A DNA stretch of 64,000 nt from Candidatus Aminicenantota bacterium (GTDB lineage: Bacteria > Acidobacteriota > Aminicenantia > UBA2199), in assembly GCA_029938635.1 (NCBI GenBank), contig JAOZUQ010000001.1, forward strand, positions 113,568-177,567, given 5' to 3'. Both the position numbers and the translations under genes were made by a program. How positions within the stretch are numbered: position 1 is the first letter of the stretch; every line of letters begins with the position of its first letter. Below are positions 1 through 64,000 of the stretch, one piece after another. The notes beneath the pieces are model-generated. The model made no database searches and was not told the origin of the DNA. It saw only the letters and a list, made by a program, of their open reading frames with translations.

Positions 1-744
1 CTGAAACACTTCCTTGCATCTGAAGTTCAATTTTTCAAACACAATCCCCACAACCTCAAAATGATCAACGAAATACTTGACATAGGGGACAGAGATATAA
101 AAAGTATCATGACACCGAGAGTTGATATAATTGCCCTTGAGATCACGGAAAACATTGATAATTTTAAAAAGATCATAATCGAAAAAGAGATCACAAAAAT
201 ACCTCTATACAAAGACAGCCTTGATAATATAGTTGCAATTATTTATCTGAAAAAAATATTTCCCTCTTTTATAACAAAAGGGGTCAACAAAACAAAGCTC
301 AGTGACCTGGCCGTGAAGCCTTTTTTTATATCAGAATATTCCTCAATAAATTATATCCTCAAAGAGTTTAGAAAGAACAGTCAGGATCTGGCTGTTGTGC
401 TTGATGAGTACGGCATAACGATTGGAGTTGTTACCCTTAATGATATTTTCAGGGAGATCCTGGGTGAGTTTGATATCGGAAAAAGCTCTATTGCCCAGCC
501 GGAGAAAGGGCTCTTCCTGATCAGGGGTGAGCTTCCTGTTGATGAGGTTAACGATCAGTTAAATATTGAGTTGCCGATGAAAAAAGATTTCACAACCATC
601 TCAGGACTCTTCACCTATTTTTTCGGAAGACTCCCAAAAAAGGGAAGCAGGATAAATATCGGAAACTGTATCCTGGAAGTGGAAAAGATGGGAGACAGGA
701 AGATTGTGGAGATTAGTTTAAAGAAATCGTCCCCTTCAAATTAG
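1..744 (+). CDS. CBS-pair / CorC_HlyC-type membrane transporter protein, C-terminal part
   Basis: The reading frame is open from base 1, so the ATG at 61 in the ORF track is internal and the gene begins before the window. What remains is the cytosolic tail of a hemolysin-C/CorC-like protein: a CBS pair starting with the typical MTPRVD motif, then the CorC_HlyC transporter-associated domain (from about residue 165 of the visible part, GELPVDEVN). The N-terminal DUF21/CNNM membrane domain expected for the family would lie upstream. Members are linked to divalent cation (Mg/Co) efflux or homeostasis, but the substrate cannot be told here. smpB follows on the same strand after 49 bp. Confidence 0.85.
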   Translation: MKHFLASEVQFFKHNPHNLKMINEILDIGDRDIKSIMTPRVDIIALEITENIDNFKKIIIEKEITKIPLYKDSLDNIVAIIYLKKIFPSFITKGVNKTKLSDLAVKPFFISEYSSINYILKEFRKNSQDLAVVLDEYGITIGVVTLNDIFREILGEFDIGKSSIAQPEKGLFLIRGELPVDEVNDQLNIELPMKKDFTTISGLFTYFFGRLPKKGSRINIGNCILEVEKMGDRKIVEISLKKSSPSN

Positions 745-793
745 ATCACCCTTTACCTGCATCAGGATATCGAATATAATCAATGTCGGAATT

Positions 794-1249
794 ATGGAAT
801 ACAAGAATATTGCGGTTAACAAAAAAGCTTTTCATGAATATGAGATCATTGAAAAGATTGAAGCCGGCATTTCTCTACTCGGAAGTGAAGTTAAATCTGC
901 AAGAGAAGGGAAAGTAAATATAAAAGATGCTTATGTGGACCTCAGATCCGGTGAAGCGATTTTATTAAATGCTCATATCAGTATGTACACAAATGCCGGG
1001 ATAAATAATCATGAACCCCTGAGGAACAGAAAGCTGCTTTTACACCGGCAGGAATTAAAAAAATATATAAAAAAAACAACACAAAGGGGCTTTACAGTTA
1101 TCCCCCTCAGAATGTATTTCACAAAAAAAGGGCTGATCAAGGTCGAGATCGCACTTGCCAGAGGAAAACACTCCTACGATAAAAAACAACAATTGAAAGA
1201 AAGGGATCAGAAACGTGACATGGCCCGTGAACTTAAAAATTACAAATAA
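794..1249 (+). CDS. smpB: SsrA-binding protein SmpB
   Basis: A 151-residue protein of the usual SmpB length. It binds tmRNA (SsrA) and delivers it to stalled ribosomes for trans-translation. Diagnostic segments are present: NKKAFHEYEI at the N-terminus, GIxLxGSEVKS (GISLLGSEVKSAREGK), the central LLLHRQE stretch, and the basic tail ARGKHSYDKK followed by a charged KERDQKRDMARE helix that enters the decoding site. The tmRNA gene itself is not in the window. The gene ends 2 bp from the convergent flavodoxin-like gene, so no room exists for a separate terminator. Confidence 0.97.
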   Translation: MEYKNIAVNKKAFHEYEIIEKIEAGISLLGSEVKSAREGKVNIKDAYVDLRSGEAILLNAHISMYTNAGINNHEPLRNRKLLLHRQELKKYIKKTTQRGFTVIPLRMYFTKKGLIKVEIALARGKHSYDKKQQLKERDQKRDMARELKNYK

Positions 1250-1251
1250 TC

Positions 1252-1914
1252 TTAAACATAAGGAGTATTGAATCTGTTTTTGTAAGCTCCATTCTTTTTA
1301 AGCATTCCGTTCCAGTAGAGATTATTCAGCCCGATCAGCGACATAAACCTGTACACTCCTCTTGAAAATGGAGAAAGACGTTCCGGACTTGCCAGTTTCT
1401 TTAATAGTCCCGGATCCAGCGACTTTGTTCCGGCAAACTGCTCGCCGATCTGATTAAAAAGGAGCCTGGATTTTCTGGTCATCATCTGAGGCATTATTCG
1501 CAACCCCTCACTCCCCCCCTTGACTATGGTTCCCAAATAATCCGCACCCAGTTTTGCCGTTAGTTTTTTCAGATACCTTTCAACACCTCTCGAGTGGCAG
1601 GCCTCCGGGAATCCTGAATGGACTAGAAAAAGGAGGGATTTACCCGACATTGAACCCTGATAATCCGCAAGTTTGTCAATGAATTTCTTAACAATACCCG
1701 GCATTGCATCTGTATACAACGGAAAAGCCAGAAGGACCGTTTCAGACCGTTTTAAGATTTCGATCATATCCGGATGTTTATCCTGATCCTTTATGTAATG
1801 GACATTCACATCTCCCGATGTATCTTTAAGGAAACCCTCTTTGAACCAATTGATCAGAATTTCGCTATTCCCTTTTGAACCACGGGTAGAACCGTTAAAT
1901 ACTGTTAATTTCAT
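1252..1914 (-). CDS. flavodoxin-fold NAD(P)H-dependent reductase
   Basis: A 220-residue protein with the N-terminal FMN phosphate-binding loop of the flavodoxin/FMN-reductase superfamily (FNGSTRGSKGNSE) and the second flavin loop (LLAFPLYTDAMPG) around residue 70. The last third has no recognised motif. It overlaps the preceding gene (1895-2440) by 20 bp and so is translated with it from the TetR-led operon. Substrate unknown; quinone, nitro or iron-reductase roles are all possible for this fold. Confidence 0.75.
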   Translation of the reverse strand: MKLTVFNGSTRGSKGNSEILINWFKEGFLKDTSGDVNVHYIKDQDKHPDMIEILKRSETVLLAFPLYTDAMPGIVKKFIDKLADYQGSMSGKSLLFLVHSGFPEACHSRGVERYLKKLTAKLGADYLGTIVKGGSEGLRIMPQMMTRKSRLLFNQIGEQFAGTKSLDPGLLKKLASPERLSPFSRGVYRFMSLIGLNNLYWNGMLKKNGAYKNRFNTPYV

Positions 1915-2440
1915 TGACTACCTCCATGACTGTAGCAGAAGTATCTCTGAACATCTTTAATTCAGTTTTAAAATTCAGTGCATATCTCTGAAACAAATGT
2001 TCAATAATATCCCTGTCTTCCAGATCTAAATCTCCGGAATCCTCAAGGATCAATCCGAGCCAGGGATATTTCAGGTATCTCTTCTGATGATGACACTCAT
2101 TCTGAACCAGCATGATATATGGGTGGACCAGAGGAATTGTTCTGTCCATAGCCATTTTCATAGTGCCGTTCACATAACCCAAGACAGGTTTTGCAACAAA
2201 TAAGGTCAGATCAGATTGGATTATCCCTTCCAGAACCCGGGCCATATCATCACGGATCAGACATTCTCCGGGGGTTTTCACCCAGCATCCCCAGCATCCG
2301 ATACACGATTTGATCTCCATTTGGGTCAGATCAAAATCTTTAAGGTGGTGCCCCTGACCGGCAAGCTGACTGCTCATTGCTTCCTTAAAGTCCCTCACTG
2401 AGGAACTCCCTGACACCGCTGAAATTGTTGTAATTCTCAT
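1895..2440 (-). CDS. flavodoxin-family protein with CxxCxxC cluster (iron-sulfur-flavoprotein type)
   Basis: A 181-residue flavodoxin-like protein. The FMN loop is SAVSGSSSVRD near the N-terminus. At about residues 46-60 it has C-x2-C-x2-C-x7-C (CIGCWGCWVKTPGEC), the compact cysteine motif of iron-sulfur flavoproteins that bind a 4Fe-4S cluster near FMN. Electron transfer in an anaerobe's redox or stress response is the likely role. The start codon overlaps the tetR stop by 4 bp (ATGA), and the gene overlaps its downstream flavodoxin-like partner, so the three form one operon. Confidence 0.75.
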   Translation of the reverse strand: MRITTISAVSGSSSVRDFKEAMSSQLAGQGHHLKDFDLTQMEIKSCIGCWGCWVKTPGECLIRDDMARVLEGIIQSDLTLFVAKPVLGYVNGTMKMAMDRTIPLVHPYIMLVQNECHHQKRYLKYPWLGLILEDSGDLDLEDRDIIEHLFQRYALNFKTELKMFRDTSATVMEVVNEINSI

Positions 2441-3042
2441 TTCCTTTTCCCCTCATCTATAAGTTTTTTAAATAATTCCGGATCTTTTTGATATATGGTC
2501 GAACTTATCACATCTCCACCTGTCTTGCCCAACAGATCAATAATAAACTCATCACTCTCATTTTCGATGTATCCGGTTGAGATCAGAGTTGCCAGTCCAT
2601 GGGTGAAGATCCACATTTTCCGGAGGATATCCTTCCGTTCTTCATCATTAACCAATTGTGAGATTTGATCTTTTTTCATTTGCAGATCGGTGGAATAGTG
2701 AAACCGCTCAAGCATCTCTTTGAATTTATCCGACTCCAGAAAAAGGACCCTGTATAATTTTCGGTATTCCCGGGCAAAAAATACGATCCCGATCCCGATG
2801 TTCAGGAACAGGTTATCTGTATATTCTTTCTCTGTATAGGAGATCAGAATGTCTATTACTCTGGAGATCAGGCTGGCCTCAAGTTCCGGCATCGATCTGA
2901 AGGTGGAATACACAGGAGTGGTTGAACAACCCAGTTCCCTTGCAATCCTTCGAACCGATAATTTATCCAATCCTTCGCGATTAGCAATACTCAGAGCTCC
3001 GTTTAATATCTCCTCACGTCCATATTTTTCTTTTGGCGGCAT
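2437..3042 (-). CDS. TetR/AcrR family transcriptional regulator
   Basis: A 201-residue regulator. Residues 7-55 form a TetR helix-turn-helix (GREEILNGALSIANREG, LSVRRIARELGCSTTPVY, then a short recognition helix end). The remaining helical region is the ligand/dimer domain, with no conserved motif. It heads an operon with two flavodoxin-fold reductases, so it probably responds to a redox-active or toxic small molecule and represses itself and the reductases. A GGAG sequence precedes the ATG. Two perfect abutting palindromes lie just upstream and are the obvious operator. Confidence 0.88.
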   Translation of the reverse strand: MPPKEKYGREEILNGALSIANREGLDKLSVRRIARELGCSTTPVYSTFRSMPELEASLISRVIDILISYTEKEYTDNLFLNIGIGIVFFAREYRKLYRVLFLESDKFKEMLERFHYSTDLQMKKDQISQLVNDEERKDILRKMWIFTHGLATLISTGYIENESDEFIIDLLGKTGGDVISSTIYQKDPELFKKLIDEGKRK

Positions 3043-3060
3043 TATTCATTTCTCCACAAT

Positions 3061-3088
3061 ATAACATCTGTTATATAACAACTGTTAT
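3061..3088. promoter_or_regulatory. tandem palindromic operator for the TetR regulator
   Basis: Two 14 bp palindromes abut exactly: ATAACATCTGTTAT (3061-3074) and ATAACAACTGTTAT (3075-3088), both ATAACA-N2-TGTTAT. They lie 19-46 bp upstream of the tetR ATG and directly downstream of the -10 box proposed for this operon. That is the classic place for an autorepressor. Two half-overlapping dimers would sit on roughly one and a half helical turns. Confidence 0.75.
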
Positions 3089-3114
3089 TTTACTGGAATA
3101 TTTACAAAAAGCAA
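3087..3114 (-). promoter_or_regulatory. putative promoter of the tetR-flavodoxin operon
   Basis: Read on the minus strand: -35 TTGCTT (3109-3114), 16 bp spacer, -10 TAAAAT (3087-3092). The -10 touches the palindromic operator, so repressor binding would block RNA polymerase. Based on box similarity only. Confidence 0.45.
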
Positions 3115-3163
3115 CCATTTTTATTAAATTTGTTTAAAAATATTTTTTAGTGAACCTCTTCCT

Positions 3164-3877
3164 TTAAACCATGCTCAGGAAGAGGAAGGAGAAGCCGGAG
3201 ATAACAAGGGCTTTGAATATCAGGTAAATCACAGAAATAGTCATCGACTTTTTAATATCAAGTTTTGAAAAATATGCTATTCCGAGTGCAATTGCAATTG
3301 TATACCATACTGAGAAAATATCAAATCTGGATACAAATATATGGATGAATGATTTTGCATCCCCGCCTGTAAAAAAAACAGCCGGAGAAAGAATTCCCAA
3401 CAATTTAACATTAAATATGAGAGAAACCGTTTCGACCATCTTGGGAAAAACTATATCAATTAGTGACGCACCTGTAGCAATAGCAAAATAATTTATATAC
3501 AAACCTTCTGCTCCACCTATCCCGAAGAAAAGGTATGTGAAGAATGCACCAACCCCGATTACAATAAAAATGAATACCAGTTCGGGGATAAGGACGAACA
3601 TTTTCTGACCGAATGATAATGACTGGAAATCAAAATTCTGATCCTGGAAATAATCGGCCAGATTTGAATCCTGCAGCATTTCCGACATCTGATCCGCTGC
3701 ATATGGAAATGTCACAAAACTTAGTATCATAACGGTCAGCAGGATGAAAACAAAATAGGGAATCCATTTTTTGTTTTCCATTAAATTACCAAGTGAAGGG
3801 CCGGGGGTTCTGATTATTCCATCCAACCCGGAAAAAAGTGAATTAATTTTTTCAATCATTTTCTGATTATACCGCAT
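3164..3877 (-). CDS. Yip1-family integral membrane protein
   Basis: A 237-residue protein with about five hydrophobic segments. The region from PGPSLGNLMENKKWIPYFVF through the middle GGAEGLYINYFAIATGASLI stretch is the pattern of bacterial YIP1 (PF04893) proteins. Function is unknown in bacteria. It stands alone between the tetR operon and ygeY, facing away from ygeY. No good Shine-Dalgarno is visible before the ATG. Confidence 0.65.
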   Translation of the reverse strand: MRYNQKMIEKINSLFSGLDGIIRTPGPSLGNLMENKKWIPYFVFILLTVMILSFVTFPYAADQMSEMLQDSNLADYFQDQNFDFQSLSFGQKMFVLIPELVFIFIVIGVGAFFTYLFFGIGGAEGLYINYFAIATGASLIDIVFPKMVETVSLIFNVKLLGILSPAVFFTGGDAKSFIHIFVSRFDIFSVWYTIAIALGIAYFSKLDIKKSMTISVIYLIFKALVISGFSFLFLSMV

Positions 3878-3927
3878 TTTATTTATTTATCACAATTCCC
3901 GGAATATCTTTTTTAAGCTCTTCAATG

Positions 3928-3957
3928 TTTCAAAATATATAGAAAAGGTGATATTAT
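3928..3957 (+). promoter_or_regulatory. putative promoter of ygeY-ygeW-ygfK
   Basis: -35-like TTTCAA (3928-3933), 18 bp spacer and -10 TATTAT (3952-3957), leaving a leader of roughly 20 nt with AAGGAG before the ygeY ATG. The -35 box is poor, so an activator may be involved. Confidence 0.35.
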
Positions 3958-3984
3958 ATTTCCCGGAAATAAGGAGTAATAAAA

Positions 3985-5169
3985 ATGAACAAAATAGAAG
4001 AAATTCTTAAGCTGGCTGAAAAATACAGGGATTTTACGGCTGAAAAATTGTCCGATTTAGTTAAAGCTGTATCGATGAGTGGAGATGAAAAGAAGGCTGC
4101 GGATGTCCTTGCCGGACAAATGAGGGATGCCGGCTTTGATGAAGTATCCATTGACCCACTCGGAAATGTAATAGGCAGGATCGGGTCAGGGGAAAAGATA
4201 CTGGCTTTCGATGCTCATATTGATACCGTTGATACAGGAAACAGAGACAATTGGAAATTCGATCCGTATTCAGGAGAGATTAAGGATGGTTTTGTTCATG
4301 GAAGAGGAACTGTTGATCAGAAAGGGGGAGCCGCATCATTTATAACTGCAGGAAAGATAATCAAAGAACTCGGTATCAGAGATGACCTCACTATATATTT
4401 TGTCGGCAGCGTAATGGAAGAAGATTGTGACGGACTCTGCTGGAAATATATTGTTGAAGAGGATGGAATAAAACCTGACCTGGTAATAAGTACAGAACCG
4501 ACCAATCTTAATGTTTATAGAGGGCATCGGGGAAGGATGGAGATAAATGTTAGTTTCAAAGGCGTTTCTTCCCACGGCTCAGCTCCGGAGAGAGGAAAAA
4601 ATGCAATTTATATGGGATCAAAAGTTGCATTGGAAATAGAAAAATTAAATGAAAAACTTAAAGATGACAGCTTCCTGGGAAAAGGCAGTATCACTATTTC
4701 AGAATTTATTTCGGGAAGCCCCTCATTATGCGCAGTTGCAGATTTTGCAAGGTTACACATAGACCGGAGGCTGACATGGGGAGAGACCGAAGAGATAGCT
4801 ATCGCTGAGATAGAAAAAATTATTGAAGGGATGGATGCAAAAGTTACGATCCCGTTCTATGAAGGAGAAGCATATACCGGGCTTAAATATGGAATGAAAA
4901 AATATTATCCCACCTGGATGATGCCGGAAGACAACGAAATGGTTGTTAAAGGTGTTGAAACATTCTCAGACCTCTTCGGAGAGAAACCGGAAACAGGGAG
5001 ATGGACTTTCTCTACTAACGGCGTAACCATTAAAGGACTGTTCAATATACCGGTTATTGGATTCGGGCCCGGAGATGAGAAACTTGCTCACGCACCGAAT
5101 GAGATGATTCCTGTAGAGGATTTAGTAAAAGCATCCGCATTCTATGCCGGATTTGCGTACAAAATGTAA
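3985..5169 (+). CDS. ygeY: YgeY family M20 metallohydrolase (selenium-metabolism-linked)
   Basis: A 394-residue M20 peptidase/deacylase. Metal-ligand motifs are in order: AFDAHIDTV (about residue 75), GRGTVDQKGG (about 108), the acidic VMEEDCDG pair (about 143), STEPTN (about 170) and a C-terminal LAHAPNE histidine (about 372). The dimerisation/lid domain lies between. Together with the adjacent ygeW and ygfK this identifies YgeY rather than a generic acetylornithine deacetylase. In E. coli and gut anaerobes the cluster is required for anaerobic purine (urate/xanthine) breakdown; YgeY is thought to hydrolyse a downstream intermediate. A strong AAGGAG lies 9 nt before the ATG. First gene of a three-gene operon. 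Confidence 0.9.
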   Translation: MNKIEEILKLAEKYRDFTAEKLSDLVKAVSMSGDEKKAADVLAGQMRDAGFDEVSIDPLGNVIGRIGSGEKILAFDAHIDTVDTGNRDNWKFDPYSGEIKDGFVHGRGTVDQKGGAASFITAGKIIKELGIRDDLTIYFVGSVMEEDCDGLCWKYIVEEDGIKPDLVISTEPTNLNVYRGHRGRMEINVSFKGVSSHGSAPERGKNAIYMGSKVALEIEKLNEKLKDDSFLGKGSITISEFISGSPSLCAVADFARLHIDRRLTWGETEEIAIAEIEKIIEGMDAKVTIPFYEGEAYTGLKYGMKKYYPTWMMPEDNEMVVKGVETFSDLFGEKPETGRWTFSTNGVTIKGLFNIPVIGFGPGDEKLAHAPNEMIPVEDLVKASAFYAGFAYKM

Positions 5170-5177
5170 ATGGAGAT

Positions 5178-6371
5178 ATGATAATGCCGGAAAAATTATT
5201 AAGAGAGATCAAAGATTTAAAGACAAAATTATACGGGAAAGATTTTCTTCTCACATGGGAGAAAGACAGGCAGGAACTTGAGCAGGTATTGCTGATGGCT
5301 GATGCTCTCAGGATACTTCGGGGAAAAAACATATCAACAAGATGTTTTGATTCCGGACTCGCTGTTTCATTGTTCCGCGACAACTCAACCAGGACAAGGT
5401 TCTCTTTCGCTTCTGCTGCCAACCTTCTCGGGCTTGAGATCCAGGACCTGGATGAGCAAAAATCTCAAATTGCTCATGGTGAGACGGTAAGAGAAACTGC
5501 GAATATGATCTCATTTTTGACTGAAGTGATAGGGATCAGAGATGACATTTTTCTCGGAGAAGGCAATAAATTTATGAGGGAGGTTGGAGAAGCGCTTGAT
5601 GAAGGTTTTGGCAGGGAAGTACTCCCTCAACGCCCGGGTATCGTAAACCTCCAATGTGATATAGATCATCCGACCCAGTCTATGGCAGATCTCTTTCATT
5701 TAAAGAACCATTTCGGTTCACTCGATTCACTGAAAGGGAAAAAAATAGCAATGACATGGGCATACTCACCTTCGTACGGGAAACCACTATCAGTCCCGCA
5801 GGGGATAATCGGCCTTATGTCCAGATTCGGCATGGAAGTTTCGCTCGCCTTTCCCAAAGGATACGATCTTATCCCTGAAGTAGTGAAGACTGCATCGGAA
5901 AATGCAGAAAAATCCGGTGGAAGCTTTACAATTTCGGATTCAATGGATGAAGCTTTCCGGGATGCTGATATAGTTTATCCGAAGAGCTGGGCTCCATGGA
6001 CTACAATGGAGAGGAGGACAGAACTTTTAAAAAAGAGTGATTCAAAGGGGCTGGAGCTGCTCGAAAAAGAGAGCCTTGAGAATAACAGAAAATACATGGA
6101 TTGGGAGTGTAATTCCGAAAGGATAAAGAGCACGAAGGATGGAGAAGCATTATATATGCATTGCCTTCCGGCAGATATTACCGGGGTGTCATGTAAAAAT
6201 GGTGAAGTTGATGCTGAAGTTTTCGAAAAGTACAGGAAAGATACATATATAGAAGCCGGGTATAAACCCTACATAATTGCAGCAATGATAATGGCAAACA
6301 AATTCAAAGACCCGTCAGAAGTTCTTAATGGATTTATCAGAAGAGGAGCAGATAGAAGGATAGAGGGATAA
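5178..6371 (+). CDS. ygeW: knotted carbamoyltransferase YgeW
   Basis: A 397-residue aspartate/ornithine transcarbamoylase-family enzyme. Carbamoyl-phosphate motifs are visible: STRTRFSF (about residue 74), HPTQSMADLFH (about 162) and HCLPAD (about 328). The long form near 400 residues and the partners ygeY/ygfK fit YgeW, whose acceptor is still debated. In purine catabolism it is thought to release carbamoyl phosphate that carbamate kinase converts to ATP. Neither carbamate kinase nor the diaminopropionate lyase ygeX is in this window. The gene starts 8 bp after ygeY and its stop overlaps the ygfK ATG by 1 bp. Confidence 0.92.
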   Translation: MIMPEKLLREIKDLKTKLYGKDFLLTWEKDRQELEQVLLMADALRILRGKNISTRCFDSGLAVSLFRDNSTRTRFSFASAANLLGLEIQDLDEQKSQIAHGETVRETANMISFLTEVIGIRDDIFLGEGNKFMREVGEALDEGFGREVLPQRPGIVNLQCDIDHPTQSMADLFHLKNHFGSLDSLKGKKIAMTWAYSPSYGKPLSVPQGIIGLMSRFGMEVSLAFPKGYDLIPEVVKTASENAEKSGGSFTISDSMDEAFRDADIVYPKSWAPWTTMERRTELLKKSDSKGLELLEKESLENNRKYMDWECNSERIKSTKDGEALYMHCLPADITGVSCKNGEVDAEVFEKYRKDTYIEAGYKPYIIAAMIMANKFKDPSEVLNGFIRRGADRRIEG

Positions 6372-9300
6372 TGACAATTCCTTCCGGGAAAAGCTCAGAC
6401 AGATTCACCCCTTTACCGATCGGCAAACTATATTCCTGGATAAAACATGAACTGTCTGCAGATTCAATTTTCGGTATCCCCCGCGAGTTATTCTTCCGGC
6501 CGTCAACAGAAAACAATTTCCATTTAAGCAGATTCGGGAAATTATTAGAAACTCCGGTAGGGCTTGCAGCAGGGCCCCATACACAACTTGCACAAAATAT
6601 TATTTCAGGGTGGCTTACCGGAGCCAGATATATCGAATTAAAAACAATACAGAACCTTGATCAGATAGAAGTTACCAAACCATGTATCGACATGAGAGAT
6701 GAAGGATACAATTGTGAGTGGTCACAGGAATTAAATATCGACCAGTCATTTTCAGAATATCTGAAAGCATGGATACTAATACATTTTCTTAAGAATGAAT
6801 TAAACATTGGAAGTGGTGAAGAACAGGGATTTATCTTCAATATGAGTGCCGGCTACGACCTGACCGGGATCAAAGGGAAAAAGGTAAGTGGCTTCCTGGA
6901 AAAGATGAGGAATTCTGCAGAACACAAAAAACTTCTTATTGAAGAGTTATCCGAGCACTTTCCGGACATTAGCAAACTAAAGATCCCTGATGAAATATCT
7001 GATAACATAACCATATCGACAATGCACGGGACCCCTCCGGCAGAGATCGAAAAGATCGGAAGATATTTCATCGAAGAAGAGGGCCTGAATACAACAATAA
7101 AACTTAATCCAACACTTCTGGGCCGGAATAAGGTAAGGGAGATAATCAATAATAACCTGGGTTACGATGTTGAGATCCCCGATTCAGCATTTGAACACGA
7201 TATTGAATATAAGGATGCACTCGAGCTTGTCAGGAACCTCAAGGATATCTCAGGAAAGAGAGGATTGTTCTTCGGACTTAAATTAACAAATACACTTGAA
7301 TGCATCAACCAGGGAGATATATTCCCGGAAAAAGAGAATATGGCCTACATGAGCGGTAGGGCACTCCATCCGATTTCGGTCAATATTGCTTCTAAGTTCA
7401 GAAATGACATTGAAGATATAGACATCTCATTCTCAGCAGGAGCTGATGCATTCAACATTACAGATATACTATCATGCAACCTTATGCCGGTAACCGTATC
7501 CTCCGATATTCTTAAGCCGGGAGGCTATGGCAGAATAAGACAATACATTGAGAAAATTGAGGAAGCAGTTTCCGCTTCCAAAGGCAGAACAATAGAAGAT
7601 TTTATAAAAAACAAAAGCGGGGACATCAAAAATACACCCGTGAAAGCAGCACTTATCAATTTAAACTCTTATGCAGAAAATATTGTAAGTTCAAAAGAAT
7701 ATAAAAAAGATGGGTTTAAGAAAAAAGACACAAAAACTATCAGAAAACTGGACTTGTTCGACTGTATTAAAGCTCCATGTACAGATTCATGCGGAACATC
7801 CCAGGATGTCCCGGAGTATTTATATCTGACCTCAAAAAGAAAATTCGATGAGGCTTTTGAAACCGTGATAAAAACTAATTCCTTTCCCAATACGACCGGG
7901 ATGGTTTGTGATCATTTATGCCAGGTGAAATGCACCCGCTCCAATTATGACAATCCACTGAAAATAAGGGAAGTGAAACGATTCCTGGCTGAAAATTACG
8001 GGAATAATATTAAGCGGACCGGGAATCTCCCACAAAAGGGGACAGGTACTATTGCAATAATAGGAGCAGGCCCGTCAGGTTTATCTTGTGCAAGATATCT
8101 TTCAGAAGCAGGTTTTCAGGTAAAAATATATGAGAAAAACGATAACCCGGGTGGGATGATAGAAAAAGTGATCCCTGATTTCAGACAGGGAAGTAATGCT
8201 CTGGCTAAGGATATATCCAGGATCACAGATCCGAATATAGAAATTCTATATAACAATTATATTGACCCGGAAGAATTTAAAAAATTGAGCAAAGAAAATA
8301 GTTTTGTGTATATTTCCACCGGAGCTCCGGAAAGTATCAGGCTTGATATCGTGGGAATCGATTCTCCGGGTGTTTTAGATCCACTCCTATTCCTTTCTGA
8401 AGTGAAATCGGGAAACAAAGTTGAGATCGGGAAGAAAGTCGCAGTGATTGGCGGTGGTAATACAGCAATAGATTCAGCCAGAACCGCACTAAGAGTTGCC
8501 GGCAAAAATGCTGAAGTTACAATCCTTTACAGGAGGACAAAAAAAGAGATGCCTGCTGATAGTGCTGAAGTGATCTCTGCACTTGAGGAAGGGGTAAACC
8601 TGATCGAGCTTATTGCACCGGAAAGTGTCATCCAAAACAGAGAAGAGAGAGCTTCTGGATTAAGGTGTTTTCGTACCCTTCTTGGGGAAGCTGACAGCAA
8701 AGGGAGAAAATATCCTGAAAAGATAGACAATTCCGGACTGGACCTCATGTTTGACACCATCATGCCGGCAGTAGGCCAGAGGCCCGAGCCTGCTCTCTTT
8801 GATAAAGGAACTCTCGATCTGAAACGATCAGGGAGACTTTTCAGGGATGGTAACATATTTGCCGGAGGAGACGTGGGGCCGGGCACATCGACAATTGTAA
8901 ATGCTGTAGGTGACGGTAAAGCAGCAGCTGAAATTATTATTAGAGAATCAGGAATTGATCTTACGGACATTAACACTGATCAAAATAGAGAAACACCCTT
9001 AAATGAACTTCGGTTGAAAAAAGCTGTAAGGAAATTTGGTGAACCGCTTAAGGAACTTCCTCCGGAAGAAAGGCTCATAACAGGCCCGGCAATAGCAGCC
9101 ATGACCCATGATGAAGCAGTAGCAGAATCATCAAGATGTCTTCTATGCGATGAACTATGTGACATTTGTGTTTTCGTTTGCCCTAACAGAGCTAATATTT
9201 CATATAGTGGCGATTTGTTTTCAATAAATATACCTGTATTCGGAAAAACAGCAAACGGGATAGAAGTAATCGGAAAAGAAAATTTCTCCATAAAACAGCA

Positions 9301-9691
9301 AAATCAGGTCATGAATATTACCGACCTCTGCAACCATTGCGGAAATTGTACAACCTTTTGCCCCACTTCCGGAAGGCCCTTTATGGACAAACCGAGGATC
9401 GCTATATCAGAAGAGAGTTTCAAAGATGATAATAACGTATATTTGATCTCAAGAGAAAACAAAATAAAAAAGATCATTCACAAAAAAGATTCCGGAAAAA
9501 CCTCATACCATACTGAAAACGGGCTTTCCTTTTATTCTTCTGAAAATATTACTCTTTCATTCAAAATGGAGGAACAGGATATATCCGAAATTAGAATTAA
9601 GTATAACACCGGAGTTTTACCGGATTTTAAAAACATTATGACTTTGAAATACCTTCTGGATAACATCCCGGATCATCTGCCCATCTCCTGA
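6371..9691 (+). CDS. ygfK: putative selenate reductase / purine-catabolism flavoprotein YgfK
   Basis: An 1106-residue multidomain iron-sulfur flavoprotein. N-terminal about 400 residues: dihydroorotate-dehydrogenase-like barrel. Around 455-560: Fer4_20 cysteines (APCTDSCG, then VCDHLC and VKC). Around 565-880: GltD/NADPH-oxidoreductase FAD and NAD modules (GAGPSGLSCARYL, then GGGNTAIDSARTAL). C-terminal: two further cysteine clusters, CDELCDICVFVC (about 925) and CNHCGNCTTFC (about 987). YgfK was first called a selenate reductase subunit; recent genetics places it in anaerobic purine degradation together with YgeW and YgeY. It is full length, slightly longer than the E. coli protein (about 1030). 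Last gene of the operon. Confidence 0.93.
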   Translation: MTIPSGKSSDRFTPLPIGKLYSWIKHELSADSIFGIPRELFFRPSTENNFHLSRFGKLLETPVGLAAGPHTQLAQNIISGWLTGARYIELKTIQNLDQIEVTKPCIDMRDEGYNCEWSQELNIDQSFSEYLKAWILIHFLKNELNIGSGEEQGFIFNMSAGYDLTGIKGKKVSGFLEKMRNSAEHKKLLIEELSEHFPDISKLKIPDEISDNITISTMHGTPPAEIEKIGRYFIEEEGLNTTIKLNPTLLGRNKVREIINNNLGYDVEIPDSAFEHDIEYKDALELVRNLKDISGKRGLFFGLKLTNTLECINQGDIFPEKENMAYMSGRALHPISVNIASKFRNDIEDIDISFSAGADAFNITDILSCNLMPVTVSSDILKPGGYGRIRQYIEKIEEAVSASKGRTIEDFIKNKSGDIKNTPVKAALINLNSYAENIVSSKEYKKDGFKKKDTKTIRKLDLFDCIKAPCTDSCGTSQDVPEYLYLTSKRKFDEAFETVIKTNSFPNTTGMVCDHLCQVKCTRSNYDNPLKIREVKRFLAENYGNNIKRTGNLPQKGTGTIAIIGAGPSGLSCARYLSEAGFQVKIYEKNDNPGGMIEKVIPDFRQGSNALAKDISRITDPNIEILYNNYIDPEEFKKLSKENSFVYISTGAPESIRLDIVGIDSPGVLDPLLFLSEVKSGNKVEIGKKVAVIGGGNTAIDSARTALRVAGKNAEVTILYRRTKKEMPADSAEVISALEEGVNLIELIAPESVIQNREERASGLRCFRTLLGEADSKGRKYPEKIDNSGLDLMFDTIMPAVGQRPEPALFDKGTLDLKRSGRLFRDGNIFAGGDVGPGTSTIVNAVGDGKAAAEIIIRESGIDLTDINTDQNRETPLNELRLKKAVRKFGEPLKELPPEERLITGPAIAAMTHDEAVAESSRCLLCDELCDICVFVCPNRANISYSGDLFSINIPVFGKTANGIEVIGKENFSIKQQNQVMNITDLCNHCGNCTTFCPTSGRPFMDKPRIAISEESFKDDNNVYLISRENKIKKIIHKKDSGKTSYHTENGLSFYSSENITLSFKMEEQDISEIRIKYNTGVLPDFKNIMTLKYLLDNIPDHLPIS

Positions 9692-9730
9692 TATCGACCG
9701 GAAAATAATATCTGATCGCATCTTCCCATT

Positions 9731-9759
9731 TTGATTTAAAGGGAATAGTGTAATAAAAT
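9731..9759 (+). promoter_or_regulatory. promoter of the phosphatase-superfamily lipoprotein, probably leaderless
   Basis: -35 TTGATT (9731-9736), 17 bp spacer, -10 TAAAAT (9754-9759). Only six bases separate the -10 from the ATG at 9766, so transcription should begin at or next to the start codon. No Shine-Dalgarno is present. Confidence 0.6.
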
Positions 9760-9765
9760 TACTTT

Positions 9766-11829
9766 ATGAAGAAATCCCTGCTACAATTACTTCTTTTGTC
9801 ACTTCTGATCTCATGTGGGAATGAGATCGAACATAAACAGGTTTTCCTTCCTGACACAATTGATGGAGTGACATGCTTCCTTTTATCTGATCATACGAAG
9901 GAGGATCATTTCACAGGGAGTTGGGAAGCTCCTTTGCTCTCAGGAAAAAAGAAAAAAAAATCCAGAAGGCCCGGCAAAAGGGCAGGTAAACTGAAATTCA
10001 TTTCTCTGAAAAAAGAAAAATACATTCTCGATACAAACTTCTTCTCTCCGGACAACCAGATATCTATTTCATTAGGCAACTCCCGGATCAAACTGGAAGG
10101 ACAAAAAAAGTTTTTAAGTGAAAAATTGATAAGAGAGGGAGAAAATTTCATCTCTTTTTTTCCAAAGAGAGGGATGAAATTAAATAATATATCCGTCTTT
10201 CCAAAAAGGATCCTGAGGACGAAAAACTATCAGGAGTTGATTAAAGATGAAAGAACGCTTTTTCTCCCAGGATCACTAAGATATTTTATCAAACCCGAAA
10301 ATAATGAATATTTAAATTTAAAACTGGATCTGCAGGGGAGAGAGAGTACAGAGCTGAAAATCCTTTTGTCGGGTGAGAATAAAAAAAAAGAATTCAGAAA
10401 AAAAATAAAAAACGGGGTTAATTTCACTATCAGGTTGTTACAGGGAGAATTTCAGGAGGTCCTGATCTCATTCCCGGGTCTTAAGAATGGATATTTAACA
10501 GTATCTGAAAGCTTTATTGTTCATAAAACAGATATCAAAAAAAAAGATGAGGACAGGATAAATAAGATCAGAGATCTGGTGAGAGGCAAGAACCTGCTCT
10601 TTATACTTCTGGATGCAACAAGAAATGACCGTACAGGATATAACGGATATACCAGAAGGGCCACTCCGAATATTGATAAATTTGCGATCAACTCTCTGGT
10701 TTTCTCAAATTGTTATTCAGAAGCTTCATACACACTGGCTTCCACCGGAACTCTTCTCACAGGTCTGCCTCCTGATTATCATGGTGTAATTTCAAGTTTT
10801 TATTCATCTCTGAACAAAAGAGTAAAAACATTGGCAGAAATGTTCCTGGCAAAAGATTATTTTACAGGTGCAATTTCTGCAAACCCCAATTTCGGAAAGG
10901 CATATAAATTTGATAAGGGATTTACAAAATTTGACGAATTGTTTTTAAATAATCCGGTTGTACAGGCAGAAGAATTTCTGGACCCGTTCAAAAAAATGCT
11001 CGACAATTCCGGAGACAATCCATTCTTTGTATATCTTCATTTACGTGAACCTCATGATCCGTTTGCAATGCCGCCTCCGTTTCTGACCAAATTCCAGAAT
11101 GAGTTTCAGACAACACCAGAAAAAATTCTTTCTATTTATATGGCTTCAGAAGGAAAATATAAGGGTAAAAAGGAGATCAGTATACTTCTCGGCAAACTTT
11201 ATGACGGAAATCTTGCTTACGGCGACATGGTGTTCGGAAAGATCCTTGACATCCTGAAGCGGAGAGGTCTCACTTCAGATACAATTGTTGTTTTTCTGTC
11301 AGATCATGGAGAGGCTATAGGAGAGCACGGAGTTTATGGCCACGGGCATGTACTCTATCAGCAAAGTATGAGGATCCCTCTTGTAATAAAGATCCCGGGA
11401 CTTAAAGGAGAGACATATAATTCACAGGTAATCACATCTGATCTTGTACGAACTTTATCAGATATTTTCAAGCTCCCCTATCTTTATAAAATGAACTCTT
11501 ACGGCAGGAATTTGCTGATTCAGGGAAAAAAGAGAAAACTTTTTGTCAGATCAATAAATGCGTACAATTATCCGGGATATATGGTCCAGCAATATCCGTA
11601 TAAACTTATAATACACTTCCCATACAACGATAAAACCATGGAGCTTTTTAACATCGAGACCGATCCGGGGGAAAATCATGAAATTAAAAACAGACCCCTG
11701 ATAAAAAAGACTTTATTGTTCTATTTGTTCAATCACCTGAGATTAGCTTCAAAAATAAAACAGGGAATTGTAAATCCGGAGCTTAGAAAAAAAGATATTG
11801 AATCTCTCGAATCACTGGGATATTTATAA
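9766..11829 (+). CDS. alkaline-phosphatase-superfamily (sulfatase-like) lipoprotein
   Basis: A 687-residue protein. It starts with a lipoprotein signal (hydrophobic segment ending LLISC, Cys near residue 17). Residues about 20-270 are lysine-rich and without recognised motifs. The sulfatase-like domain begins near 275 (LLFILLDATRNDRTGY) and ends with SDHGEAIGEHG and a GHGH metal-ligand region (about 511-530). At the nucleophile position the sequence is YTLASTGTLLTG. It lacks the C/S-x-P-x-R formylglycine signature, and Thr takes the place of Cys/Ser. It is therefore better seen as a phosphodiesterase or phosphoglycol/phosphoethanolamine-transferase-like enzyme than a sulfatase. Substrate unknown. 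An aldo/keto-reductase-like gene follows after 13 bp. Confidence 0.8.
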   Translation: MKKSLLQLLLLSLLISCGNEIEHKQVFLPDTIDGVTCFLLSDHTKEDHFTGSWEAPLLSGKKKKKSRRPGKRAGKLKFISLKKEKYILDTNFFSPDNQISISLGNSRIKLEGQKKFLSEKLIREGENFISFFPKRGMKLNNISVFPKRILRTKNYQELIKDERTLFLPGSLRYFIKPENNEYLNLKLDLQGRESTELKILLSGENKKKEFRKKIKNGVNFTIRLLQGEFQEVLISFPGLKNGYLTVSESFIVHKTDIKKKDEDRINKIRDLVRGKNLLFILLDATRNDRTGYNGYTRRATPNIDKFAINSLVFSNCYSEASYTLASTGTLLTGLPPDYHGVISSFYSSLNKRVKTLAEMFLAKDYFTGAISANPNFGKAYKFDKGFTKFDELFLNNPVVQAEEFLDPFKKMLDNSGDNPFFVYLHLREPHDPFAMPPPFLTKFQNEFQTTPEKILSIYMASEGKYKGKKEISILLGKLYDGNLAYGDMVFGKILDILKRRGLTSDTIVVFLSDHGEAIGEHGVYGHGHVLYQQSMRIPLVIKIPGLKGETYNSQVITSDLVRTLSDIFKLPYLYKMNSYGRNLLIQGKKRKLFVRSINAYNYPGYMVQQYPYKLIIHFPYNDKTMELFNIETDPGENHEIKNRPLIKKTLLFYLFNHLRLASKIKQGIVNPELRKKDIESLESLGYL

Positions 11830-11842
11830 AGATTGAGAATAT

Positions 11843-12640
11843 ATGAAAAAAAATTTCAGGGAATACAGAACACTCGGTAAGACCGGGCTTGAAGTCAGCA
11901 GGCTTGGTATCGCTTCCGCATACGGACTGCCCACTGTAGCGATAGAGAAAGGGTTTTATGAATACGGGATAAATTATTTCCTGTGGAGCTCCCCTAAAAA
12001 CAAAAAGATGGGGACAGCATTAAAGAACATATGTAAAAAGGATAGAGAAAAAGTGGTTACGGTCTTTCAATCCTACGATCATTCCGGCATCCTCACTCCC
12101 CGTTCTGTTGAGAAAGGGCTGAAGATACTGGGAACAGACTACACAGATGTGCTTCTCCTCGGCTGGTACAATTATCTTCCAAAAAGAGTGCTCGAAAAAG
12201 CTATGCTTCTGAAGAAAGAAGGGAAGATACGGTTCATAGCACTATCGGGACACAACCGCAAATTATTCGGGAAACTTGCATCCGATCCGGATTGCCCGAT
12301 TGATATTTTAATGTTCAGGTATAATGCAGTTCATACAGGCGCGGAGAGAGATATTTTCCCCAATATTCCGGAAAAAGATGCACCCGGTGTTACGATCTAC
12401 ACCTCAACAGCCTGGAGGAAACTTCTGAATCCAAAAAAAATGCCTTCAGGCGAATCACCTCTGACAGCTGCAGAATGTTACAAATTCGTCCTGTCTCATC
12501 CGAAAACAGATCTCTGTTTTACAGCTCCTTCTACTCAGGAACAACTCGATGAGAATATGATAGCACTTGATGATGGTCCCCTGTCTGAGGAAGAGATGAA
12601 TCGGATTCGCAGGATCGGAAAATTCATATATAAAAAATAA
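11843..12640 (+). CDS. aldo/keto-reductase-fold protein lacking the catalytic tetrad
   Basis: A 265-residue protein. The N-terminus is clearly AKR (YRTLGKTGLEVSRLGI). Where active AKRs have GxNxFDTA..YG, this one reads GINYFLWSSPKNKK, so both the Asp and the proton-donor Tyr are absent. The TK lysine position is VFQ (Gln about 76), and the LLLH histidine position reads LLLGWYN. All four tetrad residues are missing in my hand alignment. The barrel and the C-terminal cofactor region (FTAPSTQEQLDEN) remain. It may be a binding protein or a pseudoenzyme rather than an oxidoreductase. It is co-directional with the lipoprotein upstream and nikR downstream. Confidence 0.75.
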   Translation: MKKNFREYRTLGKTGLEVSRLGIASAYGLPTVAIEKGFYEYGINYFLWSSPKNKKMGTALKNICKKDREKVVTVFQSYDHSGILTPRSVEKGLKILGTDYTDVLLLGWYNYLPKRVLEKAMLLKKEGKIRFIALSGHNRKLFGKLASDPDCPIDILMFRYNAVHTGAERDIFPNIPEKDAPGVTIYTSTAWRKLLNPKKMPSGESPLTAAECYKFVLSHPKTDLCFTAPSTQEQLDENMIALDDGPLSEEEMNRIRRIGKFIYKK

Positions 12641-12654
12641 GGGAGATAAACCTG

Positions 12655-13074
12655 ATGTCAAAACTTATAAGATTTGGAGTTTCACTTAGTTCTGATCTGC
12701 TTAAACAATTTGATAAACTGATCGACCTAAAAGGATATAAGAACAGATCCGAGGCTATAAGGGACCTGATAAGGGAAGAACTTATCTCGGAAGAATGGAA
12801 AGAGGAGGGGAGGGAAACCGTCGGAGTTTTCAGCCTGGTTTATGATCACCACAGGAATGATCTATCACAGGTTATAAACAATATACAGCATGATAATCTT
12901 GACATAATCCGCTCTTCAACCCATGTTCATATTGATCATAAAAACTGCCTGGAAGTAATAATTCTCAAAGGAAAAAGCAGTGAGATCAAAAAGCTGACAG
13001 ACCGCCTTACAAGCACTAAAGGTATTAAGCATGGAAAGCTTATTATGACATCGACCGGATCAGATCTCACCTGA
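12655..13074 (+). CDS. nikR: nickel-responsive transcriptional regulator NikR
   Basis: A 139-residue ribbon-helix-helix plus ACT-domain regulator. The RHH domain is residues 1-45 (RFGVSLSSDLLKQFD, KNRSEAIRDLIREE). The ACT domain carries the complete square-planar nickel site: H79, H90, H92 and C98 (HVHIDHKNC), with the same spacing as E. coli H76/H87/H89/C95. It converges on a nickel ECF transporter operon whose promoter region contains a matching operator, so it almost certainly represses nickel uptake when nickel is plentiful. It starts 14 bp after the AKR-like gene. Its end is 8 bp from nikO, with no clear terminator between. Confidence 0.95.
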   Translation: MSKLIRFGVSLSSDLLKQFDKLIDLKGYKNRSEAIRDLIREELISEEWKEEGRETVGVFSLVYDHHRNDLSQVINNIQHDNLDIIRSSTHVHIDHKNCLEVIILKGKSSEIKKLTDRLTSTKGIKHGKLIMTSTGSDLT

Positions 13075-13082
13075 AATTCCTG

Positions 13083-13802
13083 TTATCTGTATATATACGG
13101 GACTTCCAGTGAATTGCTTTCCATCAGGTTTTTATCAGAAAGTATTTTCTTCGATCCCCCTATGGCTTTGATAATACTATTATTCAGAATCATAACATTG
13201 TCACAAATCTCTCCGATCATATTCAGGTCGTGACTTACTATAAGTTTCGTCCCTTTAAAATCCTGAATTAATCCGGCCAGCTCTTTTCTCCCTCCGGGAT
13301 CAAGTTCATTTGAAGGTTCATCCAGAAGAAGTATTTCCGGACTACGGGCAAATGCGGCTGCCAGACAGACTCTTTTTTTTTGACCGAGGCTCAAATGATG
13401 ACTGCTTCTCAACTCGAATCCGTCAAGCCCGGCTGAATTGAGGGACTTCTTCACGATATCATTAATTTCTTCTTCCGAGTATCCGAGCTTGTTAAGCCCG
13501 AAAGAGATGTCTTCCTCAACATGCGGCATGAAGAGTTGATCATCCGGATTTTGAAAAACAAAACTTATTTTCTTTCTGATATCATTTATATTCTTCTCTG
13601 ATTTAATTTCTCCATTGATAATTATCTCACCACTATTGTTAATAAGGCCTGACAACGCAAGCAGGAGTGTCGTTTTCCCGGCTCCATTAGGCCCGATAAT
13701 TCCCAGGGATTCACCTTCTGCAACTTTAAAGGAAATATTTTTAAAAACTTCAATTCCATCAGGATATGTATAACTTATGTTCTTCACTTCTACAATCGTC
13801 AC
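13083..13802 (-). CDS. nikO: ECF nickel/cobalt transporter ATPase NikO/CbiO
   Basis: A 239-residue ABC ATPase that powers metal uptake. Walker A is GPNGAGKTTL (about residue 37), the Q-loop is VFQNPDDQLF, the signature is LSLGQKKR (LSGGQ variant) and Walker B is ILLLDEPSNELDP, followed by the switch histidine IVSHDL. The FQNPDDQLF stretch is typical of CbiO/EcfA ATPases. Last gene of nikL-M-Q-O; its ATG overlaps the end of nikQ by 4 bp. Nickel is preferred over cobalt because of the adjacent nikR and the operator upstream. Confidence 0.93.
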   Translation of the reverse strand: MTIVEVKNISYTYPDGIEVFKNISFKVAEGESLGIIGPNGAGKTTLLLALSGLINNSGEIIINGEIKSEKNINDIRKKISFVFQNPDDQLFMPHVEEDISFGLNKLGYSEEEINDIVKKSLNSAGLDGFELRSSHHLSLGQKKRVCLAAAFARSPEILLLDEPSNELDPGGRKELAGLIQDFKGTKLIVSHDLNMIGEICDNVMILNNSIIKAIGGSKKILSDKNLMESNSLEVPYIYR

Positions 13803-14434
13803 TGCAATCCTCCATTTCCATCATATCCTCTCATCAGCATTGCATGATATACTCTTTCAGCCCTCTCATAGCTTTTAATGAACAGGATCGCAAGTATCTG
13901 ACTGTATATTTTGAATATCCCGGACCCTCCGGTGCCACCTGACCTCAGCTTCACAGCTCTTATCATTTTTTCCATCTCTCCCGTCAACAGGAAAAAATAC
14001 CTGTACATAAATGAGAGGATCATGATCATTATCCGGGGAAAATGCCATCGGGAAAGGGTTTTCATAATATCTGAAAATCTTGTGACCGATACCAGAAGCA
14101 CCAGAGAAAAAATACTTAAAAATGACCTGACCGAAAGTATCAGCGAGTGACTCAGCCCGGATTCCATAAATATAGAGTTAAGTACTATTACCGGGATGAT
14201 CAGCGGCAGGATAACAAGTGTCCTCTTTACAACATGTTTAACCGGGACACGCGAGAAAATCAAGATGATTATCAGAAGTAGTAACAGAGGGAGTGCTGAA
14301 AATGATATATAGTCACCGGGCAATATAGTAAGAATAAGAACAAGTAAGATAACAAATAAAATTTTAACACCCGGGGATAACCTGTGGACAGGAGTGTCAA
14401 GCCCGCTGAAGTGATCCCAGAATGAGTGCCTCAT
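13799..14434 (-). CDS. nikQ: ECF nickel/cobalt transporter transmembrane (T) component NikQ/CbiQ
   Basis: A 211-residue membrane protein with about five hydrophobic segments, the EcfT/CbiQ type. The coupling-helix motifs typical of the family are seen in the C-terminal half: RSGGTGGSG followed by the arginine-rich SYERAERVYHAMLMRGYDG. The A-R-G-type motifs contact the ATPase NikO. It overlaps its neighbours on both sides by 4 bp, so it is translationally coupled with nikM and nikO. Confidence 0.9.
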   Translation of the reverse strand: MRHSFWDHFSGLDTPVHRLSPGVKILFVILLVLILTILPGDYISFSALPLLLLLIIILIFSRVPVKHVVKRTLVILPLIIPVIVLNSIFMESGLSHSLILSVRSFLSIFSLVLLVSVTRFSDIMKTLSRWHFPRIMIMILSFMYRYFFLLTGEMEKMIRAVKLRSGGTGGSGIFKIYSQILAILFIKSYERAERVYHAMLMRGYDGNGGLQ

Positions 14435-15051
14435 ATTTTTTTCAACTCCAACAGGCCAGGTTTTAATTTTTTGATCATACCCAGAATCAGTACAGTTATA
14501 AAACCTTCACCAACCCCCGCAAACAAATGAGATGAAAGCATAGCTATCATCCCTGCCTTCAGCGGTATCGTTCCGGAGACTATTAATTCCACCGCACAAA
14601 TTGCAGCAGCAATAAATACTGCCGAAAATGCCGCTATAAATGCTCCTGAAATATACAACTTATTAGAAAATATCTTGAAAATATAATAACCAAGAACGGC
14701 CTGGATAACTGCAATATTCATAATATTCGCACCTGCGGTAATTATTCCTCCATGCTGAAATAGAAACGCCTGAAGCAGAACTGCTGAAGTAGTTATCAGA
14801 AATCCCGATAAAGGGCCGAGAAGTATTGATATCAAAACTGCACCTGTAAGGTGAACCGATGTCCCTCCGAAAACCGGAAAACTTAATAATTGAGCAGTGA
14901 AAACAAAAGCGGCAGACAATCCCATGAGAGGTATCCTCTCAGGTCTTATCTCTTTATCCAGTTTTTTTACCGAAATATATAAAAGAGAAGCTGATACGGC
15001 ACTCGTTGATATTAAAACAGGAAGCGAGAGGAATCCATCAGGAATGTGCAT
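14431..15051 (-). CDS. nikM: ECF nickel/cobalt transporter substrate-binding membrane component NikM/CbiM
   Basis: A 206-residue membrane protein. It begins exactly with MHIPDGFLS, the N-terminus whose amino group and His2 coordinate the metal in NikM/CbiM, which also confirms the start codon. Further family marks are FGGTSVHLTGA and the central FQHGGIITAGANIMNIAV stretch. About six membrane segments. The first 14 bp overlap nikL. CbiM and NikM cannot be separated by motif alone; neighbouring nikR points to nickel. Confidence 0.93.
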   Translation of the reverse strand: MHIPDGFLSLPVLISTSAVSASLLYISVKKLDKEIRPERIPLMGLSAAFVFTAQLLSFPVFGGTSVHLTGAVLISILLGPLSGFLITTSAVLLQAFLFQHGGIITAGANIMNIAVIQAVLGYYIFKIFSNKLYISGAFIAAFSAVFIAAAICAVELIVSGTIPLKAGMIAMLSSHLFAGVGEGFITVLILGMIKKLKPGLLELKKI

Positions 15052-15502
15052 CCAAGCTCCTCTTCCGGTCTCTTCTGGCTAAAGCAAAAAAGAGAACCCC
15101 TGTCAGACCGAATATCACCATGATACCTGATAATATCTTAATTCTTCTACCCACAGGTTTTTCAATTGCCTCATCCTGAACTATAGAGGAACCATTAATA
15201 ATGACATATTTTGTCCCTCCATGTCCGGTCCCGTCATTGACAACCACCTTCCATTTCCCATCCGCATCAGGGAAGAAAAGGAAACGCCCGTTCCTGTCTG
15301 TTACTCCGACCTGGAACAGCTCATAACCATTTTCAGGTGAATATATAATCACATCTGCATGTGAAATCGGGTCACCGGAATCATATCTTGCCTCGATGCC
15401 GGTCCCGCCATTTATCAATACGATATCAACTCCATGCGAAAATAGGGATAATGGAAATAAAAGAGCGGCAAAAACAATAATTGATAAGAATAATCTATTC
15501 AT
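15038..15502 (-). CDS. nikL: accessory component NikL of the nickel ECF transporter
   Basis: A 154-residue protein with an N-terminal signal sequence (LSIIVFAALLFPLSLFSHG), an extracytoplasmic carboxypeptidase-regulatory-like beta domain (about 25-110: SHADVIIYSPENG, DGKWKVVVNDGTGHGG) and one C-terminal membrane anchor. This is the layout of NikL, a required partner of NikMQO in many bacteria. It leads the operon. The start is supported by GAGG 7 nt upstream and by the promoter and NikR operator above it. The gene overlaps nikM by 14 bp. Confidence 0.8.
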   Translation of the reverse strand: MNRLFLSIIVFAALLFPLSLFSHGVDIVLINGGTGIEARYDSGDPISHADVIIYSPENGYELFQVGVTDRNGRFLFFPDADGKWKVVVNDGTGHGGTKYVIINGSSIVQDEAIEKPVGRRIKILSGIMVIFGLTGVLFFALARRDRKRSLDAHS

Positions 15503-15521
15503 CTTTCCTCATACAAATCCA

Positions 15522-15548
15522 GTGTTACCATTTTTGTAATCGTAGCAC
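15522..15548. promoter_or_regulatory. predicted NikR operator
   Basis: GTGTTAC (15522-15528), 13 bp spacer, GTAGCAC (15542-15548). This matches at 13 of 14 half-site positions the GTGTTAC-N13/14-GTAACAC consensus that I recall for non-enterobacterial (for example Geobacter) NikR. It overlaps the predicted -10 of the nikLMQO operon, so binding would block transcription. Confidence 0.82.
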
Positions 15549-15567
15549 ACGAAAAACCCAAATTCAA
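15539..15567 (-). promoter_or_regulatory. promoter of the nikLMQO operon
   Basis: On the minus strand: -35 TTGAAT (15562-15567), exactly 17 bp, -10 TACGAT (15539-15544). The predicted start of transcription is about 30 nt upstream of nikL, leaving room for its GAGG ribosome-binding site. The -10 lies inside the NikR operator. Confidence 0.6.
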
Positions 15568-15590
15568 CTCCCTCAAAAAATGCAACATCC

Positions 15591-15763
15591 GGGGACGGTT
15601 CCATTTTTGTGTACAATATATTACAGGCGTAGCCATCCATCGGCTGTTGCGGCCACCTTGTATGTTAGATTATTAAATTAGTTTTACTTAATTTAATAGC
15701 TTGGGGCCGCTGATAATATCGAAAGCCAAAACTGAGTTGTCTATAAAAAAGAGAACCGTCCCC
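15591..15763. repeat. region bracketed by an 11 bp inverted repeat GGGGACGGTTC
   Basis: GGGGACGGTTC at 15591-15601 and its exact complement GAACCGTCCCC at 15753-15763 bracket 151 bp containing foldback repeat copy A. Just beyond each arm, on the right-hand side, are similar sequences (TTGTGTACAATAT and TATGTAGACAATAT). The motif looks like the end of a small non-autonomous mobile element. No transposase gene is present. This is part of the 15503-15824 gene-free stretch. Confidence 0.5.
15626..15731 (+). repeat. foldback repeat family 1, copy A (variant centre)
   Basis: Shares with copies B and C the left end GGCGTAGCCATCCATC, the AATATCG core and the right end GAAAGCCAAAA. Its centre differs: nested stems GCGGCC/GGCCGC (15649-15654 with 15705-15710) and ATTAAATTA/TAATTTAAT (15672-15680 with 15689-15697). 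The conserved loop is ATAATAT closed by G-C. It lies between the nik operon and tRNA-Leu. Confidence 0.7.
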
Positions 15764-15806
15764 AAATTATGTAGACAATATGGTATGGAAGAGGGCATGG
15801 GTTTTG

Positions 15807-15815
15807 TGGTATAAT
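15807..15815 (+). promoter_or_regulatory. extended -10 promoter for tRNA-Leu
   Basis: TGGTATAAT, a TGn-extended consensus -10, lies 9 bp before the first base of the tRNA. There is no good -35 at 17 bp, which is common for extended -10 promoters. Confidence 0.5.
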
Positions 15816-15824
15816 TTTAAAGTT

Positions 15825-15908
15825 GCCGAAGTGGCGGAATTGGTAGACGCGCAAGTTTCAGGTATTTGTGAGAGCAATCTTGTGGGGGTTCGAGTCCCCC
15901 CTTCGGCA
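15825..15908 (+). tRNA. tRNA-Leu (anticodon CAG)
   Basis: Acceptor GCCGAAG pairs with CTTCGGC, discriminator A at 15908. The D arm carries GGTAGAC. The anticodon stem CAAGT/ATTTG encloses loop TTCAGGT, giving anticodon CAG, which reads CUG. A long variable arm (GAGA-GCAA-TCTT) marks a class II tRNA, and the T arm is GGGGG-TTCGAGT-CCCCC. The 3' CCA is not encoded (ACA follows), so it must be added by tRNA nucleotidyltransferase. The 69-aa ORF in the track here is spurious. Confidence 0.96.
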
Positions 15909-15930
15909 CACTTAATCAAATCCAGATCAT

Positions 15931-16548
15931 ATGAATACCAAAAAAGGAAAAATTGCTATTCTCCTCTCCGGCAGGGGTTCAAATTTTGAGGCCATTTATA
16001 AAAATTCAATCATCGGGGATTCCCCTTTTGAGATCGCTGTAGTTGTGAGTGATAAGAGAAAAGCAAAGGGATTAAAAACAGCAGATGATCTCGGGATACC
16101 AGCCTATTTTATAAGGCCCCGTGATTTTTCTTCAAAAGATGAATATGAAAAAAATCTAATTGAACTTTTCGAAAAATTCAAAATCGACCTGGTCTGCCTC
16201 GCAGGATTCATGAGGATCATTTCTCCTATTCTCATTAAAAAATATCCCAACAGAATAATCAACATCCATCCTTCACTCCTCCCTTTATTCCCGGGACTTG
16301 ATGCCCAGAAACAGGCACTCGAAGCAGGAGCTGAATTAAGCGGCTGTACAGTTCACTTCGTAGATGAAGGTGTAGATTCCGGCCCGGCCATAATGCAGGC
16401 AAGCGTGGGGATTAAAAAAAACGATTCGGAAGAGTCCCTCAGTAAAAGAATCCTCATAGAAGAACACAGGATCTATTCTGAAGTTATAAGGCTCTATTTT
16501 CGCAATAAATTGAAAATAGAAGGGAGAAGGGTTAAAATTCTCACATGA
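15931..16548 (+). CDS. purN: phosphoribosylglycinamide formyltransferase PurN
   Basis: A 205-residue GAR transformylase of normal length for step 3 of purine synthesis. N-terminal GRGSNFEAI (phosphate loop), the formyl-folate site with catalytic Asn/His in INIHPSLLPLFPG (about residue 108), and the catalytic Asp in VDEGVDSGPAI (about 143). It begins 22 bp after tRNA-Leu and may be cotranscribed with it. No strong Shine-Dalgarno. It overlaps the next gene by 4 bp (ATGA). No other pur genes are nearby. Confidence 0.95.
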   Translation: MNTKKGKIAILLSGRGSNFEAIYKNSIIGDSPFEIAVVVSDKRKAKGLKTADDLGIPAYFIRPRDFSSKDEYEKNLIELFEKFKIDLVCLAGFMRIISPILIKKYPNRIINIHPSLLPLFPGLDAQKQALEAGAELSGCTVHFVDEGVDSGPAIMQASVGIKKNDSEESLSKRILIEEHRIYSEVIRLYFRNKLKIEGRRVKILT

Positions 16549-17096
16549 AAAAATTATTGATAATATTTTTTTTAATTCCACTCTTTCTAGCCCCTGCTAC
16601 AGAATTCTCACTTGAAAGGGCAAAAAGGATTGACGGATACCTGAAAAGAATATCTGCAAAAAAAACAGAAAGTGTAATCCTTAAAAATATAACATTCTCA
16701 CAAAGGGACCTTAATTCCTATCTTAATCTCATTTACACCAGAAAATATGCAAGGGAAGTAAAGTATATAAAACTGGAATTCGGCAAGAACAATTATGTAG
16801 GCGGCAATATGAAAATTGTACTTAAAGGGGAAAAATATGAGAAGATCCCATCCTTCCTTAAAGATTTTGAGATAGATTTCGAAGGAAAGGTTTTCTGCAG
16901 TAATTACAGAATGAGATATGATTTTGAAAAAGTAAGGATAAATGGAACTTCATTCTCACCTGAAATTCTTGATGAGGCTTTCGGTGCAGCTCAGACCGGT
17001 TATAAGATCAAAAAATCAATGTTCGACTGGTTCAGGCTGCTTCCGGGAATTAAAAATATAAAAACAGACCATAAGAAACTGATAATATTCTATTGA
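16545..17096 (+). CDS. exported protein of unknown function
   Basis: A 183-residue protein with a cleavable-looking signal peptide (MKKLLIIFFLIPLFLAPAT). The mature part is basic and predicted alternating helix/strand with no motif I recognise. It resembles in general form small LmeA/DUF2993-like lipid-binding exported proteins (a beta-rich centre such as VGGNMKIVLKGEKYE), but I would not assign it. It sits tightly between purN (4 bp overlap) and recG (4 bp overlap), so it is a genuine coupled gene. Confidence 0.7.
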   Translation: MKKLLIIFFLIPLFLAPATEFSLERAKRIDGYLKRISAKKTESVILKNITFSQRDLNSYLNLIYTRKYAREVKYIKLEFGKNNYVGGNMKIVLKGEKYEKIPSFLKDFEIDFEGKVFCSNYRMRYDFEKVRINGTSFSPEILDEAFGAAQTGYKIKKSMFDWFRLLPGIKNIKTDHKKLIIFY

Positions 17097-19117
17097 TACC
17101 GTTTCTAGATTCCTCTCCCCGGATAATCAAAGGGGTAGGTGACAAATATCTCGAGATTCTTAACAGGTACAGATATAACAGTGTTTATGACCTGATCACT
17201 CATTTCCCCGAGCATTATATCGACACATCAGATACAGACAATATAATTGAAGACGGGATCGAGAAGGTCTACCTGCTAAATATTAAAAGTTCCAATCTTT
17301 ACAGAAACTACCGGAGAAGGCTTTCGATCATCAATATTTCAGGAACCATCGGAGAAGTCCCTGTGGACATGGCAATATTCAACAAACCCTATATGATGGA
17401 GCTGATCAGATCCTCTGATAAATTGAGAGTGTACGGGAAAGTTCTGGTTAAAGGAATAAAGAACAAGATCGAGAATCCGAGAATATTGAAAGATGAAGAG
17501 GGGATCATTCCGGTTTATAAAAATATCGGAAGCATTAGTGGTGGAGCCGTTAAAAATTTCATTGAAAATGTTTTTATTCAAAAAGAAATTTCAGATGATA
17601 TTCTGCCGGTCCATCTTGTAAAGGAGTACGGATTCGAGCCATTTTGGGGATCACTTGAGAAGATCCATTCTCCTGATTCTGCCGAGCACAAATTTGAAAG
17701 TATCAGGGAAAGGTTCATTTATACCGAATTTCTTTTTTTTCAACTTGAGATCGCTTATATCAGAGAAAGGTCGGGAAAGATCAAAAGGGGGAGGAAGTAT
17801 CTCATTCACGATCCGGAAAAAACAATAAGGGATCATGTCAATTTTCAACTGACCTCAGACCAGAAGAAAGCTGTTGAAAATATTATGTCCGACCTGAGCG
17901 GTAATTTTACAATGCAGAGGATCCTTCTTGGTGATGTCGGATCAGGCAAGACCATTATCTCCTTCATTTTTCTGCTATTTGCTGTACAAAACGGTTATCA
18001 GGGAGCTTTCCTTGCCCCAACCGAGATATTGATCAGCCAGCATTTCGAAAATGCTGCAGGATTCTTCAAGGGAATAAATATTGCCATTCTGACCGGAAGC
18101 ACTTCATCTTCGGAAAGAAAGAAAATAATCAGTGACCTTCAAAGTGGTAAGATCCAGTTAATATTCGGCACACACTCTTTAATAAATGACAAAATAATCT
18201 TCCATAATCTTTCAGCAATAGTTATCGACGAACAGCACCGTTTCGGTGTAGCTCAAAGAGCAGCTTTATTCTACAAAGGAGAGAAAGCCGACCTGATGGT
18301 CACAACTGCCACACCGATCCCAAGGACCCTCCTCCTTTCTCTCTACAAGGACCTTGATGTCAGTGAGATAAGATCCATGCCTGAGGGGAGACTCCCGATC
18401 GAAACTCTTATCCTGAAGCAGGAAATCCGCGAACAATTCTATTCAGAAATAAAAAGAAGGGCAGAAGGGGGAGAAAAAGTTTTCATAGTCCTTCCCCTGA
18501 TCTCCGAATCCACCCGATTCAAAAATCTCAGATCTCTGGAAAGAGAAGCCCCTTTCTTTAAAAAAATATTCAAAGGGGTCACTTTTGGTGTGATTTCGGG
18601 AAAGGTTGACACGGAGGAGAGGAGTTCAGTGTTTCGTAAATTTTCTGATGGGGACATAAGAATACTTATATCAACGACTGTTATAGAAGTGGGAATTGAC
18701 ATCCGTGATGCAACAATAATGGTTATTGAAGATGCAGACAAGTTCGGCCTCAGCCAGCTGCATCAATTAAGAGGACGGGTTGGACGTGGGGACAAAAAGT
18801 CATTCTGTTATCTCTTCCCCTCATCCAGGATAACAAGTACCGGCAGTGAAAGGCTCAGGATCATAAAGGAGACCTCTAACGGATTTGAGATAGCGGAGAA
18901 AGACCTTGGCATGAGGGGGGGCGGAAATATAGCAGGGACAGAACAATCCGGATATCTCGATTTCCGGATCTCAGATATCAGAGAATATCCGGAACTCTAT
19001 TTCAGAGCAAGCAGAGACGCGGCAGCTCTTATAAAAAACAAAACACTTCATAATATCCATATAACAAAAAAACTTGAACTGATCGAAAAGAGGTTGAAAA
19101 AAATTAGTTTCAGTTAA
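17093..19117 (+). CDS. recG: ATP-dependent DNA helicase RecG
   Basis: A 674-residue helicase that remodels stalled forks and branched DNA. Helicase motifs are complete: Walker A LLGDVGSGKT (about residue 280), DEQH box VIDEQHRFGV (about 380), TATPIPRT, and motif VI QLRGRVGRG (about 560) followed by the RecG C-terminal TRG region. The N-terminal wedge is present. Start codon is TTG, overlapping the previous stop as TTGA, with no obvious Shine-Dalgarno, so translation is probably coupled. A weak hairpin (AGTTA/TAACT, 19112-19130) followed by a T run lies over its end. Confidence 0.96.
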   Translation: MIPFLDSSPRIIKGVGDKYLEILNRYRYNSVYDLITHFPEHYIDTSDTDNIIEDGIEKVYLLNIKSSNLYRNYRRRLSIINISGTIGEVPVDMAIFNKPYMMELIRSSDKLRVYGKVLVKGIKNKIENPRILKDEEGIIPVYKNIGSISGGAVKNFIENVFIQKEISDDILPVHLVKEYGFEPFWGSLEKIHSPDSAEHKFESIRERFIYTEFLFFQLEIAYIRERSGKIKRGRKYLIHDPEKTIRDHVNFQLTSDQKKAVENIMSDLSGNFTMQRILLGDVGSGKTIISFIFLLFAVQNGYQGAFLAPTEILISQHFENAAGFFKGINIAILTGSTSSSERKKIISDLQSGKIQLIFGTHSLINDKIIFHNLSAIVIDEQHRFGVAQRAALFYKGEKADLMVTTATPIPRTLLLSLYKDLDVSEIRSMPEGRLPIETLILKQEIREQFYSEIKRRAEGGEKVFIVLPLISESTRFKNLRSLEREAPFFKKIFKGVTFGVISGKVDTEERSSVFRKFSDGDIRILISTTVIEVGIDIRDATIMVIEDADKFGLSQLHQLRGRVGRGDKKSFCYLFPSSRITSTGSERLRIIKETSNGFEIAEKDLGMRGGGNIAGTEQSGYLDFRISDIREYPELYFRASRDAAALIKNKTLHNIHITKKLELIEKRLKKISFS

Positions 19118-19124
19118 AACAGGG

Positions 19125-20075
19125 CTAACTCTTTTTTATTACTACAAAACTTATGTCATCCGAAGGGTCAGCAAAATCCTGCATATCATCAAGGATCCTG
19201 TGATAGATCTCTTTTGATGAAAGTTCTTTCACTTCTCTTACGATCGTTTCCAGCCTCTCTTCAAAATAAAGGAGATCCATATCAATACCATGCTCCATAA
19301 GGCCGTCAGTGAAAAGTATCAGAATATCACCAGTCCCCATCAGGTGAATTTTATTCACCGAATATCTCTTTTTAAATCCCAGACGACTCTTACTTCTGCT
19401 GGAATCAACATCTACAACTGACGGCAGAGTCCCCACGGGAGGAAAAGACAAAGCCTTCTTTGAACAAACCTTCATAAGCTTATCAAACTTATTTGAAAAA
19501 ACTACGGGCGACGGATGCCCTGCATTTATGAAACGGAAAGTTCCGTCTGAAGAGATCTCTCCATAGATCATCGTTATAAATTTTGAAAAAGCTGAAGATT
19601 TATAGAACCTTGAATTTAATATTTCAAAAAGTTCACTTGTCACTTCTCCGAAGGTCTTCAATTCATACAAAACACCTACCATAAATGCCTGATGAAGCAT
19701 AGCAGCCATTGAAGCATCGGTCAGCTTGTGTCCTGAGACATCCGCAATAAGAATTCCGGCCTTATTTTTGAGGCATTTCAATCTTTCAGCAACCTTAACT
19801 TCACCATTCTCTAAAGCATCATGTATCCTGACATCGAGATCATACCTTTTATTAAAATCGATATATATTATGTGATCTCCGCCCGCTATCCCGTTCATAG
19901 GCATGGAACCTCCGAAAATATCAATACTCTCTAACGCCGGGAGTTCACCTGAAGAAGGTTTTATCGCTCCAACGATCTCATTTAGATTTTCGAGCTCCTC
20001 CTTCATGAAAGCGAGGCTTTTTTCCGATAATATTTTCTTCCTTTTTTTACTTTTTTCAGAACTTTCACTCATCAT
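19125..20075 (-). CDS. SpoIIE/PP2C-type serine phosphatase
   Basis: A PPM-family phosphatase of about 316 residues. N-terminal lysine-rich coiled-coil segment, then the catalytic domain: GGDHIIYIDF, the metal-binding ILIADVSGHKLTDAS (about residue 145), NAGHPSPVVF, LFTDGLMEHG and DDISFVVIKK at the C-terminus. Such enzymes dephosphorylate STAS anti-anti-sigma factors in partner-switching systems; a STAS protein is encoded at 46.2 kb, though a link is only a guess. The ORF track starts at a GTG (20081), but AAAGGTG sits at good distance from the ATG at 20075, which I prefer. It overlaps the MATE gene end. Confidence 0.88.
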   Translation of the reverse strand: MMSESSEKSKKRKKILSEKSLAFMKEELENLNEIVGAIKPSSGELPALESIDIFGGSMPMNGIAGGDHIIYIDFNKRYDLDVRIHDALENGEVKVAERLKCLKNKAGILIADVSGHKLTDASMAAMLHQAFMVGVLYELKTFGEVTSELFEILNSRFYKSSAFSKFITMIYGEISSDGTFRFINAGHPSPVVFSNKFDKLMKVCSKKALSFPPVGTLPSVVDVDSSRSKSRLGFKKRYSVNKIHLMGTGDILILFTDGLMEHGIDMDLLYFEERLETIVREVKELSSKEIYHRILDDMQDFADPSDDISFVVIKKS

Positions 20076-21477
20076 TAACACCTTTCATCTCTTTTTTATC
20101 ATTTATCCGGACCTTTTTCCACTTTCCAGGCAAATACCATATTAAAATAATAAAAAACGCAAAAATATTTGAGAAGAACATTCCCCACCACACCCCGTTA
20201 TGGGCCCCGGGATTCCCCGGCCCTTTGAGCATAACAAATGAGATCAAATATACGATTGGGATCCTGAACATCCATATACGAAGAATATTCGATACCATTA
20301 CCGGAATTGTATATCCGGAACCCTGAAATGCTCCGTTAAGGACAGAACCCAGAGCAAAAAACAAAACTGATGGAGATATAATAAGAAACATGGACGAACT
20401 GATATTTTCAACCAGCTTATCACCGGGAATAAAAAAGGCTGTAAAATATTTACCATAAAAAGTGGATAAAATAATAAAGGGGGTCAATATGAGGAGCATT
20501 AGTTTTAACCCTGTCAATACAGATAACGAGGCCCTCCTGACATCACCTGCACCAAGGCTTTGTCCGACAATAGCGGTAACCGCAGAAGCGATCGCCATTG
20601 CAGGCATTGTGTACAAGTGGACAATCCTTGACATGATACCGTAAGCAGAGATCACAGCCGTACCGAACTGATTTACAAAACCGATCAGAACAATGAACCC
20701 GATTGATGCTCCGGCCATTCCGAAAGCAGCAGGAACCCCGGTTCGCATTATCATTCTGATTATCTTCTTATCCGGGATCAGCATTCTTAATGAGATTTTC
20801 AATCCACGTTTTCCTGAAAACAGGATATATAATCCGGCGGCCGATGCTATTGCTCTTGAGCCGACAGTCACCAGAGCTGCACCATTAACACCGAGAGCGG
20901 GAAGACCGAAGTACCCGAAGATAAAAACAGGATCCAGAATTATATTTATTAATGCCGAGAACAATTCGATTTTCAATGGAGTTCTGGTATCTCCATACCC
21001 GTTAAAAACAGAATAAAAAACAAAGAACGGAAAAGCTAACGGCATCCCGACAAGGGAGATACGGAAATATGAAACGGTCTGGACAAATGTGTCCTCCGGT
21101 GTTTTCAGAAGTTTGAAGATCTCATTGCTGAAAGGTAATAACAATACAACTGCGGCTATGGAGATCACACTCATGATAAAAAGGAGATTACCGGATACTT
21201 TGTTGGCGCTATCCTTCTCCTTCGCTCCGATATATTGTGAAACGAGCGATGTACCAGCCACAGAGAAACCTATTCCAAGTCCGATCAGCAGGAATAATAT
21301 GAAGAATGAGATCACAGGCGCAGATATTGCACTCCTGCCCAACCTTCCCAGCCAATAAGTATCTGCAAGGTTATACAGCATTTGTACCGCTGAACCGATC
21401 GCAATCGGCATTCCCAGCCTGAAGATGATCTTTTTGAGATCACCTGTAAGCAGATCGATCTTATATTCTTTTTTCAT
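20065..21477 (-). CDS. MATE family multidrug/sodium efflux transporter
   Basis: A 470-residue protein with 12 hydrophobic segments in two homologous halves, typical MATE length. Family marks include GMPIAIGSAVQMLYNLADTY in TM1, SQYIGAKEKDSA after TM2, and the second-half GQSLGAGDVRRA. It probably exports cationic compounds using a Na+ or H+ gradient. The phosphatase downstream overlaps its last codons; the shared function, if any, is unclear. Confidence 0.92.
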   Translation of the reverse strand: MKKEYKIDLLTGDLKKIIFRLGMPIAIGSAVQMLYNLADTYWLGRLGRSAISAPVISFFILFLLIGLGIGFSVAGTSLVSQYIGAKEKDSANKVSGNLLFIMSVISIAAVVLLLPFSNEIFKLLKTPEDTFVQTVSYFRISLVGMPLAFPFFVFYSVFNGYGDTRTPLKIELFSALINIILDPVFIFGYFGLPALGVNGAALVTVGSRAIASAAGLYILFSGKRGLKISLRMLIPDKKIIRMIMRTGVPAAFGMAGASIGFIVLIGFVNQFGTAVISAYGIMSRIVHLYTMPAMAIASAVTAIVGQSLGAGDVRRASLSVLTGLKLMLLILTPFIILSTFYGKYFTAFFIPGDKLVENISSSMFLIISPSVLFFALGSVLNGAFQGSGYTIPVMVSNILRIWMFRIPIVYLISFVMLKGPGNPGAHNGVWWGMFFSNIFAFFIILIWYLPGKWKKVRINDKKEMKGVNDE

Positions 21478-21518
21478 ATTTTATCGTAACAGGAACATAC
21501 GAATCTTATCCGGTAAAG

Positions 21519-22376
21519 TTATTGAATCTCAGAATAAGGAACCCGGATCAGCTCAAATTCACCATTTATTATTATAATCTTGAGAAAATACCTGATCAAT
21601 ACAAACACTTGATAGAGTATAAACACAAAAATCATCCCTAGGAAATCTTCTGCAACACTCATGAACAATTTAAAAATAATATAAAGTACTCCGGTCGAAA
21701 TAAAATAAAAGAGGAAGAGAAGGAGGATGTTTTTTTTGTTCTTAAAAACAAACCTGACCCCTTCCCTGAACGAGAAGAAAAAATTTCTTCCATCCTTAAG
21801 CCTGATTATCCGCGAATAATCATATATAGCAACAGAAAACACAAGCAGGATCATAGCAATAATGAAAAATATAACTATGAATATCCCGAATAGAGTTTCA
21901 TTCAATGATCTCTCCAAAGTCATCCAGAAAGCAAAAACCAGAAACGCCATTGGGATAAGTGCGAGGGCAAAATTAATAACATTTATTAAAAACACCTTCA
22001 GAAACCTGAAAAAATTGTCAATTGATGCTGATAAAAGTGTGAAAAATGTAGCTTTTTCCTCTTCCATCATAACTGAAAATATGCCGGCAGAAATAAACAC
22101 TGATGTAATGATATACAGGATCCCAAAATAAAAACATATAGATACAAGCAATGTAAAGCTCCCGGGGAAGTTATTAAATATATCCAGCAGAGCAGTAAAT
22201 AATCCGTACATTCCAATCTTTTCTGCTATCATCGATTTCCCTGCAGAGATCACAAATACCATATAAAAACCAAAGTAGATAATAAGTGAGATCAACATAT
22301 TATAAAACCATGCATATGCGGCGAGTTTTATACTCCTGAGATTAAAACCTCTTCCGATTATTTTTAATATGTTCAT
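21519..22376 (-). CDS. polytopic membrane protein of unknown function
   Basis: A 285-residue protein with about six hydrophobic segments and almost no charged motif. A conserved-looking cytosolic loop (YDYSRIIRLKDGRNFFFSFREG) between TM4 and TM5 resembles the general arrangement of DUF4013/YIP1-like membrane proteins. I do not recognise a family with confidence. It starts 1 bp after the stop of the degenerate M1-peptidase gene, so the two are cotranscribed and may function together at the membrane. Confidence 0.7.
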   Translation of the reverse strand: MNILKIIGRGFNLRSIKLAAYAWFYNMLISLIIYFGFYMVFVISAGKSMIAEKIGMYGLFTALLDIFNNFPGSFTLLVSICFYFGILYIITSVFISAGIFSVMMEEEKATFFTLLSASIDNFFRFLKVFLINVINFALALIPMAFLVFAFWMTLERSLNETLFGIFIVIFFIIAMILLVFSVAIYDYSRIIRLKDGRNFFFSFREGVRFVFKNKKNILLLFLFYFISTGVLYIIFKLFMSVAEDFLGMIFVFILYQVFVLIRYFLKIIIINGEFELIRVPYSEIQ

Positions 22377-22377
22377 T

Positions 22378-24315
22378 TTAAAGTATAAGAGAGGCTAAAA
22401 CATTCTGGAAATAGAATCCGAATTTAACCGCAAGTCTCCTTAATACACTATTCTCTTTCTTCAAAACCTTTGAATTATTAACCAGATTTATATCCAGGAG
22501 TATCTTGACTCCGGGATCAACAATAGCAAAATCCACAGGCGATTCATCAATGAATACAACCGTCTTCCATTTCTCATTCTTTTCCCAGAAAAGTTTTATC
22601 TCCTTCCCGCCCTTTAGTATGACCGAGAGCTCAACAGGCCAATAACCGCTCTTCCTCACAAAAACCACTTCATTCTTATATTTCCCACTCTTCCCGATCC
22701 GGTCAGATCTGACAGAGTATACTGCTGTATCAAGATCCCTGTCCGTTCCGACAAACTGATCGAATGCCCAGGCATAATCTCCGTTAAAAAAATTATTGAA
22801 CTCCGACTTAAAGATAACGGTATTATGATGGCTGAATTTTATTTTGTCGAAATAATAGCGTAAGAATCCCATGAACTTTTCTTCCCCGATTATATTCTTA
22901 AGACTTCTGAGTAATAGTGAAACTTTTGAATACATATTACCGACAAAAAATTTATTATTAATTATGTTCCAGGAAAGATACTTCGATCTTTCGAGAGGGG
23001 ACAGATTTATATAAGCCCTTCTTTTTATCTCCCAATCGAATATTCTTAAATATAGTGAATTGAGAAGTAAGTTCCTCTTTTCAAAATATTTGTCCATTAT
23101 CTCCATCTCATAAAATACGGCAATACCTTCATCCAGCCAGGGTTCCTTAAAGCCGTCACTCCCGGCCACTCCATACCAGAACTGGCGGGAAATACCATGA
23201 ATTACTGCAAGTTCAGAATATTTTAGAGATGCAGGAAGGATTTTCAGATAAGCTGCAGTCAAAATTGTGGGATATGCATGTCCGGCTGAATTGAATCCCT
23301 GAAGAGGCGGATCAATTACTGTTAAGGTTCTGTATGGATAAGATGCAAGATTCTCTTCGAAATATTTCAATGCGAATTTTACTATATTAAGATATCTCTC
23401 CTTAGCCGATCTGTTTCGGTGTGATAAAAGAAGAATTATATCTGTATCAAAATCATTCCCTTTCAATCTTATTTTGTCCCTGACCTCAATAAAATTCGGA
23501 TATGCAGCCCACGCAAAATCCTGAACATTATCCTGTGTAAATTCAAAAACCATTAATTTATCATTAAGCCTTTCACCGGAAATCTTCTCACCTGTTGCTC
23601 CCACTATGAAATTGTCCGGAATTGTTATTCTTACGTGATAGTTACTGAACTCCGAAAAGAACGCGGGCATTCTGTGCAATTGGTGCCCGGCCCACTCCCC
23701 GTTGCTTCGGAGAACGCATACCCTGGGATACCAGTGTGCCATGAAAATATATTTCCCGGATTGTCCGGTTTTATAAAAAATATCGGGGATCTTCAATTTA
23801 AATTCCGCTTTTATCCAGATTGTCTGCCCCGGCTGCACAGGTTTCTTCAGGCTAAAATCAACATTAGTCCTGTCATCTGCATTTTTGTCATCCGGGCTCA
23901 GATAGGTCAGGACACCGGTTATATTTTCATTCCTGTTTATAATTTCTATCTTTTTAACTTCAATATTTCCAAAATTATATTCTTTTAGTTTCTCTTTGGA
24001 AGCTTTGAATATAGAGGTCTCGTTAAAGAAAGTGGATTTCGGATTACCGAAAGCATTGTAGAAAAGGTTCAATCTCAGAGAATTTACATCTATACCGGTC
24101 CTGTTGGTCCACCTGATTATCTCGACCCCTTCCAACTCCCTTTTCCCCGGGAATATTCTTGCATTTATCTGATATTTCGTCCTGTTTTCCCCACCGGATA
24201 ACTCCTGATACTCTTTCAGATCCCTGCTCTCATGATCTTCTTTTGTAACAATTTCGCCTGTAATGTGCAGAGCTGCAAAGATGTAGAATATTATAATATA
24301 TTTGATATGCCTCAT
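22378..24315 (-). CDS. M1-family metallopeptidase homologue with degenerate zinc site
   Basis: A 645-residue protein with an N-terminal signal sequence, an M1-type N-terminal beta domain and a helical peptidase-like domain. The M1 GAMEN region reads GFNSAGHAYPTILT, without the Glu. The zinc helix HExxH reads HGISR (H373-G374-S376-R377), followed by the normal QFWYG and the third-ligand WLDEG. Catalytic Glu and the second zinc His are thus replaced, so peptidase activity is unlikely unless rebuilt elsewhere. A surface or transporter-associated scaffold role is possible. It overlaps galE by 4 bp and is followed at once by the membrane protein gene. Confidence 0.85.
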   Translation of the reverse strand: MRHIKYIIIFYIFAALHITGEIVTKEDHESRDLKEYQELSGGENRTKYQINARIFPGKRELEGVEIIRWTNRTGIDVNSLRLNLFYNAFGNPKSTFFNETSIFKASKEKLKEYNFGNIEVKKIEIINRNENITGVLTYLSPDDKNADDRTNVDFSLKKPVQPGQTIWIKAEFKLKIPDIFYKTGQSGKYIFMAHWYPRVCVLRSNGEWAGHQLHRMPAFFSEFSNYHVRITIPDNFIVGATGEKISGERLNDKLMVFEFTQDNVQDFAWAAYPNFIEVRDKIRLKGNDFDTDIILLLSHRNRSAKERYLNIVKFALKYFEENLASYPYRTLTVIDPPLQGFNSAGHAYPTILTAAYLKILPASLKYSELAVIHGISRQFWYGVAGSDGFKEPWLDEGIAVFYEMEIMDKYFEKRNLLLNSLYLRIFDWEIKRRAYINLSPLERSKYLSWNIINNKFFVGNMYSKVSLLLRSLKNIIGEEKFMGFLRYYFDKIKFSHHNTVIFKSEFNNFFNGDYAWAFDQFVGTDRDLDTAVYSVRSDRIGKSGKYKNEVVFVRKSGYWPVELSVILKGGKEIKLFWEKNEKWKTVVFIDESPVDFAIVDPGVKILLDINLVNNSKVLKKENSVLRRLAVKFGFYFQNVLASLIL

Positions 24316-25301
24316 TTTTCTTTAAGCTTCTTCTCCCAGTCCCAGGCATTTTTAATAATAAGCTCAAGATCATCTGATTCCGGGACCCAATTTAATTCTT
24401 CCCTTATCCTTGATGAATCTGCTGTCAATTCCGGTGCGTCTCCTGCCCTTCTCGGAGCATCTTCCACATTAAAGTTTATGCCTGTTATCTTTTTAACAGC
24501 TTCAATAACTTCCCTGACGCTGCTCCCCTTCCCGTATCCGCAGTTCAGGATCCTGCTATCCTTTCTCTCTTTCAGAAAATCAAGTGATAAAAGATGGGCC
24601 TTAGAAAGATCATCGACATGAATATAATCTCTGACTGCTGTCCCGTCCGCCGTATCATAATCTGTCCCGAACACTTTTAATGAAGGATTCTCACCAAGAG
24701 CAGCTCTCAGTGCAAGGGTGATCAGGTGTGTAGGTTTTTTATAATTTTGTCCTATCCTTACTTTTTTATCCGACCCGGCTACATTGAAATATCTGAGAGC
24801 AATATAGTTGAAATTTTCATTTGCATCTGCGGTATCCTTTAACACCATTTCGGTAAACAATTTAGAATTTCCGTAAGGATTTATCGGTTTTAACGGTGAA
24901 AACTCGGTTGCAGGGATAACATCCGGCATTCCGTAGACGGCAGCAGTGGAAGAGAACACAAAGTTCTCTATCCCGCATTTAACACAATTCCTTATCAGCT
25001 TGAAAGATTTTACAGAATTATTGTAATAATATTTTAACGGGTCACTGACCGATTCCTCTACTTGAATAAATGCAGCAAAATGGATAACACTTTTGATGTT
25101 ATATTCACTTATCACACGGGAGAGGAGTTCGTCATCCTCGATATCCCCTTCAACGAAATCACCACAGAGGATGTAATCTTTGTTCCCCATCGACAGATTG
25201 TCGACAATAACCGGGTTGTACCCGTTCTCTCCGAGGTCTCTTACTATATGACTACCAATATATCCGGCACCACCTGTAACAAGCACATTTTCTTTTCCCA
25301 T
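24312..25301 (-). CDS. galE: UDP-glucose 4-epimerase GalE
   Basis: A 329-residue extended short-chain dehydrogenase that interconverts UDP-glucose and UDP-galactose for surface polysaccharide. NAD loop VTGGAGYIGSH at the N-terminus, FSSTAAVYG (catalytic Ser/Thr about 117), YGNSK (Tyr/Lys about 144-148), RYFNVAG, and DGTAVRDYIHVDDL. Full length. It leads the operon galE - M1-like - membrane protein. No Shine-Dalgarno is visible; a promoter just upstream would make a leaderless message. Confidence 0.95.
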   Translation of the reverse strand: MGKENVLVTGGAGYIGSHIVRDLGENGYNPVIVDNLSMGNKDYILCGDFVEGDIEDDELLSRVISEYNIKSVIHFAAFIQVEESVSDPLKYYYNNSVKSFKLIRNCVKCGIENFVFSSTAAVYGMPDVIPATEFSPLKPINPYGNSKLFTEMVLKDTADANENFNYIALRYFNVAGSDKKVRIGQNYKKPTHLITLALRAALGENPSLKVFGTDYDTADGTAVRDYIHVDDLSKAHLLSLDFLKERKDSRILNCGYGKGSSVREVIEAVKKITGINFNVEDAPRRAGDAPELTADSSRIREELNWVPESDDLELIIKNAWDWEKKLKEK

Positions 25302-25310
25302 TGAAAGAAT

Positions 25311-25339
25311 ATTTTACTCTAACAGGGAGCAACAATCAA
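25311..25339 (-). promoter_or_regulatory. promoter of galE, probably leaderless
   Basis: On the minus strand: -35 TTGATT (25334-25339), 17 bp, -10 TAAAAT (25311-25316), then 9 nt to the galE ATG. These hexamers and spacing are identical to those at 9731-9759. Confidence 0.6.
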
Positions 25340-25342
25340 CCG

Positions 25343-25383
25343 TTTTCCCCTCACCCCATCCCTCTCCCAGAGGGAGAAGGAGT
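25343..25383. repeat. C-rich hairpin repeat
   Basis: CCCCTCACCCCATCCCTCT followed by a CCC loop and AGAGGGAGAAGG; TCCCTCT/AGAGGGA can pair. Similar C-rich hairpins are scattered in many bacterial genomes. It lies upstream of galE and next to foldback repeat D. Confidence 0.5.
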
Positions 25384-25397
25384 TAAAATAGGATCAG

Positions 25398-25512
25398 CCG
25401 TGGACATGTATTGCTTTTACGGGACTGGCAGCCTGAGTCCGTCAATATCGGACGGAAGGCGGGCGTCCAGAAAAATACCAGCAGGATTTTGCGGTAGTAA
25501 AAGTAAATACGG
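25398..25512 (+). repeat. foldback repeat family 2, copy D
   Basis: 115 nt element. The right end GCGGTAGTAAAAGTAAATACGG and the left part GTATTGCTTTTACGGG are inverted copies, and both match the ends of copy E at 49543-49653. The centre hairpin is GTCCG-TCAATAT-CGGAC, with the loop ending in AATAT that is also seen in the other four copies. It lies in the 258 bp between galE and the propeller gene; no gene is seen there. Confidence 0.65.
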
Positions 25513-25559
25513 CCAGAGGCATATCTGAACCCCTTGAACCAACGTTTACAGTGGAAATA

Positions 25560-26585
25560 CTATTTCAGGTCGTGGACATAAAGCTCCCAGACCTCTTCAT
25601 CAACATCATCGACAAGCTGGTATAGCTTTCCATCCTTTATGGTATAGGGGTAAAGATCTCTTGCTGTTGCTTCCGGAATCTGAAGATAGATATTATCCTT
25701 AAGAAGCTTCCAGTTAAGGTCATACACTTCAAACTCTGTCTTACCGTCCGGCCCCGGATATCCATTAACATAAAGTTTTTCATCAACAACATCCATACCC
25801 CTGATGACCGGAAAGGTTGATGGAAACTGGAATTGAGCTTTAACTGCTTCATAAAAATTCTTAGTCTGAGGATCTGTTCTGAAATATTCGTGATACCTCT
25901 TTATATCCGAGTCTCTGACCTTCAGTTTTTTCAATCCGCATTTAAGTTCTTTCTTAATATCTCCATTATGATCAAAGATCAGCACATATCCTTCCCTCTC
26001 TCCGGTTATGAATATTTGATTTTTATATAATCTGAACCATGCTCCCCATGTCCTCAGAGGATTAAGTTTTCTCCCCTGCTGAAAGAACTGAGGCTCTTTA
26101 TATACCTGTTTGATCTTTTTCATTTCAGAATCATAAAGTTCAACAGTTGAATAATTTATTTTCTTCTTTTTGTCCTGGTAACCACTATAAGAAACAAATT
26201 TTTCTCCGAAAGGTTTATAAACATTTGCAAGTCCGGCACCTTTCGGCCTCTTCTCACTTAAAAACTTTCCATTCCTAGTATAATAGGAAATCTTCATATG
26301 ACTTCCGATGACTATCTTGTCAGGATTTTCCGGATCTTTCTGGATCCTGATGTATTGCGAGAACTCCTGCGGCCCATCTCCCTTTTTTCCGAATTTGGTT
26401 ATTAAACTGAAATCTTTTTGTGAATAAACATAAACGGTCGGGAACTCAGTAATAAGGATCTGCCCGCCATCAACTACAATATTTCCGGGCTTATTGATCT
26501 CAGCCAGTTCTACACCATTTTCTCCTCCGGAAATAAATGGTGATAACAGAGTTAAAGAGAATAAAACGATCAGATGTTTTTTCAT
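25560..26585 (-). CDS. exported 6-bladed beta-propeller protein
   Basis: A 341-residue protein with an N-terminal signal peptide (MKKHLIVLFSLTLLSPFISG), then repeated strand-rich blades: GKKGDGPQEFSQY is the glycine-rich blade motif typical of the NHL-like 6-bladed beta-propeller proteins abundant in Bacteroidota and Acidobacteriota-type genomes. Such proteins bind ligands or act as scaffolds at the cell surface; the specific role is unknown. AGGAGG precedes the ATG. A monocistronic unit between repeats and the sdh operon. Confidence 0.75.
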   Translation of the reverse strand: MKKHLIVLFSLTLLSPFISGGENGVELAEINKPGNIVVDGGQILITEFPTVYVYSQKDFSLITKFGKKGDGPQEFSQYIRIQKDPENPDKIVIGSHMKISYYTRNGKFLSEKRPKGAGLANVYKPFGEKFVSYSGYQDKKKKINYSTVELYDSEMKKIKQVYKEPQFFQQGRKLNPLRTWGAWFRLYKNQIFITGEREGYVLIFDHNGDIKKELKCGLKKLKVRDSDIKRYHEYFRTDPQTKNFYEAVKAQFQFPSTFPVIRGMDVVDEKLYVNGYPGPDGKTEFEVYDLNWKLLKDNIYLQIPEATARDLYPYTIKDGKLYQLVDDVDEEVWELYVHDLK

Positions 26586-26635
26586 AAAATCCTCCTTACA
26601 ATATAACTAACGTATAGAAAAGAAATTTGTTTAGA

Positions 26636-27343
26636 TCAGATAGAATTTTCTACTATTTTCACCTTCAGGCGGGAGAGATATTCCGTTATCTTGATATCCT
26701 TGGGACATGCTTCCATACAATTGAAAATAGTATGACATCTCCATATCCCATTCTTATCATTTACTATATCCATCCTGTCATTTGCCCCGTCATCCCTGGT
26801 ATCAAAGATGAATCTATACGCCCTGAGCAAAGCTGCGGGTCCCAGATAATCTTCATTCCCCCACAGGCTCGGGCAGGATGAGGTACAGGCTCCACAGAGA
26901 ATACACGTCACCGATTCTCTGATGTGTTCAAATTCCTCTGGAGATTGTGTAAATTCCTTGTCCGGAAGAGGTTTGTCAACAATCAGATAAGGTTTCACCT
27001 TTTTTAATTTTTCAAAGAAAAGATCCATATCAACTACCAGATCTTTAATTATTGAAAATCCGGGAAGCGGTTCGATCTTTATTTTCCCTTTGAACTTGTG
27101 AATAGGTGTCTCACATGCAAGAATATTCTGGCCGTTCACCTTCATTGCGCAGGAACCGCAAATTGCGCTTCTGCAAGATCTCCGGTATGCTAGCGAACCA
27201 TCAATCTTCCAGTGGATTTCATTCAGAACATCGAGAATTGTGGAATCAGAATCATATTCACCTGTATAATCAACCCAATGCGGTTTTTTATCATTTGCTG
27301 GATCGTATCTTAAAATTTTTATTACTCTTTTCTCTTTTGACAT
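26636..27343 (-). CDS. sdhB: succinate dehydrogenase/fumarate reductase iron-sulfur subunit
   Basis: A 235-residue iron-sulfur subunit linking the flavoprotein to the quinone site. It has the plant-type 2Fe-2S cluster (CRSAICGSC, then C in ILACE, about residues 57-77), the 4Fe-4S cluster CILCGACTSSC (about 147) and the 3Fe-4S cluster CHTIFNCMEACPKD (about 204). Last gene of sdhC-D-A-B, 11 bp after sdhA, with AGGAG before the ATG. Confidence 0.96.
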   Translation of the reverse strand: MSKEKRVIKILRYDPANDKKPHWVDYTGEYDSDSTILDVLNEIHWKIDGSLAYRRSCRSAICGSCAMKVNGQNILACETPIHKFKGKIKIEPLPGFSIIKDLVVDMDLFFEKLKKVKPYLIVDKPLPDKEFTQSPEEFEHIRESVTCILCGACTSSCPSLWGNEDYLGPAALLRAYRFIFDTRDDGANDRMDIVNDKNGIWRCHTIFNCMEACPKDIKITEYLSRLKVKIVENSI

Positions 27344-27354
27344 CTGATAGCTCC

Positions 27355-29091
27355 TTAATATTTTCTTTCAAGCGGCGGGAATCTGTCCATGTAAATGATC
27401 GCTTTTCTTGTATGATCAAGCTTTACACCCTTAGCTGTTTTCCATGCAAAAGTATGCTTCATCCATTTCTTGTCATCACGTTTCGGATGATCTGTCCTGA
27501 AGTGAGCGCCTCTCGATTCTTTCCTCGCAATTGCTCCTTCGATCATAACCTCTGAAAAACTCAAAAGATTTCCGACCTCGAATGCTTCGAAAAGATCCAT
27601 ATTGTAAGCATCACCCTTATCATCAATTGTAACCTTTTTATATCTTGCCTGAAGCTCTTTGATGACCTTCATGAGTTTCTTCATATCCTTCTCATTCCTG
27701 TAAACTCCGGCATACTTAGTCATATTCTCCTGAAGTTCTTCTTTGAGAACTGAATGGCGCTCCTTCCCCTTTCCTTCCATTAATGCCGATACTTTCCCTC
27801 TGGCATTATCGGTTTCATTTGCAGGAAGATTTTCCAGCCCGTTATTTTTCACGAATTCAGACATTGAGGTCCCTGCGACTCTTCCGAATGTCGCTGCTTC
27901 CTGTAGAGAATTTGTCCCGAGTCTGTTTGCACCATGAAGAGACAGGCATGAGGTCTCGCCTGCAGTATAAAGGCCGACAACAATGTCACCCTTCGGATTT
28001 TTCAAAACTTCGGTGTTTATATTTGCCGGAATTCCGCCCATCGAATAGTGTGCTGTCGGTTGAATGGGAACCGGCTCATTGATCATATCAACCTTAAGAT
28101 AGTTAATAGCAAGATCTCTTACCTGAGGTAATCTTTTTATGATCTTCTCTTCACCAAGATGCCTCATGTCGAGGTAAACGTAATCATCTCCATTACCCCC
28201 ACGGCCTTCATTTATTTCCGTCTGTTCAGATCTGGAGACAACATCTCTCGGTGCGAGCTCCATTTTTTCTTTTGCATATTTTTCCATGAACCTTTCGCCT
28301 TTTCCGTTAGTAAGATAACCACCTTCTCCACGACAGGCCTCAGACATCAATATTCCATGTTTAAAAAGACCGGTAGGATGGAATTGGACAAACTCCATAT
28401 CTTCGAGAGGAAGTCCGTTCTCAAGGATCAGGCCGAGGCTGTCTCCTGTATTGGCATGGGCATTGGAAGTAACCTTAAATGCCCTTCCGTATCCCCCGGT
28501 AGCAAGAAGGACAGCTTTTGCATGAAACGTATGGAGCCCTCCGTTTCTGATATCCCAGGCAACAACCCCTCTTGAAATATTCTTTTCCACCAGTAGTGAG
28601 AAAACCTGGAACTCATTATAAAAATGGACATTGTATTTGAGACATTGTTCATATAATGTGTGAAGGAGAACATGCCCGGTTATATCTGCCGAAAAGCATG
28701 CCCTCGGCTTCTGATGGCCACCGAAAGCCCTCTGGTTTATCCTTCCATCCTCGGTTCTGGAGAAAGGAACACCCATATGTTCAAATTCATAAACAGTTTT
28801 TTTTGCTTCACTGACGAAAAATTCGATTATATTCTGATCACCGAGCCAGTCACTCCCCTTTACTGTATCAAACATATGTAATTCTTCTGAATCATCTGTA
28901 GTATTTGCCAGGGATGCCGCAATCCCTCCCTGAGCCGCACCCGAATGTGACCTTGTCGGATACACTTTTGTAAGAACAGCTACTTCATGTCCATCCCTTG
29001 CAAGTTCCAGAGCTGCTCTCAGACCAGCCAGTCCGGCACCAACAACAATTGCATCCATCCTGTGATATTTTTTTGCTTCTTCTATGTTCAT
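27355..29091 (-). CDS. sdhA: succinate dehydrogenase/fumarate reductase flavoprotein subunit
   Basis: A 578-residue flavoprotein. Rossmann FAD motif [13 protein letters not shown] (about 16-28), the covalent-FAD histidine in [11 protein letters not shown] (about residue 48), substrate-site QFHPTG and HYSMGGI, and the C-terminal [10 protein letters not shown]. It interconverts succinate and fumarate with quinone. Direction in vivo cannot be told from sequence: the b-type anchors fit either respiration or fumarate reduction. The ATG overlaps the end of sdhD by 4 bp. Confidence 0.97.
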
Positions 29092-29453
29092 AATTTCGCT
29101 CCAGCTTTAAAAATGGTAAGCATCCCGACGAACATCAGGATGACTCCGAGCATTACCAGAACAGAAAACACAAATATCCTGGTGCCCTTCTTCTTCATAT
29201 AATCTTCCGCAACCATCCATATCCCGTTGATCCCGTGATACAAAGCCGTTAAAAGAAAGAGAAATTGTATCAGATTGAACCAGGGTGCTTTCATCTTTTC
29301 AATTATATCTACATACTTTACTACCCCATGCCCAATAAAATGGTAAGTCACATAATGTGCCATCAGTAGTACGAATAATACGACAGCCGAGAGTCTCTGA
29401 AACAACCAGATGATCCCGCCGCTTTTTGAAGTTTCTTTAAAATTCTTGTCCAT
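29088..29453 (-). CDS. sdhD: succinate dehydrogenase membrane anchor SdhD
   Basis: A 121-residue anchor with three membrane helices. The quinone/heme region is [23 protein letters not shown] in helix 1 and [15 protein letters not shown] in helix 2, the SdhD-type pattern. Its small size and position between sdhC and sdhA support the call. AGGAGG overlaps the sdhC stop and serves this gene. Confidence 0.88.
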
Positions 29454-29462
29454 TACATCCTC

Positions 29463-29834
29463 CTACATGTGGGAAATGATCAAGTATCCACCGGCAACCC
29501 AGAGTGCAAATGCAATAAAGATCATTATGTAAAAAAGTTTTTTATGATTAAGTGATCCTTTCCAGAAGTCAACAATTACAACCCTTATACCGTTGAAAGC
29601 ATGAAATAATATAACTCCCCACAGCCCTATCTCCAGCAATTTAAACAAAGGGGATGCAAGAACTCCCATCACCCTGTTGAAACCTTCCGGCCCTTTTGAA
29701 ATAGTGCTGATAACCCATATGTGAGCTGAAAGATAAAAAATAAGAGCAAGGCCTGAAAGACGATGAAGTATCCATGCCCAGGACCCTGTGAATTTGTAAT
29801 AACTTAGATCAAAGAACTTTTTATCCTTGTACAA
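29463..29834 (-). CDS. sdhC: succinate dehydrogenase cytochrome b556 subunit SdhC
   Basis: A 123-residue anchor with three membrane helices. SdhC motifs: WILHRLSGLALIFYLSAHI in helix 1 and the heme-ligand-type FHAFNGIRVVIVD in helix 2. It is the first gene of sdhCDAB. The start codon is TTG with a strong GGAGGAGG upstream (rather than a later ATG, of which there is none suitable). Promoter and a palindromic site lie just upstream. Confidence 0.88.
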   Translation of the reverse strand: MYKDKKFFDLSYYKFTGSWAWILHRLSGLALIFYLSAHIWVISTISKGPEGFNRVMGVLASPLFKLLEIGLWGVILFHAFNGIRVVIVDFWKGSLNHKKLFYIMIFIAFALWVAGGYLIISHM

Positions 29835-29867
29835 TTTTGCCTCCTCCGTACAGAATTATGATTTTTA

Positions 29868-29896
29868 ATTCTAATACGTAGAAGTACTTACTTCAA
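29868..29896 (-). promoter_or_regulatory. promoter of sdhCDAB with overlapping palindrome
   Basis: On the minus strand: -35 TTGAAG (29891-29896), 17 bp, -10 TAGAAT (29868-29873). A 14 bp inverted repeat GAAGTA-N2-TACTTC (29881-29894) overlaps the -35 and spacer and is a candidate operator. Confidence 0.55.
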
Positions 29897-29933
29897 CAAA
29901 AAAATTGATTTTTTTTTGAAAAAGGACTAACCT

Positions 29934-31097
29934 TTGGAAATGGATGAAAGGGAGAAATACAAAAGCAATTTCAAAGCACCTGAATTCCTGGCATTCGATC
30001 GTCTGATCAAAGATAATCAGTGGTTGATCAAAATCAGATTCTTTTACACCATTTTCGTTTCTGTCTTCTTCATAATACTCAATCTTGCAAATGAGACCGA
30101 CACGGTCAGGCTCAGAGACCTCTCATTGCTCCTCAGTCTGATGGTGATCGGTAATATCCTTTTCAATATAACCCTAAAGAAAGTGATAAGAAAGAAACTT
30201 GAGAACCTGGATTACAAAAGCCTCCAGTCACTTGCAACCGTCCAGATTGATTTTGATTTTGTTCTCCTGTCAATAATTGTCTTCATTTCAGGAGGTGTGA
30301 ACAGCCCTGTCATGATCCTGTACATCTTCTACATTATGATATCCACATTTATTGTGACCCATGATAAAGCCATCAGGAATACTTCAATAGCAATAATTCT
30401 GGTATCTTTAATATTTTTTATAGACAACTCATTCGAGATCAAACAAAGGCTTCCGGTCATGATCTCATATGATTTAATCCTGCTGCTCGCATTTTTTATC
30501 TCCTCCCATCTTTCACTGAACCTTAGAGAGAACAGGGAGATACTCCAGGAACTCCTGAAGAAAACAAGAGACCTCTCGATCAGGGACGGCCTGACAGGCC
30601 TTTTAAATCAGACCCATTTTTTCCAGATGATGGAGGATCACCTGAAAAAAGCGAAAAGATATAACGAAGTGTTCTCCGTCCTTTTATTCGATATAGATAA
30701 TTTCAAGAACTATAATGATAACAATGGACATATTAACGGTTCCAGCGTGATAAGAAGGATCGGTCATATTGTCACAGATACTTTCAGGACTTTCGATATC
30801 TCAGCCAGATATGGTGGTGATGAATATGTTATCTTTCTCCCCAACACTGACAAAATAGGATCGTTTCTGGCAGGGGACAGGCTGAGGGAAAGAATTGAAA
30901 GATCAAAATTCCCGGGAATGGAGAAGCAGCCGCAAGGGAGCGTAACGATCTCCATGGGGATATCATCTTTCCCCGAGGATGGTGAAACCAGAGAAGAGGT
31001 CCTCAATATGGCAGACAAGGCACTCTATTATTCCAAAGAGAATGGGAAGAACCGGGTAACTTTGTTTAAAAAAGAGATCCTTACCGGAGAAGAGTGA
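29934..31097 (+). CDS. membrane-bound diguanylate cyclase (GGDEF)
   Basis: A 387-residue protein that makes c-di-GMP. Residues about 30-195 hold five to six membrane helices acting as sensor; the GGDEF domain starts at DGLTGLLNQTHF (about 217), with FDIDNFKNYND for metal/base binding and the active-site loop GGDEY (about 301). An inhibitory I-site, RTFD, lies five residues before GGDEY, so product inhibition is expected. TTG start with GGA 7 nt upstream; the ATG two codons later is an alternative. It is transcribed away from sdhCDAB. Confidence 0.92.
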   Translation: MEMDEREKYKSNFKAPEFLAFDRLIKDNQWLIKIRFFYTIFVSVFFIILNLANETDTVRLRDLSLLLSLMVIGNILFNITLKKVIRKKLENLDYKSLQSLATVQIDFDFVLLSIIVFISGGVNSPVMILYIFYIMISTFIVTHDKAIRNTSIAIILVSLIFFIDNSFEIKQRLPVMISYDLILLLAFFISSHLSLNLRENREILQELLKKTRDLSIRDGLTGLLNQTHFFQMMEDHLKKAKRYNEVFSVLLFDIDNFKNYNDNNGHINGSSVIRRIGHIVTDTFRTFDISARYGGDEYVIFLPNTDKIGSFLAGDRLRERIERSKFPGMEKQPQGSVTISMGISSFPEDGETREEVLNMADKALYYSKENGKNRVTLFKKEILTGEE

Positions 31098-31119
31098 CCC
31101 CCGTTTCTCCGCTTTATAA

Positions 31120-31148
31120 TTGACATTTTTTACATATTATTATAAACT
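31120..31148 (+). promoter_or_regulatory. promoter of the hrcA-grpE-dnaK-dnaJ operon
   Basis: Perfect -35 TTGACA (31120-31125). With a 17 bp spacer the -10 is TAAACT (31143-31148); with 15 bp it is TATAAA (31141-31146). The hrcA ATG follows 7-9 nt later and has no Shine-Dalgarno, so the message is probably leaderless. No CIRCE inverted repeat is present here. Confidence 0.6.
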
Positions 31149-31155
31149 TTCCAGT

Positions 31156-32175
31156 ATGTGGATTAGCAAAAGAGATACGGAAATACTGGCTACACTGGTT
31201 AATTTATACAGTAATACCAGACTTCCGGTCAGTTCTGCACAATTATCAGGCTATCTCCCTTTCTCCTGCTCCCTTATAAGAAAAGAGCTGCAGAAACTTG
31301 AAGCAAACGGACTCATAGAGAAGAGCAGCAGCTCTTCAGGAAGAACACCATCCGACAGAGGTATTAAGATGTATCTGAGAGGGCTTGATAAAATGGTCGA
31401 AACCGGCCCTCTCTCTCCGGAATTTCTGAAGGCAACCGGAAAGGACTTCAGTGACCTCTCCACAAAAAGTGCCGATCTCCTTTCACGGGAGTCAGATCAT
31501 ATAGGCTTTGTTTATTTTGATTCTATTTTCGATCTTGAGTTTAAAAGCTTAAAACTGATAAAGATCGATTCATATAAAATAATGATGATCCTGAGAGGAA
31601 GCAACCAGTGGATATTTTCAAAAATCTTTATAACAAACAGGAATTATTCAGAAGCTGAACTAAAAAACTGGGAGCAGATTCTGAACAAAGAGTTCTCACA
31701 CCGTTCCCTGAACAGGGTTTTTAAGATAATAAGGAACAGGCTTTTCAAGGACAAGGAAAGGTATATAAATGTTTACCGGGGTATCTATAATCTCCTCGGG
31801 ACTGAGGACCTTATGACTGCCGATCTTTTCTACAACGGCACTCTGAACCTTCTCAACTCCCGTGTGACAGATACAGAGACCCTGAAAAAAATAATCCGCA
31901 CACTCGAGGAAAAAGAGAGATTTGCAAAGTTCCTCAAGGATATTCTGAACGAAAAGGACAGGAATCCGGTTATCGCATTCGGAGGGGAGTCGGGTATATC
32001 TGAATTTGAAGAGCTTATTCTGATAATTTCAAACTTTTACTGGTCGGAAAACCCAATAGGGAAACTGGGTATAATCGGCCCTAAATTTACAAGATACTCT
32101 GAAACTATAAACAGGGTAAAACATTTTTCAAGTCATATTAGTACAATATTGTCTGAAAACCCCATGGAGGCATAA
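31156..32175 (+). CDS. hrcA: heat-inducible transcription repressor HrcA
   Basis: About 339 residues. N-terminal winged helix (LPVSSAQLSG, SCSLIRKELQKLEANGLIEK) and the hallmark SSGRTPSDRGIKMYLRG, followed by the GAF-like and dimerisation domains. It represses the chaperone genes it leads. The track's start at 31120 is a TTG that is really the -35 box; the ATG at 31156 is the sensible start. It is immediately followed by grpE (TAAATG). The expected CIRCE operator is not seen between the GGDEF gene and hrcA, so its target site may be diverged or elsewhere. Confidence 0.9.
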   Translation: MWISKRDTEILATLVNLYSNTRLPVSSAQLSGYLPFSCSLIRKELQKLEANGLIEKSSSSSGRTPSDRGIKMYLRGLDKMVETGPLSPEFLKATGKDFSDLSTKSADLLSRESDHIGFVYFDSIFDLEFKSLKLIKIDSYKIMMILRGSNQWIFSKIFITNRNYSEAELKNWEQILNKEFSHRSLNRVFKIIRNRLFKDKERYINVYRGIYNLLGTEDLMTADLFYNGTLNLLNSRVTDTETLKKIIRTLEEKERFAKFLKDILNEKDRNPVIAFGGESGISEFEELILIISNFYWSENPIGKLGIIGPKFTRYSETINRVKHFSSHISTILSENPMEA

Positions 32176-32817
32176 ATGAGTGTTGATGATAATGAACTGG
32201 ATATTGGTTATGTTCCTGATGACCCTGATTTCGGGAAAGATGAGAGAGTTCAGAAGAAACCAGTTGAAAAGAGAGTAGATCAAAAGAAAAAAGCCCAGGT
32301 AAGAAAATCCATCGCCAAACTGAAGGTTCAGGAAAAGGTCATTGAGAAACTAACCACCGAAAGGGATGAGTTTAAAGATAAGTTTCTTCGGAATATGGCA
32401 GAAATAGATAATTTCAGAAAGAGGGTAAAAAAAGAGAAAGAAGAACATCAAAAATATGCTTTGGGAGATTTTCTCAAAGAGCTTTTAGTAATAACCGACA
32501 ACCTTGAGAGAGCCCTGAAGGTCAAAGATGGCGAATCCAGGGAAAATTCGATAGTTTCCGGTGTCGAAATGATCTACAGGCAATTAATAGAAATACTGAA
32601 CAAGAATGGAGTGAAAGAGATCGAAGCAATGAACACACCCTTTGATCCCAATATTCACCAGGCTCTTTCCAAAGAAGAGGCTGATTTTGTCTCAGGACCA
32701 ACAATAGTAGAAGTTTATCAGAAAGGATTCACGTATAACGACAAATTGCTGAGGCCGACTCTGGCCAAAGTTGCAATTCCGCCGGAACCGATTATCCAGA
32801 CCGATACTCAGGAATAA
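32176..32817 (+). CDS. grpE: nucleotide exchange factor GrpE
   Basis: A 213-residue cochaperone. A long N-terminal charged and coiled-coil stretch (residues about 35-90) contains FLRNMAEIDNFRKRVKKE, then the beta-domain with GVKEIEAMNTPFDPNIHQAL and a C-terminal LLRPTLAKVAI. It releases ADP from DnaK. Directly follows hrcA, 4 bp before dnaK. Confidence 0.96.
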   Translation: MSVDDNELDIGYVPDDPDFGKDERVQKKPVEKRVDQKKKAQVRKSIAKLKVQEKVIEKLTTERDEFKDKFLRNMAEIDNFRKRVKKEKEEHQKYALGDFLKELLVITDNLERALKVKDGESRENSIVSGVEMIYRQLIEILNKNGVKEIEAMNTPFDPNIHQALSKEEADFVSGPTIVEVYQKGFTYNDKLLRPTLAKVAIPPEPIIQTDTQE

Positions 32818-32821
32818 AAAA

Positions 32822-34636
32822 ATGGCTAAAAATATCGGGATTGATCTTGGTACAACAAATTCATGTATTAGTTTCTTCGAAGGTTCAGTACCTGAGATCA
32901 TCCCAAATCCGGAAGGATCAAGGGTCATTCCCTCTATAATATCGCTCAATAAAAACAAAAAACCGATCTTCGGCAATATCGCAAAGAGACAATTCCTTTC
33001 AGACCCTGAAAATACGATCTGGGGAGTTAAGAGGATCATAGGGAGAAAATTCGATTCTCCGGAGATCGACAAGATAAGAAGCACAGCTGCTTATAACATT
33101 GTTGAAGCTGAAAACGGTGATGCCCATATAGATTTCAACGGAGAGATCTGCACTCCGGAGGAGATCTCTGCAATGTTCCTGAGGTACCTGAAGGGGATAG
33201 CAGAAGATTACCTTGGTGAAAATGTGGGAAAGGTTGTTATCACGGTTCCGGCATTTTTTAATGATGCACAACGATTGGCAACCAAGAACGCCGGTGAAAT
33301 AGCCGGACTTGAAATTTCCAGGATCATCAACGAGCCGACATCTGCACTTATCGCATACAGGGACAAGATTAATAAAGATGGCTATTATGCCGTTTATGAC
33401 CTTGGGGGCGGTACTTTTGATATTTCTATCATAGAAGTCAAAGATGAGATATTCAAGGTAGTATCAACTCTGGGAGACACTTTCCTCGGAGGAAATGATT
33501 TTGATGCTACTGTTTCGGACTGGATCCTCTCAGAGATCAAAAAGGAGATAAACACTGACCTTTCCGGCAATATGGACAGCATGCAGAGGATAACCCAGGC
33601 GGCCGAGAAAGCAAAGATCGAACTATCTTTTAACTCGGAAACACAAATATCCATCCCTTACCTCTTCCACTCAAAGAAGGGGGGGAATTACCATTTCCAG
33701 AAAAATCTGGACAGAGAAAAACTTGAACTACTTACATCGAAACTGGTGGCAAAGACTATAAAACTTGTCAAGGATTCTATGGGTGAGATCGATCTGGAAC
33801 CTGACCAGATTGAAAAAGTACTTCTTGTCGGAGGCCAGAGCAGAATGCCGATGGTCTCCCGTTTTCTGACCGAACTTTTCTCAAAAGAGCCAAAATTCGA
33901 TCTGAATCCGGAGGAGGTTGTTTCTATCGGTGCAGCAATGCAGTCCGAACTTCTGCATGGAAGGATAAGAGACCTGTTACTCCTGGATGTTACCCCTTTG
34001 TCCCTCGGGCTTGAAACAAAGGGAGATAAATTTACGAAACTTATTGACAAGAATTCTTCAATACCGATAAAGAAATCGATGATATTCACCACAATAAGCG
34101 ATAACCAGCAGACAGTTAAAATTCACATCCTTCAGGGAGAGAGAGAGATCGCATCTGAAAATAAGCCTCTCGGAGACTTTAACCTGATCGGGATCCCGCT
34201 ATCTCCGAAAGGGTTACCGCAGATCGAAGTAACATTCGAGATAGATGCAAACGGCTTGGTCAAAGTATCAGCAATTGACCTGCAAACCGGATTATCACAG
34301 AGCATGAATGTTCTGCCTGCAAGCGGATTATCACCTGAGAAAATAAAACAATTGATCGAGGAAGCAAAAGAGTTTGAGATAAAGGACCGGGAAACTATCA
34401 GACTTAACCAGACTGTCGCTAATATTGAAGAAGAAAAAGAGACAATAAAATTCTTCATGGAGCGGTATGAAGACAAGCTTACCGAAAAAGAGATCGGGGA
34501 GATCGATATCCTGATGACCCAGATAGAAGAGGTCCTGGAGGAAAAGGACATCCCAACAATGACCGGTATGCTGATGAAAACTATTGATATCAGAAAAAGA
34601 ATAAACAACCTGCTCATATCTGATTTTGAGGAATAA
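32822..34636 (+). CDS. dnaK: molecular chaperone DnaK
   Basis: About 604 residues from the ATG at 32822 (MAKNIGIDLGTTNS); the track's earlier start at 32771 lies inside grpE and lacks sense. Nucleotide-binding motifs: IGIDLGTTNS, VITVPAFFNDAQR, VYDLGGGTFDIS, VLLVGGQSRMP; the substrate domain includes DVTPLSLGLET. It is somewhat shorter and more diverged than typical DnaK (about 610-640): the C-terminal lid ends NNLLISDFEE without the long disordered tail and EEVD-like end. It may be a second, specialised copy; other dnaK genes cannot be seen here. Confidence 0.95.
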   Translation: MAKNIGIDLGTTNSCISFFEGSVPEIIPNPEGSRVIPSIISLNKNKKPIFGNIAKRQFLSDPENTIWGVKRIIGRKFDSPEIDKIRSTAAYNIVEAENGDAHIDFNGEICTPEEISAMFLRYLKGIAEDYLGENVGKVVITVPAFFNDAQRLATKNAGEIAGLEISRIINEPTSALIAYRDKINKDGYYAVYDLGGGTFDISIIEVKDEIFKVVSTLGDTFLGGNDFDATVSDWILSEIKKEINTDLSGNMDSMQRITQAAEKAKIELSFNSETQISIPYLFHSKKGGNYHFQKNLDREKLELLTSKLVAKTIKLVKDSMGEIDLEPDQIEKVLLVGGQSRMPMVSRFLTELFSKEPKFDLNPEEVVSIGAAMQSELLHGRIRDLLLLDVTPLSLGLETKGDKFTKLIDKNSSIPIKKSMIFTTISDNQQTVKIHILQGEREIASENKPLGDFNLIGIPLSPKGLPQIEVTFEIDANGLVKVSAIDLQTGLSQSMNVLPASGLSPEKIKQLIEEAKEFEIKDRETIRLNQTVANIEEEKETIKFFMERYEDKLTEKEIGEIDILMTQIEEVLEEKDIPTMTGMLMKTIDIRKRINNLLISDFEE

Positions 34637-34637
34637 A

Positions 34638-35750
34638 ATGGCAAAAAGGGATTATTATGAAGTTCTGGGAGTATCGAAAAATTCAACCCAGGCAGAGATA
34701 AAAAAAAAATATCGACAGATAGCAATGAAATACCACCCCGACAGGAATCAGGATGATAAAGATGCTGAGGAAACGTTTAAAGAGGCATCAGAAGCATATT
34801 CTGTCCTCGGAAACGAAGAGAAAAAACTTAAATATGATCAATTCGGATTCAATGGCCTCAACTCACAAGGGCAGGGATTTTCTGATTTTTCTTTCTTCTC
34901 CGATTCGATATTTTCAGATTTTGAAGATATTCTGGGAGATGTTTTCGGTTTTGGAAGCAGGTCCTCTTCAAGGAACAGGCAGAACATGCCGAGAAGAGGT
35001 GCGGATATCGGTGTTGAGACTACCATAACTCTTGAAGACTCATTCCACGGGATCGAAAAAGAGATAGCAATAGAGCGTGAAGTTAGTTGTTCGGCCTGCA
35101 ACGGTTCCGGAAGTGAGCCCGGCACTTCACCTGAGACCTGCAAACAATGCGGCGGCCAGGGAAATGTGAGAAGAAGTCAGGGTTTCTTTTCCATCTCAAC
35201 ACCTTGCCATGCATGCAGGGGGAAAGGGACGATAATTGTCCACCCATGCAATACATGTTCCGGGACAGGCCGTGAAAAGATGGAAAAAGATATTAAGATC
35301 AATATACCTGCAGGAGTCGATAGTGGAAACAGGCTGAGAATTTCCGACGAAGGCGATGGCGGCCATATGAACGGAAGGGCCGGGGACCTCTATATTCTCA
35401 TAAACGTTAAGAATGATGAAAATTTCAGCAGAGAGGGGTTGGACCTCATATACGATATGGAAATAACTTTTTCCCAGGCTGCACTCGGTGAAGATATATC
35501 TATTAATGCATTTCACGGAAAAGAAAAAATAAAGATCCCGGCCGAAATCCAGAGCGGGAAGATCATGAAGATCAAGAATAAAGGGTTTAAAAATCTAAAT
35601 GGCTGGGGAAAGGGAGATCTTCTGATAGTGATAAACGTAAAAACCCCGACAAAACTTTCAAAAAAGGAGAAAGAACTTTTCAGGGAACTGAAAAAGATCG
35701 AAACGGCAAAGAAAACCGGATCTGAAAAGAAGAATCCCCTGTCCAACTGA
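34638..35750 (+). CDS. dnaJ: chaperone protein DnaJ
   Basis: A class I J-protein of 370 residues from the ATG at 34638 (MAKRDYYEVLGV). J domain 1-70 with the HPD motif (KYHPDRN), a Gly/Phe-rich linker (FGFGSRSSSRNRQN), four zinc-finger repeats (CSACNGSG, CKQCGGQG, CHACRGKG, CNTCSGTG) and two C-terminal substrate domains. It stimulates DnaK ATPase. It starts 1 bp after dnaK stops; its stop overlaps the rsmE ATG by 1 bp. Confidence 0.97.
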   Translation: MAKRDYYEVLGVSKNSTQAEIKKKYRQIAMKYHPDRNQDDKDAEETFKEASEAYSVLGNEEKKLKYDQFGFNGLNSQGQGFSDFSFFSDSIFSDFEDILGDVFGFGSRSSSRNRQNMPRRGADIGVETTITLEDSFHGIEKEIAIEREVSCSACNGSGSEPGTSPETCKQCGGQGNVRRSQGFFSISTPCHACRGKGTIIVHPCNTCSGTGREKMEKDIKINIPAGVDSGNRLRISDEGDGGHMNGRAGDLYILINVKNDENFSREGLDLIYDMEITFSQAALGEDISINAFHGKEKIKIPAEIQSGKIMKIKNKGFKNLNGWGKGDLLIVINVKTPTKLSKKEKELFRELKKIETAKKTGSEKKNPLSN

Positions 35751-36448
35751 TGAGACCCAGAAGGTTCTATTCAGATAAAAAGTCTGTGTCGGGACATATC
35801 GAGATAGTATCTGATGAGCTTTTCCACCTTCGCAAAGTTCTGAGAAGCAAGCCCGGAGATCCTGTAGAAGTATTTAACGGGCAAGGGACACTTTTTTCGG
35901 GAAAGATCGAAACCATAGGAAAGTCAAAGGCAATTGTAAAGATCGAAAAAGAGATAGTTAAAGAGAGACCTCCGGTAAATATCATGATCGCACCTTCCCT
36001 GCTGAAAAAAAAACCGATGAGCCTGATGATAGAAAAACTTACCGAGATGGGAGTTGATGAGATACGCCCTGTAATCTTTTCCAGGACGGAAGCAGCACTA
36101 AGTGAATCATCCATAAAAAAATGGGAAAAACTTGCAATAGAGTCACTTAAGGTCAACGACAATCTGTGGGCGACCAGGATCTATCCCCCATGTAAAATGG
36201 AGGAAATTATTAGCGGATCTGAAAACATTAAAAATAGAATACTTCTGGACATAGAGGGGGAAAAAGTAACTATAAAAGATGAAGGCCCTTTCCTCTGTGT
36301 TGTAGGCCCCCCGGGAGATTTCACAAATGAAGAGAGGGAAATGTTTATTAACTCGGGATTTACACCTGTAAATATAAATGATTCTGTTTTGAAAGTGGAG
36401 ACTGCAGCTTTTTCTGCAGTTTCAATATTGAAATATTTAACAAGATAG
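35750..36448 (+). CDS. rsmE: 16S rRNA (uracil1498-N3)-methyltransferase RsmE
   Basis: A 232-residue SPOUT methyltransferase. N-terminal PUA-like domain (MRPRRFYSDK, FHLRKVLRSKPGDPVEVFNG), then the knotted domain with LIEKLTEMGVDEIRPV. The SAM loop reads GPPGDFTNEE rather than the common GPEGGF, and the last motif is LKVETAAFSAVSIL. The gene often follows dnaJ in bacteria, supporting the call. Overlaps dnaJ by 1 bp. Confidence 0.9.
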   Translation: MRPRRFYSDKKSVSGHIEIVSDELFHLRKVLRSKPGDPVEVFNGQGTLFSGKIETIGKSKAIVKIEKEIVKERPPVNIMIAPSLLKKKPMSLMIEKLTEMGVDEIRPVIFSRTEAALSESSIKKWEKLAIESLKVNDNLWATRIYPPCKMEEIISGSENIKNRILLDIEGEKVTIKDEGPFLCVVGPPGDFTNEEREMFINSGFTPVNINDSVLKVETAAFSAVSILKYLTR

Positions 36449-36486
36449 AGATAATATATATATACTTGTAACTGGAGGAAAACCAA

Positions 36487-37431
36487 TTGATAGAGATCAA
36501 AGGTACTTTAGGAAAGTATAAGATTAAAAAAAAGCTTGGAAGTGGCGGATTCGGTACCGTCTACCTTGCCGAGGATACTTTTCTAAAGAGCGACAGGGCC
36601 CTCAAGATTCCCCATGGGATCGGCTCCCAGAAAGACAAACTTTTGAAAGAATCAATGGTTCAAACCAAACTTCTTGACCATCCGAACATTGTAAAACTCC
36701 TGACAGTAGACATGATTGACGGCAATGTCATAATGGTAATGGAATATGTCAATGGTACAAATCTCGAAAAGATAATTGACGATAAAGTAAAACTCAGTGT
36801 AAAAGTTTCACTGGCATATTTCCGCCAGATCCTCTCTGCATTAGGATATGCACACGAGAATAAAATACTCCACAGGGATATCAGGCCGTCAAATATAATG
36901 ATCGACAAAAAAAATAATGTTAAGATAACCGATTTCGGAACCGCCACCTTCCTCGAAGAGAGTCGTTATGCGACAACTAAGATCGGATCTCCACCATATA
37001 TGGCACCCGAACATTTCGAGGGGAAGACCGTATTTGCATCTGACATTTATTCCTCCGGATGTCTGTTCTATGAGATGATAACAGGATTCCCTCCCATAGT
37101 CCTTGCAAATCCGATGGAGATATATAAGAGGGCTAAGGCAGGGGATTTCCCGTCTCTTATAAAAAAGATGCCCACAATCTCACCTGAACTCAGTGAAATA
37201 ATAATGAGAACCCTCTCCCCGGCAGTTTCTAACAGATATAAGAATACCGGGGCCATCCTTGCCGACCTCGATTCACTGGAGCAGAAAAAAACAGGGGATC
37301 CTTCCGAAATAAGTGATATAAAGAAAAGGATTGCGGCAAGAGATGAGAGGACAGATCATGTATGCTGGAGCTGCAGGAAGACGATCCCCCAAAAAGTAGA
37401 AAAATGTATCTATTGCGGCGCCGACCAGTAG
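36487..37431 (+). CDS. Hanks-type serine/threonine protein kinase with C-terminal zinc ribbon
   Basis: A 314-residue soluble kinase. Gly-rich loop LGSGGFGTVYLAE (about 14-26), AxK lysine in RALKIP (about 39), catalytic loop HRDIRPSN (H129-N136), DFG in ITDFGTA (about 152) and PPYMAPEH. In the catalytic loop the usual Lys of HRDxKxxN is Arg (R133). The C-terminal 25 residues form a zinc ribbon CWSC...CIYC. No membrane segment. Start is TTG with GGAGG 7 nt before. It follows rsmE by 38 bp and may be read with the chaperone operon. Confidence 0.9.
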   Translation: MIEIKGTLGKYKIKKKLGSGGFGTVYLAEDTFLKSDRALKIPHGIGSQKDKLLKESMVQTKLLDHPNIVKLLTVDMIDGNVIMVMEYVNGTNLEKIIDDKVKLSVKVSLAYFRQILSALGYAHENKILHRDIRPSNIMIDKKNNVKITDFGTATFLEESRYATTKIGSPPYMAPEHFEGKTVFASDIYSSGCLFYEMITGFPPIVLANPMEIYKRAKAGDFPSLIKKMPTISPELSEIIMRTLSPAVSNRYKNTGAILADLDSLEQKKTGDPSEISDIKKRIAARDERTDHVCWSCRKTIPQKVEKCIYCGADQ

Positions 37432-37437
37432 ATAATG

Positions 37438-38850
37438 TCAGGTCACATTAAGGAACTTAAGCATATTTGTTGCACCCTTCATTGGAGTTTCCCCGGCGAC
37501 AACAAGGAGAGTATCTCCCTTTTTAAGATAGCCGTCAGCTTTAAGTTCCTGCTCCCCTTTAATTATCATATCATCTGTCTTTGATGTGAATTTTATAAGA
37601 CGCGGAGAAATACCCCAGAATGCAGCCATTCTGTTCCTGATCCCCGGATCGGGAGTGAATGCAAAGACCGGGCACGGAGGCCTGTATTTGGATAATAAAA
37701 GTGCTGTACTTCCCGACCAGGAAAATACCATCAATGCCTTAACATCCATATCGAAAGCCATTTCGGCAGCTCCTTTCGCTATCGCTTCCGTATGCTGCAG
37801 TTCATAATCATCTTTTTCGATCGCATACGGGTAAAGCCTGGAACCTTCGGTAGTACCTGCGATCCTCTCCATTATGTTCACGGCTTTAACAGGATATTTC
37901 CCGACCGCCGTCTCGCCGGAGAGCATTACACAATCGGACCCATCAAGGATAGCATTCGAAACATCCGATGCTTCGGCACGGGTCGGCCTCGGGCTTGATA
38001 TCATAGACTCAAGCATCTGGGTAGCAGTGATCACAAGTTTGTTCTCCCTGTTGGCGAGGAGAATAAGTTCTTTTTGAATGATAGGAACCTTCTCGGGAAG
38101 AACTTCTACACCGAGGTCCCCCCTCGCTATCATTATCCCGTCAAAAACATCGACGATCTCAATTATATTATCAAGGGCCCGGGGCCTCTCGATCTTGGCA
38201 ATAACGGGAATATCTGCAGAATATGTTTTCAACATCTTCCTTACAGGGACTATATTTTCGGGTGAATCTACAAAGCTCATTGCAATAAGATCCACCCCTT
38301 CTCCGATACTGAATTTAAGATCTTCCCTGTCCTTTTTTGTAAAAACCGGAATTGAAAGTCCCGAAGAGGGCAGGTTAATCCCTTTCTTTGATTTCACAAC
38401 ACCGGGAGTTACAACTTTACAATCAACCGAGTTGCTTTTTACTTCTGTTACTTTCAGTTCTATATTCCCGTCATCGATCAGGATAGGGTCCCCTTTTTTT
38501 ACGATCTCAGGAAGCATAGTGAAATCTGTATAGATAGTCCCATCCCCTTTACGGGTCCCAAACGAAACAACTTTATTCTTTATCAGTTCAACCGGTTCAT
38601 CCAGTTCACCCACCCTGATCTTCGGGCCGCTCAGATCAGCAAGAATTGCTGTCGGGATACCGGTATTTTTCGCTGCTGTTCTTATATTCTTTATTGATCT
38701 TTTGTGAGTTTCAAAATCGCCATGGGAGAAGTTCAGGCGGGCAACCGACATTCCACCCTTAAGCATTTTTTCAAGAACTTCGACACTTTCCGAGGAGGGA
38801 CCTATAGTGCATATTATCTTTGTGAATTTTTTTTTATCCTGTGTTTTCAT
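37438..38850 (-). CDS. pyk: pyruvate kinase
   Basis: A 470-residue glycolytic enzyme converting PEP and ADP to pyruvate and ATP. Motifs: CTIGPSS near the N-terminus, RLNFSHG, ADLSGPKIRVGE, the B domain (residues about 75-170), catalytic IAKIERPRAL (about 219), MIARGDLGVEV, ATQMLESM and SGETAVGKYP. A C-terminal regulatory domain is present. Full length. GGAGGGG precedes the ATG. Its end is 6 bp from the kinase gene's end. Confidence 0.97.
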   Translation of the reverse strand: MKTQDKKKFTKIICTIGPSSESVEVLEKMLKGGMSVARLNFSHGDFETHKRSIKNIRTAAKNTGIPTAILADLSGPKIRVGELDEPVELIKNKVVSFGTRKGDGTIYTDFTMLPEIVKKGDPILIDDGNIELKVTEVKSNSVDCKVVTPGVVKSKKGINLPSSGLSIPVFTKKDREDLKFSIGEGVDLIAMSFVDSPENIVPVRKMLKTYSADIPVIAKIERPRALDNIIEIVDVFDGIMIARGDLGVEVLPEKVPIIQKELILLANRENKLVITATQMLESMISSPRPTRAEASDVSNAILDGSDCVMLSGETAVGKYPVKAVNIMERIAGTTEGSRLYPYAIEKDDYELQHTEAIAKGAAEMAFDMDVKALMVFSWSGSTALLLSKYRPPCPVFAFTPDPGIRNRMAAFWGISPRLIKFTSKTDDMIIKGEQELKADGYLKKGDTLLVVAGETPMKGATNMLKFLNVT

Positions 38851-38882
38851 ACTTTGCCCCTCCGTAAGGCCGGTTTAACCCG

Positions 38883-38910
38883 ATTTTATCTGAAAATTAT
38901 AATTAGTCAA
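38883..38910 (-). promoter_or_regulatory. promoter of pyk
   Basis: On the minus strand: -35 TTGACT (38905-38910), 16 bp, -10 TAAAAT (38883-38888). A small palindrome GGTTTAACC (38872-38880) lies at the expected transcription start. This gives a normal leader with GGAGGGG. Confidence 0.55.
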
Positions 38911-38913
38911 CAA

Positions 38914-38942
38914 TTGGATCAAACAGTGAAACAATATATAAT
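38914..38942 (+). promoter_or_regulatory. promoter of ligA, probably leaderless
   Basis: -35 TTGGAT (38914-38919), 17 bp, perfect -10 TATAAT (38937-38942). The ligA ATG is at 38951, 8 nt after the -10, with no Shine-Dalgarno. It lies back to back with the pyk promoter, the -35 boxes 3 bp apart. Confidence 0.65.
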
Positions 38943-38950
38943 ATAGTTTA

Positions 38951-40984
38951 ATGGATATAAAGATAAAAATAGAGGAGATCTCGGCAAAACTGCTGAAATA
39001 TCAATACCACTATTATGTTCTTGCCGATCCCATTGTCTCCGATAATGAATATGACAGGCTTTTCGACCAACTCCTCGATATTGAGAAAAAATATCCGGAA
39101 CTCACACAGAAAAATTCTCCGACAAAGAGGGTGGGATCAGATCTCGACAACACTTTTGCCGAAATGGAACATTCCGTTTCTGTCCTCAGCCTCGACAAGG
39201 AGTACACCGGGGAAGGGATTACAAAATGGGTGGATAAGATCTCTGCCGGCAGTGATATGAAGGCGGAGTATGTGGTCGAAGAGAAACTCGACGGTGCATC
39301 GATCGTCCTCTACTATAAAAAAGGTATCCTTGAAACAGCTTTGACCAGAGGTGACGGGGTCAGGGGAAATGTGGTGACCGAGAATGTGAGAACCATAGGC
39401 CAGATCCCCCTTGTTCTCCCGGAGGAAATTGACATAGCGGTCAGGGGCGAAATATTTATAAAAAAAAGTGAATTTGAAAGATTCAATAAAAAATTTGAAA
39501 ACAAATATTCCAATCCCAGAAATCTGGCAGCGGGATCATTAAGGAACCTGAGGTCGTCAATCGTGGCCGGGGTTCCTCTCAATATGTTCGCTTATGAAGG
39601 ATATTATAAGAACGGCAAAGGACATGTGGAAATTTTATCCGATCTGAAGGCTTTGAATTTTCCGGTAAACAAAAATCTCGCCCTATTTTCAGGAGATAAA
39701 AATTTCCTTGATCAAATGAAAAAAGAGCTCCCCGGGATCACAACAGGATCTGTTGATAAAATTTTTGATTATATAGAAAATCATACAAAAGAGAGGGATA
39801 AGCTCGATTATGATATCGACGGACTCGTGATAAAGGTGAACGGGATAGCCCTGAGAGAAGAGCTCGGGGAAACATCGCATCATCCGAGATGGGCGATAGC
39901 TTATAAATTTGATTCACCGGCTGCTGAAACAATATTGGAAGATATAGCTATCCAGGTCGGCAGGAACGGAAGGGTCAGCCCGGTAGCTATTCTTGCTCCT
40001 GTGCAGATAGCAGGAAGTATCGTAGCGAGAGCAACACTACACAATCAGGAGTATATAGATATTCTAGAATTGGGAATCGGGGACAGGGTCTCGATCTCAA
40101 AGCGGGGGGATATAATCCCGGCGGTGGAGAGGGTGATAGAGAAGGATGAAAAAGATCCTTCCATTTATAAAATAAGGTCCGATTGTCCTTTCTGCGGGAC
40201 AGAATTCGTCAAGGACGGGGCACACCATTTTTGTAAGAATACCGAATGTCCGGAGAGGCTCAGGCGGTCGATAGTTTTTTTTGTAGCAAAGGGGCAGATG
40301 GATATAGATACCCTGGGGGAAAAGACTATAGAGTTCCTCCTGGAAAAGGGATTTATTAAAAGCATTCCTGATATTTATTCTTTTGATCAAAACAAACTTC
40401 TCGGTGAAGAGGGATTCAAAGAGAAGAAGATAGATAATATTAAAAACAGTATTGAAGAGAGTAAAGGGAACGATTTTGCCACGGTTTTCACTGCCCTCGG
40501 ATTTGAGGGGATAGGAAAGGTAGCAGTATCCGATCTGATAAAGAACGGCTTTGATTCCTTCGATAAGATAAGGGAAGCTGCGGAGACCGGTGATATTGAA
40601 CTATTTTCAGATATCCCGGGATTCGGAGATATCACAGCTCGGTTTTTGATAGAACATTTTTCAGATAAAGATAAATTAAAACTTATAGACGACCTTGCAG
40701 ATGCCGGATTAAGAATGAGAGCCGAAGAGAGAAAAAATCCTGAAGAGGAACAGGTGTTCGCCGGGGATATCTGGGTGATCACGGGAAGTTTTGAAAATTT
40801 TAATCCGAGATCTATTGCAGCTGAGGAAATAGAGAAGAGGGGCGGAAAAGTAACAAATACCGTCACCTCAAAGACAACTCATCTCCTGGCCGGGCCGGGA
40901 GCAGGATCAAAACTGGACAAAGCGGAAAAACTCAAAATAAAAATAATTAATGAAAAAACATTTATAAAATTGCTGAAACCATGA
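38951..40984 (+). CDS. ligA: NAD-dependent DNA ligase LigA
   Basis: A complete 677-residue replicative ligase. Ia domain with YHYYVLADPIVSDNEYD, adenylation lysine in EEKLDGAS (about residue 114), the NAD-site RGE segment, OB fold, zinc finger CPFC...HHFCKNTEC (about 413-433), helix-hairpin-helix region (GFEGIGKVAVSDLI) and a C-terminal BRCT domain (about 600-677: WVITGSFENFNPR). Essential for joining Okazaki fragments and repair. Confidence 0.98.
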   Translation: MDIKIKIEEISAKLLKYQYHYYVLADPIVSDNEYDRLFDQLLDIEKKYPELTQKNSPTKRVGSDLDNTFAEMEHSVSVLSLDKEYTGEGITKWVDKISAGSDMKAEYVVEEKLDGASIVLYYKKGILETALTRGDGVRGNVVTENVRTIGQIPLVLPEEIDIAVRGEIFIKKSEFERFNKKFENKYSNPRNLAAGSLRNLRSSIVAGVPLNMFAYEGYYKNGKGHVEILSDLKALNFPVNKNLALFSGDKNFLDQMKKELPGITTGSVDKIFDYIENHTKERDKLDYDIDGLVIKVNGIALREELGETSHHPRWAIAYKFDSPAAETILEDIAIQVGRNGRVSPVAILAPVQIAGSIVARATLHNQEYIDILELGIGDRVSISKRGDIIPAVERVIEKDEKDPSIYKIRSDCPFCGTEFVKDGAHHFCKNTECPERLRRSIVFFVAKGQMDIDTLGEKTIEFLLEKGFIKSIPDIYSFDQNKLLGEEGFKEKKIDNIKNSIEESKGNDFATVFTALGFEGIGKVAVSDLIKNGFDSFDKIREAAETGDIELFSDIPGFGDITARFLIEHFSDKDKLKLIDDLADAGLRMRAEERKNPEEEQVFAGDIWVITGSFENFNPRSIAAEEIEKRGGKVTNTVTSKTTHLLAGPGAGSKLDKAEKLKIKIINEKTFIKLLKP

Positions 40985-41176
40985 TATGATTCGACCTTGA
41001 TATTTTTTTTGTTCAACGTTTAACAAAACAAAAAAATTAAATGAATTTTATTATGACACATTGTTTACTAATAACTTTAGTTCTTACCTTCAGCATCTTT
41101 AGCAAAGCAAAAATAAATTTATTAACATTAACCCCCGAATCTGCTCTTACCTTCGGAAGGGCTGGAAAGAGATAAA

Positions 41177-41878
41177 ATGAAGATCTGGAAATATTTGCTC
41201 ATATTAGCAATGACTACATTTATTGTTTATTGTTTAGCAGGTGAAAAAGAAACCTTCGTATTATGTCTCGGTGACAGTATCACGGATAGCGAATGGGGAA
41301 ATTACCCGACACACCTGAACAAATTATTTGTAAAAAGAGATGTAGCATATACCGCGATTTCGCGTGGAATACCAGGAAATACTTCGGGAGAATATTTAGA
41401 GTTCTTTTCGAAGTCAAAAATGATGAAAAAATTCAGGCCTAAAGTAATCGTTATAATGCTCGGTACAAATGATGTCAGGATCGATCATGACAGAACTTCG
41501 ACAAAAAAATTCAAAAAAAATATGTCGGAAATTATAAATATAATCAAGGCATTTGAAAAAAAGGAAAAGTATAAAATAGATGTATATCTCTGCACGATCC
41601 CGCCGATCTTCACCACCGATCTCAATACATTTACCAAAGAATCAGCAATAAGGGTAAATGAGGAAATCGTTCCGGCTATTGAAGAGTTATCGGTTGAACA
41701 CGATCTGGAATTGATCGACCTCCACTCGGTCTTTGAAAGGAACAAGGACCTCCTCCCAGGAATCCACCCGTCCCCGGGCGGCTACTACAAGATAGGCAAA
41801 GTAATATTCAACCGGATCATGCGCGACTCCCGGACAAGCATCCTGCCATGCAGCGGAGACACCTGCAATATAAATTAG
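41177..41878 (+). CDS. exported SGNH/GDSL-type hydrolase
   Basis: A 233-residue protein with an N-terminal signal sequence (WKYLLILAMTTFIVYCLAG; a possible lipobox VYCLA is not ideal). SGNH blocks: I LCLGDSITDS, II SRGIPGNTSGEYL, III LGTNDVR, V LPGIHPSPGG. In block V the normal D-x-x-H reads P-G-I-H, so the catalytic Asp is missing while Ser, Gly, Asn and His remain. Probably an esterase/acetylhydrolase using a Ser-His dyad, or inactive. A stand-alone gene with AAGAGA before the ATG. The 192 bp upstream hold no gene. Confidence 0.8.
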   Translation: MKIWKYLLILAMTTFIVYCLAGEKETFVLCLGDSITDSEWGNYPTHLNKLFVKRDVAYTAISRGIPGNTSGEYLEFFSKSKMMKKFRPKVIVIMLGTNDVRIDHDRTSTKKFKKNMSEIINIIKAFEKKEKYKIDVYLCTIPPIFTTDLNTFTKESAIRVNEEIVPAIEELSVEHDLELIDLHSVFERNKDLLPGIHPSPGGYYKIGKVIFNRIMRDSRTSILPCSGDTCNIN

Positions 41879-42121
41879 CCTGAAGTTGCAGGAATAACAT
41901 CAGAAGCTAAACCTGGCCTACAGCCATCAGCTTTCAGCTCCAGCAAAAACAAAATTTTATGTAGGGGCGACTCCCCGTCACACTCTCTAAAGCACTGGTG
42001 ATTCTATGGTCGCCCATATTTACAAGAATTATAGAACAGGATAGACGCGAGGCCTACCCCTTGTACTGAATATTTCAAGATTCGGGCAGGCTACAATCAT
42101 GGCAATCATGTGAATCATGGT
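41879..42121. repeat. gene-free region with short repeats
   Basis: Contains an inverted repeat GGGCGAC (41965-41971) / GTCGCCC (42009-42015) beginning with GTAGGGGCGA, and three direct copies of AATCATG at a 9 bp period (42095-42119) ending beside the methyltransferase stop. No ORF of note. Sequences of both kinds recur in intergenic DNA of many genomes. Confidence 0.5.
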
Positions 42122-42790
42122 TCAGACTATAATTTCACAAAATACAGAAGATTCATCCACTTCATATACCTTTGCCTGCAAATCCAGGCTTGAGGCCATT
42201 TTCATGAAGTCTTTTTCAGTATATGTTGTTGCCATGAATCCATCTTCACAGACTATATTTCCATTCCCGGTTTTTTTTTGATCAATCTTCCCTATCAACC
42301 CGAGATCAGCCTGTACTTCGAACCATTCAAGCCTGGTTTCCCAGATCTTTTCCGAATAACTTGAAAAGAGGATAGAACCTCCACTCCGGGTTACCCTGAC
42401 CGTTTCACTGATCAATTTTTCCGGATCCGACTTGAATGCGGATATCCCGTTCTGGACACAGATGACAAGATCAAAAATATCATCTTTGAATTTCAGGTCA
42501 GCCGCATCCATAACAAAGAATTCCATATTTGATCTTCCTCTGCAAATTTCTCCGGCAAGTTCTATATTATCTTCCGAAATATCGATCCCGGTCACTTTCC
42601 CGGCCTTGTCAGCCAGCCTTACCGCTACCCTTCCATAACCGCATCCCAGATCCAGAACCGATGAACCTTCCTGCGCCTTATCCAGAACATGAAGGATCTC
42701 GGCCTCAAGGAATTGCTTTATCCTTGGTGTAGAAACCTCATAACACTTCACAAGCCGGGCTGAATTTAATGATTTTGAATAATAGTCCAT
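42122..42790 (-). CDS. class I SAM-dependent methyltransferase
   Basis: A 222-residue methyltransferase. SAM motif I VLDLGCGYGRVAVRLA (about 45-60), motif II acidic VTGIDIS, then MDAADLKF and FDLVICVQNGISAF (motif IV), typical Methyltransf_11/25. Substrate unknown. It follows the YncE-phosphoesterase gene by 9 bp with no Shine-Dalgarno, so is probably cotranscribed with it. Confidence 0.85.
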   Translation of the reverse strand: MDYYSKSLNSARLVKCYEVSTPRIKQFLEAEILHVLDKAQEGSSVLDLGCGYGRVAVRLADKAGKVTGIDISEDNIELAGEICRGRSNMEFFVMDAADLKFKDDIFDLVICVQNGISAFKSDPEKLISETVRVTRSGGSILFSSYSEKIWETRLEWFEVQADLGLIGKIDQKKTGNGNIVCEDGFMATTYTEKDFMKMASSLDLQAKVYEVDESSVFCEIIV

Positions 42791-42799
42791 AAAATAAAA

Positions 42800-45700
42800 T
42801 TATTTACCGATGACTTCAGGCACTGTTTCCAGGTTGTAATCTATGTGATCTTCAGGTAATAATTTTATAACCTCATCAACCAGCTCTCTTAATTCGACAA
42901 TATAATAGTTTGCTACATTAATATTCTTTTCAATATCATCAATGCTGATAATAAAACGGAGCTGGGTGCCGTCTTTTACCCCTTTGTAATAATAATTCTC
43001 TTTAAATTCATCCAATGGGAATCCCGAGAGAAACTCTTTTATCCCCGATGACTCTTCATGGGTTAGAACCCGATTAATAAGTGTATAGTCCTTCTGATTT
43101 AGCACAATAGATGATTCACTCATCAATTGTTCATGGGTAACAATAATCCTGATGTTCTCCCGCCCGAAATAATATTTAATGATCTCGATCTTAAACTTTT
43201 TAATATCTTTATTCATATTTTCTGCCTCTCTGTTCTCTAATCTATGCTTGTCCTTTTCCTTACTTTCACGGTACATATCCGCCACGTTATCTATCTTCGG
43301 AGATCTTTTGACCGCCTTCCAATCAAATTTTTCATCAAATGGGTCAAGCGCTTTTTGAGGCTCGAAAATCCTACTATCAACTGCTATAGCATCATAAGGT
43401 TTGTAATCTGGAGTATCTGTGAAAAAATCAGCCAGATCAGTAGCTCCGGCATCATACTGATTTAAGTACGGAAGGGCCAGAATATTCCAGAATGTCTTGA
43501 ACAAACTGCCGAAACTATAATGAACATGACTTACATAATCCCTTTTTACCCATGGGGAAACAATCATAAGCAAACTGCGGTGAGCATCAATATGATCTAC
43601 ACCATTTTGTGCATCATCTTCTGTTATGACGATCAACATACTTTTCCAATAAGGTGTCCTTGAAAGATATTCCACAATACGGCCGACAGCCAGATCATTA
43701 TCCGCCATATAACTCTCGCGGAAAGGGTAACCTGCATCAGGGCGATCGCCTGCTCCATGGTCATTTGGAATGATCACCGTAATAAATTCCGGCATTGTAT
43801 CACTGCCTGTAATCCATTTTTTATCAAACTCCTTTATAAACTGATCTATTCTGAATTGATCAGGAATTGCCATATTATATGTCGGGTACATTCTGGAAGT
43901 ACGTTCAAAAAGGGGCTGCGGAACCGGATAATTTATATAATGTTTAATTCCTGTATATTTATACTCAACCTTATAAAGTCCCGGTTCGAACATTATGCTG
44001 AAGCCGAAATTATAGAACCGGACATCATGACGTTCCAGATGATCCCACATGGACCCTGCTTCATTATAATCTTCCGGATAAATTGCACCGGCAGTCCCAT
44101 TCATCCCAAACACCCCAGGTGCCTTCGAATTTTCCCGATAATTACGATTATTGCCATAACTGGCTGCAGTTGACGTTTCACACCACTCATTCGGGTATGT
44201 GTTTACCAGCCAGCGGTGTCCATCAGCAGACACATCAGAATCGACATAAAAATTATCTGAAATGGCAAACTGCCCGGCGAGTGCCAGATGATTGGGCATA
44301 ACCACAGCATTGGAAACAGAGCTTGTCTTATCTCTGTTTGAAAACGTCGCACCTTTTCCATATCTTGCCAACGACGGATCACCTTCAGTATTTTTTATCT
44401 GCCCGAAAACTTCATCATAGGTTCTGTTTTCCTTTGAAATAAAAACAATGTGATGAATAGGGCTGATCTTTTCTCCGGGGAATAATGGAATTGGATTGCT
44501 CTTCCTACTTTTAAAAACCGGATCATCGGCTTTTCTGAATTTAAAATTATTCGAAATGACCTGTGCAGTCAATTTTTTCAATTGTTGATCATCAGGAATC
44601 TCCACTACCTGAATGGTCCCTTTCATTAAGGAACCGATGTAACTTCCCTCCGGTCCCCTTTCAAAAGCTGCCCCCCCGTTCGGACCGCTCCCATATCCCT
44701 TTGCATTGGCGATAATCAGATATTTTCCGTTTTTGCTGACTTCGACCTTTGAGGGAAACCAGCCCGTCGGAATATGACCTAGAACTTTCAGATCTACAGC
44801 ATTTATAACTGCAACTGCATTTATTCCCGACTCTGCAACATATAACCTTTTCCTGTCCGGACTTAACGCCAGGCCGAAAGGGATTACCCCCCTGAACTGT
44901 TTTATCCGGTTTTCAGGTTTAAGATATATAGTGTCGACCACATTATCTTCTTTCAAAGAAATTACAGAGATACTATCATTTGTACCATTGCTGACAAATA
45001 CATATTTATCATTTGCAACAATTGAGTTGGGACTGGATCCTCCAACTGCCGGGATCCCCTCTACTAATGCGCCCACCAAATGTCCGGTTTTTATTCTGCC
45101 AACAACTACCGGATCTGTTTTAGACTTAAGATCAATAACAAAAACAGAGAACGCCTCAATAGCATTCGGATCACCAAGGCCGGGAATTGACACCGACTCA
45201 TTTTGTATCCCCTCAATCATCTCTTTTGAACCATAGGGGAAAGGGGGGAAATCTATTGGTTTTACTTTAGATCTATCCCCCGATCCCCCTCTTATCAGAG
45301 AATATTCAAACATTCCAACATTGGCTACATAAATTTTTCTCTCATCAGGAGAGAGACAGATACCGAACGGGTAACGTCCCACAGGGACAGAGTGTTTCAG
45401 AGTTCCGGCAATTGTGTCTATAACAACCACTCTGAATCCAATCTGATCCACTGCATAGAGAGTTTTGCCATCCTTTGTTAATTTCAGGTCACCTATATAT
45501 CCATGTGAATAATCTACTTTCTCAGAAATATAAGAACAGTCTATAACACCCGTCCTCTCCCCGGAATTGACATCGAACAAATATATCCTGTTTGCCTGCC
45601 CACCTGCAACATAAATTGTTTTATTGTCAGGTGATATTGCCAGACCCATAAACACAGAGGCCAATACTCCCTTATCGGAAGAAGGACCGGGCGGTATCTG

Positions 45701-46015
45701 CTTTACTTCAGGATGTGATGATAAAATATTTCGGACAATGGTAATTGATAGTGGATCTACCCCGGAATTTGAAGTGACTACAGTTTGCCCGTCCGGACTG
45801 AGAGTCAATCCATAAGGATGAGGTGCAGTTATTATACTTTTCCCTGAGGGGGTAATATATCTGCCATTAGGGATCACCGTTCTTCCGTTCTTATTGATAT
45901 TTGTAAATTCATCTCCTGCAGGTGCTGATATTATCCATAAACCCTTATGCTTTGAATTATCCTGCAGACAACTCAACGTTAAAAACACCATTATCAGAAG
46001 TACAATTTTTTTCAT
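42800..46015 (-). CDS. lipoprotein: YncE-type beta-propeller fused to a phosphoesterase, with extra C-terminal domain
   Basis: A 1071-residue lipoprotein (signal ending LTLSC, Cys 16). Residues about 40-480: YVTN/YncE 7-bladed propeller repeats (GLTLSPDGQTVVTSN, GICLSPDERKIYVAN, GLALSPDRKRLYVAE). Residues about 515-890: alkaline-phosphatase/phosphoesterase domain (HIVFISKENRTYDEVFGQ, DSDVSADGHRW, IPNDHGAGDRPDAGYP, ITEDDAQNGVDHIDAHR). The last about 140 residues, after a lysine/glutamate-rich linker, are a separate alpha/beta domain (KYYFGRENIRIIV ... GTQLRFIISIDD) not usual in this family. Probably binds and hydrolyses a surface phosphodiester; substrate unknown. GGGGA precedes the ATG. Confidence 0.88.
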   Translation of the reverse strand: MKKIVLLIMVFLTLSCLQDNSKHKGLWIISAPAGDEFTNINKNGRTVIPNGRYITPSGKSIITAPHPYGLTLSPDGQTVVTSNSGVDPLSITIVRNILSSHPEVKQIPPGPSSDKGVLASVFMGLAISPDNKTIYVAGGQANRIYLFDVNSGERTGVIDCSYISEKVDYSHGYIGDLKLTKDGKTLYAVDQIGFRVVVIDTIAGTLKHSVPVGRYPFGICLSPDERKIYVANVGMFEYSLIRGGSGDRSKVKPIDFPPFPYGSKEMIEGIQNESVSIPGLGDPNAIEAFSVFVIDLKSKTDPVVVGRIKTGHLVGALVEGIPAVGGSSPNSIVANDKYVFVSNGTNDSISVISLKEDNVVDTIYLKPENRIKQFRGVIPFGLALSPDRKRLYVAESGINAVAVINAVDLKVLGHIPTGWFPSKVEVSKNGKYLIIANAKGYGSGPNGGAAFERGPEGSYIGSLMKGTIQVVEIPDDQQLKKLTAQVISNNFKFRKADDPVFKSRKSNPIPLFPGEKISPIHHIVFISKENRTYDEVFGQIKNTEGDPSLARYGKGATFSNRDKTSSVSNAVVMPNHLALAGQFAISDNFYVDSDVSADGHRWLVNTYPNEWCETSTAASYGNNRNYRENSKAPGVFGMNGTAGAIYPEDYNEAGSMWDHLERHDVRFYNFGFSIMFEPGLYKVEYKYTGIKHYINYPVPQPLFERTSRMYPTYNMAIPDQFRIDQFIKEFDKKWITGSDTMPEFITVIIPNDHGAGDRPDAGYPFRESYMADNDLAVGRIVEYLSRTPYWKSMLIVITEDDAQNGVDHIDAHRSLLMIVSPWVKRDYVSHVHYSFGSLFKTFWNILALPYLNQYDAGATDLADFFTDTPDYKPYDAIAVDSRIFEPQKALDPFDEKFDWKAVKRSPKIDNVADMYRESKEKDKHRLENREAENMNKDIKKFKIEIIKYYFGRENIRIIVTHEQLMSESSIVLNQKDYTLINRVLTHEESSGIKEFLSGFPLDEFKENYYYKGVKDGTQLRFIISIDDIEKNINVANYYIVELRELVDEVIKLLPEDHIDYNLETVPEVIGK

Positions 46016-46230
46016 TTATTCCCCATCCAGTGCAATAATTATACCTATAATAGAAATTAATAGAAGAGGGGATGGAATCACCAACGCCTAGTGATATATT
46101 TTTTTGTTTTTGGCTGGGACTAAGCACTTTTTAAATGGGTCAGACACAATTGTTCGCCTGAAATAAAAAAATGATTATAATTCATCTTTTTGTTAAAGAA
46201 TTACGTATATATTATATGACGGAGGGAAAT

Positions 46231-46566
46231 ATGGAGATAACAAAAAGAAATAATGGAGATATTACAATACTTGATCTGGACGGAAAATTACTTACAGGAA
46301 ATGATGTAGGATATTACAGAGATGTATTCGACACATTGATAAAAGGCGGAGAATCAAAGGTTATATTAAATTTTGCAAATCTCAGCATGATGGACTCAAC
46401 TGGATTGGGGGAACTTACCCGGTCTTATACAAAAGCAAAGAATAATGGCGGAATGGTAAAACTGGTAAACATGACCGCAAGGATCAAGGATATCCTGTAT
46501 GTCACAAAACTGATAACAGTTTTTGACACCTACGAGAATGAGGAAGATGCCGTTAACAGTTTTTAA
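46231..46566 (+). CDS. STAS-domain anti-anti-sigma factor
   Basis: A 111-residue SpoIIAA/RsbV-like protein. The start at 46231 (MEITKRNN) is set by GGAGGG 4-9 nt upstream; the longer ORF-track start has no support. The phosphorylated serine is in MMDSTGLGEL (about residue 57). It would bind an anti-sigma kinase when dephosphorylated, possibly by a SpoIIE phosphatase such as the one at 19.1 kb. No sigma or anti-sigma gene is adjacent. Confidence 0.9.
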   Translation: MEITKRNNGDITILDLDGKLLTGNDVGYYRDVFDTLIKGGESKVILNFANLSMMDSTGLGELTRSYTKAKNNGGMVKLVNMTARIKDILYVTKLITVFDTYENEEDAVNSF

Positions 46567-46591
46567 TAGTTAATAATTCTGAATTCCGGAT

Positions 46592-46765
46592 CTATTTTCC
46601 GAGGAATTTTTGAACTTTTTGTGACGATGCTCCTGCAAACTTTACTGCTGCTACCAGGCTTCCTTCCTCAACTCCGAAAAATTCACTCCACTCTTTTACA
46701 TCTTGCGGATCATTAATATTAATTTCTTTTCCTTCTTTAATCTGCATTACTTTGTCTTCTGACAT
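46592..46765 (-). CDS. small DUF3606-type protein
   Basis: A 57-residue gene too short for the ORF track. The translation contains ININD, DVKEWSEFFGVEEGSL and AVKFAGASSQKVQKFL, matching the DUF3606 pattern (RINV.., E..W.KKFGV....L..AV...G.S...V..YL). TAGGAGTG lies 6 nt upstream of the ATG. Function unknown; such proteins often appear near stress genes. Promoter boxes TTGAAA-N17-TAAAAA lie upstream. Confidence 0.8.
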   Translation of the reverse strand: MSEDKVMQIKEGKEININDPQDVKEWSEFFGVEEGSLVAAVKFAGASSQKVQKFLGK

Positions 46766-46794
46766 AATTCACTCCTATTATCATTTTGTTCTGG

Positions 46795-46823
46795 TTTTTA
46801 TATTTAGAATGCCTCTTTTTCAA
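46795..46823 (-). promoter_or_regulatory. promoter of the DUF3606-type gene with upstream palindrome
   Basis: On the minus strand: -35 TTGAAA (46818-46823), 17 bp, -10 TAAAAA (46795-46800). Just upstream are an 18 bp palindrome CATCCG-N6-CGGATG (46827-46844) and an 11 bp direct repeat TCTTTTTCAAA (46814-46824 and 46855-46865) flanking it. Confidence 0.45.
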
Positions 46824-46865
46824 AAACATCCGATATAACGGATGTGAAGTCATGTCTTTTTCAAA

Positions 46866-47038
46866 CCGGACTATAAACTCATCCAATTTATTTTAAAATG
46901 TAAAATACATCAACTTTAAACATAATGCAACTCAAAAAATAAAAAAAATTTTTCTGATCCTGCTACTCAATAGCAAAACACCGAAACGCCACATCTTGGC
47001 AACCAAAATGAGTGATATTTATTTAGAAGAAAGATTAA
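46866..47038. other. AT-rich intergenic stretch
   Basis: With the promoter above and repeat B below this makes up the 414 bp gap between the DUF3606-type gene and the SDR gene. Very AT-rich. I see no gene or RNA here. ATATTTATTT occurs at 47015-47024 and again at 47171-47180 on the far side of repeat B, possibly a duplicated target site. Confidence 0.4.
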
Positions 47039-47170
47039 GGCGTAGCCATCTATCTGCACTCGTGGGCCTGGAGGGGTGACTCGCTAATATCGAGAACCCC
47101 GAGGCCGGGCAGCATAGCCGTATGAGAGCATACGGCGCGGGAGCGAAGTAGATGATGGCGAAAGCCAAAA
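47039..47170 (+). repeat. foldback repeat family 1, copy B
   Basis: 132 nt. Ends GGCGTAGCCATCTATC and GATGATGGCGAAAGCC are imperfect inverted copies. Inside are a stem GGGGT..CTCG-CTAATAT-CGAG.ACCCC and a perfect 8 bp hairpin GCCGTATG-AGAG-CATACGGC. The same layout occurs in copy C, with compensating base changes. Confidence 0.78.
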
Positions 47171-47179
47171 ATATTTATT

Positions 47180-47878
47180 TTATTTAAAGAATATTTTCAG
47201 ATTAAGCATCATCTTACGAAATTTAATAAAAGGGATCACAATAGCCGGGGACGAATATCTGGCAGGTTTTTTCTTCATAGATTTCATAATATGTTTTACA
47301 GCTTTTTTAACCGGCATTATGAAAGGTTTCACATCACCCTTTGCCATCTTCGTATTAACAAAGCCGAACCGGACATTAGTTATCTTCACAGGAGTGTCTT
47401 CCAATGCAAGGGCCATACTTTCCAGATAGCTGGTAAACCCTGCCTTCGATGCATGATAGGCCGGACTGTCATACGAGTGCATCTCATCTGCAAAACTTGA
47501 AAGGCCTATAAAATGGCCTTTGCCATTCTCTTCCATCGCCGGGATCACAACAGAGACAGTTCTCACCATCCCCATCAAATTTATATCAAGGGTCTTGATA
47601 TCCATATCCATATCATCCAGATCCAGTAATTCTCCTATCCCCGGACAATAGATACAAAGGTCAGGCGGGCCTTCTTTCTTAACTATTTTTTTCAACTTGA
47701 TTACATATTCATTATCGGTAACATCACACACAATATGATTGTAGGATGAATTTTTGACTGGTGATCTGCTCCTTGAAAATCCATTGACTATCCATCCATC
47801 TTGTAATAATTTTTTGGTAATAGCCAGCCCGATACCATCCGAATTCCCGATAATTATTGCCTTTCTATTCATAAACAT
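47180..47878 (-). CDS. short-chain dehydrogenase/reductase
   Basis: A 232-residue classical SDR. NAD(P) loop IIGNSDGIGLAITKK (an N-S variant of TGxxxGIG), NLMGMVRTV region, catalytic Ser in IGLSSFADE and YxxxK in YHASKAGF (Tyr about 142). Substrate unknown. The second ATG (47872) fits the GAGGG ribosome site better than the first. Followed upstream by the DinB gene 10 bp away, probably one operon. Confidence 0.88.
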   Translation of the reverse strand: MFMNRKAIIIGNSDGIGLAITKKLLQDGWIVNGFSRSRSPVKNSSYNHIVCDVTDNEYVIKLKKIVKKEGPPDLCIYCPGIGELLDLDDMDMDIKTLDINLMGMVRTVSVVIPAMEENGKGHFIGLSSFADEMHSYDSPAYHASKAGFTSYLESMALALEDTPVKITNVRFGFVNTKMAKGDVKPFIMPVKKAVKHIMKSMKKKPARYSSPAIVIPFIKFRKMMLNLKIFFK

Positions 47879-47888
47879 CCCTCAACTT

Positions 47889-48398
47889 TTACCATTTTCC
47901 TGCATAGGATAATGAATTGCCTGACAGGTGTTTATGATAATTAAATTTAAGGCCGAGTATCTGTCTCAAATGAAGATAATCGTGGGCAAGCCAGTTGGAG
48001 AGGAACATCTTCGCTGTCATTTTTCCGAACACAGGGTGGTCATGTGCGTTATCCCATGAGGGATTTACTAAACTACGTATCCATTCGATCGACCATTCTC
48101 TCTCCATCAGAAATTTTTCCACCGTGTTATTAAAGTCCTGTTCAATATATTTTCTATCTGCTACCCATCCCGGGGGATCGATCGGGCTTAGTGACTTTTC
48201 CGGATCTTCCATTACCGATTTTATTCTTGCTCTGAAATCTTCCTTCTCCTCATCATAAAGATGGCAGGCCACCTCCAGGAGGCACCATTTCCCGGGTTCA
48301 GGTTTCCACAAATATTCTTCTCTGGTCAATCCGGAAAAAAGTTTTTTGAAAATATCCTTGTTCATAGAAAATTCATCAACAATTCTTACTATGTCCAT
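47889..48398 (-). CDS. DinB-superfamily protein
   Basis: A 169-residue four-helix protein. Metal-binding histidine pattern of the DinB/YfiT family: ACHLYDEEKEDF (about 46) and WLAHDYLHLRQI (about 138). KWCLLEVACHL is the typical WSxxEVxxHL segment. These enzymes include bacillithiol/mycothiol transferases and maleylpyruvate isomerase-like proteins; the substrate here is unknown. Confidence 0.85.
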   Translation of the reverse strand: MDIVRIVDEFSMNKDIFKKLFSGLTREEYLWKPEPGKWCLLEVACHLYDEEKEDFRARIKSVMEDPEKSLSPIDPPGWVADRKYIEQDFNNTVEKFLMEREWSIEWIRSLVNPSWDNAHDHPVFGKMTAKMFLSNWLAHDYLHLRQILGLKFNYHKHLSGNSLSYAGKW

Positions 48399-48428
48399 TA
48401 GGCTTTTCCCCTTTTTCAGGTGATAAAT

Positions 48429-49181
48429 CTATTTCTTTGTCTTGATATAAATATGTTTTATATGTCTCTTCCCGCTGTCTCTTTCATCAACAAGAAAATA
48501 TTTTTTTAAAGATTTTATCAATGGTGTCAATTTCGAGAAGCCATAATTCCTGGGGTCAAAATCAGGTTTCTTCTTAATAATCAGGGAACCAACCTCGGCT
48601 AAAAATGCCCACCCGTCATCATCAGCTATATCATCAACTGAAGAAACGATTAATTGAATAAATTTATTATCTATCGGCTCTACTTCATCTCCCTGTGAAG
48701 GTGCTGTCTTTGTAGAAGTTTGCTGTTTGCTCCCCTTTTTACGACTGATTATTTCAATATAAATAAACTTATCACATGCCACTATGAAAGGCTTCGGAGT
48801 CTTTTTTTCACCTATCCCGATCACGACCTTCCCCGATTCTCTTAACCTTGTTGCCAGTCTTGTGAAATCACTGTCACTTGAGACAAGGCAGAATCCATCC
48901 ACTTTTTGACTATGCAGAATATCCATTGCATCAATTATCATTGCAGAGTCGGTTGCATTTTTCCCGACCGTATAACTATATTGCTGGATCGGAGTTATCG
49001 CATGCTCAAGTAGTGATTTTTTCCAGCCCGAAACTGTCGGCTTCGTCCAGTCGCCATATATCCTTTTAATCGTCGGCACTCCCAATTTTGCGATCTCATC
49101 AAGCATCTCTTTTATATTTGAATACGGTATATTATCGGCATCAATAAGTACTGCCAAGTTTAAATCATTTTTTTCTCTCAT
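48429..49181 (-). CDS. NYN-domain (LabA/DUF88-like) nuclease with LOTUS/OST-HTH domain
   Basis: A 250-residue protein. NYN/PIN-like domain residues about 5-140: LAVLIDADNIPY, GKNATDSAMIIDAMD and LVSSDSDFTRLATRLRESG hold the acidic metal-binding residues (D14, D16, D81, D103/D105 region). The C-terminal part (about 170-245: IDNKFIQLIVSSVDDIADDDGW, YGFSKLTPLIKSL) is an OST-HTH/LOTUS RNA-binding domain. This pair suggests an RNA-processing nuclease. AAGGGGG precedes the ATG. Confidence 0.88.
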   Translation of the reverse strand: MREKNDLNLAVLIDADNIPYSNIKEMLDEIAKLGVPTIKRIYGDWTKPTVSGWKKSLLEHAITPIQQYSYTVGKNATDSAMIIDAMDILHSQKVDGFCLVSSDSDFTRLATRLRESGKVVIGIGEKKTPKPFIVACDKFIYIEIISRKKGSKQQTSTKTAPSQGDEVEPIDNKFIQLIVSSVDDIADDDGWAFLAEVGSLIIKKKPDFDPRNYGFSKLTPLIKSLKKYFLVDERDSGKRHIKHIYIKTKK

Positions 49182-49354
49182 ATTATCCCCCTTACTGTAA
49201 CTAAATAGTAGATCAATTACACAAATATGATATCACATTCAAATGATTTATTGTTGATTCGGCTTTCATAAATAACTGTGTATTATTTATCTGTGAAATA
49301 GTGGCTTTTCCCGTAATTACTTTTGGAGTTAAGGAATTTACAAATATCATTCAG

Positions 49355-49487
49355 TTTTGGCTTTCGCCATCATCCACATCGCTCCGCTACGGATATTCTC
49401 ATCCGCTTAACGCTGCTTGTCCCCGGGGTGATCGATATTAACGAGTCACCCCTGAGGTGCCCGCTTATGCAGATGGATGGCTACGCC
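49355..49487 (-). repeat. foldback repeat family 1, copy C
   Basis: 133 nt, inverted relative to copies A and B. Read on the minus strand it begins GGCGTAGCCATCCATCTGC and ends GATGATGGCGAAAGCC. Its main stem GGGGTGA.TCG-TTAATAT-CGA.TCACCCC and the second hairpin GGAT-GAGAAT-ATCC differ from copy B in sequence but keep pairing. Confidence 0.78.
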
Positions 49488-49542
49488 TGAAACTCCCTGC
49501 TGGCAAAAACCATTTCTTTTATTCCCAAGACAAGTGGCGCTT

Positions 49543-49653
49543 CCGTGTTTTACTTTTGCGGGGCCAAATCCGAAGTCTCGCTAATATCGAACTGAGGATT
49601 TTCGCCCAGCGAAAAATGATAAGCATTTTTGCGGTAGCCAAAAGTAATTACGG
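49543..49653 (+). repeat. foldback repeat family 2, copy E
   Basis: 111 nt. Ends CCGTGTTTTACTTTTG and CCAAAAGTAATTACGG are inverted copies. The centre has TCG-CTAATAT-CGA. Related to copy D at 25398-25512 by both ends and by GCGGTAG near the right end. It forms the right half of the 49301-49663 element. Confidence 0.68.
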
Positions 49654-49759
49654 AAAAAGCCACGCAAACTAAATCGCAGTTGTGAATGAACAAAATGAAA
49701 AAATTTAGACTTAGAAATAAAAAACGATTATTATATAAGAATGAAGGATAATGTAACAA

Positions 49760-50800
49760 ATGGGGAATAAAATGAAAACCCTGGAAATAAATGGAAACAC
49801 CGGTAATTCAACGATCTATATTAATAAGCCTTTCACATATGCGAAAAAATTATTAAAAGGGGAAAGGATCATTATCATTACCGATGAAAATGTCAAAGGC
49901 CTGTATGAAGATAAATTTCCTTCAGGGGATATCATAACGATCGGAAAGGGAGAGGGGATCAAAACCCTTCAGACTGTGGAAGATATTTATAAGAAACTAA
50001 TGGACCTGGAATTCGACCGTTCCGGCTTCATCCTCGGCATCGGCGGCGGGATCGTTTGCGATGTAGCAGGCTTCGCTGCATCCACATATATGCGGGGGGT
50101 CAGATTCGGTTTTATTGCTTCCACACTCCTTGCACAGGTCGATGCTTCTGTCGGTGGAAAGAACGGTGTCAATCTTGAAGGCCATAAAAATATGGTAGGG
50201 GTTTTCAGCCAACCCGAATTTGTTTTATGTGATCCGGAGATGCTTAAAACCCTTCCTGCAAAGGAATTGAAGAACGGATTTGCTGAGATCACCAAACATG
50301 CTTTAATAGGCGACCGGAATTTATTCGAATTCATGGAGCAGAATCATAAAAGTGCACTAGGGCTGGATCCCGATGTGATCGGCAGGTTGACCCATGACTC
50401 TCTTGTCCTGAAATCAGGAATAGTCAACAGAGATGAGAAAGAAAAGGGCGAAAGACGTAAACTCAATTTCGGACACACGATTGCTCATGCATTGGAAAAA
50501 ACCATGAATCTGAGTCACGGTGAAGCTGTTTCTGTCGGAATGGGCATATCGGCTAAACTATCGGTAAAGATGAGTGACCTGTCAGCTGAAGGGGAAAAAA
50601 GGATCTATGAGTTATTTAAAAAATTCGATCTGAATCAGAATATAAAAATTTCATGCAGCGGGATCAAGAAGGCTGTCAGGAGAGACAAGAAAAGAGAAGG
50701 GGATAATATAAATTTCATTTTGTTAAAAAAGATTGGAGAGGCAATTATTGAAAAGATCCCGATAAAAGTTCTTGAGGGAGTAATCGATGATATGTGTTAG
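49760..50800 (+). CDS. aroB: 3-dehydroquinate synthase AroB
   Basis: A 346-residue enzyme making 3-dehydroquinate from DAHP, second step of the shikimate pathway. Motifs: VTDENVKGLY-type N-terminal NAD region, GGGIVCDVAGFAASTYMRG (about 94-112), TLLAQVDASVGGKNGVN (about 120), and zinc-ligand HALIGD, NFGHTIAHALE and LSHGEAVSVGM. The ATG at 49772 (GGGGA 5 nt before) is a good alternative start. First gene of aroB-D-E-A-C; no DAHP synthase or shikimate kinase gene is in the operon. Confidence 0.95.
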   Translation: MGNKMKTLEINGNTGNSTIYINKPFTYAKKLLKGERIIIITDENVKGLYEDKFPSGDIITIGKGEGIKTLQTVEDIYKKLMDLEFDRSGFILGIGGGIVCDVAGFAASTYMRGVRFGFIASTLLAQVDASVGGKNGVNLEGHKNMVGVFSQPEFVLCDPEMLKTLPAKELKNGFAEITKHALIGDRNLFEFMEQNHKSALGLDPDVIGRLTHDSLVLKSGIVNRDEKEKGERRKLNFGHTIAHALEKTMNLSHGEAVSVGMGISAKLSVKMSDLSAEGEKRIYELFKKFDLNQNIKISCSGIKKAVRRDKKREGDNINFILLKKIGEAIIEKIPIKVLEGVIDDMC

Positions 50801-51446
50801 TATCGGTAAAATTAACTATCCGGACCTGTTGTTTCTATTGAACAATGAACAACTTGTTGAGATACGGCTGGATATGAATGATTTTTCTGATGATGAAATC
50901 AGAACGATCTTCTCAAGTACGGCAAAAACCATTGCCACCTGCAGGCCGGGAACATTTACGGAAACCGAAAGGATCGAAAAGTTAAAAACATGCATCAAAG
51001 CGGGAGCATCTTATGTCGATCTGGAATTAGGAACAGACGAAGAATACCTTAAGGAGCTAAGAACACTTTCCGGGGAAAATGAATGTAAGATCATTATTTC
51101 CTGTCACGATCAAAAAAAAACTCCATCTATATCCGAATTGAAAAAAATATATGAATCATGCTCGGAGAAAGGAGCAGATATTGTCAAGATCGCATGTAAT
51201 ATTATCTCGGGAAGTGATAATGCCAGATTGTTGTCACTTTACGATTTTGAGGATCTTTCTGAAAAAATCCCGCTGATCGCAATCGGGATGGGAGAAAAAG
51301 GGAAGATAACAAGACTTGCCGTACCACTACTCGGAGCCCCCTTTACATATGCATCATTAAATGATGGAAAGGAAACTGCAAAAGGCCAGATCAGCAAATC
51401 CATTCTGAAAGAAATATATAAATTGATCACAGATGAAAATAATTAA
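50787..51446 (+). CDS. aroD: type I 3-dehydroquinate dehydratase AroD
   Basis: A 219-residue class I (Schiff-base) dehydratase. Conserved EIRLD near residue 27, TCRP (about 53), YVDLEL, catalytic His in IISCHDQ (about 112) and Schiff-base Lys in ADIVKIA (about 136). C-terminal GAPFTYASL and GQIS. Overlaps aroB by 14 bp and aroE by 14 bp, so tightly coupled. Confidence 0.95.
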   Translation: MICVSIGKINYPDLLFLLNNEQLVEIRLDMNDFSDDEIRTIFSSTAKTIATCRPGTFTETERIEKLKTCIKAGASYVDLELGTDEEYLKELRTLSGENECKIIISCHDQKKTPSISELKKIYESCSEKGADIVKIACNIISGSDNARLLSLYDFEDLSEKIPLIAIGMGEKGKITRLAVPLLGAPFTYASLNDGKETAKGQISKSILKEIYKLITDENN

Positions 51447-52521
51447 TACATTTGCCGTTGCAGGTTATCCTGTTGCTCATAGCAAAAGCCCCATCATTTT
51501 TAACACCCTTTTCTCTTCTATGGATATTCATGCATATTACTCCCGGCTCTCTGCAAAGTCAGGTGAAGAGGTTTCCGATATGCTCAAACACCTTGGATTG
51601 TCCGGTATGAATGTTACATCACCCTTGAAAAATGAAATGCTGCTCCTGTCAGAAGAACGGGATGAACCATCAGGTATTATCGGAGGTGTGAATACCCTGG
51701 TAAATGTGAATGGAACTTTAAAGGGGTATAACACTGATCCCTTTGGAGTATCAGAAACACTTATTGAGAAAGAAATTGAAATCAGCGGCAAAAAATGCCT
51801 AGTACTGGGGGCCGGGAGCGCAGGAAGAGCGGCCGTTTATGCTCTCACTCAACTTGGCGGCCAGGTTACAATTATGAACAGAACATTCAAAAAAGCGCAT
51901 ATTCTTGCCGGTGATATGGATTGTGAGGTTGTCGTTTTTGAAAAACTGCAATCAGAAATATTTAAGTGCGATCTCCTGATCTCAACCATAATATCCGGAT
52001 CCGAATTAATTAAAAAAGGGTGGTTGAAAAAAGAGACGATAGTTTTTGATGCTTTATACAGATCATCAACTTTGACTGAAACTGCATCCTCGGCCGGCTG
52101 CAGAGTGATCAGAGGAGAGAAATGGCTTTTAAATCAGGCGATACCGGCCTTTAAAATATTTACAGGAAAAGATGTAAGCAAAAAAGAGAAAGATAAACTT
52201 TCCAGGATTCTGGACAAAACTGAAACCGGCACTTCCGAAATTATACTTATGGGAAAAGGAAGTTCAAAGAGAGACATAAAAAATAAACTCGAAGAATCTT
52301 TTAAAAACGAACAAATAGAAATCATTACAGATCCGGATGAAAGTAAAATAAAAGGTGAAAAATACAAATTAAAAAAGAGGCCTCTCCGCATCCTTATATA
52401 TTCCGGTTCGATAAAAAAAGAGAAAGAACTTTTCCCATTCTCAGATCTGGTGATCTGGGGAAAGGGCGGGATCGATGATACGGTAGAAAGGATAATAAGG
52501 GAGATCGAATATGTCCTCTGA
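51433..52521 (+). CDS. aroE: shikimate dehydrogenase AroE with extra C-terminal domain
   Basis: A 362-residue protein; AroE is normally 270-290. Residues 1-265 are complete: YPVAHSKSP (shikimate serines), NVTSPLKNEM (catalytic Lys about 65), YNTDPFG (Asp about 102) and the NADP loop GAGSAGRAA (about 126). Residues about 268-362 are an addition starting SEIILMGKGSSKRDIKNKL, which resembles the first strand and P-loop of a small kinase but lacks a GxxGxGKS/T. The operon has no aroK, so a decayed or rebuilt shikimate kinase is one idea; the length (95 residues) argues against an active one. Overlaps aroA by 11 bp. Confidence 0.9.
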   Translation: MKIINTFAVAGYPVAHSKSPIIFNTLFSSMDIHAYYSRLSAKSGEEVSDMLKHLGLSGMNVTSPLKNEMLLLSEERDEPSGIIGGVNTLVNVNGTLKGYNTDPFGVSETLIEKEIEISGKKCLVLGAGSAGRAAVYALTQLGGQVTIMNRTFKKAHILAGDMDCEVVVFEKLQSEIFKCDLLISTIISGSELIKKGWLKKETIVFDALYRSSTLTETASSAGCRVIRGEKWLLNQAIPAFKIFTGKDVSKKEKDKLSRILDKTETGTSEIILMGKGSSKRDIKNKLEESFKNEQIEIITDPDESKIKGEKYKLKKRPLRILIYSGSIKKEKELFPFSDLVIWGKGGIDDTVERIIREIEYVL

Positions 52522-53794
52522 CCTCAGGATCAGACAATCTACTGTTAGTGGGAATATTAAGATCCCGGGATCAAAATCCCATACAATACGGGCAATGATC
52601 ATCGCCGGGCTTGCTGATGGGGAATCTCTGATCAGAGCACCTCTTCTCGCCGGGGACACCCTCTCCTGCCTGAAAGCTCTTGAAGAGATGGGGATCACTT
52701 TTATCAGCAAATCAGGAGAACATTCTCACTTAAAAATAAAAGGCTCAGGTGGAAAATTCAGAGAAACGGGAAAGGTAATTAATGTCTGCAATTCGGGGAC
52801 CTCATTGAGGATCCTGACTGCTATCGGAGCTTTATCAGATAAAACCATCAAATTTGACGGAGATGATTCTGTCAGGAAAAGACCTATGCAGCCTCTCCTT
52901 TCAGCACTATACGATATCGGTGCAAAAGTAGAGTCAAACAACGGGCATGCTCCTCTCGCGATCTCAGGCCCTCTTAAAGGGGGGAAAACAATGACAGACG
53001 GGATAAGCTCACAATTCCTGACAGCCCTCCTTCTCGCATGTCCGTTGGCTGATGGAGATACAGAGATAGATGTTATTGATCTTCATGAAAAACCTTATAT
53101 TGAAATGACCCTCAAATGGCTTGATGAGCAAAATATAATTTATACGAACAGGAATTTTGAACACTTTACAATTAAGGGCGGGCAGTTTTATAAACCATTC
53201 TCCACGACTATCCCAGGTGATTTTTCGTCTGCTACTTTTCCCCTTATCGCAGCGGTCGCAACAGGAAGCAAAATAACAATAGAGGGCCTTGATTTTAATG
53301 ATTCGCAGGGAGATAAACGTGTATTTAAGATCATTGAATCAATGGGGGCTTCGATCAGTCATGAAAAAGAAGGAGTAATTGTGGCGGGTACCCAACTCAA
53401 AGGAATGGAGCTCGACCTGAACGATATTCCTGACGCTCTCCCTGCACTGGCCATAGCCGGCTGTGTTGCTGAGGGGGAGACAAAACTTCTTAATGTGGAA
53501 CAGGCGCGCTTGAAGGAGAGTGACAGGATCAGGGCGATCTGTGTTGAATTGAGAAAAATGGGGGCAAAGATACACGAGTTGGATCACGGACTGGTAATTG
53601 AAAAAAGTCAATTAACCGGGACCGAGGTTAAAGGTTATGGAGATCACAGGATAGTAATGGCCCTTAGCATTGCAGGAATGATCGCATCCGGAGAAACTCT
53701 GATCCATGATGGTGCCGAGTCCATTCAGGTAACATATCCGTTTTTTGTTGAAGACTTTAAAAAACTTGGGGCTGATATAAGCATAATTAAATGA
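52511..53794 (+). CDS. aroA: 3-phosphoshikimate 1-carboxyvinyltransferase AroA (EPSP synthase)
   Basis: A complete 427-residue EPSP synthase. PEP/shikimate-3-phosphate motifs: GSKSHTIRAMIIAGLA (about 18), CNSGTSLRIL (about 92; the Gly that corresponds to E. coli Gly96 is kept), RKRPMQPLL, DGISSQFLTALLLA, PGDFSSATFPL, LKESDRIRA and GDHRIVMALS. It joins PEP to shikimate 3-phosphate. Ribosome site GGGAGA within the end of aroE. Confidence 0.96.
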   Translation: MSSDLRIRQSTVSGNIKIPGSKSHTIRAMIIAGLADGESLIRAPLLAGDTLSCLKALEEMGITFISKSGEHSHLKIKGSGGKFRETGKVINVCNSGTSLRILTAIGALSDKTIKFDGDDSVRKRPMQPLLSALYDIGAKVESNNGHAPLAISGPLKGGKTMTDGISSQFLTALLLACPLADGDTEIDVIDLHEKPYIEMTLKWLDEQNIIYTNRNFEHFTIKGGQFYKPFSTTIPGDFSSATFPLIAAVATGSKITIEGLDFNDSQGDKRVFKIIESMGASISHEKEGVIVAGTQLKGMELDLNDIPDALPALAIAGCVAEGETKLLNVEQARLKESDRIRAICVELRKMGAKIHELDHGLVIEKSQLTGTEVKGYGDHRIVMALSIAGMIASGETLIHDGAESIQVTYPFFVEDFKKLGADISIIK

Positions 53795-53828
53795 ATTTTC
53801 AGATCATTAATAACTTTAGGAGATTACA

Positions 53829-55145
53829 ATGTTAGGATGCAGCTATGGAAAATTATTCAAAACAACAGTAGCAGGAGGATCATACCAGGAAGGATTATCC
53901 ATTAACATTCAGGGTGTTCCCCCCGGATACCTTATTACGGAAGAAGAGATATACAGGGAATTAATGCTGCGGAAACCGGGACAGGGGGAATTAACATCTC
54001 CCCGCCGTGAAGCAGATGTTCCGATAATCTATAGTGGGGTCAATGCTGCTGATACAATGCCCGGATTTTCTAATGAGGGGCTGACGAACGGTACTCCTCT
54101 GGTGATCCTTATACCCAATGTGGACAGACATTTTGAACATATCGAACAATACAGGAGCACTAACCGGACACCAAGGCCCGGACATGCTTCATATGCATCC
54201 TATAAGAAATATGGAGAAAATGATGACTCAATAGGAGCCGGATTTTTCAGCGGCCGGTACACATCAACCATAGTCGCTGCAGGAGTAGTAGCAAAGAAGA
54301 TCCTTGGCGATCATGGAATAATAGTCACAGCTTATGTTAAAGAAGCGGCCGGAATATCAATGCCCAATATGGATATTGAAAAGATCAGAAGAGCAGGTGA
54401 AAAGTACAGAGAAGCGAGAAAAGAGATAGACCCGATATATAGAGAGATCTTTAAGAATGCCCTCTTTAAAAAGGGTATGCGGTTCTTTGAAAAAACATCA
54501 ATATTATCCGAACTGGAAAAAAAGATACCTGCAATTCCGAGACCATCTTATGACGAAAATGAGATAAAGGAAAGATATGAAATTCATCCTGAACTTTTCT
54601 GCCCACATGTTGAGACAGCTGATGCAATGACGGCAGAGATCATGAAGATAGCACGGGAAGGTGATTCCTCCGGAGGTATTATTGAGGTGGTTATCACCGG
54701 TGTTCCTCCAGGTGTCGGAGAGCCGGTATTCAGAAAACTTGACGGGGAACTTGCGGGCTTGATGAACATAGGGGCGGTAAAAGCAGTCGAGATTGGATCG
54801 GGAATTCAGGCTGCAACCATGAAAGGATCTGAATCAAATGATCAGATCAGAGCAGAGCAGGATAATATTATTTTCAACTCCAACAATGCCGGTGGCATTA
54901 CAGGAGGATTGAGTACGGGTCAGGACATTATTGCCCGTGTCGCAGTAAAACCAACCCCGACAATAGCAAAAGATCAGAAAACAATTGACAAAATAAGCCT
55001 GGAAAATAAAACCCTCTCAGCAGTAACAAGGAGGGATCCGACGATAGTTGCAAGGATCTGGCCTGTAATCGAAGCCTATACATCAATGGTGATCCTCAAC
55101 TCATACATGCACCACATGGCCTACCAGGCAATGAAAAAAAAATAA
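53829..55145 (+). CDS. aroC: divergent chorismate synthase AroC
   Basis: A 438-residue member of the chorismate synthase family; usual length 350-400. Conserved parts: the second active-site His region [14 protein letters not shown] (normally RPGHAD), [28 protein letters not shown], and [31 protein letters not shown]. At the N-terminus the TTxGESHG motif reads [11 protein letters not shown], so the catalytic His is Tyr. About 50-60 extra residues lie in the middle ([19 protein letters not shown] region). Position at the end of the aro operon supports a shikimate-pathway role, but activity cannot be assumed. AGGAG precedes the ATG. Confidence 0.85.
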
Positions 55146-55164
55146 TCAGGATGTAGTAATCCTG

Positions 55165-55836
55165 TCAAATTTTAAAAAAGTTTTCCTTCTCAGTACCACA
55201 GAGGGGACATTTCCAGTCATCAGGGAGGTCTTCGAATTTCACCCCTTCCTTTTCTTCATCATAGATATATCCACATGCAGCACATTTATATATTGCCCCT
55301 TTTCCAACAGTGCCCTCTTCATCTGACTCTTCAACATATGTAGGAGCATTTTTCGGAGCTTTCCCCTTTTTCTCTTTCCGGTAGAAGTCGTAGGTAATTG
55401 GTATCGCACTTTCATCAACAGTTTGAGCATCAACAAGTTCACCAATGAAGAGCCAATGGGAACCGACATCAAATTTGTCTGTAACTTTGCATTCAATATA
55501 GACAATACAGTCATCTAATATGATCGGAGTCCCGGTCTCCCCATATTTGATATTCATCCCTTCCAGTTTGTTAAGATCTCTGCCACTTTTGTATCCGAGG
55601 ATACCGAACAACTCGGAGTCAGTGTCCTGATGCAGGATAGACACGGAAAAATTCCCGTGCTTTTCGATAATCTCAGCGGTATAGTTATCTTTGTTACATC
55701 CCAGTGCGAATTTTGCCGGGTTTGATGATACCTGAAAAACAGTGTTTGATATGAAACCGTTCCCCTGGCCCTTATCTCCCGAACAAACAGCATAAAGCCC
55801 GTAAGTTATCTTGAACAATATTTCATAATTTTTCAT
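55165..55836 (-). CDS. hrb: high-molecular-weight rubredoxin (flavin reductase-rubredoxin fusion)
   Basis: A 223-residue protein. Residues 1-155: FMN-binding split-barrel flavin reductase ([46 protein letters not shown]). Residues about 170-223: rubredoxin [14 protein letters not shown]...[11 protein letters not shown] with both CxxC iron ligands. This matches Hrb of Moorella, which passes electrons from NAD(P)H to flavodiiron proteins for O2/NO detoxification. No flavodiiron gene is in the window. Supports an anaerobic lifestyle. Confidence 0.92.
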
Positions 55837-55860
55837 TTTATCTCCATTTGTTTTATTGGA

Positions 55861-56307
55861 TCAGAATATCCAATGCATCGATTTTGCAAATGCATATTCG
55901 AGTCCGTTGTTATCATGAACACTTGCTGTAAAGAAAAGCTGCCGGCCCTTTGTTTCCACAAGTTTTCCAAGGACATAGACAAATTTTATTTCAGGAAGAA
56001 TTGTCCTCCTGTATTTTACCTCAATATTCCGTGTAAAACTGGGGGGAGCAACAAGCATACTGAGAGGCCCGATCGTGTTGTCAACTGCTGCTGCAATGAT
56101 GCCCCCCTGCATGGTTCCGTATGGATTCAATTGCTCCTTAAGTACAGGGAATCTGTTCTCAAGAGTTGAATTCTTTTCATCAAAATGGAGGAACTCACCC
56201 AGCATTGCCTTAAATACAGGCGGAGGGACCATAACTTTATCTTTCATCTCACCCACTTTCTCTTCAAAAATGCGTTTAACATTTTCCGGTATATCTTTAT
56301 GTGTCAT
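55861..56307 (-). CDS. PaaI-family hotdog thioesterase
   Basis: A 148-residue hotdog-fold protein. Active-site helix region YGTMQGGIIAAAVDNTIGPLSML (normally HGG..A..D; His is Gln here), then FTRNIEVKYRRTILPE, the typical second strand. Acyl-CoA substrate unknown. It is separated from the rubredoxin gene by 24 bp on the same strand. Confidence 0.82.
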   Translation of the reverse strand: MTHKDIPENVKRIFEEKVGEMKDKVMVPPPVFKAMLGEFLHFDEKNSTLENRFPVLKEQLNPYGTMQGGIIAAAVDNTIGPLSMLVAPPSFTRNIEVKYRRTILPEIKFVYVLGKLVETKGRQLFFTASVHDNNGLEYAFAKSMHWIF

Positions 56308-56337
56308 AACAACCTCATCACCCTTTTTATATTTTTT

Positions 56338-56643
56338 TCATAACCAGAGATATTTTTTCAAATTGATCCTGTTGTTCCTGTCAAACTCAATCCCTTCACC
56401 CTTCAATCTGTACATTTGTTCTTCAAATCCATATCCTTCAGGGAGCGATATTTTACCTGAACTGTTAATGACCCTGTGCCAGGGGAGACTCTCTTTCTCA
56501 GACATCGAATTAAGGATCCAGGATATCTGCCTGGCCCCATTGGGTTTTCCGGCCATAAAAGCTACCTGTCCATATGTAACGACCTTTCCTTCGGGAATAC
56601 TTTTTATTATTGAAACTACTTTTTTTGTGAAATCTTCAACCAC
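56338..56643 (-). CDS. atl: alkyltransferase-like protein (ATL)
   Basis: A 101-residue MGMT-family protein. KVVTYGQVAFMAGKPNGARQI is the DNA-binding helix-turn-helix with arginine finger; the active-site PCHR reads PWHRVI (W55), so it cannot transfer alkyl groups. ATLs bind O6-alkylguanine and hand it to nucleotide excision repair. Lies 3 bp downstream of the phosphatase gene, likely one operon. Confidence 0.92.
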   Translation of the reverse strand: MVEDFTKKVVSIIKSIPEGKVVTYGQVAFMAGKPNGARQISWILNSMSEKESLPWHRVINSSGKISLPEGYGFEEQMYRLKGEGIEFDRNNRINLKKYLWL

Positions 56644-56646
56644 TAT

Positions 56647-57204
56647 TTATTTTTCCCGCAAATATTTATAAAACTTCCTGACCATATCTTCCTGTTCTTC
56701 CGTCTCGATCGAACCTGGCCGAAGATCCCTGATCTTTTTTATCGCATCTTCAGAGCCTGACCCTTTATAAACAAGATATGCAGCAAGAAAAGTACCAGTC
56801 CTCCCTTTCCCTGCATAACAATGTACAGCCACTCTTCCTCCCGCCGACATCTCCCGGTCAGCACTGAGGCAAAATTTATTCAGTTGTTCAATAGTTGGAG
56901 CATGAAAATCCTTTACAGGATAGTGAAGGGACCTGATACTCTCATCTCTCATCAGGTCCAGGTCCGGAGTCTTGAGTGTAAGGGATACGAGGAGAGTTAT
57001 CCCCATTTCTTTAAGAAATTTTATATCATCAACCTCTGGCTCAAAAACACCGGGGAAAGGCATCCCGCTCAATTTTTTTTCTATTACCCAGGAGAATCCA
57101 TCATTTACATAGTTTTTCATAATCATTTCATTTGATCCATAATTAAAGAATAGTGAGGCCAGAACAAAAAACAGTACAACTAATAGCTTTGATCTCATTC
57201 TCAA
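56647..57204 (-). CDS. dual-specificity/tyrosine phosphatase-like protein
   Basis: A 185-residue protein. Signature loop VHCYAGKGRTGTFLAAYL (HCx5R, Cys about 127) and an upstream general-acid loop PVKDFHAP. The fold resembles DUSP23/cyclin-dependent-kinase-inhibitor-3-type phosphatases. The N-terminal 25 residues are hydrophobic, suggesting export or anchoring; if so it acts outside the cytosol. An internal ATG at residue 27 (MIMKNYVND) is an alternative cytosolic start. Confidence 0.85.
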   Translation of the reverse strand: MRMRSKLLVVLFFVLASLFFNYGSNEMIMKNYVNDGFSWVIEKKLSGMPFPGVFEPEVDDIKFLKEMGITLLVSLTLKTPDLDLMRDESIRSLHYPVKDFHAPTIEQLNKFCLSADREMSAGGRVAVHCYAGKGRTGTFLAAYLVYKGSGSEDAIKKIRDLRPGSIETEEQEDMVRKFYKYLREK

Positions 57205-57234
57205 TTGTCTAATTTATAACACATTTTTATTATA

Positions 57235-57882
57235 TCATTTTGTTTTGTACATCAATACTATATCATCTACAGGGAATACCAATTTCGAATTAATCTGTTT
57301 TGAGATCCATCTAAAAACCGCCTCCGAATAGAAACATATGTGGGTTGTGTCATTCTTATAACTCCATGAAGAAAATTTACTTTTTTTTAAGGGGAGAAAT
57401 TTTGTCATGATCCCGATTACTCCACCCGGATTCAAACAATCCCACAACATTCTCAATTCTTTTTCGGGATTTTTCAGATGCTCCAAAACTTCTACAATAG
57501 TTATAAAATCATATTTTTTATTTAATACAGACCTGTCGGGAGCATAATAAACATCATAAACTGAAATATTATAGCCTCTCTCTGTGAACAATTCCGCAAG
57601 GACTGGTTCCGGCCCCGACCCGAAATCAAGGCCTGTGCTTTCTTTGCTTACAATATTACTTATAACTTTATAAAATCTGTTTAGAAAGTTAAGATACCCC
57701 TTATTATCAATAGTGTTCTCATGAAGATCGTACCTGGACATCTCCTCTTCTTCTGACAAGTGATATCTCTTCGGTACTGAAACAAGACCGCAATCTTCAC
57801 ACAAAAAGAACTCTCTTTTTTTATCGGTGTGGAATAGCTTTGTACCATGGAAGTGACATAAAGGGCAGGCCGGATTATCCAC
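57235..57882 (-). CDS. SAM methyltransferase with N-terminal zinc ribbon
   Basis: A 215-residue protein starting at GTG. Residues 6-32 form a zinc ribbon (CPLCHF...FFLCEDCG). The methyltransferase core (Methyltransf_23-like) has GLDFGSGPEPVLAEL (motif I), VYDVYYAP, ITIVEVLEHLKNPEKE and GGVIGIMTKFL. This layout is common in sugar or surface-compound methyltransferases. 9 bp after the lipase gene. Confidence 0.88.
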   Translation of the reverse strand: MDNPACPLCHFHGTKLFHTDKKREFFLCEDCGLVSVPKRYHLSEEEEMSRYDLHENTIDNKGYLNFLNRFYKVISNIVSKESTGLDFGSGPEPVLAELFTERGYNISVYDVYYAPDRSVLNKKYDFITIVEVLEHLKNPEKELRMLWDCLNPGGVIGIMTKFLPLKKSKFSSWSYKNDTTHICFYSEAVFRWISKQINSKLVFPVDDIVLMYKTK

Positions 57883-57891
57883 TGATGACCA

Positions 57892-58824
57892 TCAATTCAG
57901 TTTTGAATTGATCCAATCTGAGATATCGGTAAAAACTTCTTTCCTGTTTATCTCGTGCAGCATCTCATGCCTTCCCTTCTCATAAAACTTATACTCAACA
58001 TCTTTAATTCCCGCTTCTTTGAATGAGCTGATCACTTTCTCAACTCCTTTCAGGTCTTCTCCAAGCGGATCTTTTTTCCCGGAGATCAACATAATAGGTA
58101 TTTCATTTGGAATTGATCGGAAGTTCTCCTTTTTATTGACCTTCTTAAGCCCGGTGAAAAGATAAACAAAAAAGCCTGAAGTAAATATACCTCCACAATA
58201 TTCATCATTTATATATTTATCTACTTCACTTTCATCACTGGTCAGCCAGTCAAATTTGGTCCTTGCCGGTTCGAATTGTTTATTGTAAGATCCAAATACG
58301 GACTTATCAAGTATCCTGTCCCGATGACGTCTTCCCAGAAGTTTGCTGAAAAGTTTTGCAGCAAGAATCCCCATGCTTCCCTTGATCCCGGGATCTCCTG
58401 CAGTCCCCGTCAGGATCACTCCATCTACTTTACTTCCATCCCTTGCAATATAGTCGCGGGCAAGAAAAGATCCCATGCTTTGCCCCTGGAGAAATACCAC
58501 TATTCCGGGATGTGTATCTCTGATCTTTTCCGTAAGCAGAAACATATCACTTACAACAAAGTCCCACCCGTCCTCATCAGGAAAATATCCGACATTTTCA
58601 AGTGACCCTGCTGTTTTTCCATGTCCTCTGTGGTCATTGGCATAAACACCGATCCCTATTGAATTCATGTATTCTGCGTACCTTTTATACCTGCCTGCAT
58701 GTTCCGCCATTCCATGCGATATTTGAACAATACATTTTAGCTTTTTCTTCTCATCAGGCAACCATCTGTAAACAAAGATTCTCTTCCCGTCCTCCGCCTC
58801 AATTGTAAATTTATCTTCAGTCAT
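57892..58824 (-). CDS. alpha/beta hydrolase, lysophospholipase/monoacylglycerol lipase type
   Basis: A 310-residue hydrolase. Oxyanion/HG segment IVQISHGMAEHAGRY (about 33), nucleophile elbow GQSMGS (Ser about 116), acid region ISGKKDPLGEDL, and the catalytic His in EKGRHEMLHE (about 290). The AEHAGRY motif is typical of PldB/MGLL. Cytosolic, no signal peptide. Acts on monoglycerides or lysophospholipids, so it may provide glycerol for the nearby glpK; this link is inference. Confidence 0.9.
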   Translation of the reverse strand: MTEDKFTIEAEDGKRIFVYRWLPDEKKKLKCIVQISHGMAEHAGRYKRYAEYMNSIGIGVYANDHRGHGKTAGSLENVGYFPDEDGWDFVVSDMFLLTEKIRDTHPGIVVFLQGQSMGSFLARDYIARDGSKVDGVILTGTAGDPGIKGSMGILAAKLFSKLLGRRHRDRILDKSVFGSYNKQFEPARTKFDWLTSDESEVDKYINDEYCGGIFTSGFFVYLFTGLKKVNKKENFRSIPNEIPIMLISGKKDPLGEDLKGVEKVISSFKEAGIKDVEYKFYEKGRHEMLHEINRKEVFTDISDWINSKLN

Positions 58825-58851
58825 AATTCCTCCGGTTCTGAATTTTTAATT

Positions 58852-59652
58852 TCATATATTTACTACCATCTTTGAAAGTATCTCTTTGACAAGCTTCGCT
58901 GCGAGAGCCGAAGTTATTCCACTGACATCTCTTCCCGGATTATACTCTACAATATCTCCACCAATAACAGGGACATTAATATTATCGATAATATCAACAA
59001 CCTGCCTTGAGGAGAGCCCCCCCGGTTCATGATGTGACACTCCGGGAGCAAACGCAGGGTCAATCCCGTCAAGATCGACCGATATATAGACCGGATTTGA
59101 AAAATCCGGAACATCTGACACAGAAAATTCCTTCATTGCAATGGTCTCCACTCCAAATTTTTCCGCCTGTTCTCTCTGATGGGTGTTTATGGTCCTGATT
59201 CCTACCTGGACAAGCCTGGCAGCCAGTTTTTCCTCCATTATCCGGGCAAACGGGCATGCATGGGACAGGCGGTCACCCGCAAGTTCATCATAAAGGTCAG
59301 GATGAGCATCGATATGCAGTATCTCAATACCGGAATAATATCCGGAACATGCTTTGACAAGAGGATATGTAATAGAGTGATCACCTCCTAAGGCAAGTAT
59401 ACTATCGCCTTTCCGGAGAAACTTATCAGCAATATTAACTACATCAGAGAGTTCCTTTACACTAAAATCACCCCTGTCAATAATATTTTCATTTCTTATA
59501 TCCACACCATTCTCTGCAAATGAATTGATTGCATAAGAATTTAAACTTTCACGGATCAGAGGCGGGGCTTTTGCACACCCTTTTAAAAAAGATGATTTTT
59601 CATCAAATGGAATTCCGATAAGAGATATTGTTTTCTTTTTAGTTTTGTCCAT
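58852..59652 (-). CDS. speB: agmatinase/arginase family ureohydrolase
   Basis: A 266-residue binuclear manganese ureohydrolase. All metal ligands are visible: GGDHSITYP (about 98), HIDAHPDLYD (about 119) and VDLDGIDPAFAPGVSHHEPGG (about 195-215), the last fitting agmatinase (SpeB) better than arginase. It would give putrescine and urea from agmatine; other guanidino substrates are possible. The ATG is 1 bp after the stop of the TPP-enzyme gene, so the two are cotranslated. Confidence 0.85.
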   Translation of the reverse strand: MDKTKKKTISLIGIPFDEKSSFLKGCAKAPPLIRESLNSYAINSFAENGVDIRNENIIDRGDFSVKELSDVVNIADKFLRKGDSILALGGDHSITYPLVKACSGYYSGIEILHIDAHPDLYDELAGDRLSHACPFARIMEEKLAARLVQVGIRTINTHQREQAEKFGVETIAMKEFSVSDVPDFSNPVYISVDLDGIDPAFAPGVSHHEPGGLSSRQVVDIIDNINVPVIGGDIVEYNPGRDVSGITSALAAKLVKEILSKMVVNI

Positions 59653-59653
59653 T

Positions 59654-61264
59654 TTACCTGAATTCTCCTGAAATTAAAGAGTTGTACTCCTCCCCGTCTA
59701 TTACAGCTTCAATGATCAGCGGACCTGAACTTTCAAATCCTGCATCGATAGCTGAACTCAACTCTTCCCTGTTTCCGGCCATTTTTACCGGAACACCGAA
59801 AAATGTATTCTCATTGATGAGATCACCATCATATAGTTTTACTCCATAATTAGTTACTCCGTGGTTATCCTGCTTCACCCTTATCAAACTCAATTCCCTG
59901 TCTGCCAGAACAAGAAAAACAACATTCAGGCCAAGCCTTCTTGCAGTTACTATCTCTCCCGCCATCATCATAAAACCACCGTCACCTGTCACACAGACAA
60001 CTTTTCTGTCTGGTAGAATTAGTTTTGCCGCAATAGCTGCCGGGATCCCGAACCCCATCGATGACCATCCGTTTGTCATGATCATCATCCCGGGATCTTC
60101 AACATCCCAGATCTGCCCTATCAAGTGAGTATGTGCGCCGACATCACAGGTCATTATTCCATCCTGAGGTAGTTTTTCCCTCAATATTCGGAGTGCTGCT
60201 ATCGGCCCCAACGAATCCCCGTTTAGTTCCGGAGGATTCAATAACATCTCTTTAATTCTCCTTATTTCTTCAAAATCCCACTCTGTCTTTACCGGATCAA
60301 GTGTAGATATATGGTCGAGGGCTTTGCCTATATCGCCTTTTATATCACAGATAAGATCGGTCTCTTCTGAAACATCTGCAAAAGATGTATCAATATTTAT
60401 TAAAGGAACATCCGGCATCCAATCCTCAAATCCGAATTCTACCGGATCATATCCTATCCCTATGACAAGATCTGATTTATTGTATATCTCCTTCAATTGT
60501 CTGCTCATTGCATGAAAAAGGACTCCGGAATAACACTCATGATCATGTGGGATCAGCCCTTTTGCCATTGGAGTAAGGAGAACAGGAATATGATGGAGGC
60601 TCACCAGTTTTCTAAGCTTTTCTCCTAATTTCAGTCTTGAAGCGGTAAGCCCTGCAGCAAAAATCGGCCTTTGTGAACTTTTCAGAATATTTTCTAATAT
60701 CTTCAGCTTCCGGGGATTCGGATCATCGGGTTCAATATTTTTCGAAATCCGGGAGGCTGAAGCTGAACCAACTGTTTTTTTTTCTGAACTTGACAAGATC
60801 CCGACATGAACAGGGCCGGGAACCTCAGATAATGAAGTTTCAAAAGCATCATCCATACTCTCCTTCACACGATCATTATCGAGCCGGAAGGTCCATTTGG
60901 TGATCCCCTTGAAAAGAGATTGATGATCTATATTCATCTGAACCCGCCTGTCCAATTGATCATCATTAAATTCAGAAGTGAAAGCAATTATTGCAGACCT
61001 GTCAAGAAAAGCACACCCGACACCCGTACTGAGATTTGTAGCACCGGGACCGTAAGTTGCATAGCACACTCCGGGAATTCCTGTTATTCGGAAACAAACA
61101 TCAGCCATGATCCCTGCACTTGATTCATTTGCAACCAGGACAAATTCTATCCCGTTAATTCTCATCGCCTCCATATAAGGGATCCAGGAACCGCCTTCGA
61201 TCCCGAACACATACTTTATCCCTTTTCCCTTTAAGGTATTGATAAGTTCTTTTACCATATCCAT
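59654..61264 (-). CDS. thiamine-diphosphate-dependent enzyme, acetolactate-synthase-like
   Basis: A 536-residue member of the AHAS/IlvB-like family. N-terminal Pyr domain with the cofactor-activating Glu in VANESSAGIMAD (about 43), a central domain, and a C-terminal PP domain: WSSMGFGIPAAIAAK and GDGGFMMMAGE (about 433), where the motif's closing Asn-Asn is replaced by AD in VLADRELSLI. No small subunit (ilvN) adjoins. Coupling with an agmatinase-type gene points to a catabolic or special biosynthetic reaction rather than branched-chain amino acid synthesis; substrate unknown. Confidence 0.85.
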   Translation of the reverse strand: MDMVKELINTLKGKGIKYVFGIEGGSWIPYMEAMRINGIEFVLVANESSAGIMADVCFRITGIPGVCYATYGPGATNLSTGVGCAFLDRSAIIAFTSEFNDDQLDRRVQMNIDHQSLFKGITKWTFRLDNDRVKESMDDAFETSLSEVPGPVHVGILSSSEKKTVGSASASRISKNIEPDDPNPRKLKILENILKSSQRPIFAAGLTASRLKLGEKLRKLVSLHHIPVLLTPMAKGLIPHDHECYSGVLFHAMSRQLKEIYNKSDLVIGIGYDPVEFGFEDWMPDVPLINIDTSFADVSEETDLICDIKGDIGKALDHISTLDPVKTEWDFEEIRRIKEMLLNPPELNGDSLGPIAALRILREKLPQDGIMTCDVGAHTHLIGQIWDVEDPGMMIMTNGWSSMGFGIPAAIAAKLILPDRKVVCVTGDGGFMMMAGEIVTARRLGLNVVFLVLADRELSLIRVKQDNHGVTNYGVKLYDGDLINENTFFGVPVKMAGNREELSSAIDAGFESSGPLIIEAVIDGEEYNSLISGEFR

Positions 61265-61277
61265 CTGTATAACTATA

Positions 61278-62774
61278 TCAGATCGAACTGAAGGATCTCC
61301 TTACTGCTTCTTTCCAGCCTTTATATAGTTCTTCCCTCTTTTTTTTACCCATTTTCGGAGAGAATGTCTTCGAACATTTCCAGTTCTTTTCAATTTCATT
61401 TTTATCTTTCCAAAATCCCACCGCAAGGCCTGCGAGATATGCTGCCCCCAGAGCAGTTGTCTCAACAACAGAGGGGCGAAGAGTCTTGACTCCGAGAATA
61501 TCCGCCTGGAAATTCATCAGGAAATTATTCCATGAAGCTCCTCCGTCAACTTTCAGGGCCTTGATTCCTATCCCAGAATCATCCTTCATTGCATCAAGTA
61601 TATCTCTGGTCTGATATGCAATTGATTCAAGTGTAGCCCTGATAATATGATGATTATTTGTTCCCCTTGTTATTCCCGTAATAACACCTTTTGCTCCCAT
61701 ATCCCAATAAGGGGCACCCAGTCCGGTAAACGCAGGAACAACATAAACTCCATCGGTATCACCTACTTTTAACGCAAAATCTTCACTTTCTGATGCCTCC
61801 CTGATCAGCTTAATCTCGTCACGGAGCCATTGAACAGAGGCTCCGGCTATGAACACACTCCCTTCAAGAGCATACTCCACCTCTCCATCCAATCCCCAGG
61901 CGATCGTAGTGAGTAATTTATTCTTCGAACGTACTAATTTGTCTCCTGTATTCATCAGCATAAAACAGCCGGTACCGTATGTGTTTTTCACCATCCCCTT
62001 TTTAAAGCAGGCCTGGCCGAATAAAGCTGCCTGCTGGTCCCCGGCAATACCTGATACCGGGATGGATCTTCCCAGGATTTCAGGTGAGGTATAACCATAA
62101 ATCCCGCTTGAGGGCATTACAGAAGGCAGTATGCTGAAGGGGATATCAAGTTTTTTCAAAATTTCCCTGTCCCACTCAAGATTTTTTATATTGTACATCA
62201 TAGTCCGGGAAGCATTTGAAAAATCTGTTGCATGAGTTTTCCCTTCTGTAAGATTCCAGAGTATCCATGTATCAATAGTTCCAAACAGAAGATCCCCTTT
62301 CTCTGCTTTTCTCCTGGCACCTCTGACATTATCAAGGATCCATTTTATCTTCGTTGCAGAGAAATATGCATCAATTACAAGCCCCGTATTCTCTTCAATA
62401 TAATTTTCAAAATCTTTATCGCCGGACAACTCCTCACAAATATCTGCAGTTCTCCGGCATTGCCATACTATCGCATTGTATACCGGTTTTCCACTCTTCC
62501 TGTCCCACAAAACAGTTGTTTCCCTCTGATTAGTAATCCCCACGGATACAATATCATCAATATCTATAAAGCTGGATTCGAGAGCTTCTTTTGCCACTCC
62601 CACTTGTGTTCCCCAGATCTCCATCGGGTCATGTTCCACCCACCCGGGCCTCGGGAATATCTGACGGAACTCTTTCTGGGAAGTTCCGGCAATTTCCCCT
62701 CTCTTATTGAATATTATTGCACGTGAACTTGTTGTCCCCTGATCAAGAGCTAATATATACTTTTTTTTGGACAT
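61278..62774 (-). CDS. glpK: glycerol kinase GlpK
   Basis: A 498-residue FGGY kinase. N-terminal phosphate-1 loop [14 protein letters not shown], glycerol-site [36 protein letters not shown] and the FGGY signature area GLGAPYWD / [14 protein letters not shown]. Makes glycerol 3-phosphate. GGAG precedes the ATG. glpF, glpD or glpR are not adjacent; the next genes on the same strand encode a TPP enzyme and an agmatinase-type enzyme. Confidence 0.97.
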
Positions 62775-62796
62775 AACTCCATAACCCCCTGAATTT

Positions 62797-63393
62797 TCAA
62801 ATCAATGCTCCGGACGGATACTTCCAGAAAAGAAATGAATCATAATAGGAATGATCTTTTTTATAGAAAGGGACCATTACCAGGCCGGTTTCTCTACTTT
62901 TAACTTCAATATTTAAAAATTCCACTTCAATTTTCTTAGAATACTCTTTCATAAGGTAAATATAGGGATAGTTCAAAGCATCTCCGAGCCCTCTGTCTGC
63001 CGGAAAAACAGGGATGTCAAGTTTCTCTCCGTATTGAGGTTTTATTTCCTTTTGTAAATAGTACAAACCGATATCCCCGAAATAGTTAATATTCTTTATA
63101 AAAAAAGCAGGGATATAGAAATCATCCTCACCCTCCAGTCTGCTCACATCTGAGGTGTTTTCAACAATAAAATCACATTTTATATGCCAGAACGGGAAAT
63201 ATTCCATCGGGAAATCCTGTTCTTTCTCAGGTATGGCAAATTTCAGGTCATAGCATGTTCTTGTTTTTCCACTGATATCACATCCTCTAGAACAGGAGAG
63301 ACAAAAAAAAACAATACTGTTATTTCTTCCGGAAAGATTCCGGGAACACTTATCACATTTCAATTTAATATTATCAACCATCGTCAGATTCAT
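62797..63393 (-). CDS. zinc-ribbon protein of unknown function
   Basis: A 198-residue soluble protein. Four or more cysteines near the start (CDKC, then CLSCSRGC, about residues 13-40) form a zinc ribbon of the type that begins with a duplicated half. Then a beta-rich region with [10 protein letters not shown] and FYIPAFFI. The pattern resembles proteins that accompany membrane partners with similar FPVWEINY segments, such as the gene just upstream. It overlaps that gene by 20 bp, so the two are partners. No function known to me. Confidence 0.7.
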
Positions 63394-64000
63394 TTATAGT
63401 AAAAATAACTTCTACTTTATTTATTAAGCCTCGAAGAAATTTCATAAGGTTGTTCTCCGAATAATTTATAAGCCGGTTTTCAACCTCATCCTTTCTTATA
63501 GATACTATCTCTCTGAATGCGAACATTTCCCAGAAGAACGGGACCAGCAGGCTGCTGACCATTAATGTGATGAATGCACCGAACAGCAAAAATCCTATCG
63601 CAAAGCCCCCTACCTGCACTCCCTGTTTTTGCCCCATCATGACTAAAAGGAGAAATTTTGACCCTCTTGCGAAAAGAGTAGCGAGACTGAATATTCCGAT
63701 TATTGAGAAGAATAGTTTTTTTCTGTGATCTTTGATAGCCTGGATCTTAATCGGTGTTCCGTCAATAGCTGAAATATAACTTTTAAATACAATCCCGCTA
63801 TAACTGTAGTTTATCTCCCAGACAGGGAAATATATTATCCTTATATGTTTCTCAATAACCATCTGCTCCTCAAGACTCTCTTTTTCACCTAAGTGGAAAT
63901 CAGGTTTCAGAGGAAGCACAATCCCTCTCTTTCTCATCTCTGTAACATTAAATTCCGCCTGATCAGCATTGATAAGGCTCTCTTCAATAATAAAGCCTTC
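63374..64000 (-). CDS. membrane protein of unknown function, 5' end beyond window
   Basis: The frame stays open from the ATG at 63937 to the window edge (21 more codons, ending at INADQAEFNVTE before MRKRG), so the gene is longer than the 187 residues in the track. The visible part has a soluble beta region with YFPVWEINYSYSG (about 55 residues in), two adjacent membrane helices (FFSIIGIFSLATLF and AIGFLLFGAFITLMVSSLLVPFF) and a charged tail. FPVWEINY resembles FPFWHIKC of the partner gene, suggesting a repeated domain. Likely heads or continues an operon with it. Function unknown. Confidence 0.65.
   Translation of the reverse strand, partial: EGFIIEESLINADQAEFNVTEMRKRGIVLPLKPDFHLGEKESLEEQMVIEKHIRIIYFPVWEINYSYSGIVFKSYISAIDGTPIKIQAIKDHRKKLFFSIIGIFSLATLFARGSKFLLLVMMGQKQGVQVGGFAIGFLLFGAFITLMVSSLLVPFFWEMFAFREIVSIRKDEVENRLINYSENNLMKFLRGLINKVEVIFTINESDDG

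Follow-up and report, generated by a model that had tools for sequence, protein, structure and literature searches.

The dispersed palindromic repeats F1 and F2 are probably non-autonomous mobile foldbacks, MITE-like or REPIN-like, with a core that is conserved in shape within one Aminicenantes lineage. A core of ~126 nt would adopt a three-way junction when one strand folds, and would have spread through intergenic DNA in units that resemble MITEs or REPINs, frequently nested within other palindromes. A mobilising enzyme supplied in trans would recognise the folded single strand, as HUH/Y1 transposases recognise hairpins, and selection would then act on the shape. The single-strand recognition step, taken by itself, is less certain. 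Sequence is the usual basis on which short bacterial repeats are detected and grouped. Since one covariance model links the repeats of several genera with little stem sequence in common, such families may extend further than sequence searches reveal. A Y-shaped, shape-conserved repeat is not described in the literature searched, whose coverage leaves out most subscription journals.

In the window, that is the whole stretch of 64,000 nt analysed here, two full Y-fold foldbacks of F1 were located, copy B at 47039–47166 (+) and copy C at 49359–49487 (−). The sequence-only reading had already recognised both, with common ends and two internal hairpins of differing sequence, which agrees with our analysis; its ends at 47170 and 49355 take in four flanking bases each. 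Copy A (15626–15727, +), for which an end at 15731 had been given, is real as well but is a shortened and rearranged F1 derivative. It retains ~30 nt from the left side of F1 and a 3' remnant, and its replaced arm recurs at L036/L084. It is nested in an 18-bp inverted repeat, GGGGACGGTTC...GAACCGTCCCC, whose left arm (15591–15608, +) and right arm (15746–15763, −) belong to an enclosing GGGGACGGTTCC palindrome of TIRtron/REPIN-like type. Two full F2 elements, with the fold of F1 and different stems, occur at 25397–25520 (+) and, adjoining copy C, at 49536–49661 (+); they were missed by the earlier reading or listed elsewhere in it. An F2 right-end fragment (49301–49326, −) and the stretch 49638–49663 are inverted repeats of 26 nt on the two sides of copy C. 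The CAAATATCATTC motif at 49341–49352 (+) is the boundary of many modules in these islands, and a probable F2 left-end remnant (CACCGAAACGCCAC; compare CACGGAAGCGCCAC beside other F1 copies) was recognised by eye at 46979–46992 (−). Between the two full F1 copies, positions 48432–49181 encode a protein with NYN and OST-HTH/LOTUS domains, for which no link to the repeats is shown.

Further genomic copies, whose absence had been named beforehand as a refutation, were obtained by BLAST with copy B over the 3.05 Mb and 137 contigs of the genome. The search returned 12 full F1 copies of ~128–130 nt (best E 5.7e-62, weakest full copy 1.7e-20) together with roughly six long fragments; the genomes used are draft MAGs in which copies often break contigs, so that copy counts are lower bounds. 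Two subfamilies can be distinguished, types B (CCTGGAGGGGTGACTCG) and C (CACCTCAGGGGTGACTCG). A covariance model built from the 12 copies (R1) also scored sites of 124–127 nt with quite different stems, and these constitute F2 (~126 nt). The topologies of F1 and F2 were predicted independently, each from its own alignment, and are the same: the outermost stem of 3 bp is followed by an internal loop and a long stem, which leads to a three-way junction from which arms 1 and 2 branch. The loop of arm 1 mostly reads YTCG-NYAATAT-CGA in both families. The extreme ends of F2 vary in a paired fashion (GGC/GCC, GCC/GGC, ACC/GGT), and some F2 copies carry F1-like ends (L054: GGCGTAGCCATG...CATGGCGAAAGCC). 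In the window genome the cores form a mosaic with each other, with the CAAATATCATTC motif and with a third palindrome, F3. This module has CAAATATCATTC/GAATGATATTTG ends and commonly lies beside F1 (L057:6301–6492, L064:3755–3930, L073). An exact-end pattern search of the same genome gave no match, the spacer of the pattern being too short for full copies, and the F2 core found no match in viral contigs.

That the fold is kept through paired changes, as the sequence-only reading proposed from copies B and C, is supported in both families; a lack of covariation, its other refuting condition, was not observed in the comparison with shuffles. Two-sided changes affect three pairs in F1 (6 cells compared to 1.7 in shuffles) and nine pairs in F2 (28 cells compared to 9.2). 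The covariation score of F2 amounts to 0.214 against 0.129 after shuffling, and slid partners reach at most 0.056. For F1, F2 and F5, a related family of other genera described below, two-sided changes were counted jointly in 28 of 36 pairs (277 cells, 89 in shuffles), a somewhat favourable figure since the alignment was fitted to the model. In a fourth family, F6, its own MAFFT alignment exhibits, for example, A-U to U-A changes in arm 2 and G-C to A-U changes in arm 1. As single-stranded DNA, the forward strands of the window copies fold better than shuffles (z −2.3 to −5.1).

In three of the four families one and the same strand folds better. Stability is greater for the forward strand in 12 of 12 F1, 17 of 17 F2 and 25 of 27 F6 copies; the copies are not independent, but the three families agree. 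With helices called on the forward strand, the numbers of G-U and A-C pairs are 25:1 (F1), 45:4 (F2) and 109:3 (F6), ratios that are inflated by this choice of strand. Calling helices on both strands gave 27:7 for F1, 26:12 for F2 and 6:4 for F5. F5 is without strand preference, the forward strand being more stable in five of nine cores. The preference makes a single-strand mechanism testable.

The search for related folds was extended to other genomes. The window genome belongs to Candidatus Aminicenantes, as its named congeners JAGLQR010000107.1 and DBOL01000036.1 show. Over 60 relatives the R1 model detected F1 and F2 in the same genus only. A covariance model of F2, run over 142 genomes of the class (R2), revealed 21 matches in G015 and three in G019, which belong to other genera of the family. 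These sites represent F5, with a core of 126 nt, the loop CTCGCCAATATCGAA, and stems that differ from those of F1 and F2. A further match of the F2 model in G050 (E 0.002) lacks the fold and was taken as chance. A joint covariance model (R3), applied to a phylum-wide sample of 396 genomes, scored in no lineage other than the genus of the window genome and G003, which is a fourth genus. G003 contains F6 in 29 near-full copies, which lack the apical AATAT loop; some of them lie inside longer units with TAGTAC-type ends and others do not. Related three-way folds are predicted for F5 and F6, and on the evidence of the joint model F6 appears to be homologous to F1 and F2. The Y-shaped fold is kept in at least four genera while the sequence is largely replaced. 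This constancy suggests that whatever moves or uses the element reads its shape more than its letters.

F1 and F2 are dispersed and are gained and lost between congeners. The coding sequence flanking 31 islands was sought in the congeneric genomes G001 and G002 and mostly located, and the orthologous sites proved to be near-precisely empty, element-free, or occupied by different palindromes, which is the basis for this statement. The island of copy C and its adjoining F2 is absent from G002 (L125), where the flanks are 95% and 89% identical and a short similar stretch remains. At the site of copy A (orthologous sites L115 and L130 were compared), G002 holds a full F1 within a palindrome and G001 the palindrome without F1, the window genome (G000) having the shortened copy. 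At other sites GGGGACGGTTCC or GGGGACGGTGC palindromes occupy the position in G001 or G002 where F1 or F2 stands in the window genome. Presence and absence among close relatives, a property by which MITEs are recognised, was observed. In the comparison of filled and empty sites, no target duplication of F1 or F2 was seen by eye. F6 showed no consistent duplication, with a few 7-bp candidates (L238 ACACCAT, L257 ATACATA, L255 CAAACTA). IS200/IS605-like elements move as single-stranded DNA and leave no target duplication; the strand-specific fold, and duplications neither found for F1/F2 nor consistent in F6, bear on such movement only indirectly.

The F5 core of G015 and G019 is carried in a 204-nt unit with the inverted ends CCAAAATCCACCACC/GATGGTGAATTAAGG. 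An exact 4-bp target duplication was found in 7 of the 18 F5 units of all lengths that retain both ends (0.07 expected). Variants range from 67 to 264 nt; their ends are kept, and arms are lost, replaced or added. With a threshold of at least 9 of 12 matches, 19 of 61 F5 ends have a predicted sigma70 promoter with its −35 box beginning at a distance of exactly 13 bp, so that the element lies upstream of it (examples at L155, L158, L162, L171, L218 and L227), and no other offset up to 44 exceeds 2 in either set of ends. At three offsets 20 promoters were observed compared to about 1 in shuffled flanks; this contrast gauges the strength of the effect and is no independent replication, since the offset was noticed before testing. 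The placement points to a promoter-directed insertion preference, guided by promoter-bound RNA polymerase or by the promoter DNA. At the CAAATATCATTC ends in the window genome there is no fixed distance to promoters. From its inverted ends and 4-bp duplications, the final insertion of F5 is probably carried out by a DDE-type enzyme; the IS1380 family has CC ends and 4–5-bp duplications. In that case the core may serve its carrier as cargo or as a structure for binding.

These features of F5 are also what an ordinary MITE would present. Here a DDE transposase would move the carriers via their inverted ends, with the Y core as a passenger; quasi-palindrome correction would maintain its palindromes, and no selection would act on one strand. 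The inverted ends with 4-bp duplications, the length variants with constant ends and the missing strand preference of F5 agree with this, and template switching between arms, a known source of two-sided changes, would account for those as well. Under such correction, however, mismatches and internal loops should disappear; F1, F2 and F6 nevertheless retain an unpaired internal loop next to the outermost stem and a core length of about 122–130 nt. Nor does correction explain why G-U pairs are in excess on one strand in three families. Altogether we regard a simple MITE origin as rather unlikely. The mobile foldback with a shape-conserved core, which we prefer, has F5 weighing against it in turn: the family is without strand preference, and the target duplications suggest a double-strand mechanism. 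Further points against it are that no enzyme with matching ends turned up, that target duplications are missing for F1/F2 and inconsistent for F6, that F6 lacks the AATAT loop and is linked to F1/F2 through the joint model, and that the G-U excess shrinks when helices are called on both strands. We put forward only tentatively the further proposal that the Y-folded single strand is the unit read by a trans-acting enzyme, that the fold is inherited across genera with nearly all paired positions free to change, and that unrelated carriers pick up the core, namely GGGGACGG palindromes, CAAATATCATTC units and, in F5, a MITE with 4-bp duplications that lies 13 bp upstream of promoters.

Similarities to known MITEs of bacteria (Correia, ERIC, RUP; review PMC10969869) are the small size, the non-autonomous, intergenic and foldback character, and in F5 the inverted ends with a short target duplication. 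The known ones are grouped by sequence, whereas here the fold is kept, the stems are replaced, and F1, F2 and F6 prefer one strand. In the fragmented MAGs no parent transposon with the same ends was seen. Integron attC sites are of variable sequence and conserved foldback shape, with one functional strand. F1 and F2 share the variable sequence and the conserved foldback shape; unlike attC sites they have no GTTRRRY/RYYYAAC R-box ends (alignment ends read by eye) and no cassettes, and they form a three-way junction.

A RAYT origin, already considered in the sequence-only reading, would make F1 and F2 REPINs of resident transposases. Its statement that the window is without a transposase holds for the Y1 type, all four Y1_Tnp genes of the genome being located on other contigs. 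They are RAYT-like ORFs of ~292–309 aa with Y1_Tnp (PF01797), and GGGGACGG/GACGG-type ends lie near at least three of the four, as in TIRtrons. F1 or F1 with F2 occurs within GGGGACGG-type palindromes at copy A, L115 and L052, so these palindromes can carry F1. Both the presence of the genes and this nesting speak for such an origin. Against it, the Y1 genes go with GGGGACGG/GACGG ends, from which the F1/F2 ends differ, and most F1 and F2 copies are without surrounding GGGGACGG arms. Ends of F1/F2 type were absent within 1.5 kb of the four Y1 genes, and none of these candidates, the only ones tested, has matching ends. The unpaired GTAG/CGTC tag of a REP hairpin was not found either, the outermost stem of F1/F2 being GGC..GCC with GTAG-like letters internal only. 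We therefore consider it improbable that the resident Y1 enzymes account for these repeats.

Compared to REP, BIME and REPIN sequences with their RAYTs (PMC3116915, PMC2817692), F1 and F2 are likewise dispersed intergenic palindromes in mosaics, with imperfect hairpins, in a genome containing a Y1 (IS200-like) gene family. They differ in their core, which is ~126 nt long and built around a three-way junction where REP-type sequences have one or two hairpins of ~20–40 nt, in ends unlike those at the Y1 genes of the genome, and in a shape kept across genera with differing sequence. TIRtrons/TIRYT have GGGGWSAS ends (PMC3733652), and the host genome has such Y1 genes with GGGGACGG-type ends together with solo GGGGACGG palindromes. 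F1 and F2 have other ends and can sit within such palindromes without being the palindromes; REP dimers nested inside longer palindromes are documented in other species (PMC3733652). RAYT-like Y1 genes with GGGGACGG/GACGG-type ends were recorded at L089 (8087, 9024, 10287), L067 (7963, 8929), L090 (12390) and L091, and solo palindromes of this type at orthologous intergenic sites of G001 and G002.

None of the 31 islands lies inside an ORF. For 27 of them both neighbouring genes are called, and these are divergent at 11 islands, tandem at 13 and convergent at 3. A transcribed structured RNA, likewise suggested before, is quite unlikely; selection would then act on the element as a UTR, a terminator, an sRNA or an RNase III site. 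In its favour are the strand-specific fold, the G-U pairs and the many islands between divergent genes, a context in which promoters are to be expected. Against it, F1, F2, F5 and F6 copies are not co-oriented with flanking genes (co:anti in tandem contexts 1:2 for F1, 2:7 for F2, 5:9 for F6 and 1:3 for F5), convergent genes flank only 3 of 27 islands, unlike terminators, and Rfam at the gathering threshold returned nothing but a tRNA in the window. The orientation of neighbouring genes also leaves an mRNA element unsupported.

Some minor repeats accompany these families. At L012 (C60 start), L014 (C67 end) and L016 (C12 start), F1 is interrupted at the contig edge by an insert that is not assembled; this insert starts with AACGATTTTGCCTAAGG and ends with GAATGAGACTGTA. 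A search of the genome gave no assembled copy elsewhere; perhaps the insert is a multicopy element that targets F1. Another repeat, at L083:17207–17388, has a perfect 20-bp inverted repeat, ATGAGCCAGTTGCATAATTA, with arms 142 nt apart and recurs elsewhere in the genome. A dispersed repeat rich in TTCGGATTTCGTGCTTCGGG occurs at L059:15419–15573 and at L078:2079–2210 and 3157–3412.
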